Both the position numbers and the translations under genes were made by a program. Under the pieces are notes generated by a model. The model did not search any database and had not been told where the DNA came from. It saw nothing but the letters and a program-made list of their open reading frames with translations. From assembly GCA_003220495.1 (NCBI GenBank), contig QHSP01000062.1, forward strand, positions 1 to 42,584: 42,584 nucleotides of DNA, written 5' to 3'. The stretch is from Candidatus Rokuibacteriota bacterium. Lineage in GTDB: Bacteria > Methylomirabilota > Methylomirabilia > Rokubacteriales > CSP1-6. This document shows, in pieces, positions 1 through 42,584 of the stretch (position 1 is its first letter; each line of letters opens with the position of its first letter).

Positions 1-152
1 GTCCGAGTCAAGCAATTTCGGGGAGGACCGGTTGTCAGCCCGGCACCGATAGGGAACATTTTCCGGCAGCATCGACGCCCGCGCACGCTGGGCCGCGCCG
101 GCGGCGACCCCTAAGTCCACATCGCACCGAGCGTCGGCCGCGCGGTGGTCCC

Positions 153-169
153 TTGGCACTGCCGTTGCT
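153..169 (+). promoter_or_regulatory. sigma-54 (RpoN) -24/-12 promoter
   Basis: The sequence reads TTGGCAC, five bases, then TTGCT. This matches the RpoN consensus TGGCAC-N5-TTGCW exactly, with the GG (155-156) and GC (167-168) pairs 12 bases apart. Transcription would start near 180, leaving a leader of about 70 bases before the small secreted protein at 248. RpoN promoters need an enhancer-binding activator; I see no obvious activator site in the 150 bases available upstream. Confidence 0.7.
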
Positions 170-247
170 CTTAAACCGGAATCGCTTGCAACAGCGCGGA
201 CAGGGTGCAGTTGGTGCAGTGAATCTCAACACGATGGAGAGTGCGAC

Positions 248-586
248 ATGCGGTGGACGGGAGTCGTAGCGGTGGCGGTAGCGGCGTTGGCCATCCCGGC
301 GATGGTCTTCGCTCAGGGCGCGCCGGGCGCCTGGTGCGGCGGCTCGTACGGGCCCGAGGGCACCAACTTCGGCCCGTGCCCGATGGCGCAGGCCGGGGCG
401 CAGGTCGCCGGACAAGCCTCGGGTATCCAGAGCCAGAGTGTGGCGTCGGAGCCTCAGTATCCGGCCAGCCAGGTCACCTTCCAGGATGGCCGCGCGTACT
501 TCAACAAGCAGGAGCTGAACCTCAACTACAAGCCCTCGGCCGACCGGCTCAATGAGGTCCAGTCCCCGGGCGACGGCGGCAACTAG
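248..586 (+). CDS. small secreted protein, unknown family
   Basis: I do not recognise this 112-residue protein. A clear Sec signal peptide covers about residues 1-22 (Arg near the start, a Val/Ala-rich core, cleavage after a VFA box before QG). The mature part has two cysteines in its first 25 residues (AWCGG and GPCPM), a Gln/Ala-rich middle, and a charged tail. The ATG at 248 follows a GGAGA at 235-239. An overlapping frame starting at 241 is rejected because it has no signal peptide or normal composition. It stands alone between a sigma-54 promoter and an intrinsic terminator, so it is probably a monocistronic, conditionally expressed exported protein. Function unknown. Confidence 0.7.
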   Translation: MRWTGVVAVAVAALAIPAMVFAQGAPGAWCGGSYGPEGTNFGPCPMAQAGAQVAGQASGIQSQSVASEPQYPASQVTFQDGRAYFNKQELNLNYKPSADRLNEVQSPGDGGN

Positions 587-618
587 AACGCACTTCGCTA
601 CCACGCCAGCAGTCTGAC

Positions 619-655
619 CGACGGCGCGGGGATCTCCCGCGCCGTCGCTTTTTTT
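619..655 (+). terminator. strong rho-independent terminator
   Basis: A perfect 12-bp stem (619-630 with 636-647) closes a 5-base GATCT loop and is followed, after one C, by seven T residues (649-655). It sits 33 bases after the stop codon of the small secreted protein. It is the only fully canonical intrinsic terminator I found in the window. Confidence 0.9.
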
Positions 656-674
656 CCGGAACCACCAACGGCCC

Positions 675-703
675 TTGACAGATAATCGCGCCGCTCGTAT
701 CCT
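675..703 (+). promoter_or_regulatory. sigma-70 promoter of the small lipoprotein
   Basis: A perfect TTGACA (675-680), a 17-base spacer and TATCCT (698-703; four of six consensus bases) precede the ATG at 737. The expected start site near 710 leaves a leader of about 27 bases containing AGGAGG at 726-731. Confidence 0.6.
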
Positions 704-736
704 GCCGCGCACTTGCTCACGCGGTAGGAGGAACAC

Positions 737-883
737 ATGGTGGTTGTCCGTTACGCGTCGCTTGGCGTCGTCCTCCTGCTCTTCGGTTGCGCGTCGATCG
801 ATCCCAAACCGATCGAGGTCGACATGCCGACGGCTCAGAAGCACTTCATCGTGCGAGCCGACGGCGACCAGCCCACGTTGTAG
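737..883 (+). CDS. 48-residue putative lipoprotein
   Basis: The frame from the ATG at 737 to the TAG at 881-883 encodes 48 residues. The N-terminus has Arg5 followed by a hydrophobic stretch ending in LLLFGC, a lipobox with Cys18, so the mature lipid-anchored peptide is only about 31 residues. AGGAGG at 726-731 lies five bases before the ATG, and a good sigma-70 promoter is upstream. The mature part (ASIDPKPIEVD onward) has no motif I recognise. The signal sequence, ribosome site and promoter together make it credible despite its size. It ends 12 bases before the convergent stop of the TRAP-type gene. Confidence 0.6.
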   Translation: MVVVRYASLGVVLLLFGCASIDPKPIEVDMPTAQKHFIVRADGDQPTL

Positions 884-895
884 GCGCGCTGACCC

Positions 896-1831
896 TCACG
901 GCTCGAGGTAGGCGAACAGCTTCGGGTCGAGTCGCCGGCGATGCGTCTCCAGCACCGGCTGGACCGCGCGCACGAACGCATCGCGCTCGCCCTCGGTCAG
1001 CCTGATCACGTCGGTCTCGGCCGGATCGAGCTTCGCCATGATCTCCGCGTCCTCCGCCGCCGCCAGCCGCCGCTGATACGCGGTGGCGTCGCGGGCCGCC
1101 GCGTCGACCGCGGCTCGCACCTCCGCCGGCCAGCCCGCGTAGTGGGCGGCGTTGCACACGATCGCGGACGCGCCCCAGAAATGTCCGCTCAGCGTGATGT
1201 AGCGATGGTGACGATGGACGCCGAAGTTGAAGATGTTGGTGAGCGGATTGTCCTGCGCCTGGAACCGGTCGCCGCCGATCTGCTCGACGAATTCCTTGAT
1301 GTCGGACGCGATCGGCTCGAAGCCGAGCGCCCGGAACACTTCGCCGTGCAGCTCGCTCGCCTGTGTGCGGATGCGGATGCCGCGGCAGTCGTCGGGCGTG
1401 CGGATCGGCCGCACCCGGTTCGAGAGATGGCGGAAGCCGTTATCCCAGTACTCGAGCAGACGGCACGCCGTCTTGGCGTTGACCTGACCGCGCGCCAGCT
1501 CGCCGAGCTCGCCGTCGAGCGCCCTGAGCGCGACGGAGCGGTCGGTGACCACAAACGGCAACTCGAGGAGCTGGAGCTCCGGGGCCGCCCGCGAAAAGCG
1601 CACGGTCGACATGTAACAGAACGACAGCTCGCCGCGCTCGACCATCGGGACCAGGTCGCCGGCCGGGCGGCCGAGCTTGACGATGCTCCCGATCAGCTCG
1701 AAGACGACACGCTCGCCGAGGCGCTCTCGGAGTCGCTCGCCGAAGCGCGCCGCGGCGCGGTTGTGGATCGACGCGGGCTCCTGGTAGCCCCCGAATCTGA
1801 CGACCAATTTCGTGGACGCGTTGTTGCTCAC
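896..1831 (-). CDS. TRAP transporter binding protein (DctP-like), no signal peptide
   Basis: The 311-residue product resembles DctP/TAXI-type periplasmic binding proteins of TRAP transporters, which bind organic acids. It opens directly with the first beta strand (KLVVRFGGYQ). Family-typical features are a FCYMST stretch, an ELPFVV strand, the hinge region with GIRIRTQASELH, and a C-terminal helical part with SGHFWGASAIVCN. I chose the GTG at 1829-1831 because it is the last start before the conserved domain; anything further upstream would run into recQ on the other strand. With this start there is no export signal, unlike normal family members, and no DctQ or DctM membrane partner is nearby. 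It is either a truncated or decayed gene or a cytoplasmic binder. Family assignment is good, cellular role uncertain. Confidence 0.75.
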   Translation of the reverse strand: MSNNASTKLVVRFGGYQEPASIHNRAAARFGERLRERLGERVVFELIGSIVKLGRPAGDLVPMVERGELSFCYMSTVRFSRAAPELQLLELPFVVTDRSVALRALDGELGELARGQVNAKTACRLLEYWDNGFRHLSNRVRPIRTPDDCRGIRIRTQASELHGEVFRALGFEPIASDIKEFVEQIGGDRFQAQDNPLTNIFNFGVHRHHRYITLSGHFWGASAIVCNAAHYAGWPAEVRAAVDAAARDATAYQRRLAAAEDAEIMAKLDPAETDVIRLTEGERDAFVRAVQPVLETHRRRLDPKLFAYLEP

Positions 1832-1849
1832 GAGCGGGTCTGCTATACC
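1821..1849 (+). promoter_or_regulatory. putative recQ promoter in the 39-bp divergent gap
   Basis: TTGTTG (1821-1826), a 17-base spacer and an extended -10 TGCTATACC (1841-1849) precede the recQ GTG at 1871. The -35 lies inside the start of the divergent TRAP-type gene. Read on the other strand the same bases give GGTATAGC close to that gene's GTG, so the two -10 boxes may overlap. Confidence 0.35.
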
Positions 1850-1870
1850 ACAGAGCGTGACGGGTGAGGA

Positions 1871-3802
1871 GTGAGCGACCTCGATCTGGCCCTCGCCCGA
1901 CTGGGCTACACCGAGTTCCGCCCCGGCCAGCGCGAGGCCGTGGAGACGCTGTTCGCTCGAGGACGGCTCCTGCTGGTGGCGCCGACGGGCGGCGGCAAGA
2001 GCCTGAGCTACCAGCTGCCGGCGACGATCCTGCCCGGCACGACCCTGGTCGTGTCGCCGCTCGTGGCGCTGATGGCCGATCAGGTCCAGGCGCTCGAGGC
2101 GCGCGGTGTCCGGGCCACCTATCTCGCCGCGACCCTCGAGGCGGCGGAGATGCGTCGCCGCATGACGCGGATCGCGCGGCGCGAGCTCGCCCTCGTCTAC
2201 GTCGCGCCGGAGCGCCTCGTGTTCCCGGGTTTCCGCGGGCTCCTCCAGGAGATCGACTGCCCGCTGGTGGCGATCGACGAGGCGCACTGCATCAGCGAGT
2301 GGGGCCACGACTTCCGGCCGGAATATCTCGAGATCGGCGCCGTGCTCGGCGACCTCCCGCGCGCGCGCGTGCTCGCGTGCACGGCGACGGCGACGCCCAT
2401 CGTGCGGGACGAGATCCTGGCGCGGCTCGGCCTGCCGCCGGACACGCCGCAAATCGTACGCGGCTTCGCCCGGCCCAACCTGGCGCTGCGCGCCGCGGAG
2501 ATCGGCGGGCGCCGCGAGCGAGAGAGTCTCGTGGACGCCGCCCTCGCGGAGGCGCTCGCCGGCCCGGGGGGCGCGCGCGGGACGGCCATCGTGTACGCCC
2601 CCACCCGCAAGCAGGCGGACGAAGAGAGCGCGCGTCTCACCGCGCGCCGCTGGCGCGCGCGCTCGTATCACGCGGGGCTCGACGGAAAGAGGCGGGACGT
2701 CGTCCAGCGGGAGTTCGCCGAGGGCCGGCTCGAGGTCGTGGTGGCGACCAACGCGTTCGGCATGGGCATCGACCGTCCGGACGTCCGCGCGGTGATCCAT
2801 CTCGGCCCGCCCGGATCGATCGAGGCGTATTACCAGGAAGTGGGCCGGGCCGGACGCGACGGGGCACCCGCGCTCGGGCTTCTCCTCATCAGCACGCGCG
2901 ACCTGCCGCTGCGGCGGGCGCTGCTCGAGCGGGGCGTCGGGGACACCACGCCGGACCCGGCGGTGATCGAGCACAAGTGGAGCATGTTCCTCGAGCTGAT
3001 TCGCTGGGCCGAGGGCGGCAGCTGCCGTCACGACGCCATTCTCCGCTACTTCGGCGACGAGGCGGAGACGCTCGCGGGCTGCGGCCGCTGCGACGTGTGT
3101 CTGGCGCTCGGCGAGGATCCCGAGGCGGGTGATCCCGAGCGAGTGACCCTGATCGTCCGCAAGGCGCTGTCGGGTGTGGCCCGCGTGCACGGGCGGTTCG
3201 GGCTCCAGCTGGCCGTCAAGCTGATCCGCGGCGAGCCGGACGAGCGGCTCGAGCGCGCTGGGCTCACGGCCGTGAAGACCTTCGGCAATCTCAAGGAGCA
3301 CGCGGCGCCATGGCTGGTCGGGCTGCTCCGGCGCTGTGTGTCGGCCGGCTGGGTGAGCTTCGCGGGCGTCGACCGCCCGGTCGTCATCCTCACCGACGAC
3401 GGCCGGGCCGTGATGCGGGGCGAGCGCCCGGCGCGCCTCCTGCTTCCCTCCCAAGGCCGTCGGAAGAGCGCGGAGCCCGTCGGCGCGCGGCGCGACACGC
3501 CGTCGCCCGAGCGGCCGCCGGCGCGCGCGGGCATCCGCGAGCCCGCCGAGCTCGACGCGGCGGCGCTGGATCTGTTCGAAGCGCTCCGCCGTTATCGGCT
3601 CACCGTGGCGCGAGCGGAAGGGGTGGCCCCGTTCATCATCGCGAGCGACCGCACGCTGCGCGACATCGCGGCGCTCCGTCCTCGCGACCTCGCGGAGCTC
3701 GAGCGCGCCCACGGCGTGGGGCCATACAAGGTGGCGAAGTACGGAGCGGGGATCCTCCAGATAGTAGCCAAGCAGGCCGGGGGTCCACTACACTCCGGAT
3801 AG
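1871..3802 (+). CDS. recQ: ATP-dependent DNA helicase RecQ
   Basis: This 643-residue protein has the full RecQ layout. The helicase core carries Walker A APTGGGKS (37-44), DEAH (136-139) in IDEAHCISEWGHDFR, TATATP (171-176), YHAGL (267-271) and motif VI QEVGRAGRDG (322-331). A zinc-binding RQC region uses Cys385, Cys404, Cys407 and Cys410, a winged-helix part follows, and an HRDC domain lies at about 566-634. RecQ unwinds duplex and branched DNA 3'-5' during recombination repair and replication restart. The start is the GTG at 1871, directly after GGTGAGGA, which is close for a ribosome site. A Pro/Arg-rich linker (about 528-558) separates RQC from HRDC. The stop overlaps the AGGAGG of the next gene, suggesting co-transcription. 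Confidence 0.97.
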   Translation: MSDLDLALARLGYTEFRPGQREAVETLFARGRLLLVAPTGGGKSLSYQLPATILPGTTLVVSPLVALMADQVQALEARGVRATYLAATLEAAEMRRRMTRIARRELALVYVAPERLVFPGFRGLLQEIDCPLVAIDEAHCISEWGHDFRPEYLEIGAVLGDLPRARVLACTATATPIVRDEILARLGLPPDTPQIVRGFARPNLALRAAEIGGRRERESLVDAALAEALAGPGGARGTAIVYAPTRKQADEESARLTARRWRARSYHAGLDGKRRDVVQREFAEGRLEVVVATNAFGMGIDRPDVRAVIHLGPPGSIEAYYQEVGRAGRDGAPALGLLLISTRDLPLRRALLERGVGDTTPDPAVIEHKWSMFLELIRWAEGGSCRHDAILRYFGDEAETLAGCGRCDVCLALGEDPEAGDPERVTLIVRKALSGVARVHGRFGLQLAVKLIRGEPDERLERAGLTAVKTFGNLKEHAAPWLVGLLRRCVSAGWVSFAGVDRPVVILTDDGRAVMRGERPARLLLPSQGRRKSAEPVGARRDTPSPERPPARAGIREPAELDAAALDLFEALRRYRLTVARAEGVAPFIIASDRTLRDIAALRPRDLAELERAHGVGPYKVAKYGAGILQIVAKQAGGPLHSG

Positions 3803-3812
3803 GAGGGTTCCG

Positions 3813-4295
3813 ATGAAGCTGACGACATGCCTGTTCGCGCTGACGATCGCGCTGACCGGATGCTCGACGACGACCCTTCCCTTCAAGCCGGTATCGCAGC
3901 CGGCCGGCGTCTACCTCTCGGCCGACTACGTGCTCCTCGCCGACCGACTTCGCGTGGAGGTCGACACGGGCGGCTATCGGTTGGAGGACACGCAGATCGT
4001 GAGGTCCGACAACGCCGTCGTCCGCCCGCAGACGATCGAGCAGCCGCCCACGGCGTACAGCAGCGGATCCAGCGTCGGGTTCGGATTCGGCGGCGGGAGC
4101 TTCAGCGGTGGCCGCGGTGGCGGCGTGGGCGTCGGCACCGGCGTCGGCGTCAACATCCCCATTGGCGGCGACACGCGTGTGGCGGGCAACACGGTGCTCT
4201 ACTTCGTGCTCGACCAGATCGGCCCGGCGCCCTGGCGGCTGAACATCAAGGTGGCCGAAACGAGTCCCGCCGAGATCCTGCTGCCGCCGCGCTAG
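3813..4295 (+). CDS. glycine-rich lipoprotein
   Basis: The 160-residue product has a lipoprotein signal with lipobox LTGC (Cys17). A region with regular Tyr/Asp strands (YLSADYVLLADRL) follows, then a very Gly/Ser/Val-rich stretch at about 88-118 (GFGFGGGSFSGG, then GVGVGTGVGV), and a conserved-looking C-terminus containing LYFVLDQIGPAPW. AGGAGG at 3801-3806 overlaps the recQ stop codon, seven bases before the ATG. Function unknown. It should be anchored in the outer or inner membrane. It ends three bases before the stop of the convergent transporter gene. Confidence 0.8.
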   Translation: MKLTTCLFALTIALTGCSTTTLPFKPVSQPAGVYLSADYVLLADRLRVEVDTGGYRLEDTQIVRSDNAVVRPQTIEQPPTAYSSGSSVGFGFGGGSFSGGRGGGVGVGTGVGVNIPIGGDTRVAGNTVLYFVLDQIGPAPWRLNIKVAETSPAEILLPPR

Positions 4296-4298
4296 GCC

Positions 4299-5954
4299 TC
4301 AGGCGCTGCGGAAGCGCGTCACCCTCACGAACACGATCGCCAGCATCGGCACCATGAGTGAGATCACGGTCGTCAGCACCAGCAAGGTGCCGAGCTGGCT
4401 GTAGTCGGCCGGCGTCGTGATCGCGCCCGACGCGTCCCGCACCTCGCGCGTCACGACGAGCGCCTGGTTGAGATACTTCGTCCCGAGCTGCGCGGCGGCC
4501 AGCGCGAGATTCGTGAACGACGCCATGACCGCGAAAAACGTCGCCTTCAACCGGTCGGGCGCCGAGTTCGCGATCCACGCCAGCATCGGCACCATCGCGA
4601 TCTGTCCGAGCGGTGACTCGAGCGCCGTGTCGATGAGAACGATCATGCGCGCGTCCACGATGCCGGCGGTGTGCGCCGCGGTCCAGTGGTGCAGGCCGTA
4701 GTACATGCCGACGACCGGTGCGCCGATGACCGTGGTGGCGACCGTGAGGGACCCGACGATGTACGCGATCGAGCGCTCGGCCATGAAGCGGCGAAAAATG
4801 AACAGCCCCGCCAGGGTGAGGACGCTGCCGATCAGCGACAGCTCGGCCAGGAATTGCTGGTCGAAGCCGAGCTGATCGATCATCCACCACGTGGAGCCGG
4901 CGCCCGGCCCGGGCATCGCGCGGAAGACGAAGACCAGGACCGCGGTTCCGACCAGTACGTGGCGCGCGTCCGGCTCCAGCTCGCTCGTGATCCGCCACAT
5001 CAGGAAGAGAACGATCGCCATCGAGACGCCGAACACGATCTCCTGCCCGCCCGTGACGTCACCGATGCCGATCCCCAGCGAGACGACCGCGAAGGCCAGG
5101 CCGCCACCGATGATCCACCAGTTGACGGGAGGCCGCTCGCCGTGCGGATTCAGCATCCGGCGCACTTCGCTCTTCGCGAAGCCCTTCGCCGCGAGCCGCC
5201 GGGCGTCGCGCCACTTGAAGGCCAACCCCAGGACGACGCCCAGTACCGACACCAGCGGAATGACGAGCGCCAGGTGATAGACCCGCAGATACGCGAGCGC
5301 CTTCTCGGCCTCGGGCATGTCCCCCACCCCGCGCAACAGGTACACGTTGGCGAGCGAGACGAGGACGCTGCCCCCGATGATCGCGACTCGACCGAGCGTC
5401 TGTACCGTCGTGTTCATCGACTTGCGCTCGGCCATGCTGGTCGGCCGGCCTTCGGCGTCGAAGCGCGGCACCGCCTCGACGGTCATCGCGTCGGCGACGA
5501 CGTCCTGAACGACGTAGCCGATCGGCGCGAGCAACGTGGAAAACACGAACCACGCCTCGATGCTCCACAGCGCGCGCATCGAATCCGTGTCGCCCAGCAG
5601 GCCGATCATGATGCCGAGGCTCGCGGCGATCATGCCCGCGCCCACGAACACGAGCGCGCCCTTCCAGCGCCAGATCAGATCGACGAGATGGCCGAGCGGC
5701 ACCTTCAGCGCCCACGGCAAGCCGGCCCAGAAGCCGAGCCCGGCGAGAAACTCCGCCGAGAGCCCCAGCCGCTCCTTGATGTAGAAGACCGCGACGATCG
5801 ACGTGAGCCCCGCGATACCCGCCGCGACGTAGACCATGAGCGGCGGCAGGTACGAGAGCCGCATCTCGCGTCCGAGCGCCAGGAAGTTTCGATCGATCCA
5901 GGACCGAGCGAGGCCGGGGATCCCCCGCGCGGAGGTGGGCGGCGCTGAAGCCAT
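4299..5954 (-). CDS. BT1/folate-biopterin-type MFS transporter
   Basis: The 551-residue membrane protein has about 12-14 hydrophobic segments. Two motifs resemble the BT1 (folate-biopterin) branch of the major facilitator superfamily: WAGLPWALKVPLGHLVD (residues about 76-92, like the family's GLPW-K-P-G-D signature) and GYVVQDVVADAMTVEAV (about 146-162). The substrate cannot be read from sequence; folates, pterins and amino acids are known in the family. I chose the ATG at 5954 rather than the longer frame starting at 6044 because the longer start overlaps the divergent gene and adds a non-conserved tail. A hydrophilic loop at about 265-290 separates the two halves. Confidence 0.75.
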   Translation of the reverse strand: MASAPPTSARGIPGLARSWIDRNFLALGREMRLSYLPPLMVYVAAGIAGLTSIVAVFYIKERLGLSAEFLAGLGFWAGLPWALKVPLGHLVDLIWRWKGALVFVGAGMIAASLGIMIGLLGDTDSMRALWSIEAWFVFSTLLAPIGYVVQDVVADAMTVEAVPRFDAEGRPTSMAERKSMNTTVQTLGRVAIIGGSVLVSLANVYLLRGVGDMPEAEKALAYLRVYHLALVIPLVSVLGVVLGLAFKWRDARRLAAKGFAKSEVRRMLNPHGERPPVNWWIIGGGLAFAVVSLGIGIGDVTGGQEIVFGVSMAIVLFLMWRITSELEPDARHVLVGTAVLVFVFRAMPGPGAGSTWWMIDQLGFDQQFLAELSLIGSVLTLAGLFIFRRFMAERSIAYIVGSLTVATTVIGAPVVGMYYGLHHWTAAHTAGIVDARMIVLIDTALESPLGQIAMVPMLAWIANSAPDRLKATFFAVMASFTNLALAAAQLGTKYLNQALVVTREVRDASGAITTPADYSQLGTLLVLTTVISLMVPMLAIVFVRVTRFRSA

Positions 5955-6033
5955 CACTGACAGGGTAGGCAGGAATCGGCGCGCGGGCAATGTGATACCT
6001 TTTGCGCGATCGCCAATCAATGCGGAGGGCACG

Positions 6034-6393
6034 ATGAGCGACAAGGTCGATGGAAAGACCGCGAGCCCCTACGGCTATCCGTTCTGGGACTGGATGGCGA
6101 AAGAAGATCCCGACTACGTTCGGGCCCGCGGGCCGCTGAGCGCGGTATCGGTCGGCGAAGGCAAGGAGCTCTCGATCAAGCATCGCGAGATGGTCATCAT
6201 CGGGATCCTCGCCTACCGCGGCCGCGAGGACGGCGTGGTCACGCACATGCGCCGGGCCATTCAGCACGGCGCGACCAAGCGCGAGCTGCTCGAAGCGATC
6301 GAGTCGGCGGCGGTGCCGGGCGGCGGTCCGACGTTGAGCACGGGCGTGCAGGCGCTGATGCAGCTCGATCACGAGGGCGTGTTCAAAAAGTAA
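6034..6393 (+). CDS. carboxymuconolactone decarboxylase-family protein lacking the CxxC pair
   Basis: The 119-residue product matches the CMD/AhpD fold, with KHREMVIIGILA, then THMRRAIQHGATKREL and a C-terminal helix. The protein contains no cysteine, so it cannot act as an AhpD-type disulfide reductase. A decarboxylase or lyase-like or binding role is more likely. GGAGGG at 6024-6029 is four bases from the ATG. It is divergent from the BT1 transporter (79-bp gap) and 47 bases ahead of the DUF1330 gene, with which it probably forms an operon. Confidence 0.8.
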   Translation: MSDKVDGKTASPYGYPFWDWMAKEDPDYVRARGPLSAVSVGEGKELSIKHREMVIIGILAYRGREDGVVTHMRRAIQHGATKRELLEAIESAAVPGGGPTLSTGVQALMQLDHEGVFKK

Positions 6394-6402
6394 CTGGGTG
6401 GT

Positions 6403-6422
6403 TCGCGCCGGCCGAGGCGCGA
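6403..6422 (+). repeat. hairpin sharing a 15-mer with the 53-bp repeat
   Basis: TCGCGCC (6403-6409) pairs perfectly with GGCGCGA (6416-6422) around the loop GGCCGA. Bases 6407-6421 are identical to the reverse complement of 32457-32471, part of the 53-bp hairpin repeat. It lies about 20 bases before the next gene's ATG, so it may be a remnant copy or an unrelated GC-rich hairpin. Confidence 0.4.
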
Positions 6423-6440
6423 CGATGAATGGAGGCCGTC

Positions 6441-6734
6441 ATGGCAAAGGCGTACTGGATCGCGTGCTATCACGCCATCAAGAACCCCGACGCGCTGGCT
6501 GCGTACGCGAAGCTTGCGGCGCCCGCCATCCAGGCCGCGGGCGGGCGCTTTCTCGTTCGCGGCATGCCGGCGAAGACGTACGAGGCCGGGCTCACTCAGC
6601 GCGTGGTCGTGATCGAGTTCGACAGCGTCGCGCAGGCGACCGCGGCGCACGACAGCGCGGGCTACCAGGCCGCCCTGAAGGAGCTCGGCAACGCCGCGGA
6701 GCGCGACATCCGCATCGTCGAAGGAGTCTCCTGA
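6441..6734 (+). CDS. DUF1330-family protein
   Basis: The 97-residue ferredoxin-like-fold protein has the family's pattern: KAYWIACYHAIKNPDALAAY, then GGRFLVRG, then RVVVIEFDSVAQATAAHDS and YQAALK. The ATG at 6441 is preferred over the in-frame one at 6429 because GGAGG (6431-6435) sits five bases before 6441. The family is related to dimeric alpha-beta barrel proteins; no reaction is established. It probably shares a transcript with the preceding CMD-like gene. Confidence 0.85.
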   Translation: MAKAYWIACYHAIKNPDALAAYAKLAAPAIQAAGGRFLVRGMPAKTYEAGLTQRVVVIEFDSVAQATAAHDSAGYQAALKELGNAAERDIRIVEGVS

Positions 6735-6745
6735 CTGGGGCCACT

Positions 6746-6774
6746 TGCGTCCAACGTTTCACCGGCGTATGGTC
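6746..6774 (+). promoter_or_regulatory. possible near-leaderless promoter
   Basis: TTGCGT (6746-6751), a 17-base spacer and TATGGT (6769-6774) place the start site about two bases before the ATG at 6783. The match is moderate. No clear ribosome site precedes that ATG, which fits a leaderless or near-leaderless message. Confidence 0.3.
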
Positions 6775-6782
6775 GCGGGACC

Positions 6783-7082
6783 ATGAGACGAAGGGCGTCG
6801 CTCGTCGTCCTCCTTCTGGGTATCCTGCTCACGCTTCCGCCGTGCGCCTATGCCAGCCCGACGGACCCGACATGGATTCCCGGTCTCTACGATGACTACG
6901 ACTACGACGACGTCATCCTGTTCATCACCGGCGCGGTCACCGCCGTCGACTCCCATATCGTGGACGCCAGCGGGTTCGTCGCCGTCTGTCTCGGCCTGAT
7001 CCTCCCGACCCGACGACAGCTAGTCTCCGCCCGCCCACTCGAATCCCTCTCCACGCGGGCTCCTCCCCACCTGTTCTCGTAA
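6783..7082 (+). CDS. small secreted Asp/Tyr-motif protein, unknown function
   Basis: The 99-residue product has a strong signal peptide (Arg2-Arg4, LVVLLLGILLTL core, cleavage near YAS-P, residue 25). The mature start carries the acidic motif DPTWIPGLYDDYDYDDV, which looks like a conserved head of a small exported protein family. A hydrophobic stretch (about 64-75) and a Ser/Arg/Pro-rich tail follow. I cannot name a function. The clustered Asp residues could bind a metal, which is inference only. It lies 48 bases downstream of the DUF1330 stop. Confidence 0.6.
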   Translation: MRRRASLVVLLLGILLTLPPCAYASPTDPTWIPGLYDDYDYDDVILFITGAVTAVDSHIVDASGFVAVCLGLILPTRRQLVSARPLESLSTRAPPHLFS

Positions 7083-7116
7083 CGCCGTCTTCTCGCCCGC
7101 GCCCGCGAGGGCACGG

Positions 7117-7141
7117 GTGTCACCGCCGTGGCGGTGAGGCA
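7117..7141. other. inverted repeat upstream of the beta-propeller gene
   Basis: TCACCGCC (7120-7127) is the exact inverted complement of GGCGGTGA (7130-7137), separated by GT. There is no T run, so it is not an intrinsic terminator. It could be an operator or a transcript hairpin between the small secreted protein and the gene at 7204. Confidence 0.35.
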
Positions 7142-7203
7142 CAGCCAGTTCAGACCTCACGCCCGGAGCTTGACTGTTCGCGCTCACAACGGGAGGACTC
7201 GCA

Positions 7204-8610
7204 ATGATGCGAAAGTGGTCGCTCGGGCTGCTCCTGCTTCTCGTCGTTTCCGTTCCCTTCTTGCTACTCAGCACCGGATCCGGCCGCGCTGACGACCGCG
7301 ACGACCGAGACCGGGAAAGGGCCAAAGGATCTGTCAAGCTTCTCAAGACGATTCCAGTTCCCGTCAGCACCATAAATGGCACGTCCGGCGCCATGTACTC
7401 CTTCGATATCAGCTTTGTCGATCCGGCGACTGGAACCTACTATCTCGCCGATCGCTCCAACAAGGCCGTCGACGTCGTCAACGCCAACACGGACACGATC
7501 GCTCCGCAGATTTTCCCGAACAACGGCCACGGCGCGTTCGCCGGGTTCGTGCCGTGCTCTCCCCCCGCCGGTGCCAACGATTGCGCCGGCCCCAACGGCG
7601 TCGTCGGTGCGTTTCCCTGGCTCTTCGTGACCGATGCTCCCAGCCGCGTGCTTTCGTTCGACCTGCGGACCAGTCCCCCCACGACTGTCAGCGAGGTCTT
7701 CACGAAGGCCGGCGAAAGGACCCGCGCAGATGAGCTTGCGTACGATCCGAGGGATGGGCTGCTCCTGGTGATCAACAATGCTTCAGATCCGCCGTTCGGC
7801 ACGTTGATCCAAGTCAACAAGGCGACTGGCGTCCTCACCGTCGTGAAGAACATCGACTTCGATGCGGCCCATGGCGTCGATGCCCAGAACGGCGCCGAGC
7901 AGCCAGTGTGGGATCCCGGCACCGGCAAGTTCTATCTCTCAATCCCCCAAATCGGGTCGACGCTCTCGCACGGAGGGGTCTTACGCATCTCGACGACCGG
8001 CACGGTGGAGGCGACCTATCCGGTCGAGTTCTGCTCCCCGGCCGGCCTCGCCCTCGGTCCCAAGCAAGATCTGCTCGTCGGCTGCAACACGGTGTTCGAT
8101 ACGGCGGGCGGCGTATGGACCGGGAATGCGGACCGGGACGCGAATTCCGCGAAGCCCAGGTATGTGATCCTGGACGCCAAAACGGGCAGCATCGACAAGA
8201 TCATCTTCGACGTCGGACCCGGAGACGAAGTCTGGTTCAACAAGGGTGACGGGAACTACTACACCGCATCTTCAGGTAGCCCTCTGGCCCCGAACGCCAT
8301 TACTCCGGCGCGGTCCCCACTCGGAACGGCGACGACCGCGCCGACGCTCACGGCCCAAGGCGCCGCGGTTCTCGGCGTGATCGACGCGGACCGACAGAAG
8401 CTGCTCCAACTCGTGCCGACGCTCAACGTTCCCGCCGTCCCGGCTTCCCAGCCCAACCCGCATCCCGCGGGGACCGCGCATTCGGTGGCCGCCAACGCCC
8501 GGAACAACCACGTGTTCGTACCCCTGGCGGCGAACAACGCCTTCCCCGACTGCCTGAAGGGCTGTATCGCGGTGTTTGCGAGGCCGTCGGAGGACGAAGG
8601 AGACGACTAG
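7204..8610 (+). CDS. secreted beta-propeller-like (YncE/SMP-30-like) protein
   Basis: The 468-residue product has a signal peptide (about 1-29, cleavage near GRA-D) and then an Asp/Arg-rich linker. Repeated strand units typical of propeller proteins follow: YYLADRSNKAVDVVNANTD, LFVTDAPSRVLSFDL, LAYDPRDGLLLVINNA, PVWDPGTGKFYLSIPQ and LAVLGVIDADRQKLLQLV-like blades. Four cysteines occur in two pairs, and the acidic tail ends EDEGDD. GGGAGG at 7191-7196 precedes the ATG at 7204. The role may be extracytoplasmic binding or lactonase-like; no catalytic residues are assigned. The next gene begins ten bases after the stop codon, so the two are probably co-transcribed. Confidence 0.75.
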   Translation: MMRKWSLGLLLLLVVSVPFLLLSTGSGRADDRDDRDRERAKGSVKLLKTIPVPVSTINGTSGAMYSFDISFVDPATGTYYLADRSNKAVDVVNANTDTIAPQIFPNNGHGAFAGFVPCSPPAGANDCAGPNGVVGAFPWLFVTDAPSRVLSFDLRTSPPTTVSEVFTKAGERTRADELAYDPRDGLLLVINNASDPPFGTLIQVNKATGVLTVVKNIDFDAAHGVDAQNGAEQPVWDPGTGKFYLSIPQIGSTLSHGGVLRISTTGTVEATYPVEFCSPAGLALGPKQDLLVGCNTVFDTAGGVWTGNADRDANSAKPRYVILDAKTGSIDKIIFDVGPGDEVWFNKGDGNYYTASSGSPLAPNAITPARSPLGTATTAPTLTAQGAAVLGVIDADRQKLLQLVPTLNVPAVPASQPNPHPAGTAHSVAANARNNHVFVPLAANNAFPDCLKGCIAVFARPSEDEGDD

Positions 8611-8619
8611 CCATCCGAT

Positions 8620-9231
8620 ATGGCTGAGGTGAGCGAGCGGCGCGATCGCGAGGTCGCGCCGCTCGTCTCTGCCGAGACGGTCGGGAAGGTCCTCGCTCGG
8701 CCCCTCCTCGGGCTCAACCTCCTCCTGGCCGGCCTCTCGGCCTTCTCTTCCATCCGCATCGTCCACGCCGTCTTCGCTCCCGACCTCCAATCACCATCTC
8801 GCGTCGCCCGGCCCCTCGCAGTAGCGGTCCCAAGCGATCACGGCGCCGTGCGGAGTTCGCGGTCCAGCGGAGTCTACGACGTGATCGCGACCAGGACCCT
8901 CTTCCATCCGAATCGTTCCGAGCCGAGATCCTTGGAAGCGATGGCTCCGATTCTGCCACCAGCGCCAACGTTGGCGCTCTATGGCGTGGCAATCAGCGAC
9001 GACACTCGAGTTGCGTTCGTTCAGGATCTCGTCACGAAGCAAATCCTGGGCTACAAGACCGGGGACAAACTGGCGGGCGGACAGGTAGAGCGGATCGAGC
9101 CGGATCGAGTGGTGATCATGCGAGCAGACGGGCCCATCGAAGTTCTGCTACACCAACCAAAGGAGTCTCAGGCGGTCGTGCCATCGGCTGAAGACGTTTC
9201 TCCACGCCGGTCCCGAGGCCGGCAGGAGTAA
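8620..9231 (+). CDS. GspC-like type II secretion inner-membrane protein, orphan
   Basis: The 203-residue product has a cytoplasmic N-terminus, one membrane segment (about 29-51) and a periplasmic linker. The homology region resembles GspC/PilP: YDVIATRTLFHPNRSE, then LALYGVAISDDTRVAFV and a strand pair with GYKTGDKLAGGQVERIEPD. In type II secretion GspC links the inner-membrane platform to the secretin. No PDZ domain follows and no other gsp gene is in the window, so it is an orphan or the end of a dispersed system. It may serve the secreted protein encoded just upstream. There is no clear ribosome site; the start at 8620 is the best available, with a GTG at 8629 as an alternative. Confidence 0.6.
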   Translation: MAEVSERRDREVAPLVSAETVGKVLARPLLGLNLLLAGLSAFSSIRIVHAVFAPDLQSPSRVARPLAVAVPSDHGAVRSSRSSGVYDVIATRTLFHPNRSEPRSLEAMAPILPPAPTLALYGVAISDDTRVAFVQDLVTKQILGYKTGDKLAGGQVERIEPDRVVIMRADGPIEVLLHQPKESQAVVPSAEDVSPRRSRGRQE

Positions 9232-9379
9232 ATGGTCCGCGCGGTCATCAGGACACGAGCTTGACGATCCGCGTGGCGCGTGCGAGAAGCTGAGCTCAGG
9301 TGGTGGTCTAGAGACGCGAATGCTCCGGCATGGTCGCCAGGCGCGCAGCGGACATGCGCGCGAAGGAAAGGAATGGGTC

Positions 9380-9817
9380 ATGGCACGCATCAAACACATC
9401 GCGTTGTCGACCGACGATCCCGTGAAGACCGCCGAGTTCTACAAGAACATCTTCGGGTTGAAGGAGCTGCGCCGGGAGCCCGCCGACACCGGCGCCCGCG
9501 GAGTCTGGCTGAGCGACGGCTACATCTACTTCGCCATCCTCAAGTTCGGCCACGAGGACACGCCCAACCTGGGCGAAGGCCCGTCCACCGTCAAGGGCAT
9601 CCACCACATCGGCTTTTACGTCGACGACCTCGAGGGGACGTCCACGTCTCTGGAAGAGGCCAGCTGCATGGAGTGCCCGGGCAGCAGCAAGGTCAACCGG
9701 AAATTCAAGGGCCCGGACGGGGTGATGATCGACGTGCGTGCCCGGGGCTGGGACGAGCAGATCAAGGCGCGGATGCAGCTCTATCAGCTGACCCCGGCGT
9801 CGACCCCGCCCGCGTAG
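9380..9817 (+). CDS. VOC-family (glyoxalase/dioxygenase fold) protein
   Basis: The 145-residue protein has two beta-alpha-beta-beta-beta modules: IKHIALSTDDPVKTAEFY (His6) and a second starting GIHHIGFYVDDLEG (His75, His76). Members bind a divalent metal and perform isomerase, dioxygenase or epimerase reactions. The ATG at 9380 was chosen because the longer frame adds a non-family Arg-rich leader and AAGGAAAGGAA lies just upstream. It is 96 bases ahead of the amidohydrolase gene, and a separate promoter may drive that gene. Confidence 0.85.
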   Translation: MARIKHIALSTDDPVKTAEFYKNIFGLKELRREPADTGARGVWLSDGYIYFAILKFGHEDTPNLGEGPSTVKGIHHIGFYVDDLEGTSTSLEEASCMECPGSSKVNRKFKGPDGVMIDVRARGWDEQIKARMQLYQLTPASTPPA

Positions 9818-9856
9818 GCTCGGGGGCGCGACCGGCGGGCGCGACGGCGGTCGAAC

Positions 9857-9885
9857 TTTACCGCGGCAAGACAAGAGCGTAACAT
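9857..9885 (+). promoter_or_regulatory. putative sigma-70 promoter of the first amidohydrolase
   Basis: TTTACC (9857-9862), a 17-base spacer and TAACAT (9880-9885), each matching four of six consensus bases, lie 28 bases ahead of the ATG at 9914. A GGAGGG ribosome site is in between. Confidence 0.4.
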
Positions 9886-9913
9886 CGGGCCATCCTCGAG
9901 AGGGAGGGCTCGA

Positions 9914-11056
9914 ATGCGTTACACGCGGATCTCGGCCGACTGCCACATCGACATGCCGTGGATGCCCCCGGACCTCTTCACGTCGAACGCCTCCGCCGCC
10001 CTCAAGGAGCGGATGCCGTACGTGGCGGACGGGCCGGACGGACCGCACTGGACCTGCAAGAACGGCACGTCGTTCGGCCTGGTCTGCGGTGTCGGCCCGG
10101 GCGGCGCGAAGCTGGTCCCGGGCCAGAACTATCGCGTCGACAAGATGGCGGCGACCGGCCTCTATGACGACGCCAAGCGCGGCATCCGGCGCGTGATCGA
10201 TCCACACCTCCGGGTGAAGGACGCCGAGCTCGACGGCGTCGACGCCGAGGTCATCTTCGGCATCCTCGGCGCGGCCACGCGGCTCAACGATCACGACGCG
10301 GCCAAAGAGATGTTCCGCATCTATAACGACTGGCTCGTCGGCTTCTGCCGTCCGTACCCGGACCGTCACATCGGCTTGGCCTGTTTGCCGTACGGCGACA
10401 TCGACGCCGCGGTGAAGGAGATCCATCGCGTCGCCAAGATGGGGCTGCGCGGGCTCGAGCTCTCCTGCTCCTGGGACATGGAGCCGATGTGGCATCCCGT
10501 CTGGGAGCCGCTCTGGCAGGCCGTCGAGGAGGTGAACCTGCCGCTGCACTTCCACACGTTCCCCTCGATGCCGCCGGGCGTGCGTGAGAAGGCGACCGGG
10601 CTCACGCGCCGCGCCGCGATGTTCACCGGCGTGTCCGCCTTCCAGATGAACCTCGTCAACATCCTGGCCGCCATCGTCGGCGCCGCGGTCCTCGAGCGCC
10701 ATCCGCGCCTCCGGATCTCGTTCGGCGAGAGTGGCATCGGCTGGATCCCCTACGCGCTCGATCGCATGGACTTCGAGTGGGAGGATCGCTTCCGCGACCT
10801 CGGCCTCACCATGAAGCCGAGCGACTACTGGCGCCGCCAGTGCAAGGCCACGTTCCAGTTCGACCGGATCGGCACCAAGCTCATCGAGGACATGGGTGAG
10901 GAAACGATCATGTGGGCCTCGGACTATCCGCACACCGACGGCGTGTGGCCCGAGTCGTCGAAGTACATCGAGGAGCAGTTCGGCCACCTGCCGGCCGACG
11001 TCGTGCGCAAGATCACCTGCGAGAACGCCGGGAAGTTCTACGGGCTGATGAATTGA
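9914..11056 (+). CDS. ACMSD-type TIM-barrel amidohydrolase (copy 1)
   Basis: The 380-residue product belongs to the amidohydrolase_2 family, metal-dependent decarboxylases or hydrolases such as aminocarboxymuconate-semialdehyde decarboxylase. Visible metal and active-site motifs are DCHID at 9-13, LHFHTF (His212, His214), SFGESGIGW (Glu272) and ASDYPH (Asp337). The first motif has Asp13 where the classic HxH has its second His. A long copy is present at 26238 with the same length and motifs, and the blocks LPYGDIDAAV, SWDMEPMWHP and YWRRQCKATFQ are identical or nearly so. The likely substrate is an aromatic-derived acid, inferred from family. The ATG at 9914 follows GGGAGGG. Confidence 0.88.
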   Translation: MRYTRISADCHIDMPWMPPDLFTSNASAALKERMPYVADGPDGPHWTCKNGTSFGLVCGVGPGGAKLVPGQNYRVDKMAATGLYDDAKRGIRRVIDPHLRVKDAELDGVDAEVIFGILGAATRLNDHDAAKEMFRIYNDWLVGFCRPYPDRHIGLACLPYGDIDAAVKEIHRVAKMGLRGLELSCSWDMEPMWHPVWEPLWQAVEEVNLPLHFHTFPSMPPGVREKATGLTRRAAMFTGVSAFQMNLVNILAAIVGAAVLERHPRLRISFGESGIGWIPYALDRMDFEWEDRFRDLGLTMKPSDYWRRQCKATFQFDRIGTKLIEDMGEETIMWASDYPHTDGVWPESSKYIEEQFGHLPADVVRKITCENAGKFYGLMN

Positions 11057-11058
11057 AC

Positions 11059-11086
11059 GTGGGGGGGCCCCGAAATGGCCCCCCAC
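11059..11086. terminator. GC-rich hairpin between convergent genes
   Basis: GTGGGGGG plus CC pairs with GGCCCCCCAC around CCGAAAT, with one unpaired G. It begins three bases after the amidohydrolase stop. No T run follows, so it may act only as a weak or rho-assisted terminator or as a transcript-end stabiliser. Confidence 0.4.
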
Positions 11087-11166
11087 ACCCCCCCGACGCT
11101 TGGACGCGCGCGCAACCCGAGCGGTCCGGACACCAGCGTGGCCGCACCGCCGAGAAATAGCGCGCT

Positions 11167-12375
11167 TCAGGCGCGCGCCGTCGCGGCCGGCCCTTTCTCG
11201 AGGAAGCGTAGCGCCACCGCGACGTGCATCGCGATGCCGTTGGCCAGCGCCGACTCGTTCACCTGCATCCGCGGCGAGTGGTTCGGGAACGCCGGGTCGG
11301 TCTCCGGCCGCGTGCTCAGGTTCGCGATCGTGCCGGGCACGCGCTGGAGCACATACGAGAAATCCTCGCTCGCCATGATCGGATGGCTCGCCGCGTGGAC
11401 CGCCTCCGGCCCGAGCAGCTCGCGCGCGGTATCGAGCACGAAGCCGGCGAAGCCCTCGTCGTTCACGGTGACGGGGTAACCGCGGATCAGCTGCACGTCG
11501 GCCTCCGCCCCGTGGGCTGACGCGACGCCCTCGGCCACCCGCCGCACGCCGTCGAGCACGCGCTCGCGCGTCGGCTCCGACACCGTACGGATCGTGCCGA
11601 GCAGGCTCGCCGTATCGGGAATCACGTTCCGCGTCGTCCCGGCTTCGATCTTCGCGACGGTCACGACCGCCGGATCGAACACGTGGACCCGCCGCGTCAC
11701 CAGGGTCTGAAACGCCTGCACGATCTCGCACGCGATCGGGATCGGATCCAGACAGTCGTGCGGCGCCGAGGCGTGGCCTCCCTTGCCGCGCACGACGATC
11801 TGCAAGGTGTCGCCGGAGGCCATGGCCGCGCCCGGGCGGGCCGAAATCGAGCCGGCGGTCATCCGGTGGGTCACGTGCAGCGCGAAGGCGCCGCTCGGCG
11901 CGGCCGCCCCGTCGAGCAATCCCTCCTCGATCATGACGCGCGCGCCGTGATAGCCCTCCTCGCCGGGCTGCAGCATGAACAGCACCGAGCCGGCCAGCGA
12001 GTCACGACGGCGGGAGAGCAAGCGCGCGGCGCCGACGAGCATCGCCGTGTGAGCGTCGTGGCCGCACGCGTGCATCCGGCCGTCCACCTCTGACGCGAAC
12101 GGCAGCCCCGTCTCCTCCGGCATCGGCAGCGCGTCCATGTCGGCCCGCAGCAAGATCGTGGGGCCGGGCCGGGCACCGGTGAGCTTCGCGACGACCGACG
12201 TCGTGCGCCGCCCCGTCCGGACGTCGAGCCCCAGGCCCTCGAGCGCCTCGAGCACGGTCGCCTGCGTCCGCGGCAGGGTCAGCCCCAGCTCCGGATGCCG
12301 GTGGATGCGACGGCGAAGCTGGATGGTGTCGTCCAGGATGCTCTTGGCGTCGGCGAGGATCGCGGCGGTGTTCAT
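11167..12375 (-). CDS. M20 family amidohydrolase (hippurate/IAA-amino acid hydrolase-like)
   Basis: The 402-residue zinc amidase has the M20D signatures RRIHRHPELG (22-31), RADMDALP (77-84), MHACGHDAHTAML (101-113; Cys104, His106) and LQPGEEG (135-141; Glu139 as the probable base), plus ASEDFSY near the C-terminus. These enzymes hydrolyse N-acyl or aryl-amino acid amides in the cytoplasm. The ATG at 12375 is seven bases from a perfect TATAAT on the same strand, implying a leaderless message. It is divergent from an oligopeptide-type binding protein gene, which may supply its substrate. Confidence 0.92.
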   Translation of the reverse strand: MNTAAILADAKSILDDTIQLRRRIHRHPELGLTLPRTQATVLEALEGLGLDVRTGRRTTSVVAKLTGARPGPTILLRADMDALPMPEETGLPFASEVDGRMHACGHDAHTAMLVGAARLLSRRRDSLAGSVLFMLQPGEEGYHGARVMIEEGLLDGAAAPSGAFALHVTHRMTAGSISARPGAAMASGDTLQIVVRGKGGHASAPHDCLDPIPIACEIVQAFQTLVTRRVHVFDPAVVTVAKIEAGTTRNVIPDTASLLGTIRTVSEPTRERVLDGVRRVAEGVASAHGAEADVQLIRGYPVTVNDEGFAGFVLDTARELLGPEAVHAASHPIMASEDFSYVLQRVPGTIANLSTRPETDPAFPNHSPRMQVNESALANGIAMHVAVALRFLEKGPAATARA

Positions 12376-12382
12376 GGAGCAG

Positions 12383-12388
12383 ATTATA
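12383..12388 (-). promoter_or_regulatory. perfect TATAAT seven bases before an ATG
   Basis: On the minus strand TATAAT (12388 to 12383) is followed by seven bases and then the ATG of the M20 amidase. A start site at or within a base or two of the ATG is expected. No convincing -35 is present at 17 bases, and no ribosome site fits between. Confidence 0.5.
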
Positions 12389-12474
12389 AACGCCTCGACG
12401 GTGTATGCTTCGGCGTCGTAGTGCCTGGATCACGCCAACAAGCAACGCTTTCGATCGATGGAACGGAGGAAGCT

Positions 12475-14019
12475 GTGAGGGCTCGTCGCTCGTCCCGGAC
12501 GCTCGCGCTCTTGCTCGCCCTGGCCGTCGCGGTGCTCGCGCCGATGTCCGCCTCGGCCGCGGCCGGGCCGGAAGGGCAGCTCACGATTGCTGTCCACGTG
12601 TCTCTGGCGCCGGCCTGGTTCGATCCCGCCGAAACGCCGGGTGTCATCACCCCCTTTCTGACGCTGTACGCGCTCCATGACGCGCTCGTGAAACCGATGC
12701 CCGGCAACGCCTTTGCGCCGAGCCTTGCCGAATCGTGGACGGCCTCGAAGGACGGCCTCACGTATGAGTTTCTCCTGCGCAAGAACGTCAAGTTCCACAA
12801 CGGCGACCCGGTCACCGCCGAGGACGTGAAGTTCTCGTTCGAGCGCTACAAGGGCGCGGGGGCCTCAACCTTGAAGGCCCGGGTGGCATCGGTCGAGATC
12901 GTCGACCCACTCCGCGTACGATTTCGGTTCAAGCAGCCGTGGCCCGACTTCATGACGTTCTACGCCACGCCCGCCACCGGCGCGGCCTGGATCGTCCCGA
13001 AGAAATATGCCGAGCGCGTGGGCGACGAGGGTTTCAAGAAGGCGCCGATCGGCGCCGGGCCATACCGCTTCGTGTCGTTCAATCCCGGCGTCGAGCTCGT
13101 GGTCGAGGCGAACGAGGACTTCTGGCGCAAGACGCCCGCGGTCAAGCGCCTCGTCCTCAAATCGGTGCCCGACGAAGCGACGCGCCTGGCCATGCTCAAG
13201 CGCGCCGAAGCCGACGTCGCGTACTCGATCCGCGGCCCGAACGCCGAAGAGGTGAAGCGGACGGCGGGCCTCACGCTCAAGCCGACGTCCCCGACTTTCA
13301 CGGAATGGATCGTGTTCACCGAGCAGTTCGACCCGAAGTCGCCGTGGGCGGACCAGCGCGTGCGGCTGGCCGCGAACCTCGCGATCGATCGCAAGACGAT
13401 CAACGAGGCCGAGTACCTCGGGTACGGCAAGCTGGCGTTCTCGATGATCCCCCGGGACTTCGAGTTCCACTGGGCGCCGCCGGCGTACCCGTTCGACCCC
13501 GCGAAGGCCAAGCAGCTCCTCGCCGAAGCCGGCTATCCGAGGGGCTTCGACGCGGTCGAGATGGCGACCGACGCCGTCTACGCACCGGAGGCCGAGGCCG
13601 TGATCAACGGCTTTCAGGCCGTCGGGATCCGGTCGCGCCTCAGGCCGATGGAGCGCGCGGGGTTCTACAAGGCGGATCAGGAGAAGACGTTCAAGCGTCT
13701 CGTCCGCGTCGGCAGCGCGGCCGCCGGCAACGCGTCGACCCGCATCGAGGCGTTCGTGATCTCCACGGGTATTCGCTCGTACGGCGGCTACCCGGACATC
13801 GACGCGCTCTTCCGCGATCAGGCGGCTGAGATGGACAAAAAGCGCCGCGAGGCGATGCTGCACAAGATCCAGCAGCTGATGCACGAACGGGCGATGTTCG
13901 CGCCGATCGTCGAGCCGGCGCTGATGATCGGCGTCGGCGCCCGGTTGGCCGAGCTGCCGACGATCACCGGCCACCCGTACCTGTCGCCGTACGAAGACCT
14001 GAAGCTCAAGGCGCGCTGA
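12475..14019 (+). CDS. ABC transporter substrate-binding protein (SBP_bac_5, peptide/nickel class)
   Basis: The product is 514 residues from the GTG at 12475, which has GGAGGA at 12465-12470 four bases before it. The longer open frame from 12295 is rejected because it reads back through the divergent amidase and lacks a signal peptide at its start. An Arg-rich signal peptide occupies about 1-29. Family landmarks are LAESWTASKDGLTYEFLLRK, VKFHNGDPVTAEDVKFSFER and GAGPYRFVSFNPG, plus the late AFDP/AKAKQLLAEAGYP region. It binds a peptide-like or opine-like solute in the periplasm. No permease or ATPase gene is adjacent, so partners must be elsewhere. The neighbouring M20 amidase is a plausible user of the imported compound (inference). 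Confidence 0.9.
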   Translation: MRARRSSRTLALLLALAVAVLAPMSASAAAGPEGQLTIAVHVSLAPAWFDPAETPGVITPFLTLYALHDALVKPMPGNAFAPSLAESWTASKDGLTYEFLLRKNVKFHNGDPVTAEDVKFSFERYKGAGASTLKARVASVEIVDPLRVRFRFKQPWPDFMTFYATPATGAAWIVPKKYAERVGDEGFKKAPIGAGPYRFVSFNPGVELVVEANEDFWRKTPAVKRLVLKSVPDEATRLAMLKRAEADVAYSIRGPNAEEVKRTAGLTLKPTSPTFTEWIVFTEQFDPKSPWADQRVRLAANLAIDRKTINEAEYLGYGKLAFSMIPRDFEFHWAPPAYPFDPAKAKQLLAEAGYPRGFDAVEMATDAVYAPEAEAVINGFQAVGIRSRLRPMERAGFYKADQEKTFKRLVRVGSAAAGNASTRIEAFVISTGIRSYGGYPDIDALFRDQAAEMDKKRREAMLHKIQQLMHERAMFAPIVEPALMIGVGARLAELPTITGHPYLSPYEDLKLKAR

Positions 14020-14060
14020 CCAATGGAGGTTGCGCGCCGCAAACCGAGGAGGTTTCGTTC

Positions 14061-15071
14061 ATGGCACAGACGATGAAGGCATGGTTCGCGGTTCCCGGGC
14101 CCGAGGGCGCGGTCTTCGAGCTGCGCGAGACTCCGGTGTCCGCGCCGGGCCCGGGCCAGGTGGCGGTCGCCGTGCGAGCGGCCGGCACCAATCGCGGCGA
14201 GCTGATTCGCGGCGCGGCGCTGAAGGCGGGGAGCGCGCCGGCCAGCCCCGCGCGAGCGGGTACGGAGTTCGCGGGTGAGATCGCGGCCGTCGGCGATGGG
14301 GTAAGCGCCTGGCAGCCGGGCGATCGCGTCATGGGCCGCGCGGTCGGTAGCTATGCGAAGTCCGTTATCGCCCATCAGCGAGCGCTCATGAAAATCCCGG
14401 GCGGCATGTCGTGGGCCGAGGCCGCGGCGATTCCCAACGTGTTCGTCACCGCGCACGACGCGCTGGTGACCAACGCCGCCGCCCGGCCCGGCGAGGCGGT
14501 GATGGTGACGGCGGGACCGTCGGGCGTCGGCACGGCGGCCATCCAGATCGCGCGCCACATCGGCGCGAACCCGGTGATCGCGACCACGCGGACACCGGCC
14601 AAGGCCGACGCGCTGCGCGCCCTGGGCGCGCACGAGGTCGTCGACGCGCGCGACGCCACCAAGTGGGTCGATGCCGTGATGCGCGCGACGGGCGGCCGCG
14701 GCGTCGACGTCATCATCGACCACGTCGGCGGCCCGATGCTGGCCGACAACATCCGGGTGCTGGCACTCAAGGCTCGGCTCGTGAGCGTGGGCCGCAACGC
14801 GGGCCGGGTCGGCGACTGCGATCTGGACGAGATCGCGCGCAAGCGCGCCTCGATCATCGGCGTCACCTTCCGCACGCGCACGCCCGAGGAATCGCTCGCG
14901 TGCAGCGAGCGCTTCACCGCTCACCTGCTCGACGCCATCGCGAAGGGCGCGCTCAAGCCCGTGCTCGACCGCACCTTCCCGTTCGAGCGGCTCACCGACG
15001 CGCACAAATACATGCTGAGCGACGCGCAGACCGGGAAGATCGTGCTGCTGGTGGACGAGGGCGGGCGCTAG
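14061..15071 (+). CDS. zinc-independent quinone oxidoreductase-like MDR protein
   Basis: The 336-residue protein of the medium-chain dehydrogenase/reductase family has an N-terminal GroES-like part (AAGTNRGELIRG at 41-52, AGTEFAGEIAAVG at 66-78, GDRVMG) and a Rossmann domain with VTAGPSGVGTAAIQIA (149-164). GVDVIIDHVGGPML and a typical IVLLVDEGGR end follow. The catalytic zinc cysteine is absent, as in NADPH:quinone reductases. AGGAGG lies eight bases before the ATG. It is 41 bases after the binding-protein stop and 15 bases before the MetE-like gene, probably one transcript. Confidence 0.9.
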   Translation: MAQTMKAWFAVPGPEGAVFELRETPVSAPGPGQVAVAVRAAGTNRGELIRGAALKAGSAPASPARAGTEFAGEIAAVGDGVSAWQPGDRVMGRAVGSYAKSVIAHQRALMKIPGGMSWAEAAAIPNVFVTAHDALVTNAAARPGEAVMVTAGPSGVGTAAIQIARHIGANPVIATTRTPAKADALRALGAHEVVDARDATKWVDAVMRATGGRGVDVIIDHVGGPMLADNIRVLALKARLVSVGRNAGRVGDCDLDEIARKRASIIGVTFRTRTPEESLACSERFTAHLLDAIAKGALKPVLDRTFPFERLTDAHKYMLSDAQTGKIVLLVDEGGR

Positions 15072-15086
15072 CGCCGCGCGCGGACG

Positions 15087-16283
15087 ATGAAGACCAGCGC
15101 CGATCGCATCCTGACCACGCACGTCGGCAGCATGCCGCGGCCGGAGAGCGTCAAGGCGCTGCTCCGGGCCCGGCTGGCCGGCCAGGCCGTGAACGACGCC
15201 GAGCTGTCGTCGCGAGTGCAAGAGGCCGTCGCCGAGGCCGTGCGCGGCCAGGCACACGTCGGCATCGACGTCGTCTCGGACGGCGAGATGTCCAAGACAA
15301 GCTTCCTCGCCTACACCGACGAGCGCCTGACTGGCTTCGTCGCGATGAAGACCGATGATCCGGGCGTTCCGTCGACCAACCCTGGCGGCTCGTGGGCGCG
15401 CCGGATCGATACGCGGCGCGAGTGGCGCGCGTTCCGCGACTACTACGAGGAATACCTGCCGCGCGCGATGCCCCCCTCGACCCGCCCCACGGTGTGTCAG
15501 GGGCCGATCTCGTACAAGGGCCAGGCGCTGCTCCGGAGAGACCTCGACACCTTCAAGGAGGCTCTGAGCGGCATCGGGGTCGAGGAAGCGTTCGTGCCCG
15601 CGATCGCGCCGGCCATGGTCGGCCGAGGGCAAAATCAGTACTACAAGACGGAAGAAGAGTACGTGTTCGCGCTCGCGGAGGCGTTGAAGACCGAATACAA
15701 GGCGATCGTGGACGCGGGATTCATCCTCCAGATCGACGACCCCGGGCTCGGCGAGACGTGGGACATGATGATCCCGGCGCCGTCACTCGAGGAGTACCGG
15801 CGGACTCAGACTCGAAACATCGACGCGCTCAACCACGCGCTCGCCGGCATCGCCGAGGAGCGCGTGCGCTATCACCTCTGCTGGGGCAGCTGGCAGGGGC
15901 CGCACGTGCATGATCTCGGCCTGCGCGATATCGTCGACCTCGTGCTGCGCGTCAAGGCCCAGGCCTATTCGGTGGAGGCGGCGACGCCGCGCCACGCCTA
16001 CGAGTGGCGCGTGTGGGAAGACGTGAAGCTCCCGGATGGCAAGCTGCTCATTCCCGGCGTCATCGCGCACACCACCGCGGTGGTGGAGCATCCCGAGACG
16101 GTGGCCGAGCGGATCACGAACTTCGCCCGGCTGGTCGGCCGCGAGCGGGTCATCGCCGGCGTCGATTGTGGCTTCGCGCAGGGCGCCCTGTACCAGCGCC
16201 AGCATCCCTCGGTGATGTGGGCGAAGTTCGAGGCGCTGGTCGCCGGCGCGCGACTCGCATCGGAGCGGCTCCGCCGGCGCTGA
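15087..16283 (+). CDS. MetE C-terminal-domain-like (cobalamin-independent methionine synthase family) protein, copy 1
   Basis: The 398-residue protein is equivalent to the C-terminal catalytic barrel of MetE. It opens with TTHVGSMPRP and has SDGEMSK (64-70), QGPISYKG (138-145), QIDDPGL and LCWGSWQGPH. All four zinc ligands of the family can be placed: His263, Cys265, Glu297 and Cys361 (VDCGF). The N-terminal half of full-length MetE is missing, as in the short archaeal-type enzymes, so methyl donor and acceptor need not be folate and homocysteine. A second copy runs off the right edge of the window. The start at 15087 has only a weak ribosome site and may rely on coupling to the upstream gene. 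Confidence 0.88.
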   Translation: MKTSADRILTTHVGSMPRPESVKALLRARLAGQAVNDAELSSRVQEAVAEAVRGQAHVGIDVVSDGEMSKTSFLAYTDERLTGFVAMKTDDPGVPSTNPGGSWARRIDTRREWRAFRDYYEEYLPRAMPPSTRPTVCQGPISYKGQALLRRDLDTFKEALSGIGVEEAFVPAIAPAMVGRGQNQYYKTEEEYVFALAEALKTEYKAIVDAGFILQIDDPGLGETWDMMIPAPSLEEYRRTQTRNIDALNHALAGIAEERVRYHLCWGSWQGPHVHDLGLRDIVDLVLRVKAQAYSVEAATPRHAYEWRVWEDVKLPDGKLLIPGVIAHTTAVVEHPETVAERITNFARLVGRERVIAGVDCGFAQGALYQRQHPSVMWAKFEALVAGARLASERLRRR

Positions 16284-16321
16284 AGATTCTCGAGGTATCG
16301 AAATGAGGTAGGATCGCCGGC

Positions 16322-17575
16322 GTGAGCCGGCCTGCCGCCGCGGAGCTTTCCGCGACTACGAAGTTCGGCGCCCTTTACCACCGGGACTACCGCAACTACT
16401 TCCTGCTGGCGCTCGTCGGCATGACGGCCGAGAGCATCGAGCACGTCGCCAGCTACTGGGTCATCTTCGAGTCGTTCCACTCGCCGACGCTCGGCGGCTT
16501 CGCCGTCATCAGCCACTGGGTTCCGTTCCTCGTCTTCTCCGTCTACGCGGGTGCTCTCGCCGACCGCTTCGATTGCCGCAAGCTCATCCAGGCGGCGCAG
16601 GGCCTGTTGATGCTCGCGTCGCTCGCGTGGGGCCTGCTCTTCCTGACGGGCACCTTGCGGGGCTGGCACGCCGCCGCGCTCCTCATGGTCCATGGCATGG
16701 CCGGCGTAATCGTGTCGCCGCCGATTCAGCTCATCGTCCATGACATCGTCGGGCCGGAGCATCTCGCGAGCGCGATCCGACTCAACGCCATCAGCCGCTA
16801 CGTCTCCATGCTGATAGGGCCCGCCGTGGGCGGCGCCCTCATGCTCGCCCTCGGACCAGGTGCGACGCTGCTTCTCAACGTGCTCCTGTACCTGCCGCTC
16901 ACCCTCTACTTGTTCCGTCTGCCGTACACGGGACACGGAAACGCGGGCGGCGAATCGCGGCGGGCGCCGCGCTTGAGCCTCGCGGAAGCGTGGCAGCTCC
17001 TGGGCGAGGTGCGCTCGGACCCGCGGATCATCCGGATGATGGTGCTCGCGGGCGCGACGTCATTCTTCGTCGGGACGGCGTTCCAGGCCCAGATGCCGGA
17101 GTACGCGCACCAGCACGGCTCCGACGAGGCCGACGTCTGGTACACGGTACTGTTCAGCGCCAACGCCGCCGGCGCCGTGATCGGAGCGGTTATTCTCGAA
17201 ACCGTCGCGGTCCTGCAAGGCGGCGTGCGCGCAGCGATCGTGTGCGCGGCGATCTGGGGCGCGGTCATGGCGATCTTCCCGTTCGTCCACGGCTACGCCG
17301 CGGCCGTGACGGTCCTGGTGCTCGCCGGCGTCTTCAACATCGCCTACACGTCGATGGCGCAGGCGGTCGTTCAGATCCTGGCGCCACCCAATCTGCGGGG
17401 CCGCGTGGTCGGGCTGTTCAACACCTCGATGCTCGGGCTTCGGGCCGGCAGCGGCGTGACGGTCGGCGTCCTCGGCGCGGTGATCGGCGTCGAGCTCTCG
17501 CTGACTTTGAGCGCCGTCGTTGTGGTGGCGATCGCCCTCGGCCTCCTGGCCGCGGACGTCGGACGTCGTCAGTAA
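16322..17575 (+). CDS. MFS transporter (MFS_3/efflux-like)
   Basis: The 417-residue membrane protein has about 12 transmembrane segments. A typical loop 2-3 motif (GALADRFDCRKLI) follows the second segment, and the central hydrophilic loop is at about 200-225. The pattern resembles the MFS_3/enterobactin-exporter-like group; the substrate is unknown. The GTG at 16322 lies 38 bases after the MetE-like stop, with AGGTAGGA upstream. The last seven bases, including the stop codon, overlap the end of the convergent aminotransferase. Confidence 0.85.
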   Translation: MSRPAAAELSATTKFGALYHRDYRNYFLLALVGMTAESIEHVASYWVIFESFHSPTLGGFAVISHWVPFLVFSVYAGALADRFDCRKLIQAAQGLLMLASLAWGLLFLTGTLRGWHAAALLMVHGMAGVIVSPPIQLIVHDIVGPEHLASAIRLNAISRYVSMLIGPAVGGALMLALGPGATLLLNVLLYLPLTLYLFRLPYTGHGNAGGESRRAPRLSLAEAWQLLGEVRSDPRIIRMMVLAGATSFFVGTAFQAQMPEYAHQHGSDEADVWYTVLFSANAAGAVIGAVILETVAVLQGGVRAAIVCAAIWGAVMAIFPFVHGYAAAVTVLVLAGVFNIAYTSMAQAVVQILAPPNLRGRVVGLFNTSMLGLRAGSGVTVGVLGAVIGVELSLTLSAVVVVAIALGLLAADVGRRQ

Positions 17576-18558
17576 GGCACCTCGATCAGGCGGTCGCGCG
17601 CCGAGCGCATGTCCTCCTGCAGCAGCTCGCGGAGCGCGCGGGCGATAGCGCCGGGCTTCCCGTCGCCGATCGGCTTCTGATCCCATTCGACGATCGGCGC
17701 GACCTTGACCGAGCTGCCGATCAGCAGCATCTCTCGGGCGGCCCGCGCCTCGGCCACCGGGATGTCGCACACCTGGATGCCCTTGAGGAGATTCCGCGTC
17801 TGCAGCGCGGTCGCCAGCTCGAGCAGGCGCAGCGAGGTGCAGCCCGACAGGATGTGATCGAACTTCGGGTGCTTCAAGGTACCGTCGGTCGTGAAAAACG
17901 CCACGTTCATGTTCGAGCTCTCGCCCACGTTCCCGGCCTCGTCGATGAAGACGCCGTTGTCGACGCCGCGCTCCTGTGCCTCCATCTGCATGAGGACGTT
18001 GGGGAGATAGTTCACGCTCTTGGTCACGGCGTAGAGGGGCGGCTTGATCGGGTACGTCGTGGTCATCACGCGAAGCCCCTGCGTGTACCACGTCTCGGGA
18101 TAGGCGAGCCCCGCCGAGATCATCACGAAGAAGCCGGGCTCGGCACCGGCGGCCGGCGCCAGACCGAGACTTCCCGGCCCTGCCGAGGCCCAGTAGCGGA
18201 TCGAGCCCTCGCGCCGCCCGCTCGCGGCCGTGGTGCGCACGATGATGTCGCGCATCTCGTCCCGTGACGGGAGCGTAAGCCTCGAGTTGCGCGCGGAGCG
18301 GACGAACCGATCCAGATGCGCCTCGAGGTCATAGATCTTGCCGGCCTCGATCGCCGCGGTGTCGAAGATGCCGTGCCCGCGGTGCACCATGTGGTCGTCG
18401 AACGGAACGACCATGAGCGCGGGGTCGGTCACGATCCCGCCGAGCTGGCTGGAGTAGAACGCCCAGTACTTCACCGGCTGCCGGGTCCGGAGCGCCTGAA
18501 GCCCTGCGATCACATCATCCGTCGTCAACTTCTTCAGCGTGTTCGTCGCCACGGCCAT
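17569..18558 (-). CDS. class IV PLP-dependent aminotransferase (branched-chain type)
   Basis: The 329-residue product has the fold-type IV signatures HRGHGIFDTAAIEAGKIYDL (59-78), the PLP lysine Lys180 in AVTKSVNYLPNVLMQMEA, and Glu213 in GNVGESSNMNVAFF. The family covers branched-chain, D-amino acid and aminodeoxychorismate enzymes; BCAT-like is most probable but the substrate is not proven. The ATG at 18558 is preferred over the frame start at 18615 because a GAGGGGGGC ribosome site precedes it and the extra 19 residues look non-coding. Its 3' end overlaps the MFS gene tail to tail by seven bases. Confidence 0.88.
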   Translation of the reverse strand: MAVATNTLKKLTTDDVIAGLQALRTRQPVKYWAFYSSQLGGIVTDPALMVVPFDDHMVHRGHGIFDTAAIEAGKIYDLEAHLDRFVRSARNSRLTLPSRDEMRDIIVRTTAASGRREGSIRYWASAGPGSLGLAPAAGAEPGFFVMISAGLAYPETWYTQGLRVMTTTYPIKPPLYAVTKSVNYLPNVLMQMEAQERGVDNGVFIDEAGNVGESSNMNVAFFTTDGTLKHPKFDHILSGCTSLRLLELATALQTRNLLKGIQVCDIPVAEARAAREMLLIGSSVKVAPIVEWDQKPIGDGKPGAIARALRELLQEDMRSARDRLIEVPY

Positions 18559-18765
18559 GAATGCCCCCCTCGAATCGTGCTTACCAGCGCAATCGTTAAG
18601 ACGCAAATGTACCACCTCGGCCTAGGCGGGTGGCGCGCGCAATCCGCGATTCGAACCGGTGGGGGGCAGGCCATCTGGCTCGGGGCCCTCGCGTGGCGCC
18701 AGCACGCCCACGGAACGGCGCCCCCGAACGGGAGCCGACCACCAGGCGGATTTTTTCGTTCATTT

Positions 18766-18793
18766 GCAACCATCCGCGGGGCTTCGGCGACTA
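18766..18793 (+). promoter_or_regulatory. putative ECF-sigma-type autoregulatory promoter
   Basis: GCAACC (18766-18771), a 16-base spacer and CGACTA (18788-18793) resemble the ECF pattern of an AAC-containing -35 and a CGTC-like -10. The expected start site near 18800 gives a leader of about ten bases to the sigma factor ATG at 18810. ECF sigma genes often carry their own target promoter; the match is suggestive only. Confidence 0.35.
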
Positions 18794-18809
18794 TAGGGCG
18801 ACGAGGGTC

Positions 18810-19991
18810 ATGGACCAGGACGACGGCGCGATCGTCGACCGAGTGCTCGCCGGTGACCGGGATGCCTTCGGGATCCTGATCGACCGGCATCGCGGGGGCG
18901 CGACACGCTTCGCGTTGCGCATCCTCCGCGGGCGCGCCGACGCCGAAGACGTGGTGCAGGAGGCGTGGCTCCACGCGTTCCTCGAGCTCGCAGAGCTCCG
19001 GGCGCGCGACCGCTTCGTCGCCTGGCTGCTCGGCATCGTCATGAACCTCGCAAAAACCCGGCTGCGCGCCCGGCGGGAAACGCCGGTCGAGGACTGGGCC
19101 GGTGGGCGGGCGATCCGCGAATTCGTGTGGATGGACGCCGAGCCGACGCCCGAGGCCCGACAGGAAGCACATGAGCTGCACGACCGCATCTGGAGCGCGC
19201 TTGGCGCGTTGCCGCAGGAGCAGCAGGAGACCGTACAGCTGCATTACGTGGATGGATTGCGTGTGTGGGAGATCGCCGCGCTCGTCGGCGTGCCTGCCGG
19301 CACGGTGAAGGCGCGACTGCATCGGGCGCGCGGCCGACTCCGGCGGACGCTGGCCGCGGAGCTGGGCGTCCCGCTCCACGCTGGTGGACGCCGTCAGGAG
19401 GAGCAGATGATTCCGGTCACGGTCGACGACTTGATCTTTCGTGTCCCGAAGGAAGGCGAAATTCGGTATCTCCAGGTCCCCGAATGGCGGCCGGCCAACG
19501 TCGGCCCGCTGCGCGTCATTCTCCTCAAGGAGCGTGAGGGGCAGCGCGCGCTGCCGATCTGGGTCGGCGCCGTCGAAGGCGACGCCATCGCGCTGGCGCT
19601 GGCGGGCATTGGGACGCCGCGGCCGATGTCGCTCTCGCTGATGTACCGGGTGCTCGGCGAGGCGGACATCACGATCGAGCGCGTCGTGGTCACCGCGCTG
19701 CGCGACAACATCTTCTACGCAACCCTGACCCTGAAGATCGGCGGCAAGGCCCACGAGATCGACGCCCGGCCCAGTGATGCGATCACCCTGGCGCTGTACG
19801 CGGGCGCGCCCGTGTTCGTCACGCCCGCGATGCTCGAGCTGCCGACCGTCGTGCATGCGCCGGACGCGCTGCCCGCGCTGGAGATCCACACCGAGCGGGC
19901 GCGGATCGAGAAGGACCGCCCGGTGGAGGACCCGCCGATGGAGTGGCGCAGCTTCCGCTCGTTGCCGGACCCGCGAACCGCGCCGCGCTGA
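18810..19991 (+). CDS. ECF sigma factor fused to a bifunctional nuclease (DUF151) domain
   Basis: One uninterrupted 393-residue frame carries two normally separate proteins. Residues about 7-90 are sigma-70 region 2 (AFGILIDRHRGG, DAEDVVQEAWLHAF) and about 125-185 are region 4 (LGALPQEQQETVQLHYVDGL, then the helix-turn-helix WEIAALVGVPAGTVKARLHR). Residues about 200-345 are a bifunctional nuclease domain (PIWVGAVEGDAIALAL at 249-264, ARPSDAITLALYAGAPVFV at 319-337), known in other proteins for DNase/RNase activity. The linker contains an in-frame ATG (19407, Met200) behind AGGAGGAG, so a free nuclease domain may also be made. The start at 18810 follows GAGGG at only two bases. No anti-sigma gene is beside it; the nuclease domain occupies that place. 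Confidence 0.85.
   Translation: MDQDDGAIVDRVLAGDRDAFGILIDRHRGGATRFALRILRGRADAEDVVQEAWLHAFLELAELRARDRFVAWLLGIVMNLAKTRLRARRETPVEDWAGGRAIREFVWMDAEPTPEARQEAHELHDRIWSALGALPQEQQETVQLHYVDGLRVWEIAALVGVPAGTVKARLHRARGRLRRTLAAELGVPLHAGGRRQEEQMIPVTVDDLIFRVPKEGEIRYLQVPEWRPANVGPLRVILLKEREGQRALPIWVGAVEGDAIALALAGIGTPRPMSLSLMYRVLGEADITIERVVVTALRDNIFYATLTLKIGGKAHEIDARPSDAITLALYAGAPVFVTPAMLELPTVVHAPDALPALEIHTERARIEKDRPVEDPPMEWRSFRSLPDPRTAPR
19396..19409 (+). promoter_or_regulatory. internal ribosome binding site and ATG for a free nuclease domain
   Basis: AGGAGGAG (19396-19403) lies with ideal spacing before an in-frame ATG at 19407, exactly at the border between the sigma and DUF151 domains. The remnant looks like the junction of two formerly overlapping genes, or a dual-start gene that makes both the fusion and a 194-residue nuclease. 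Confidence 0.5.
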
Positions 19992-20085
19992 TCCGTCGCA
20001 CCTGTCATACCATTCAGGGGGCGCCCATCCGGCTCGCGAGGAGCGGGCCAGATGGGTTTCGAGTTCAGCGAGACGAGCCCCCGAT

Positions 20086-20577
20086 TTAGATCAAGAACGC
20101 CAGATTCGGCAGTGGCTCCGCCGCGTTCACGAGCACAACCTTCTTGCGGCACATCTTCAGCTCGCCCCCGACCCGCCGGAGCCGATGCGTCGTGCGCCCG
20201 ACCCACCAGTGCATCTCGCGCTTGGCCTGGATCGCGAGCTCCGCGAGGGCGAAGTTCGACTCGACGACTAGCTCGCCGTTGTCGGCGGGCGCGGCTTCGA
20301 TGTTCGACACGAGCCGGCGCATGAGCGACGCCGGCTCCTGGCTGTAGCGGTAGCCGGTCTGCAGCAGCTTGATCCGCGTCTCGAGGCGGCCGCGGTTGTC
20401 GTAGATGTGCGAGATGTGCTTGTCCGGGTCGGCGCCGGGATCGGTCGTCGCCGGCATCCAGTAGACGCCGTCGTCGGTCCACAGCGCCAGCCATTCGGCG
20501 TAGCGCGCCTCGTCGGCCAGACGCGCTTCTCGGTAGACGAACTCGACTACGGCTCGGTACTCGGTGTCGGAGAGCAT
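20086..20577 (-). CDS. aromatic-ring-hydroxylating dioxygenase beta subunit
   Basis: The 163-residue protein of the small-subunit family (cystatin-like, NTF2 fold) has VEFVYREARLADEARYAEWLALW-type helices (about 10-32), DDGVYWMP, HIYDNRGRLETRI and a C-terminal RKKVVLVNAAE strand. It forms a structural alpha3beta3 complex with the Rieske subunit encoded directly upstream (15-base gap) and is the last gene of the minus-strand operon. The ATG at 20577 has only a weak ribosome site, so translational coupling is likely. Confidence 0.9.
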   Translation of the reverse strand: MLSDTEYRAVVEFVYREARLADEARYAEWLALWTDDGVYWMPATTDPGADPDKHISHIYDNRGRLETRIKLLQTGYRYSQEPASLMRRLVSNIEAAPADNGELVVESNFALAELAIQAKREMHWWVGRTTHRLRRVGGELKMCRKKVVLVNAAEPLPNLAFLI

Positions 20578-20592
20578 CGGGCGCTGGAGCGA

Positions 20593-21858
20593 CTACGCTT
20601 CCGTCATCACCGTCCGGTAGTGGCGCCAGAGCGCGCGATTCGTCGTCTCGTCAGTGACGTGGGAGACGGTGCGGCCCTCGGCGTCGACCCGCTCACGGTT
20701 CAGGCCGCGGCCGAGCTCGAGCCACGCGACGGTGCGCGCGTGCAGGCCGAGCTGGTTGCGAGCCGCGACCGTCAGGTCCTCGGGCATGAGAAACGACGCG
20801 GGCCCCATCCCCGCCTCCGCCATGCGCAGCAAGCGGCTATTGAACTCCGGAACGCCCTTCAAGAACATCGGCGTATGCCAGTGCACGCACTCCTCGACGC
20901 CTAGGGGCTCGACGATCGCGATGTTGGTCTCGCCGAGGAACAGATTTGGAAAGATGAGCGCGTGCGCCGGGCCTTCCAGGATGCGCCGACGCGCCAGATC
21001 CGTACCATCGCGGCGCTCGAGCGCGGCCACGAACTCGGTCACGGCCGATCCCGAGGCGCCGCCCAGCCACTCGAACGGGCCCTGATAGCCGGGCGACCAG
21101 TCGATCTCCATGTGGCCGTTGCCCCAGTCGCGTACGACGGCCTTGATCGCCTTCTCCTCCCCGACGACGCGCTGGTACTGCGTGCGCACGGTGCTGAAGA
21201 GCGCGCGGTGGACGAAGCCGAGATGGTAGCCGTCGCTGTCGTTCTCGGGCAGCGCCTTCCAGTTGGCGGCGCAGTGGTGCTTCACCCATCCGGCGGTCAG
21301 CTCGACCGCTCCGGCGGGGGACAGATCGCACGAGCGGTCGAACAGCTTCGTGGCAGAGCCGAGATGCTCCGAGAGCGGAATGCCCGTTGGGCTCAGGCTG
21401 GCAAAGACGAAGCCGCGGTAGCTCGACACCCGCGGCGCGCGCGCGAGCCCGTGGGTGCTCTTGTCGAACGCCGTATAGCCGCCGGGATAGGGCACCCCGA
21501 GCAGCGCGCCCGAGACGTCGTACGTCCAGCCGTGATACGGGCAGGTGAACGTTCGCGCGTGACCGCGGTCGGCCGGACACACCATCGTCCCGCGGTGCAT
21601 GCAGCGGTTGACGAACACGGCGACCGCGCCATCGGTGCCGCGCACCATGATGACGGGCTCGGTGCCTATCCGGCGCGTGACGAAGTCGCCGGCGCCGGGG
21701 ATCTCGCTGTCGTGGCCGACGAAGACCCAGCCGCGGCGGAAGATCCGTTCCATCTCGTCGTCGAAGATGCGCGGATCGGTGTAGAGCGAGGCGTGGATGC
21801 GGTCGTCCTGCACGAGCGCCTTGTAGTCGATAGACGGTGCGGGCGAGAGCGACGACAT
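20593..21858 (-). CDS. Rieske ring-hydroxylating dioxygenase alpha subunit
   Basis: The 421-residue catalytic subunit has the Rieske 2Fe-2S site NRCMHRG (Cys86, His88) and CPYHGW (Cys106, His109). The mononuclear iron site is in ENDSDGYHLGFVH (His212, His217), with Asp209 as the electron-transfer bridge. Such enzymes add O2 to aromatic rings using NADH through a reductase; no reductase or ferredoxin gene is in this operon. It follows the alpha/beta hydrolase by 13 bases and precedes the beta subunit. The specific aromatic substrate cannot be read from sequence. Confidence 0.95.
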   Translation of the reverse strand: MSSLSPAPSIDYKALVQDDRIHASLYTDPRIFDDEMERIFRRGWVFVGHDSEIPGAGDFVTRRIGTEPVIMVRGTDGAVAVFVNRCMHRGTMVCPADRGHARTFTCPYHGWTYDVSGALLGVPYPGGYTAFDKSTHGLARAPRVSSYRGFVFASLSPTGIPLSEHLGSATKLFDRSCDLSPAGAVELTAGWVKHHCAANWKALPENDSDGYHLGFVHRALFSTVRTQYQRVVGEEKAIKAVVRDWGNGHMEIDWSPGYQGPFEWLGGASGSAVTEFVAALERRDGTDLARRRILEGPAHALIFPNLFLGETNIAIVEPLGVEECVHWHTPMFLKGVPEFNSRLLRMAEAGMGPASFLMPEDLTVAARNQLGLHARTVAWLELGRGLNRERVDAEGRTVSHVTDETTNRALWRHYRTVMTEA

Positions 21859-21871
21859 CTCGTTTACTCTA

Positions 21872-22675
21872 TCACCTCGCCCCCGTCGCTCCCGCCGTCA
21901 GGAACGGCGCCGCGAGCTCGACGAACAGCTCCGGCGTCTCGACCGCCATGAAGTGTCCCGAGCTCGCTTCGATGTATTTCGCTCCGGGGATCTGCGAGCC
22001 GACCTTGGTCACCATGGCCGGCGTACGAATCCCGTCGTGCGTGCAGCCGATCACCAGGGTCGGCGCCGTGATCCTCGCCAGGTCCGCGCTCAAATCGAAC
22101 GCGGGATTCGTCGACATCCTCAAGATCGCCGCCATCGCTTCGGGATCGTTCGCGAGCCAGCGCCGGCGAAAGCGGTCGAAGCGAGAGCGATCGAGCGCGC
22201 GCATGACTTCCGGATACGAGGCGGCGAGGCTCCCCGGCTCGACCGCGCGGACTCCGCCGCGCTCGATCTCGTCGATGCGCTTGCGCGCGGCCGCGGGATT
22301 GGCGTTGGCCCACGTCGCCGGGCTGGCGGCGACGATCCGGCCGACGCGCGCCGGATGGCGTCCCGCACACGCGAGCGCGATGGCCGCGCCCATCGCGCAG
22401 CCGATCAGGTGCACCGGTCCGGTGATCCGGAGCGCGTCGAGCAGCGCGACCAGATCGGCCACGATCCCGTCCATCGTGATGACCCGCGTTTTCTCCGACA
22501 TTCCGAAGCCCCGCTGGTCGTAGCGCAGGACGCGGAACTGGCGCTGAAGGGCTGCCAGCGCGTCGTCCCAGCTCTCGATGCAGCCCCCGACCTCGTGGAT
22601 CGCCACAACGGTCTCACGACCGCCGCCGCCAAGGTCGTATCGAAGACTCGCCCCGTTCGCCTCGATCCAATCCAT
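21872..22675 (-). CDS. alpha/beta hydrolase with a cysteine nucleophile
   Basis: The 267-residue alpha/beta hydrolase is of the 3-oxoadipate enol-lactonase/meta-cleavage hydrolase type. The nucleophile elbow reads LIGCAMGAAIAL: Cys93 (TGC at 22399-22397) replaces the usual Ser of G-x-S-x-G. The oxyanion region IHEVGG, the acid in GCTHDGIRTP and the catalytic His in SSGHFMAVETPELF are present. Cys is normal in dienelactone hydrolases but unusual in this sub-family. A GGGGGAGC ribosome site precedes the ATG. It sits between the dienelactone hydrolase (28-base gap) and the Rieske alpha subunit, so it probably hydrolyses a ring-cleavage product. Confidence 0.88.
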   Translation of the reverse strand: MDWIEANGASLRYDLGGGGRETVVAIHEVGGCIESWDDALAALQRQFRVLRYDQRGFGMSEKTRVITMDGIVADLVALLDALRITGPVHLIGCAMGAAIALACAGRHPARVGRIVAASPATWANANPAAARKRIDEIERGGVRAVEPGSLAASYPEVMRALDRSRFDRFRRRWLANDPEAMAAILRMSTNPAFDLSADLARITAPTLVIGCTHDGIRTPAMVTKVGSQIPGAKYIEASSGHFMAVETPELFVELAAPFLTAGATGAR

Positions 22676-22703
22676 CGGTCGCGCTCCCCCGCCACGCGCT
22701 GGC

Positions 22704-23477
22704 TTACACCGCGTACGGCGGAATTTGCCGGTGGAACATCGCGAAGATCTGCTCCCAGTCGCGCGCCGCGCCGTGCGGGTCGAAGATGTCGCGGTTGGGC
22801 AGCGCGTAGCCGTGCTGGGCGCCCTCGTGGATCGCGTACCGATAGTCGACCGGGCACGGACGCAAGAGCGCCTCGAGCTCCTTCACCATCGACAGTGGCG
22901 CGTAGGGATCCATCTCGGCGAAGCCGCAATAGAGCTCGCCCCGGAAGTGCTTGGCCAGCAGGTGCGGCGAGTCGGGCGCATCGCTGATCAGGCTCGTGCC
23001 GTGCAGGCTCACCGACGCGGTGACCTGCTCGGGAAAGTGGCCGGCAACGCACAGCACGTGCCGGCCGCCCATGCAGTAGCCGATCGCGCCCACGCCACCC
23101 GGACGCACCGGCTCACCGCGTCCGAGGAAATCCAGGATCGCGCCCGTGTCGTCGACGACCATCTGGTTCGAGAGACGACGCCCCGGCGCGATCACCCGCT
23201 GCCGGCGCTCCGCGTCGAGCGCGTGCAGCGAGATCATCCGGTTCTGGGCGTCGCGAAACTCGTGTCGCACCTTGCCCTGGCGATAGTAGAGATCCGGGAC
23301 CATGCAGTAGTACCCGACGGTGCCGATCCGCCGGGCGATCTCGAACAGCTCCTCGCGCACCCCCCAGATGTCCATGTAGATGATGACCGGGGGAAACGGC
23401 CCGTCCTGCTCCGGATGGGTGACGAACGTCTCCATGCGGCCCGACGGCGTAGGGATCTCGACGAGGCGCTCATTCAT
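22704..23477 (-). CDS. dienelactone hydrolase family protein
   Basis: The 257-residue hydrolase has the DLH triad: Cys135 in AIGYCMGGRH, Asp190 in FAEMDPYAP and His222 in EGAQHGYALPNRD. The family opens lactones from ortho cleavage of (chloro)catechols to maleylacetate-type acids. It is the first gene of the minus-strand operon with the cysteine hydrolase and the Rieske subunits. A TTGACG-N18-TAGTGT promoter lies immediately ahead and would give a leader of about four bases. Confidence 0.92.
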   Translation of the reverse strand: MNERLVEIPTPSGRMETFVTHPEQDGPFPPVIIYMDIWGVREELFEIARRIGTVGYYCMVPDLYYRQGKVRHEFRDAQNRMISLHALDAERRQRVIAPGRRLSNQMVVDDTGAILDFLGRGEPVRPGGVGAIGYCMGGRHVLCVAGHFPEQVTASVSLHGTSLISDAPDSPHLLAKHFRGELYCGFAEMDPYAPLSMVKELEALLRPCPVDYRYAIHEGAQHGYALPNRDIFDPHGAARDWEQIFAMFHRQIPPYAV

Positions 23478-23487
23478 GGTGTCCGTG

Positions 23488-23517
23488 ACACTAAGCCGCA
23501 GCCGACCACGTCGTCAA
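23488..23517 (-). promoter_or_regulatory. putative promoter of the Rieske operon
   Basis: On the minus strand TTGACG (23517 to 23512; five of six) and TAGTGT (23493 to 23488; three of six) are 18 bases apart. The predicted start is about four bases before the dienelactone hydrolase ATG, where no strong ribosome site exists. Confidence 0.35.
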
Positions 23518-23570
23518 GACAGCCCCGGGACGTGGTAGCATGACCGCACTTTTCACTCCGAATTGATCGG

Positions 23571-23623
23571 AGGCGCGCCTCGACCGGCGAGGCCCCAGTC
23601 CCGCGACGGTCTGCGGCGCGCAC
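23571..23623 (+). repeat. 53-bp hairpin repeat, copy A
   Basis: This element matches 32454-32506 at 46 of 53 positions. It folds with an outer stem GCGCGCC (23573-23579) with GGCGCGC (23615-23621) and an inner stem GACCG (23582-23586) with CGGTC (23607-23611). In copy B the inner pair is GGCCG with CGGCC, a compensatory A-T to G-C change at 23583/23610. It ends 16 bases before the LLM gene ATG, just ahead of its ribosome site. Confidence 0.7.
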
Positions 23624-23639
23624 AGCAGGAGAGTCCGCG

Positions 23640-24842
23640 ATGCGATTCGGTCTGCTCTACGAGGCGCAGCGACCGTTCAAGGGCACTGACATCGACTGGA
23701 ACAAGCTCTACAAGGAAACGTTGGAGCAGTGCGTCCTTGCCGACAGGGTCGGCTTCGACAACCTCTGGTTCGTCGAGCACCACTTCCTAACGGGATTCTC
23801 GGGCTCGCCGTGTCCGGAAGTCCTGCTCGGCGCGCTCAGCCAGATGACCCGGCGGATCCGGATCGGCTTCGGCGTCTGCATCCTGCCGTCCCATCATCCG
23901 GTCCGCGCCGCCGAGCGCGCCGCCATGCTGGACCAGCTCACCGACGGTCGGCTCGAGTTCGGCACGGGTCGGTCCAACGCCTACGAGCAGATCGGTCAGG
24001 GCATCGATCCTCGGAACACGCGCGCGATGTGGGAAGAGTCGATCACGATGATCCCGCAAATCTGGCAATCGGAGGAGTTCTCCTGGGAGGGAACCTTCTG
24101 GAAGGTGCCGAAGCGCCACGTGCTGCCGAAGCCGCATCAGAAACCGCACCCGCCCATGTATCTCGCGTGCACGCAGACCGAGAGCTACGACGTGGCGGCG
24201 GACAAGGGCATCGGCGTCCTGTCGTCGGCCACCTTCGCCACGAATATCCTCGCCGAGCACGTCAAGCGCTATCGAGCGAGAGTCAAGCAGGCGACGCCCG
24301 TCGGCGCGGTCGTCAACGACTACTGGGGTAACAACGTCCACGCGTTCTGCGGGACGAACAACCGCGAGGCTCGTGATCTCGCCGCGCTCTCGCTCAAGAC
24401 GTTCTTCGGCCCGGACAAGCCGTATATCCGCGACCGCGTCAATGCCTACGAGCAGCTGCTGGAGTCGTGGGGCGGCGTGCCCGATCACCTGAAGGCCGAT
24501 TTCGGCCGGTGGCTCCGGCAGTCCGACGCCGCGCACAAGGAGCAGGCCGCACAGGTCGGGATCTCGCTCGACAGCGGCCCGGGCGCCGCGCGCGCGGCCT
24601 TCGGCCAGATGGACCCGGACACCCTGTGCGACCGCGGCATCATCATCGCCGGCGATCCGGACAGCTGCATCAAGGGGGTTCAGCTCTACGAGGAGGCCGG
24701 GGTCGACCAGGTCATCCTGATCACGCAGACCGAGACGATTCCGCACGAGCGAGCGATGCAATCCATCGAGATGTTCGGCAAACACGTGATCCCGGCGTAC
24801 CGCACGGGCGCCAGACGTGCGCCCGTGGCCGCGGGGGCCTGA
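23640..24842 (+). CDS. LLM-class flavin-dependent monooxygenase (copy 1)
   Basis: The 400-residue protein of the bacterial luciferase-like family begins MRFGLLYEAQ and carries DNLWFVEHHF, the conserved RIRIGFGVCILPSHHPVRAAE and LTDGRLEFGTGRS blocks and, near the end, a GDPDSCIKGVQLYEEAGVDQ flavin-site motif. These enzymes use reduced FMN or F420 and O2 to hydroxylate or cleave organic substrates. A CAGGAGAG ribosome site is present, and the hairpin repeat sits in the presumed leader. It is the first gene of a plus-strand operon with the NTF2-like, epimerase and amidohydrolase genes. Confidence 0.92.
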   Translation: MRFGLLYEAQRPFKGTDIDWNKLYKETLEQCVLADRVGFDNLWFVEHHFLTGFSGSPCPEVLLGALSQMTRRIRIGFGVCILPSHHPVRAAERAAMLDQLTDGRLEFGTGRSNAYEQIGQGIDPRNTRAMWEESITMIPQIWQSEEFSWEGTFWKVPKRHVLPKPHQKPHPPMYLACTQTESYDVAADKGIGVLSSATFATNILAEHVKRYRARVKQATPVGAVVNDYWGNNVHAFCGTNNREARDLAALSLKTFFGPDKPYIRDRVNAYEQLLESWGGVPDHLKADFGRWLRQSDAAHKEQAAQVGISLDSGPGAARAAFGQMDPDTLCDRGIIIAGDPDSCIKGVQLYEEAGVDQVILITQTETIPHERAMQSIEMFGKHVIPAYRTGARRAPVAAGA

Positions 24843-24852
24843 GGAGAGAGTC

Positions 24853-25245
24853 ATGGCGACCACGACGACGCAGACCACCGGGCTCGAGGCCGACGTTCTT
24901 CGCGCCGACGACCGCCGCTTCGAGGCGATGAAGAAGGGGGACTGGGCCGCGCTCGACGCCGCCCTGTCCGACGACCTGACCTACGTGCACTCGACCGCCC
25001 GGCAGGAGTCGAAGGCCGAGCACATCGCCAATCTCCGCGGTGGCAAGCCGCACTACCGCGGGATCGCTCCCCGCGACCGGCGCGTGCGTGTCGTCGGCGG
25101 TGTCGGCATCGTCGACGGCGTGTCGGACATGCACGTGGAGCGCGACGGGAAGGAGAATCGGTTCACCGTGCGCTATCTGGCGGTGTACGCGAAGGCCGGC
25201 GCGGACTGGCGCATGATCGCCTGGCAGTCGACCCGCCAGGACTAG
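24853..25245 (+). CDS. NTF2-like (DUF4440/SnoaL-type) protein
   Basis: The 130-residue cone-shaped NTF2-fold protein has VLRADDRRFEAMKKGDWAAL, then LTYVHSTARQESKAEHI and a closing DWRMIAWQSTRQD, all typical of the DUF4440 group. Such proteins act as small isomerases, hydratases or binding domains. The ATG at 24853 was chosen because GAGGAGAG overlapping the preceding TGA is its ribosome site; the longer frame lacks one. The ten-base gap shows coupling to the LLM gene. Confidence 0.85.
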   Translation: MATTTTQTTGLEADVLRADDRRFEAMKKGDWAALDAALSDDLTYVHSTARQESKAEHIANLRGGKPHYRGIAPRDRRVRVVGGVGIVDGVSDMHVERDGKENRFTVRYLAVYAKAGADWRMIAWQSTRQD

Positions 25246-25258
25246 GCAGGAGGCTCGC

Positions 25259-26197
25259 ATGTCGGTGCTCGTGATCGGCGCGACCGGCTTCATCGGCCCT
25301 CGGGTCATCCGGCGCCTCGTGGCGCGCGGCGAAAAGGTCGTCGGCATGGATCTGAGCCCCGGCGCGGCAACCTTCGGCGGCGTGCCGACCGGCGCGCCCG
25401 TGGTCCGCGGAGACGTCACGCAGTTCGAGGACGTGATGCGCACCGTGCTCGACGTGAAGCCCGACCGGCTCATCAACCTCGCCTACGGCCTCGGCGCCGG
25501 CGAGGGCAACCCGCATCAGGTCATGCGGCTGGACATCCTCGGGATGGACAACTGCTTCGAGGCCGCGCGCCTGGCCGGCGTCAAGCGCGTGGTGTATGCG
25601 AGCTCGGTCGCGGTCAGCGGCCAGCAGAGCAACTTCGGCGACCGGCTGGCGACCGAGGACGATCCGACGTACGGCACGAGCCAGTACGCGATGCACAAGA
25701 TCTTCAACGAGTTCCAGGCGAAGAAGTACATCAAGAACTACGGCATGTCGATCACGGGCGTGCGTCCGGCCAACGTCACCGGACCGGACAAGGTTCGCGG
25801 CTCGGTCGACCACGTCCAGATCATGGTTGACGCCGCGCGTGGCCGGCCGGTGCACCTGCCGGCCAAGGGGCTCATGCGGCTCCTGATCCACGTCGAGGAC
25901 ATGGCGGAAGTCTTCACCCGCATCCTGCTGGCCGACGCGCCTCGCCATTCCCTCTACAACTCCGGCGGCATCCCGGTGAGCCTCGGCGAGCTGGCGGACA
26001 TCGTGCGCAGCTTCCTGCCGGAGGCGCAGATCACCTTCGCCAAGGAAGGCGGCCGCGAAGAATCAGGCAACTACCTGGTTGACTGGAGCCGTCTGGCCAA
26101 GGAGTTTGGGATCGAGTACCCGGGCCTGCACACGCGCGTGCTCGAGGTCATCAACGAGGTCCGGCAACAGGAGGGTTTGCCGCTGGTCGGCCGCTAG
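25259..26197 (+). CDS. NAD(P)-dependent epimerase/dehydratase (extended SDR)
   Basis: The 312-residue protein has the Rossmann motif GATGFIG (7-13) and the catalytic YxxxK as Tyr143 and Lys147 in SQYAMHK, with Ser115-Ser116 as the third element (VVYASSVAVSG). It resembles UDP-sugar epimerases and related dehydrogenases of catabolic operons. The product may act on a sugar or on a ring-derived intermediate. AGGAGG lies before the ATG, 13 bases after the NTF2-like stop. Confidence 0.9.
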   Translation: MSVLVIGATGFIGPRVIRRLVARGEKVVGMDLSPGAATFGGVPTGAPVVRGDVTQFEDVMRTVLDVKPDRLINLAYGLGAGEGNPHQVMRLDILGMDNCFEAARLAGVKRVVYASSVAVSGQQSNFGDRLATEDDPTYGTSQYAMHKIFNEFQAKKYIKNYGMSITGVRPANVTGPDKVRGSVDHVQIMVDAARGRPVHLPAKGLMRLLIHVEDMAEVFTRILLADAPRHSLYNSGGIPVSLGELADIVRSFLPEAQITFAKEGGREESGNYLVDWSRLAKEFGIEYPGLHTRVLEVINEVRQQEGLPLVGR

Positions 26198-26237
26198 CGC
26201 GCTACCATTGCAGTGCAAGTCTAACGGGAGGCGAGCC

Positions 26238-27377
26238 ATGGGCTACAACCGGATCTCGGCGGACTGTCACCTCGATCTGATCTGGCTGCCGCCGGATCTC
26301 TTCGTCTCGGAAGCGCCCCGCGAGCTGAAGGAGCGCATGCCGTACGTGGCCGACGGGCCGGACGGCCGGCGCTGGGTCGCCAACAACGGCGCCGTCTTCG
26401 GCCTGGCCGGTGGCGTCGGCGCGTCGGGCACCAAGTACATCCCGGGCAAGCAGCTGCGCGTCGACGTGATGGCGTCGACCGGCCTGTACGACGACGGCAA
26501 GAAGGGCATCCGGCGGCCCGGCGATCCTCACCTCCGGATCAAGGAGATGGACCGCGACGGCGTCGACGCCGAGGTCATCTACGGTATCCTCGCCGCGGCC
26601 GCGAAGCTGAACGACCGCGAGGCGTCCAACGAGATGCTGCGCATCTACAACACGTGGATGCACGAGTTCTGCAGCCATTATCCCAACCGGCACATCGGTC
26701 TCGCGTGCCTCCCCTACGGCGACATCGACGCTGCGGTCGCCGAGGTGCATCGGGTTGCCAAGCTCGGCTTCAAGGGCATCGAGCTCTCGTGCTCGTGGGA
26801 CATGGAGCCCATGTGGCATCCGTGCTGGGAGCCGCTCTGGCAGGCGATCAACGAAGTCTCGATTCCGCTGCACTTCCACACGTTCCCGTCGGTCTCGCCG
26901 AAGCTCCGCGAGCAGTACACGGGGCTCACGCAGCGCGCGTTGATGTTCAGCGGCCTGTGCCTGTTCCAGATGACTCTCGGCAACATCCTGACCGCGCTGA
27001 TGGGGCGCGCGGTCTTCGAGCGCTATCCGAATCTTCGCATCGCGTTCGGCGAAAGCGGCATCGGCTGGATCCCCTACGTGCTCGACCGCATGGACTTCGA
27101 GTACGAGGACCAGTACAAGGACCTCCCGCTCAAGCTCAAGCCGAGCGAGTACTGGCGCCGCCAGTGCAAGGCGACCTTCCAGTACGACCGCGTCGGCACC
27201 AAGCTGATCGACGAGATGGGGCTCGAGACCTTGATGTGGGGCAGCGACTATCCGCATCCCGATGGGGTGTGGCCGGAGTCGGCCAAGTACATCTCCGAGC
27301 AGTTCAAGCATCTTCCCGACGACGTCACGCAGAAGATGACCTGCGAGAACGCCGGCAAGTTCTACGGTTTGATGTGA
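26238..27377 (+). CDS. ACMSD-type TIM-barrel amidohydrolase (copy 2)
   Basis: The 379-residue protein is a close relative of the gene at 9914 across its whole length. It has the same DCH-x-D start (DCHLD), LHFHTF, FGESGIGWIPY and SDYPHPDGVWPES blocks, and replacements are mostly conservative. The start is the ATG at 26238 behind GGGAGG; the longer frame from 26079 overlaps the epimerase and is rejected. It probably catalyses a metal-dependent decarboxylation or hydrolysis in the pathway begun by the LLM enzyme. The paralog pair may handle related substrates. Confidence 0.9.
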   Translation: MGYNRISADCHLDLIWLPPDLFVSEAPRELKERMPYVADGPDGRRWVANNGAVFGLAGGVGASGTKYIPGKQLRVDVMASTGLYDDGKKGIRRPGDPHLRIKEMDRDGVDAEVIYGILAAAAKLNDREASNEMLRIYNTWMHEFCSHYPNRHIGLACLPYGDIDAAVAEVHRVAKLGFKGIELSCSWDMEPMWHPCWEPLWQAINEVSIPLHFHTFPSVSPKLREQYTGLTQRALMFSGLCLFQMTLGNILTALMGRAVFERYPNLRIAFGESGIGWIPYVLDRMDFEYEDQYKDLPLKLKPSEYWRRQCKATFQYDRVGTKLIDEMGLETLMWGSDYPHPDGVWPESAKYISEQFKHLPDDVTQKMTCENAGKFYGLM

Positions 27378-27443
27378 TTCAGAAGTAGAGCCCGCGACCG
27401 GCGACTCAAACCGGCGCGAGCGCCAAGCTGTGCGTAGCACCTG

Positions 27444-27471
27444 ACGCCCCGGCCCGTTCCGGCCGGGGCGT
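27444..27471. terminator. strong hairpin between convergent operons
   Basis: ACGCCCCGGCC (27444-27454) pairs perfectly with GGCCGGGGCGT (27461-27471) around CGTTCC. Only three T residues follow on the plus strand (TTTG), so termination may be partial. It serves the end of the plus-strand operon and, read backwards, possibly the minus-strand one. Confidence 0.6.
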
Positions 27472-27512
27472 TTGTGCGCATTGCCCGGGGGCGGCCCCTC
27501 GCCGGTGGCCGC

Positions 27513-27887
27513 TCAGCCGCGGGGCAGCAGCTCCGCGCGGTAGCTGCGCCTCAGCGTCTCGAGCTTCAGCAGCACCGGCGTGCCCAGCCACATCGCGTAG
27601 ATGCTGTGGTCGTCGACCGAGTCGTCGGACAGCGGGTGGATCAGCACGTCGAGACCGTCTCGGTGGAACACGAGCCACTCGACGACGGGCTGAAACTGGT
27701 CGGGCTTGAAGATGACCTGGGCGTTGGCGACCGGATGCGGCCCGACCGGCCCATCACGAAAGCCGCCGAACTCGACCTTGAACTTCTCGCCGATCGCGGC
27801 GCACACCCGCTCGGCGGTCGAACGCGTCTTCTGCGGATCGTAGTAGATGTGCGCGTGGTAGCCGCGGTTCGGGATGGTGTCTGTCAT
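27513..27887 (-). CDS. DOPA 4,5-dioxygenase family protein
   Basis: The 124-residue protein has GYHAHIYYDP at the start, VGPHPVANAQVIF in the middle and LVFHRDGLDVLIHPLSDDS, all hallmarks of the DOPA-dioxygenase-like family, with several conserved His residues (YHAHIYY, VGPHP, LVFHRDG and DVLIHP). Known members cleave catechol-type rings extradiolly. GGGAGG is seven bases before the ATG. It is the last gene of the molybdenum hydroxylase operon, 35 bases after the CoxG-like gene, and suggests that a phenolic substrate is hydroxylated and then cleaved. Confidence 0.85.
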   Translation of the reverse strand: MTDTIPNRGYHAHIYYDPQKTRSTAERVCAAIGEKFKVEFGGFRDGPVGPHPVANAQVIFKPDQFQPVVEWLVFHRDGLDVLIHPLSDDSVDDHSIYAMWLGTPVLLKLETLRRSYRAELLPRG

Positions 27888-27922
27888 CGTTCATCCTCCC
27901 AGCTGGGGTCGTTCGGTTTGGA

Positions 27923-28369
27923 TCAGGCCACGAGCGCGGCACCGAGATTTCTGGCGAATTCCTCCAGGAGCGCGTCGGCTTTCTTCTTGATGACGGGCTG
28001 ACCGAACTCGCCGATCCGGCCGAGGATGGCGAGGTCGGTCTCGATTTGCAGGCGCGTGCCGCCCTCGCCCGGTACCAGCGTGAGGCTCATGCGGGCGCGG
28101 ATCCCGCCGCCCACGCGACGGTCGTTGGCCTCGGCCCGTATGCGAGCTCGCCACGAGCTTCGATCCTGCTCCTCGATGGTCATGGTGCCCTGGAGCGACA
28201 GGCGGATGGGGCCCACCTGGAGCCGCAGGCTCCCCTTGTAGGCGCTCGCGTTCACGGCCTCGACGGTCTCGAGCCCGGGGACGCAGCTCGCGACCTTCGG
28301 AACCTCCATCAAGAAGTCCCACAACCGCTCCCGCTCGACGGGGATCAGGCACTCTTGTGTGAAGGTCAC
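27923..28369 (-). CDS. CoxG-like SRPBCC-domain protein
   Basis: The 148-residue helix-grip protein starts GTG and has the CoxG pattern: PVERERLWDFLMEVPKVASC, VPGLETVEAV and YKGSLRLQVGPIRLSLQG, ending in a helix KKADALLEEFARNLG. In the CO dehydrogenase system CoxG aids membrane attachment or maturation; here it probably serves a related molybdenum hydroxylase. Its GTG overlaps the stop of the FAD subunit gene by four bases (GTGA). Confidence 0.88.
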   Translation of the reverse strand: MTFTQECLIPVERERLWDFLMEVPKVASCVPGLETVEAVNASAYKGSLRLQVGPIRLSLQGTMTIEEQDRSSWRARIRAEANDRRVGGGIRARMSLTLVPGEGGTRLQIETDLAILGRIGEFGQPVIKKKADALLEEFARNLGAALVA

Positions 28370-29253
28370 CGCGTCCCGCGCGCCGTCGCCCGCGCCGCGT
28401 CCCGCGCCTGCGTGAGCGCGCGGGCGACGATGACCGCGGCCATCTCACGCTTGTACGCCGCGGACCCTCGGTGGTCGCTGAGGGGGTCCACGGCGCCCTT
28501 GATCGACTCGCCCGCAGCCTGGAGCAGCTCTGCGCTGAACCGCTGGCCCGCCAGGAGCGCCTCGGCCGCACGCGCTCGGATCGGCGTCACGCCCACAGAG
28601 CCGAGCGCGATCCGCGCCTGGCGACAGCGCTCGCCGTCCGGCTCCAGGCTCACGACGGCGGCGACCGCGACGGTCGCGTAGTCGTCCGCGGTGCGCGGAA
28701 GGAACTTCACGTAGGCGGCGCCGCTCGCCGGGGGAAGCTGCGGCGCGACGACGGCGGTGACGACCTCGCCGGGCGCGAGCGAGCTCTCGTAGTAATCGCG
28801 GAAGAACTCTTCAACCGGCAGCTCGCGCCGTCCGACGGCGCCGCGGATCTCCACGCGGGCCCCGAGCGCGATCAGCGTCACGGGCGGATCCTGGTTCGGG
28901 TCGGCGTGGGCAAGCGCCCCGCCGACAGTCGCCATGTTGCGGATCCGGACGCTCGCAACGCGGCGGAACGTTTCGGCCAGGACCGGAATCCGCTCTCGAA
29001 CGATGGGTGAAGTCTCCACCTCCCGGTGCGTGACGAGCGCGCCGATGCGGAGGCCGCTGTTCGCGACCTCGATCCGGTTGAGCCCCGGGATGTCGTGCAG
29101 GCTGATCAGGTAGCCAGGGCTCACCAGTCGCTGCCGCATCATGGTCACCAGGGCGGTGCCGCCCGCGATCACCCTGGCCTCTTCGCCATGCTCGCGCAAC
29201 ACGGTGAGCGCTTCGTCGAGCGTGCGCGGTGCCGCGTACTCGAAGGCGTTCAT
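28366..29253 (-). CDS. molybdenum hydroxylase FAD-binding subunit (CoxM-like)
   Basis: The 295-residue medium subunit has FAD pyrophosphate motifs AGGTALV (30-36) and ATVGGALAHADPNQD (108-122), and a CO-dehydrogenase-flavoprotein C-terminal domain (YVKFLPRTADDYATVAVAA). The ATG at 29253 overlaps the stop of the 2Fe-2S gene (ATGA). A longer frame reaching 29601 is rejected because it runs inside that gene. It transfers electrons from the iron-sulfur subunit to an acceptor. Confidence 0.93.
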   Translation of the reverse strand: MNAFEYAAPRTLDEALTVLREHGEEARVIAGGTALVTMMRQRLVSPGYLISLHDIPGLNRIEVANSGLRIGALVTHREVETSPIVRERIPVLAETFRRVASVRIRNMATVGGALAHADPNQDPPVTLIALGARVEIRGAVGRRELPVEEFFRDYYESSLAPGEVVTAVVAPQLPPASGAAYVKFLPRTADDYATVAVAAVVSLEPDGERCRQARIALGSVGVTPIRARAAEALLAGQRFSAELLQAAGESIKGAVDPLSDHRGSAAYKREMAAVIVARALTQARDAARATARGTR

Positions 29254-29720
29254 GCCCGACTCCGCTGAGCCGCCGTCCGGATCGATTCGATGATCTTGTA
29301 GTAGCCGGTGCACCGACAGAGATTGCCGAGCATCCACTCGCGGATCTCGGCGTCGGTCGGATTCGGGATCGCGTCGAGCAGCGCCTTGGCCGACACGACC
29401 TGGCCCGGGGTGCAGATGCCGCACTGAAAGCCGCCCGCGTCGATGAACGCCTGCTGCACGGGGTGGAGCCGCTCGTCGCCGGCGAGGCCCTCGACGGTCG
29501 TCACCGCGTGGCCGTCGGCGCTGACCGCCAGGGCAATGCAGGAGCTGATCATCTTTCCGTCGAGCAGCACCGTGCACGCCCCGCAGACGCCGACGCCGCA
29601 TCCTTCCTTGGAGCCGGTGAGCCCCAGATCGTTCCGGAGGCAGTCGAGCAGGGTGCGGTACGTCGGAATCTCCACAGAGCGCGCCGTGCCGTTGACGGTG
29701 AGATGAATCTTGCGGTTCAC
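29250..29720 (-). CDS. molybdenum hydroxylase 2Fe-2S subunit (CoxS-like)
   Basis: The 156-residue small subunit has two clusters: plant-type Cys41, Cys46, Cys49 and Cys61 (EGCGVGVCGACTVLLDG), and the alpha-helical cluster Cys100, Cys103, Cys135 and Cys137 (FQCGICTPGQ, NLCRCTGYYKI). The GTG at 29720 overlaps the stop of the large subunit gene by four bases (GTGA), which decides the start over the longer frame at 29825. Confidence 0.95.
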   Translation of the reverse strand: MNRKIHLTVNGTARSVEIPTYRTLLDCLRNDLGLTGSKEGCGVGVCGACTVLLDGKMISSCIALAVSADGHAVTTVEGLAGDERLHPVQQAFIDAGGFQCGICTPGQVVSAKALLDAIPNPTDAEIREWMLGNLCRCTGYYKIIESIRTAAQRSRA

Positions 29721-31930
29721 GGGCGCCCCTCCTCTGTTGGGAGCCGCGCCTCGCGCACAGCCTCCTTGAGGGCGAAGTAGACCTTTTCGGCCGTGATGGG
29801 AAGGCTGAGGATGCGCACCCCGCATGCGTCGGCGACGGCGTTGGCGATGGCAGGCGCGACGGAGCTGATGCTGCCCTCGCCGATGGCCTTGGCGTTGAAC
29901 GGTCCTGGCCCCACCGGGTCCTCGAGGATCACGGTGGTGAGCGGCGGGATGTCCTGGATCGTCGGGAGCTTCACGTCACCGAGGCTCAAGGTCGAGATGC
30001 GGCCCTCCTCGGTCTTGATCTCCTCCATCAGCGCGAAGCCGAGCCCCTGGATGAGCCCGCCCTCGATCTGTCCCTGGTGGCCGAGCGGATTGATGACGGT
30101 ACCGACGTCGTGCGCGGTCGTGAAGCGTCGCACGGTCACCTGCCCCGTTTGCGCGTCGACCGCGACCTCGGCCACCTGAGCGGTAAAGGACGTGACCGCG
30201 CCGTGCGCCTTCGCGTCGTAGAAATGCGAGGCCTCCAGGGTTCGGCCCTCGCGCGCCGCGGCCCGCGCGACCGCGGCGAGTGAGTCGCCGGGCACGCCCA
30301 GCTTCGAGGCCTCGGCCTGGATCTGCGCCTTGAGCTTTTCCGCGGCGTGATAGGCCGCGCGGCCGCCCGTGTGGGTGACGCGGCTACCGCCCACGCCGGA
30401 GTCGGTCGCGAAATCGTCGGTGGTGGCCATCTCGATCTCCACGTCGTCCACCGCCAGGCCGAGGACTTCGGCCACGACCTGACGAAGCACGAGGTGGGCA
30501 CCGGTGCCGGTATCGGGTAACGCGATCCGCAAGGTCACGCGCCCGTCAACCCCGAGCCGCACGACCGCGTTGGTGAATCCGACGCCGATGTGCCGGTGCG
30601 TCATCGCCATGCCGCGCCCGATCCAAGGGCCCGGCTTGGGTTGGGAATACTCGCTGGCCTTCAGCGCGGCCTCGAGCGTGTCGCTGGCCCGGACGTGCTC
30701 GAGATGGTGGCCGTTGGCGAGGTGATCGCCGTCCTTGAGCAGGTTCCGCCGACGGAACTCCGCCGGGTCGAGCGCGAGCTCTTTGGCGATCATGTCCATG
30801 TGCGATTCCTCGGCGAAGACCATCTGGGGCTCGCCGGGCGACCGGGCATGACCGCAGGGGATGTTGTTCGTGTACACGCAGAACGATTCGATCCAGAGAT
30901 TGGGGATCCGGTAGACCCCGGCGCCCATGCTGGCGCCGCCGAGGCTCACGCTCGGCGCCGGCTTGAAGGCCGCGTAGGCCCCGCTGTTGAACAGCGCTCG
31001 CACGCTCCGGGCCACGATCCTGCCGTCGCGGCTCACGCCGGTGCGAAGCGTGATGACGGCCGGATGGCGCGGATTGCCCGCCATCAGCTCCTCGGCGTAG
31101 CGCATGACCATCTTGACGGGGCGGCCGGTCACGCGCGCCAGATGGTAGGCGAGCGGGAGATCCATCAGCGAGCCCTTGCCGCCGAAGTCGCCACCGATCG
31201 GCGTCAGGTTGACGCGGATCTTCTCCTGGGGCAGCTGGAGCGCGTGGGAGAGGAGCTCCTTGAGGCGAAAGGGCATCTTGTTCGACGCCCACACCTGCAC
31301 CCTGCCGTCCTCGTCGATGGCCACGACACCTGCGTGCGGCTCGAGATAGCCCTGGTGAGCGAGCTGCGTCCGTAAGGTGTGCTCGAAGGTCCGGTCGGCT
31401 TCGCGAAACCCGGCCTCCACGTCGCCGAGCTTGAAGCGGAGCACCGACTGGACGTTGGCGTGGGGCCGCTCGGCCGGCGCGCCTTCGTAGGCTTCGGGAT
31501 TCTCGTGCACGACGGGCGCGCCGGCCACGATCGCGGCTTCGGGATCGAAAACGGCCGGCAAATCGTCGTATTCGACGTCGATGAGCGTCGTCGCCTCTTC
31601 CGCGATGTCCGGATCGGCGGCGGCGACCACCGCGACCTTCTCGCCGATGAATCGCACGCGGTCGCGCGCCAGGACCGGCATGTCGAACATCCGTCGTCCC
31701 ACCAGGATGTTCGGGAGATCTTTGGCGGTCAGAACCGCGAGCACTCCGGAGAGGGCCTTCGCCCGCGACGTGTCGATCCGCACGATGCGCGCGTGAGGCA
31801 ACGGACTGCGCAGAGCTTTGCCCCAGATCAGGCCGGGGGCCGACACGTCTCCGGAGTAGCGCGCCTCACCGCTCACCTTCTCGACGCCGTCGACGCGGCC
31901 GATGGGCTTGCCGACTATACGGTGGGCCAT
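29717..31930 (-). CDS. molybdenum hydroxylase large subunit (xanthine dehydrogenase/CoxL family)
   Basis: The 737-residue molybdopterin cytosine/guanine-type large subunit opens with HRIVGKPIGRVDGVEKVSG and has LEPHAGVVAI, GGDFGGKGS, HTGGRAAYHA and the base Glu at about 685 in AKAIGEGSISS. The region where CO dehydrogenase form I has AYRCSFR and form II AYRGAGR reads GHARSPGEPQ, so CO oxidation is unlikely. It is more probably a hydroxylase of an N-heterocycle, aldehyde or phenolic compound. The ATG at 31930 follows AAGGAGC; the frame start at 32032 is rejected. It follows the cupin gene by 26 bases. Confidence 0.93.
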   Translation of the reverse strand: MAHRIVGKPIGRVDGVEKVSGEARYSGDVSAPGLIWGKALRSPLPHARIVRIDTSRAKALSGVLAVLTAKDLPNILVGRRMFDMPVLARDRVRFIGEKVAVVAAADPDIAEEATTLIDVEYDDLPAVFDPEAAIVAGAPVVHENPEAYEGAPAERPHANVQSVLRFKLGDVEAGFREADRTFEHTLRTQLAHQGYLEPHAGVVAIDEDGRVQVWASNKMPFRLKELLSHALQLPQEKIRVNLTPIGGDFGGKGSLMDLPLAYHLARVTGRPVKMVMRYAEELMAGNPRHPAVITLRTGVSRDGRIVARSVRALFNSGAYAAFKPAPSVSLGGASMGAGVYRIPNLWIESFCVYTNNIPCGHARSPGEPQMVFAEESHMDMIAKELALDPAEFRRRNLLKDGDHLANGHHLEHVRASDTLEAALKASEYSQPKPGPWIGRGMAMTHRHIGVGFTNAVVRLGVDGRVTLRIALPDTGTGAHLVLRQVVAEVLGLAVDDVEIEMATTDDFATDSGVGGSRVTHTGGRAAYHAAEKLKAQIQAEASKLGVPGDSLAAVARAAAREGRTLEASHFYDAKAHGAVTSFTAQVAEVAVDAQTGQVTVRRFTTAHDVGTVINPLGHQGQIEGGLIQGLGFALMEEIKTEEGRISTLSLGDVKLPTIQDIPPLTTVILEDPVGPGPFNAKAIGEGSISSVAPAIANAVADACGVRILSLPITAEKVYFALKEAVREARLPTEEGRP

Positions 31931-31956
31931 GGTTGCTCCTTGTTTGATTGGCACAT

Positions 31957-32433
31957 CTACCCCGCCGCGTGCAGAATCTTCCCGCCGGCCTCGACCGACT
32001 TGGCGTCGATCAGGATCACTGCGAGCACGCACGGCGCCGTTCCGTTGTTGACCCAGTTGTGGATCGTGCCCCGCTGCACCATCACGTCACCGGCCTTGAG
32101 ATGGACGCGCGTGTCGTCCAGCTCCATGTCGATCTCGCCGGAGATGATCACGATGTAGTCGATCGAGTCGGTCCGATGGTTGCGCGCCGCGAGCCCAGGC
32201 GCGAACTCGATGATGCGGAAGATCGTCCCCTTCGCGAGCGTCGTGCCGACCTTGCGCAGGCCCTCGTCGGCGGCGCCGTCGTTGTTGACCGGGAACCCCT
32301 CGGTCGTCCAGACGTTGCACACCGTCGCGCCGGGCCGGCCCGACGTGACGTTCTTCGAGACCTCGTCGATCTTCACGATCGCGCGACCGTTCGCATCGTG
32401 GCCCGTGATCACCCGCCGCACCTGCAGTGCCAT
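31957..32433 (-). CDS. cupin-domain protein
   Basis: The 158-residue single-domain cupin has the metal-site regions ARNHRTDSIDYIVIISGEIDM and VHLKAGDVMVQRGTIHNW (two to three His plus Glu in the usual layout). AGGAGG is eight bases before the ATG. It is the presumed first gene of the molybdenum hydroxylase operon and could be a small dioxygenase, isomerase or ligand sensor. The 53-bp repeat copy B lies 21 bases upstream of its ATG. Confidence 0.88.
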   Translation of the reverse strand: MALQVRRVITGHDANGRAIVKIDEVSKNVTSGRPGATVCNVWTTEGFPVNNDGAADEGLRKVGTTLAKGTIFRIIEFAPGLAARNHRTDSIDYIVIISGEIDMELDDTRVHLKAGDVMVQRGTIHNWVNNGTAPCVLAVILIDAKSVEAGGKILHAAG

Positions 32434-32453
32434 GTCTCGCCTCCTGACTCAGA

Positions 32454-32506
32454 AGGCGCGCCTCGGCCGGCGGAGCCCTAGCCCCGCGACGGCCGGCGGC
32501 GCGCAC
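32454..32506 (+). repeat. 53-bp hairpin repeat, copy B
   Basis: This is the second copy of the element at 23571-23623 (46 of 53 identical; both outer arms unchanged). The outer stem is GCGCGCC with GGCGCGC, and the inner arms are GGCCG and CGGCC. Relative to the cupin gene it lies reversed and upstream, whereas copy A lies forward and upstream of the LLM gene. An intergenic, REP-like or bidirectional role therefore seems more likely than a one-way riboswitch. Confidence 0.7.
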
Positions 32507-32584
32507 GATCACGTCGATTGGCGGATGGCTGCCGCGTCCGCCCGCGCCGCGGATGATAGCGCGGCTTCGGCGTCCGCGGAATGG

Positions 32585-32839
32585 TCAGGACCCGCGGCGC
32601 GAGCGGCCGCGGCGCGCGTGCCGAGCGCGCGCTCGCCGCGTCTCGATCGGGCGAAAGAGCCTCGGGAAGCGCCACTTGAGCGTTGTGTACTTCTTGCGGA
32701 GCCACCGACTCTCGGGCAGCAGCACGAACACGCCGATCAGGATGACAAGGATGCCGGGCCCCGGAATGCCGGGAATGGAGAGCACGAGCCCGAGCACGAT
32801 CAGCGTGATCGCCGCCGCCCACCGCGCCAGTCGCTTCAT
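32585..32839 (-). CDS. small PGPGW-type membrane protein
   Basis: The 84-residue protein has one long hydrophobic helical hairpin (about 7-44) with IPGIPGPGILVILIGVFVLL, matching small PGPGW-domain membrane proteins, then LRKKYTTLKWRFP and a very Arg/Ala-rich tail. The ATG at 32839 gives the most compact product; a GTG at 32902 would add 21 residues. Neither has a clear ribosome site. Function unknown. Confidence 0.7.
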   Translation of the reverse strand: MKRLARWAAAITLIVLGLVLSIPGIPGPGILVILIGVFVLLPESRWLRKKYTTLKWRFPRLFRPIETRRARARHARRGRSRRGS

Positions 32840-32966
32840 CAGGTCGAGAATCGGATTAGTCCTTGGGAGATCAGGCGATCCGAGCCCTCCCGAGCTTGGC
32901 ACGTGTGCCTCGTCTGGAGAGGTCGTGAGTGCTCAGTATATAGTCCGCCGTCCAGCCGGGCGCGTG

Positions 32967-32996
32967 TTGCATTGGTCCGCCAGGATGGTGTATTCC
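32967..32996 (+). promoter_or_regulatory. possible promoter of the LLM/ABC operon
   Basis: TTGCAT (32967-32972), an 18-base spacer and TATTCC (32991-32996) lie about 85 bases before the LLM ATG at 33080. The match to sigma-70 is partial. The gap 32840-33079 holds nothing else that I recognise apart from an AT-rich TATATA near 32937. Confidence 0.25.
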
Positions 32997-33079
32997 CGGA
33001 GGACGGCTTGCAAGGTTGGCGTGCTCGCGCGGCAGGCAGACGTCGCGTTCGGGGATCGTGCGGGCGCGGGGAGGTTGAG

Positions 33080-34240
33080 ATGCATTTCGGCGCGTTCTTC
33101 TATGGGACCGTGGACATGCCCGACGCCGGCGTCGACGGGCCGCCGGCGCACACGCGGAGCTACGGTCAGGAGAGCTACCGCCGCGCCTACGCCGATCTCC
33201 TCGCCTACGCGGAAGCCTGTGACGCGCTCGGGTACGACTCGATGTGGACCGCCGAGCACCACTTCCACAACCACGGGTTCGAGGTCGTCCCGAACGTCGT
33301 TCTCCTGAACGCGGTCCTGGCCCAGCGCACGCGGCGCATCCGCCTGGGGGCGCTGATCCACGTCCTGACCGCCTGGCACCCGATCCACTTCGCCGAGGAT
33401 TACGCCTTCGCCGACGTGCTCTCGGGCGGCCGGCTGCTCTGCGGCCTCGGGCGCGGCACGGAGGAGCGCGAGTCGAACGTGTTCGGGGTCAACGTTGGCT
33501 ACGGCAACAACGCCGACGACGTCCGGAACCGCGACGTCTTCGAGGAGCAGGTCGAGATCTTCAAGGCTGCGACGTCCCGCGAGCGCTTCGCCTATCGCGG
33601 CAAGCACTACACGATCCCGCCCGAGGGGTTGACGTTTCGCGGCGAGCCCGTCACCGAGTTCCCGCTGGTCCCGCGGCCGATCAATACTCCCGTCCGCATC
33701 TATCAGCCGATCAGCAGCGAGGACACGCTGGTCTACGCCGCCCGGCAGCGCCACATCGGCGTGCTCGCGAATCATCCCTGGGAGCGGATGGTGCCGTGGT
33801 GGCGGCGCTACGGCGCGCTCGTCGAGGAAGCCCACGGCGTCAGGCTGCGTCCCGGCGAGGACCGCATGCTCCAGGTGCAGCTCCACATCGCCGACTCGGC
33901 GGAGGCGGCGATCCGCACCGCGCGGCGCGGGCACGACGAGCTCACCAAGCTGCTCTGGCCGAACATCATCCGCCGCAACGCGGCGCTCGCGAGCCGGCCG
34001 CCCTTCACGCTCGAGGAGCGTATGGCGGGCAAGTCCTGGATCGTGGGCACGCCCGAGCAGGTGCGCGACACCTTGCTCGAGATGCAGGCCGAGCTCGGCT
34101 TCGAGTCGCTCGTGATCTTCCCGCACCTGCCGGGGATGCGGCGCGCCGAGACGCTCGAGCAGCTCGGACGATTCTGGGCCGACGTGCGGCCGGCGCTCGC
34201 CGCGCGCGTGCCGGGCCAGCCGGTGACGGCCGGCGTATGA
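33080..34240 (+). CDS. LLM-class flavin-dependent monooxygenase (copy 2)
   Basis: The 386-residue luciferase-like protein begins MHFGAFFYGT and has the family blocks DSMWTAEHHFHNHG, RIRLGALIHVLTAWHPIHFAE, LSGGRLLCGLGRGTEE and the late WIVGTPEQVRDTLLEMQAE. The ATG at 33080 follows GGGAGG at five bases; the frame from 32180 reads through the cupin shadow and is rejected. It is only family-level similar to the LLM gene at 23640. Its stop overlaps an ATG of the next gene, so it heads a coupled operon. A RutA-like role (oxidative ring opening of a uracil-like compound) is possible from context only. Confidence 0.9.
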   Translation: MHFGAFFYGTVDMPDAGVDGPPAHTRSYGQESYRRAYADLLAYAEACDALGYDSMWTAEHHFHNHGFEVVPNVVLLNAVLAQRTRRIRLGALIHVLTAWHPIHFAEDYAFADVLSGGRLLCGLGRGTEERESNVFGVNVGYGNNADDVRNRDVFEEQVEIFKAATSRERFAYRGKHYTIPPEGLTFRGEPVTEFPLVPRPINTPVRIYQPISSEDTLVYAARQRHIGVLANHPWERMVPWWRRYGALVEEAHGVRLRPGEDRMLQVQLHIADSAEAAIRTARRGHDELTKLLWPNIIRRNAALASRPPFTLEERMAGKSWIVGTPEQVRDTLLEMQAELGFESLVIFPHLPGMRRAETLEQLGRFWADVRPALAARVPGQPVTAGV

Positions 34241-34251
34241 CGGAGGACAGA

Positions 34252-35106
34252 ATGCTGAAGAAGCTGCCCGCGACGATCGCGACGGGTCTGCACGGATCGA
34301 TCCCGCCCCACCGCTACTGGGCGTACTACACCTGGCAGGAGATCGACGCCATCGCCAAGCGCGACCCGAACGCGACGGCCGTGTTGAACGTCGGCGCGGT
34401 CGAGCAGCACGGCCCGCATCTTCCGCTGATCACCGACACGCTCCTCGGCATGGAGGTGCTCGGCGCGGCGCTGGCGAGGCTCCCGGACGACGTCACGGTG
34501 CTGGCGCTGCCGCCGACCACGTTCGGCAAGAGCGTCGAGCACATCACGTTCCCGGGCACGCTGACCTTCAGTGGCGACACCCTGCGCATGGTGCTGAGAG
34601 ATCTGGCCGCGTCGGTGGCGCGCAGCGGGTTCACGAAGCTCGTCCTGCTCGGCAGCCACGGCGGGAACGTCGGCACGACCGACGACTACTTCCGCGACCT
34701 CCGGATGGAGACCGATCTGCGAGTGTTCAAGATCTTCCTCGGTGGGATCGGTAACGTGCCGGGTCTGGTCGCGCCCGAAGAAGCCGCCATCGCGATGCAT
34801 TCCGGCGACTCCGAGACCTCCCTGGTGCGCCACCTGGCCCCCGAGCTCGTGCACATGGATCGCGCCGAGGGCTACGTCTTCGAGCCCACGCCGGAGATCG
34901 GCTACTCGTTCAAGGGCCACGACGTGATCGAGGCGTGGGTGGCCTCGGATCTCTCGAAGACCGGCGCGATCGGCAACCCGCACCGCTCGTCCGCCGACAA
35001 GGGCCGTCAGATGTTCGAGGCGAAGGCGTCGCGCCTGGCCGACCTGCTCCAGGCGATCTATCGAAGCCCGAAGCGGGAAATCCACCTGGCACCGAAGGAC
35101 GCCTAG
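34252..35106 (+). CDS. creatininase-family amidohydrolase
   Basis: The 284-residue protein has the creatininase metal motif [21 protein letters not shown] (about 46-66; Glu51, His53, Asp62), [10 protein letters not shown] and [11 protein letters not shown]. Members hydrolyse cyclic amides or formamides (creatinine, FAPy). The ATG at 34252 is preferred because GGAGG sits five bases before it; the ATG at 34237 that overlaps the previous stop would add five residues. It is 12 bases ahead of the binding-protein gene. Confidence 0.9.
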
Positions 35107-35118
35107 GAGAGCCCCGTC

Positions 35119-36147
35119 ATGGCCACCGTCACGCGCCGCTCGCTCCTCGCGACCGCGGTCCTCGCCACCGCCGGCTCGCTCGCTCACCGCCGGCCGGCGC
35201 GAGCGCAGTCGGTCGACAAGCTCTCGTTCGGCACCAACTGGAAGGCGCAGGCCGAGCACGGCGGCTATTACCAGGCCGTCGCGACGGGCATCTACAAGAA
35301 GCTCGGCCTCGACGTGACGATCCGGATGGGCGGGCCGCAGATCAACCATCCGCAGCTCCTCGCCTCGGGCGTCATCGACTTCAACATGGGCAGCAACTGC
35401 TTCAGCGCCCTGAACTACGTGAAGAACACCATCCCGATGGTGTGCGTCGGCACCGTCTTCCAGAAGGACCCTCAGGTGCTCATCGCCCACGCGGGCCAGG
35501 GCAACGACTCGCTCGCGGCGATGAAGGGCAAGCCGATCATGATCTCGCCGGTGGCGCGGGCGGGCTACTGGCAGTTCCTGCGCGTGAAGTACGGCTACAG
35601 CGACGATCAGATCCGGACGTACACCTTCAATATGGCGCCGTTCCTCGCCGACAAGTCGGCGATCCAGCAAGGGTTCGTGACGAGCGAGCCGTTCAAGCTC
35701 GAGAAGGCCGGCGCCAGGCTCGTCGTCCATCTCCTGGCCGACGGCGGCTACTCGTCGTACGCGACCACGATCGAGACGTCGTGGAAGCTCGTCAACGAGA
35801 AGCCCGATCTGGTCCAGCGCTTCGTGAACGGCACGATCGAAGGCTGGTACTCCTACATGTACGGCGACGGCTCCCCGGCCAACGCGCTCATCAAGAAGGA
35901 CAACCCGGAGATGACCGACGACCAGATCGCGCACAGCCTCGCGACCTTGAAAAAGTACGGCATCGTCGACTCCGGGGACGCCGAGAAGCTCGGGATCGGC
36001 GCGATGGTCGACGCGCGCTGGAAGGACTTCCACGCCACGATGGTGGAGGCCGGGCTCTACACCGCCGACCTCGACCTCAGGCGCGCGTACACCTTGCAGT
36101 TCGTCAACAAGAAGCACGGGATGAGCCTCAAGACCGGGAAGTCGTGA
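35119..36147 (+). CDS. NitT/TauT-type ABC substrate-binding protein, Tat-like signal
   Basis: The 342-residue protein is similar to nitrate/sulfonate/thiamine-precursor binding proteins (NMT1/THI5-like). The signal has Arg6-Arg7 in TRRSLLATA, a twin-arginine-like motif, with cleavage near ARA-Q (29-30). The mature protein reads [32 protein letters not shown] in family style. It precedes ATPase and permease genes (GTGA overlap), so this is a full importer. The solute is probably a small N-heterocycle, inferred from the neighbouring creatininase and CodA-like genes. Confidence 0.92.
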
Positions 36148-36911
36148 GCCGCGCCGTCGTCCAGCTGCAGAACGTCGACAAGGTCTACGGCAACGGCGTC
36201 GTCGCCCTCCGTCACCTCGATCTGAATGTCGGCGAGGGAGAGTTCCTGAGCCTGCTCGGTCCGTCCGGATGCGGCAAGAGCACGGTGCTGCGGCTGGTCG
36301 CCGGGCTCGGCGAGGTCTCGGGCGGCCGCATCGAATGGCCCGGCGGCAACGGCCGGGCCGGCCTGCCGCAAGGCGACATCGGCTTCGTGTTCCAGGAGCC
36401 GACGCTCATGCCGTGGGCCACCGTGTTCAAGAACGTCCTGCTTCCGCTGAAGCTGCGGGGCGTGGCGCCCGACGAGGCGGCCGGGCGGGTGCGCGAGGCC
36501 ATCGCCATGGTGGGGCTCGACGGCTTCGAGCGCGCCTATCCGCGCGAGCTCTCGGGCGGCATGAAGATGCGCGTGTCGATCGCCCGCGCGCTGGTCACGC
36601 ATCCACGGCTCCTCCTGCTGGACGAGCCCTTTGCGTCGCTCGACGAGATCACGCGCTTCAAGCTCGACAACGACCTGCTGGCGCTCTGGGCCAGGCAGCG
36701 CTGGACCGTCGTGTTCGTGACCCACAGCGTGTACGAGTCGGTCTACCTCTCGACGCGCATCGCGGTGATGACCGCGCGGCCCGGACGCACGGCCAGCGAC
36801 GTCGCGATCGAGGCGCCGGCGCCCCGCGACGAAGCGTTCCGCACCTCGACGCTCTACAACGACTACTGTCGGCTGGTCTCGGCCCGTCTCGCCGAGGCGA
36901 TCCGCTCGTGA
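36144..36911 (+). CDS. NitT/TauT-type ABC transporter ATPase
   Basis: The 255-residue ATPase has Walker A GPSGCGKS (39-46), the Q-loop in [14 protein letters not shown] (Gln84), signature LSGGM (136-140), Walker B LLLLDEP (156-162) and switch His194. The GTG start at 36144 overlaps the stop of the binding-protein gene (GTGA). It energises the importer made with its two neighbours. Confidence 0.95.
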
Positions 36912-37816
36912 GCCGCGGCTCGCCGGCCATGTCGAGCATTCGCTCGGTCGAGCCGGAGCGCGCCGCGAACAGCGCGGGCCTCCGTGACGTGGACACGGTG
37001 CCTACGGCGCGGAAGCTGTGGCGGCTCGACCTCGGCTGGGCGGTGCGCCGCGCGCTGCCGCCGGTCGCCATCGGCGCGGCGGGCCTCGTTGCGTGGGAGC
37101 TGGTGGTCCGTTTGAACCAGATTCCCTACTACATCCTCCCGGGCCCGCTGCTCGTCTTGAAAACGCTCGTCCAGGACTGGGGCACGCTCTATCCCTCGCT
37201 CCTCGTGACCCTGGCGATCACCGGAGCGGCCCTGCTCGTCGCCACGATGGCCGGCGTGCTCATCGCGATCCTGTTCACGCAATCGAAGCTCGTCGAGCTG
37301 AGCCTGTTCCCGTATGCGGTGATCCTCCAGGTGACGCCGATCGTCGCGATCGCGCCGCTCATCATCATCTGGGTCAGGAACATCCCCCTGGCGCTCCTGA
37401 TCTGCGCCTGGCTCGTCGCGTTCTTCCCGATCGTGTCCAACACGACGCTCGGCCTCAACAGCGCCGACCACAATCTCCTGAACCTGATGCAGCTCTACGG
37501 CGCCTCGCGGCGGCAGATCTTCTGGTACCTGCGCCTGCCGAGCGCGATGCCGTACTTCCTGGGGGGGCTCCGCATCAGCGGCGGTCTGGCGCTGATCGGC
37601 GCGGTCGTGGCGGAGTTCGTCGCCGGCACGGGCGGGGCCCAGTCGGGCCTCGCCTATCGCATCCTCGAGTCCGGGTACACGATGCAGATCCCCAGAATGT
37701 TCGCCGCGCTCCTGATGATCACGGGCTCCGGGATCTTCATCTTCCTGGCGCTGACGGCGCTGTCGCACATGATCCTCCGGAAGTGGCACGAGAGCGCCGT
37801 CACGCGAGAGGGCTGA
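36908..37816 (+). CDS. NitT/TauT-type ABC transporter permease
   Basis: The 302-residue BPD_transp_1 permease has about six membrane segments and an EAA-like loop ([20 protein letters not shown] and the following [13 protein letters not shown]). The GTG at 36908 overlaps the ATPase stop; an ATG at 36929 is an alternative. Its last codons and stop lie inside a 14-bp tandem repeat. Confidence 0.93.
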
Positions 37817-37875
37817 GGGGAGAGGGCTGAGGGGAGAGGGCTGAGGGGAGAAAGTTGCCGGGAGAGGGTTGAGGT
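37806..37875 (+). repeat. 14-bp tandem repeat bridging stop and start codons
   Basis: Five 14-base units in register: three perfect copies of GAGAGGGCTGAGGG (37806-37847), one diverged unit (37848-37861) and one near-match (37862-37875). The array holds the permease stop codon, the whole 57-base gap and the first bases of the next gene's GTG. The purine-rich units can each act as ribosome-site-like sequence. Confidence 0.85.
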
Positions 37876-39190
37876 GACACCGGATTTCGTCACGGTACCC
37901 GAGCGGAACATCTATCGCCTGCGCAACGCGACGGTGGCGAGCCCGCTCCTGAGCGAGCTCCCGCCCGGCGCGCCGGTCTCGCCCGACGGGCTGGCGCTCG
38001 TCGACGTCTTCGTGCGCGACGGGCTGATCGCCGCCGTGGTGCCCCCGGAAACCCGGGAAGGCCCCGAGGCGAGCGTCGACCTCGCGCGCGCTCAGCTCTG
38101 GCCGTGTCTCATCGACGTCCACACCCATCTCGACAAGGGCCACACGTGGGAGCGCGCGGAAAACCAGGACGGCACGTTCGACGGCGCGATCCGCGCCGTG
38201 TCGGCAGACCGCGCCGCGCGCTGGTCGGCCGAGGACGTCCGCCGCCGCATGGAGTTCGGGATTCGCTGCAGCTGGGCGCACGGTACGAAGGCGGTGCGGA
38301 CGCACCTGGACTCCTTCGCGACGCAGGCCGCGATCACCTGGCCCGTGTTCGAGACATTGCGCAAGGAGTGGGCCGGCCGAGTCGACCTTCAAGCCGTCTC
38401 GCTGGCTCCGCTGCAGACGTTCGGCACGCGGGAGGGCGACGAGCTGGCGGATCGGGTCGCGGCCGCGGGCGGCGTCCTCGGCGCGGTGGCCTACATGTCG
38501 CCGGAGATCGACCCCTTGCTCGATCGTCTGTTCGAGCGCGCCGCCGAGCGCGGGCTCGACGTCGACTTTCACTGCGACGAGAGCGGCGACGTCGGCGCGC
38601 GGGCGCTCGGTCGCATTGCGCGCGCGGCGCTGCGTCGGCGCTTCCAGGGCCGCGTGGTCTGCGGTCACTGCTGTAGCCTCGCCATCCAGCCGCCCGACGT
38701 CGTCACCGAGACGCTCGACCTCGTCGCCCAGGCGGGGATCAGCGTGGTCAGCCTGCCGATGTGCAACCTCTATCTGCAAGATCGCGTCCCCGGGCGGACG
38801 CCCCGCTGGCGGGGTGTGACACTCCTCCACGAGCTCGCGGCGCGGCGCGTGCCCGTCGCCGTGGCCAGCGACAACACGCGCGACGCCTTCTACGGCTTCG
38901 GCGACCACGACATGCTCGAGGTGTTTCGTGAGGCCGCGCGCGTCTGCCATCTCGATCGGCCCTACGGCGACTGGCCCCGCGCGGTGACGACGACATCCGC
39001 CGACCTGATGGGCATCGCCGGCAGTGGCCGCATCGGCCCGGGGCTGCCGGCGGACCTCGTGCTCTTCGAGGGGCGGACGTGGAGCGAGCTCCTGTCGCGA
39101 CCGCAGGCCAATCGCGTCGTGCTCCGGAACGGCCGGGCGATCGATCGCCGGCTGCCCGACTACCGCGAGCTGGACGACCTGCTCCGCTAG
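37874..39190 (+). CDS. CodA-like amidohydrolase/deaminase
   Basis: The 438-residue protein resembles cytosine deaminase-type amidohydrolases. Metal and active-site residues are DVHTHLDKGHTW (His83, His85), DFHCDESGD (His233, Glu236), VVCGHCCS (His265) and VASDNTRDAF (Asp333). Such enzymes deaminate cytosine, creatinine or related N-heterocycles. The GTG at 37874 lies inside the last repeat unit, using its GAGGGTTGAG as ribosome site; no ATG fits. It is two bases ahead of the RidA-like gene. Confidence 0.88.
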   Translation: MTPDFVTVPERNIYRLRNATVASPLLSELPPGAPVSPDGLALVDVFVRDGLIAAVVPPETREGPEASVDLARAQLWPCLIDVHTHLDKGHTWERAENQDGTFDGAIRAVSADRAARWSAEDVRRRMEFGIRCSWAHGTKAVRTHLDSFATQAAITWPVFETLRKEWAGRVDLQAVSLAPLQTFGTREGDELADRVAAAGGVLGAVAYMSPEIDPLLDRLFERAAERGLDVDFHCDESGDVGARALGRIARAALRRRFQGRVVCGHCCSLAIQPPDVVTETLDLVAQAGISVVSLPMCNLYLQDRVPGRTPRWRGVTLLHELAARRVPVAVASDNTRDAFYGFGDHDMLEVFREAARVCHLDRPYGDWPRAVTTTSADLMGIAGSGRIGPGLPADLVLFEGRTWSELLSRPQANRVVLRNGRAIDRRLPDYRELDDLLR

Positions 39191-39192
39191 CC

Positions 39193-39582
39193 ATGGATCG
39201 CGAGCTCCAGAACCCGCCCGGCGTTCATCCGCCCCAGGCCCACTACTCACACGTCGCCCGCGCGGGCAAGACCCTCTACATCTCCGGTCAGCTCGCGATG
39301 GATCGCTCGGGCGCCGTCGTCGGGATCGGCGACGCGCGGGCGCAGGCGCGGCAGTGCTACGACAATCTCGCGACGATCCTCGCGCACTACGGCGGAAGCC
39401 TTCGCCACCTGATCAAGACCACCACGTACATCACGCACTGGGGCTTTCGGCCGCTGGTGGCCGCCGCGCGCGACGAGCTGTTCGGGGCGCCTCCCTATCC
39501 CGCGAACACCTTGCTCGTCGTGGCCGGGCTCGCCGAGCCGCACTTTCTGGTCGAGATCGAAGGCATCGCCGTTCTCGACTGA
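39193..39582 (+). CDS. RidA/YjgF-family protein
   Basis: The 129-residue protein of the Rid family has HYSHVARAGKTLYISGQLAM, then LIKTTTYITH and an LVEIEGIAV end. The arginine that RidA proper uses on imines (in the P-A-R-S motif of E. coli RidA) is replaced by Asn in YPANTL, so it is likely another Rid subfamily, closer in role to RutC-like helpers (inference). The ATG at 39193 follows the CodA stop by two bases; the longer frame from 39079 is rejected. Confidence 0.88.
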   Translation: MDRELQNPPGVHPPQAHYSHVARAGKTLYISGQLAMDRSGAVVGIGDARAQARQCYDNLATILAHYGGSLRHLIKTTTYITHWGFRPLVAAARDELFGAPPYPANTLLVVAGLAEPHFLVEIEGIAVLD

Positions 39583-39606
39583 GGACGCGCGACGCGGAGG
39601 AACGAC

Positions 39607-39741
39607 ATGCCGATCGGACGCTTGAGCAAGATCGCCGCGGGGATCATCTTCGTCGTGGCAGCGCTCGGAGTGACCGCACCCGTCCTGCTCGTCCCGCTCG
39701 GGCTGGCCGTCTGGGTGTTCGGCGAAGTCCTCCGAGCGTAG
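39607..39741 (+). CDS. 44-residue small membrane protein
   Basis: The frame from the ATG at 39607 to the TAG at 39739-39741 gives 44 residues, almost wholly hydrophobic after MPIGRLSK, with two short hydrophobic stretches (AAGIIFVVAALG, APVLLVPLGLAVWVFG). GGAGG at 39596-39600 is six bases upstream. It lies in the operon between the RidA-like and hydrolase genes. It could be a membrane-anchored helper peptide; function unknown. Confidence 0.55.
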   Translation: MPIGRLSKIAAGIIFVVAALGVTAPVLLVPLGLAVWVFGEVLRA

Positions 39742-39766
39742 AATCCCCGTTGGGAGGGAAAGGGCC

Positions 39767-40627
39767 ATGAGCGCAGCTTCGCGTGACTTCCAGGAAAAGA
39801 CCGTCACCCTGCCGAACGGCCTGAAGCTCCACTACTACGAGTGGCCAGGGCCCAGACCGAACCTGGTGCTGCTCCACCCGTCCTCCGGCTACGGGCGGAT
39901 GTGGGAGGAAACGGCGCGCGCGCTCGGCTCGGCGTTTCACGTGTGGGCGCTCGACCAGCGGGGCCACGGCGATAGCGGCCGGCCCGACGGCGAATACTCG
40001 GCGGAAGAGTACGCGGACGACCTCCATCTGTTCTTCCGGCAGGTCGGGATCGACAAGGCGATCGTCGCCGGCCAGTCGCTCGGCGGCCGGGTCGGGCAGG
40101 TCTTCGCCGCGGTCTATCACGCCGAGATCCAGGGGCTCGGGCTGGTCGGTGGGCCGCACACCAGCAACTTCTTCCCGACCCGCGAGGAAGCGACCAAGGT
40201 GCTGAATGCCTCGCATCGGATGCTCGAGTCGCAGACAGAATTCGCGTCGCGCGAGGCGGCGTTCGCCTATCTCCGCGCCCTCCGGCCGCGCGACAAGGAG
40301 TCCGCGCTTCGCCACCGCCTGGAGCACAACTTCATCGCGACCACCGGCGGCGTCGCGGCCAAGTACGACAAGGTGCGGGTGGCGCTCGGCCTCGCCCACA
40401 TGGCGGACGATCTGCGCAAGTACGCGGCGCGCGCCACCTGCCCGGTCGCGATCCTGCGCGGCAGCGCGAGCTCCGAGCTGACGCTCGCGCAGGCCAAGGA
40501 GATCGCCGGCTGCTGGAAGAACGCGGTCGTCATCGACGTCGAGGGCGACTATGCGCTCCAGATGGAGAATCCGACCGGTCTGGCGCGGGCGCTCTCGAGC
40601 TTCGCCGCGCAGGCGGTACGCGAGTAG
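39767..40627 (+). CDS. alpha/beta hydrolase with altered catalytic triad
   Basis: The 286-residue hydrolase has LLHPSSGYGRMW, LDQRGHGDSGRP and the nucleophile elbow AGQSLGGRVG (Ser104). Where relatives have the catalytic His (GH-A-L-Q-M-ENP) it has Tyr262 in GDYALQMENP (codon TAT at 40550-40552, one base from CAT). The usual acid position in the RGxxS-D-L block is Ser (RGSASSELT). The fold is intact, so a changed activity or loss of hydrolysis is likely. GGGAGGG precedes the ATG. Its context resembles RutD beside RutC. Confidence 0.85.
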   Translation: MSAASRDFQEKTVTLPNGLKLHYYEWPGPRPNLVLLHPSSGYGRMWEETARALGSAFHVWALDQRGHGDSGRPDGEYSAEEYADDLHLFFRQVGIDKAIVAGQSLGGRVGQVFAAVYHAEIQGLGLVGGPHTSNFFPTREEATKVLNASHRMLESQTEFASREAAFAYLRALRPRDKESALRHRLEHNFIATTGGVAAKYDKVRVALGLAHMADDLRKYAARATCPVAILRGSASSELTLAQAKEIAGCWKNAVVIDVEGDYALQMENPTGLARALSSFAAQAVRE

Positions 40628-40648
40628 ACACCCCACGGGAGGGACACG

Positions 40649-41479
40649 ATGGCCACCGAGTCGCTCGCCGAGCTGGTCCGCTTCGCGCCCGACGTCTACG
40701 GCTTTCGCTGGGCGAACCACGTCGCGATGTTCATCGTCACGGACGCGGGGGTCATCCTCGTCGACGCCAACGGCCAGGTGAACCCGCGCACACCGGCGCT
40801 CATCAAAGAGGCGATCCGCTCCGTGACAGCGCAACCCGTGAAGTACTTCGTCTACAGCCACTCCGCCTTCGATCACAGCACCGGCGGCGCCGTCTTCGCC
40901 GACACCGCCCGCTTCGTCGGCCACACGAACAGCGTGGAACGCATCAGAGCCGCCAAGGATCCGACGACGCCGGTGCCCGACATCGTTTTCGACAAGCACA
41001 CGACCCTGGAGCTGGGCGGGCGCAAGCTGGATCTCTATCCAGCCGACCTCTCACCGACCGACGACTATATCGTCGTCCACGACCCGGCCGGCCGGGTCGC
41101 CATGTTCGTGGATCTCGTCCAGCCGCGAAACGTTCCATTCCGCACGCTCCTCGGTCACCCCGAGCGGATCGTCGAGCGGCTGCAGTGGCTCGAGGCCAAG
41201 CTGGACTTCGACGTGATCGTGTCCGGCCACGCGACGCCGCAGATGAGCGGCACCAAGCAGGACGTGGTCGAGCAGCGCGTGTACTATCGCGACCTCACCG
41301 ACGCGATCGCGACGGCGCGGGCAGCCGGGCTCGCCGACGGCTCAGCCGAGATGACGACCCGGGTGCGCAGCATCCTGCACCCGAAGTACGGCGCGTGGCG
41401 ACGCTTCGACGAATTCCTGGCGCTGAACATCCAGGGCATGATCGCCTGGCGCGCCGGGAAATCTCCGGCCGCGCACTAG
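40649..41479 (+). CDS. metallo-beta-lactamase-fold protein with incomplete metal site
   Basis: The 276-residue MBL-fold protein carries the HxHxDH motif as HSAFDH (71-76), so the second His is Ala73. The usual third His region (GH-T-x-GD) reads LSPTDD (Leu134). Asp75, Asp155 and His194 remain, matching the second metal site, while the first site keeps only His71 and His76. GGGAGG is seven bases before the ATG. It is the last gene of the operon, 21 bases after the hydrolase, and may bind one metal or be non-catalytic. Confidence 0.85.
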   Translation: MATESLAELVRFAPDVYGFRWANHVAMFIVTDAGVILVDANGQVNPRTPALIKEAIRSVTAQPVKYFVYSHSAFDHSTGGAVFADTARFVGHTNSVERIRAAKDPTTPVPDIVFDKHTTLELGGRKLDLYPADLSPTDDYIVVHDPAGRVAMFVDLVQPRNVPFRTLLGHPERIVERLQWLEAKLDFDVIVSGHATPQMSGTKQDVVEQRVYYRDLTDAIATARAAGLADGSAEMTTRVRSILHPKYGAWRRFDEFLALNIQGMIAWRAGKSPAAH

Positions 41480-41509
41480 CTCGACCGAATCAGGCGCGTC
41501 CGGATCGTC

Positions 41510-42584
41510 TCAGGCCCGTCCCCAGAGCTGCCGCGTGGCGAGGCGGGCCCCCTCCGCCATGGCCGCGAACTTCAGCCACACGACGCTTGGATGGACGTCG
41601 TTGAACCGGATGCCCGAAGCAGCGAAGCCACAATCAGCGCCGGCGATGACGTTCTCGCGGCCGACGATCTTCGCGTAGCGCACGATCCGCTCGGCGATCA
41701 GCTCCGGGTGCTCCACGAGATTCGTCGTGTGGCTGATGACCCCCGGGATGAGGATCGTGCCGTCCGGCGGGCGGACCTGCTCGAAGACGTGGTACTCGTG
41801 CTCGTGCCGCGGATTCGCCGCCTCGAAGGAGTAGGCGCCCGCGTTGATCTTCAAGAGGATGTCGACGATGTCCTTCAATTCCATGTCGTGGACGCGCGGC
41901 CCGACGTCGATGCTGTAGCAGGTGTGGAAGCGCACACGGTCTCGCGGGATGCCGCGCAGCGAGTAGTTGATCGCCTCGACGCGCTTCTCGGCCCACGTCC
42001 GGCAATCCGCTACGCTCAGATCGGGAGTCATCATGTACTGGGTGATCAGACGGGGGTCGTCGATCTGGAGCACGAAGCCCGCGTCGACGATCGCCCGGTA
42101 CTCCTCGCGCAGCGCGTCGGCGAGCGCCTGCTCGTACTCCTCCTCGGTACGATAGAACTCGTTCGCGAGCGTGGCGAAGATGTAGGAGGGCGCGATCGCC
42201 GGCACGAAGACTTCCTCGTGGCGGAGGCCCTTCAGCGCCGTCTCGAGATTCTCGATGTCCGCTCGGACCGCCGCGTGCCCCTTGTAGCTGACGGGGCCCG
42301 TGCAGACGTCGACGCCGTACCGGTTCCGATCGCCGCCGCGCCCACCCGCCCATTCCGCGATGCGCTCGGACCAGGCGTAGTAGTCGGGAAACGCCCGATA
42401 CTCGCGGCTGGTGCCTCGGGGATTGCCTTCCTGCCCGGCGGGCGCCGGCTTGCGCGCGAAGCCGTTGAAGCGCTCGACGATATAAGCGAAGAAGGTCGTC
42501 TTGCTTTGCTCGCCGTCGGTGACGACGTCGACGCCGGCCTCGGTCTGCCGTCGGGCGACGTCCGCGACCGCGCCGCGAACCAGC
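41510..42584 (-). CDS. MetE-like protein, copy 2 (5' end beyond window)
   Basis: The open frame runs without stops from the TGA at 41510-41512 to the window edge. It aligns along its length with the gene at 15087: VDVVTDGEQSKTTFFAY, CTGPVSYKGHAAV, FVPAIAPSYI, LQIDDPRL and the zinc ligands RFHTCYS, YSFEAA and GADCGF. About 40 N-terminal residues are missing here. It converges with the MBL-fold gene (30-base gap). As with the first copy, the N-terminal MetE half is absent and the methyl acceptor is unknown. Confidence 0.88.
   Translation of the reverse strand, partial: LVRGAVADVARRQTEAGVDVVTDGEQSKTTFFAYIVERFNGFARKPAPAGQEGNPRGTSREYRAFPDYYAWSERIAEWAGGRGGDRNRYGVDVCTGPVSYKGHAAVRADIENLETALKGLRHEEVFVPAIAPSYIFATLANEFYRTEEEYEQALADALREEYRAIVDAGFVLQIDDPRLITQYMMTPDLSVADCRTWAEKRVEAINYSLRGIPRDRVRFHTCYSIDVGPRVHDMELKDIVDILLKINAGAYSFEAANPRHEHEYHVFEQVRPPDGTILIPGVISHTTNLVEHPELIAERIVRYAKIVGRENVIAGADCGFAASGIRFNDVHPSVVWLKFAAMAEGARLATRQLWGRA

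Follow-up and report, generated by a model that had tools for sequence, protein, structure and literature searches.

An ECF sigma factor joined in one reading frame to a BFN/DUF151 domain with a degenerate active site in Rokubacteria

The fused gene

The window, a stretch of 42,584 nucleotides of contig QHSP01000062.1 from a Candidatus Rokuibacteriota bacterium, carries a gene in which an ECF sigma factor runs on into a BFN/DUF151 domain (Table 1). No stop codon interrupts the frame. All three Pfam matches, Sigma70_r2, Sigma70_r4_2 and BFN_dom, exceeded the curated cut-offs; the last of these covered positions 1 to 105 of the 112 of the profile with 109.8 bits against a cut-off of 27. Families of region 1.1 or region 3 were absent among the Pfam matches of the protein. 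The DAED motif of region 2.2, which functions in binding of core RNA polymerase (PMC8999054), is found at residue 44 in this protein and in its homologue described below. With regions 2 and 4, without regions 1 and 3 and with DAED, the protein is classed by its sequence features as an ECF (group 4) sigma factor. The C-terminal domain is PF02577, and a Pfam match to the SnoaL family was not detected. The start codon is supported because homology begins precisely there and reading frames further upstream are not conserved. The initial annotation had described a complete DUF151 domain behind sigma regions 2 and 4 without an intervening stop; full length and a single frame were borne out, while completeness does not extend to the putative active site, where His58 is replaced by Leu275.

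Table 1. Features of the fused gene and its upstream DNA (positions in the window).
Feature	Position	Strand	Remarks
Promoter-like element GCAACC-N16-CGACTA, candidate autoregulatory promoter	18766..18793	+	sole conserved part of the upstream DNA
Whole fused gene, ECF sigma factor and BFN/DUF151 domain	18810..19991	+	393 amino acids, single frame
Sigma region 2, residues 23-89, DAED motif at residue 44	18876..19076	+	PF04542 Sigma70_r2, 9.5e-13
Sigma region 4, residues 125-177	19182..19340	+	PF08281 Sigma70_r4_2, E 5.1e-14
Variable linker, residues 186-199, 43% identical	19365..19406	+	ends in conserved RRQEE; its DNA is the AGGAGG Shine-Dalgarno-like site
Internal ATG, Met200, possible second translation start	19407..19409	+	stand-alone BFN proteins have their initiator Met at the aligned position
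BFN/DUF151 domain (BFN_dom), residues 237-343	19518..19838	+	PF02577, E 8.5e-32
Degenerate motif PRPMSLSL, residues 270-277, replacing PRP(L/M)THDL	19617..19640	+	L275 at the putative catalytic His58 position
DARPSDA motif kept, residues 318-324	19761..19781	+	D323 corresponds to Asp115 of TM0160

Sequence and fold searches yielded TM0160 as PDB relative of the C-terminal half and SigW/RpoE as relatives of the N-terminal half. The same proteins were the top matches of the AlphaFold2 model in Foldseek, where the BFN part reached a TM-score of 0.79-0.82, depending on the target, to TM0160 (1sj5/1vjl). In the model the sigma domains were mostly confident with block means mostly of 82-95, and those of the BFN core were mostly 78-92. 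The pLDDT was low at residues 192-196 and 208-215. Linker segments below 50 and a pTM of 0.49 suggest a flexible link between two halves that would have no fixed arrangement; the AlphaFold2 model displays no regulatory contact of the tail with the sigma domains.

The genes adjoining the fusion code for an aminotransferase, a ring-hydroxylating dioxygenase, an MmgE/PrpD protein and an acyl-CoA dehydrogenase. No anti-sigma family was present among the neighbors at this locus or at that of the homologue, which consist of metabolic or transport genes and, in the homologue, one gene without a Pfam match. The proposal that the nuclease domain stands in the place normally taken by an anti-sigma gene agrees with the surroundings of both loci. 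Neither homologue contains a cysteine or the HxxxCxxC zinc anti-sigma motif (ZAS type), and no membrane helix was found in the fusion protein, which argues against metal sensing of the CorE kind or signalling from the membrane.

Occurrence

A scan of GTDB genomes revealed a second full-length fusion in JACPCW010000031.1 (L008 = G083:C6), a Rokuibacteriota MAG from an independent assembly. The homologue (L008:5001-6179) is 73% identical across residues 1-393 and free of stops. It belongs to a second species of Rokubacteria in another genus, and its gene surroundings are unrelated to those in the window. Between the two fusions the sigma part had a dN/dS of 0.16 and the BFN part one of 0.30, and the value for the linker region 186-235 was 0.36; in this comparison of one homologue pair both halves are under purifying selection. 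An intact homologue in another genus together with selection on both halves rules out an assembly frameshift or a chance long frame. Hence the two-domain architecture proposed from the window recurs with an intact frame in a related assembly, and neither a relative with a stop codon separating the domains nor an assembly frameshift, which would have spoken against it, was seen. Because two homologues are known, all arguments from conservation refer to this one pair.

The fusion occurred in only two of 388 genomes sampled across the domain Bacteria, 95 of which belong to the phylum, with thin sampling outside it. In four further phyla, each represented by few genomes, the count was 0 of 24. Ordinary BFN genes numbered two in nearly all members of the phylum searched and one or three in some, and the genome of the window has two of them in addition to the fusion. 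An ECF HMM was run over 93 loci, of which about 80 surround BFN genes, and apart from the fusion no BFN gene had an ECF gene in its vicinity. Accordingly, a separate pair of sigma and BFN genes that might represent the ancestral state was not seen among the roughly 80 other BFN loci. A plasmid or viral origin was discarded, as a full-length match was absent from plasmids and IMG/VR.

A survey of the DUF151 domain reports it either by itself or in combination with HCR and/or UVR domains (PMC7249048), and at least 26 ECF groups possess N- or C-terminal extensions (PMC8999054). A BFN/DUF151 extension of an ECF sigma factor was not found in the papers searched, for which the review PMC8999054 supplied the list of ECF extensions.

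Several other ECF and BFN proteins were recorded in passing. Another stop-free extension of an ECF sigma factor is present in the same genome (L005, G000:C120:73939-74490) and in a related genus (L041, G011:C15:15232-15801). The added part combines a hydrophobic helix, LGPLLVLILALLLTLALEAVAHAQ, with roughly 110 residues of a secreted-type domain, and an acyl-CoA carboxylase-like gene is next downstream. The L005 frame breaks near its end (KSGAVSF followed by a stop); the G011 copy reads on. The second ordinary BFN gene of the genome (L002, G000:C100:182518-182847) is flanked by an MFS transporter and an AAA ATPase, and its product has a signal-peptide-like N-terminus, MNTSVRIGVIGLLIVAVLGVPERADV, and is possibly exported. 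BFN proteins with signal-peptide-like starts and longer C-terminal parts were also seen in G142 (L074), G188 (L076), G326 (L078) and G126 (L083). These C-terminal parts look PDZ-type (e.g. AEGVLV), which would be a further multidomain use of the BFN domain.

Active site of the BFN domain

For TM0160 a putative catalytic triad of Thr57, His58 and Asp115 is cited in PMC7249048. When residues were counted along TM0160, these positions fell on S274, L275 and D323 of the fusion protein. Among stand-alone BFN domains the His was conserved in 57 of 57, the Thr in 56 and the following Asp in 55, while in both fusions THD is changed to SLS, so that only the Asp (D323) of the putative triad is retained. 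In addition, the Arg that follows DARPSDA in 57 of 57 stand-alone domains is Tyr or His in the fusions. In a tree of BFN domains the fused pair formed one long, strongly supported branch with 2.28 changes per column, as expected if the domain had changed its role. Close kinship with a particular BFN lineage was dismissed; the branch has no resolved neighbor.

Because the putative catalytic His and the invariant Arg are lost in both homologues, the fused BFN domain is probably a pseudo-nuclease that serves as a regulatory or sensor tail in cis. Since the triad itself is putative, we infer the loss of activity, and with the conserved Asp still in place some residual nuclease activity is conceivable.

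Junction and upstream DNA

Apart from RRQEE the linker around the internal start is variable. In both species the DNA ahead of Met200 reads CAGGAGGAGC(A/G)GATG, which places AGGAGG 5 bases 5' of the ATG in both homologues. In about 440 kb of the genome of the window, AGGAGG at such a spacing preceded 15 out of 1586 ATGs that are internal and in frame. Predicted anti-SD pairing was -10.3 at the internal ATG compared to -6.4 and -7.0 at the gene start. Stand-alone BFN proteins of the phylum have N-termini similar to M(F/W/L)VEMKVRGLALD or M(L/F)IKMTVRGIALD, and at the equivalent place the fusion has M200-I-(P/E)-V-T-(V/I)-D-D. At the other end, the C-terminal residues of the fusion, MEWRSFRSLPDPRT, resemble the usual BFN end EWLENLKPEDF. 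Because the BFN part keeps a ribosome site of its own and an initiator-type Met in both species, the simplest history is probably that a BFN gene lay behind a sigma gene and the two became one when the intervening stop codon was lost. Retention of a ribosome-binding site and start codon also means that a free BFN product may be made from 19407.

In the upstream DNA the last 46 bases before the ATG were identical at 36 positions, i.e. above the 52% expected from fourfold sites (p ~3e-4), and farther from the gene the DNA of the two species is unrelated. The conserved bases include GCAACCAT and GCGACTATAGGGC, the spacing of which we take to be like that of ECF -35 and -10 elements. Conservation of this promoter-like element suggests autoregulation, the gene being activated by the sigma factor that it encodes. 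A genome-wide regulon defined by the motif with up to one mismatch was rejected, as the matches in both genomes did not exceed the reversed-pattern control. An exact 12-base match, GCAACCAT-N14-CGACTA, is located in the window at 32156-32183 (-) within a cupin coding sequence (31957-32433, -) and was judged a coincidence.

Discussion

With moderate confidence we favor the view that the protein is an ECF sigma factor with a covalent regulatory tail, namely a BFN (DUF151) domain, probably no longer active as a nuclease. The tail, held by a flexible linker and probably dimeric as TM0160, would use its former active-site pocket to bind a ligand or partner, be it a nucleic acid, a nucleotide or another protein. 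Binding would either permit or block the docking of regions 2 and 4 to RNA polymerase and so replace an anti-sigma factor. The fused gene, probably a product of stop-codon loss, would be activated by its own sigma factor through the promoter-like element, and a free BFN fragment initiated at its own ribosome site may modulate the full-length protein. In its most elaborate form, a two-product, self-regulated sigma system with a pseudo-nuclease as ligand or nucleic-acid switch in cis instead of an anti-sigma factor and, in addition, free switch domain made from the internal start, the proposal is tentative, and we rate it as doubtful. The initial annotation had suggested a nuclease as built-in controller or effector of the sigma factor. 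Of these, the built-in controller is the likeliest role, while the change of THD to SLS and the lost Arg do not favor a working nuclease.

An effector that still cleaves, its target being for example nucleic acid in the vicinity of the promoter or a transcript produced with this sigma factor, is unlikely in our judgement. The fold is kept, the full-length domain lies above the Pfam cut-off, and D323 with DARPSDA is retained; yet the changes of the putative catalytic His to Leu and of the adjacent Asp to Ser, and of the otherwise invariant Arg to Tyr or His, are common to both homologues. Somewhat less unlikely is that the gene in effect specifies two products, the sigma frame having run into a BFN gene with the tail being merely tolerated and functional BFN coming mainly from 19407. 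The AGGAGG at the internal ATG of both species, with its stronger anti-SD pairing than at the gene start, and a BFN part that is a complete unit from native N-terminus to C-terminal tail are in line with this explanation. On the other hand, without a stop the tail is present on every translated sigma factor, the frame has stayed open through about 27% protein divergence between two genera, and a free BFN protein would likewise be without the catalytic His.

A tail that senses no signal but acts chiefly in dimerization or DNA binding, and thereby alters which promoters the sigma factor selects, appears quite improbable. TM0160 and Rv1829 dimerize via the BFN domain, and DNA binding and transcriptional repression have been reported for plant BBD proteins (PMC7249048), but no sequence feature of the fusion singles out such a role.

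The BFN domain is ancient and widespread in bacteria, archaea and plants, and its cellular function is poorly understood. Its natural joining to a sigma factor, along with erosion of the active site, ties the domain to the control of transcription and suggests that the BFN pocket can bind a regulatory signal. As the protein is small, Cys-free, self-contained and without a membrane helix, the idea is amenable to testing in a laboratory host.

ECF41 and the other ECF factors with a SnoaL extension (SigJ, Ecf41Bli, ECF56 SigG1) resemble the fusion in that sigma regions 2 and 4 are followed by a soluble C-terminal domain of enzyme-like ancestry. They do not require an anti-sigma factor, and likewise none is found beside the fusion. 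In ECF41 the tail modulates the sigma factor, and other ECF groups use C-terminal extensions in a like manner (PMC8999054). The tail of the fusion differs in being a BFN/DUF151 domain, the fold of which is unrelated to SnoaL. With TM0160 (1vjl, 1sj5) and the plant BBD bifunctional nucleases it shares the fold, the profile and DARPSDA with the conserved Asp, and their native N- and C-terminal boundaries are recognizable in it; unlike them, it lacks the putative catalytic His58 and the THD motif and is joined to a sigma factor. CorE-type sigma factors (ECF238) have a sensor tail in cis as proposed here, yet their tails sense metals through Cys, whereas the fusion protein is Cys-free. We place the fusion among ECF factors with regulatory extensions in cis rather than among nucleases, and its BFN domain represents a type of extension that was absent from the papers searched.
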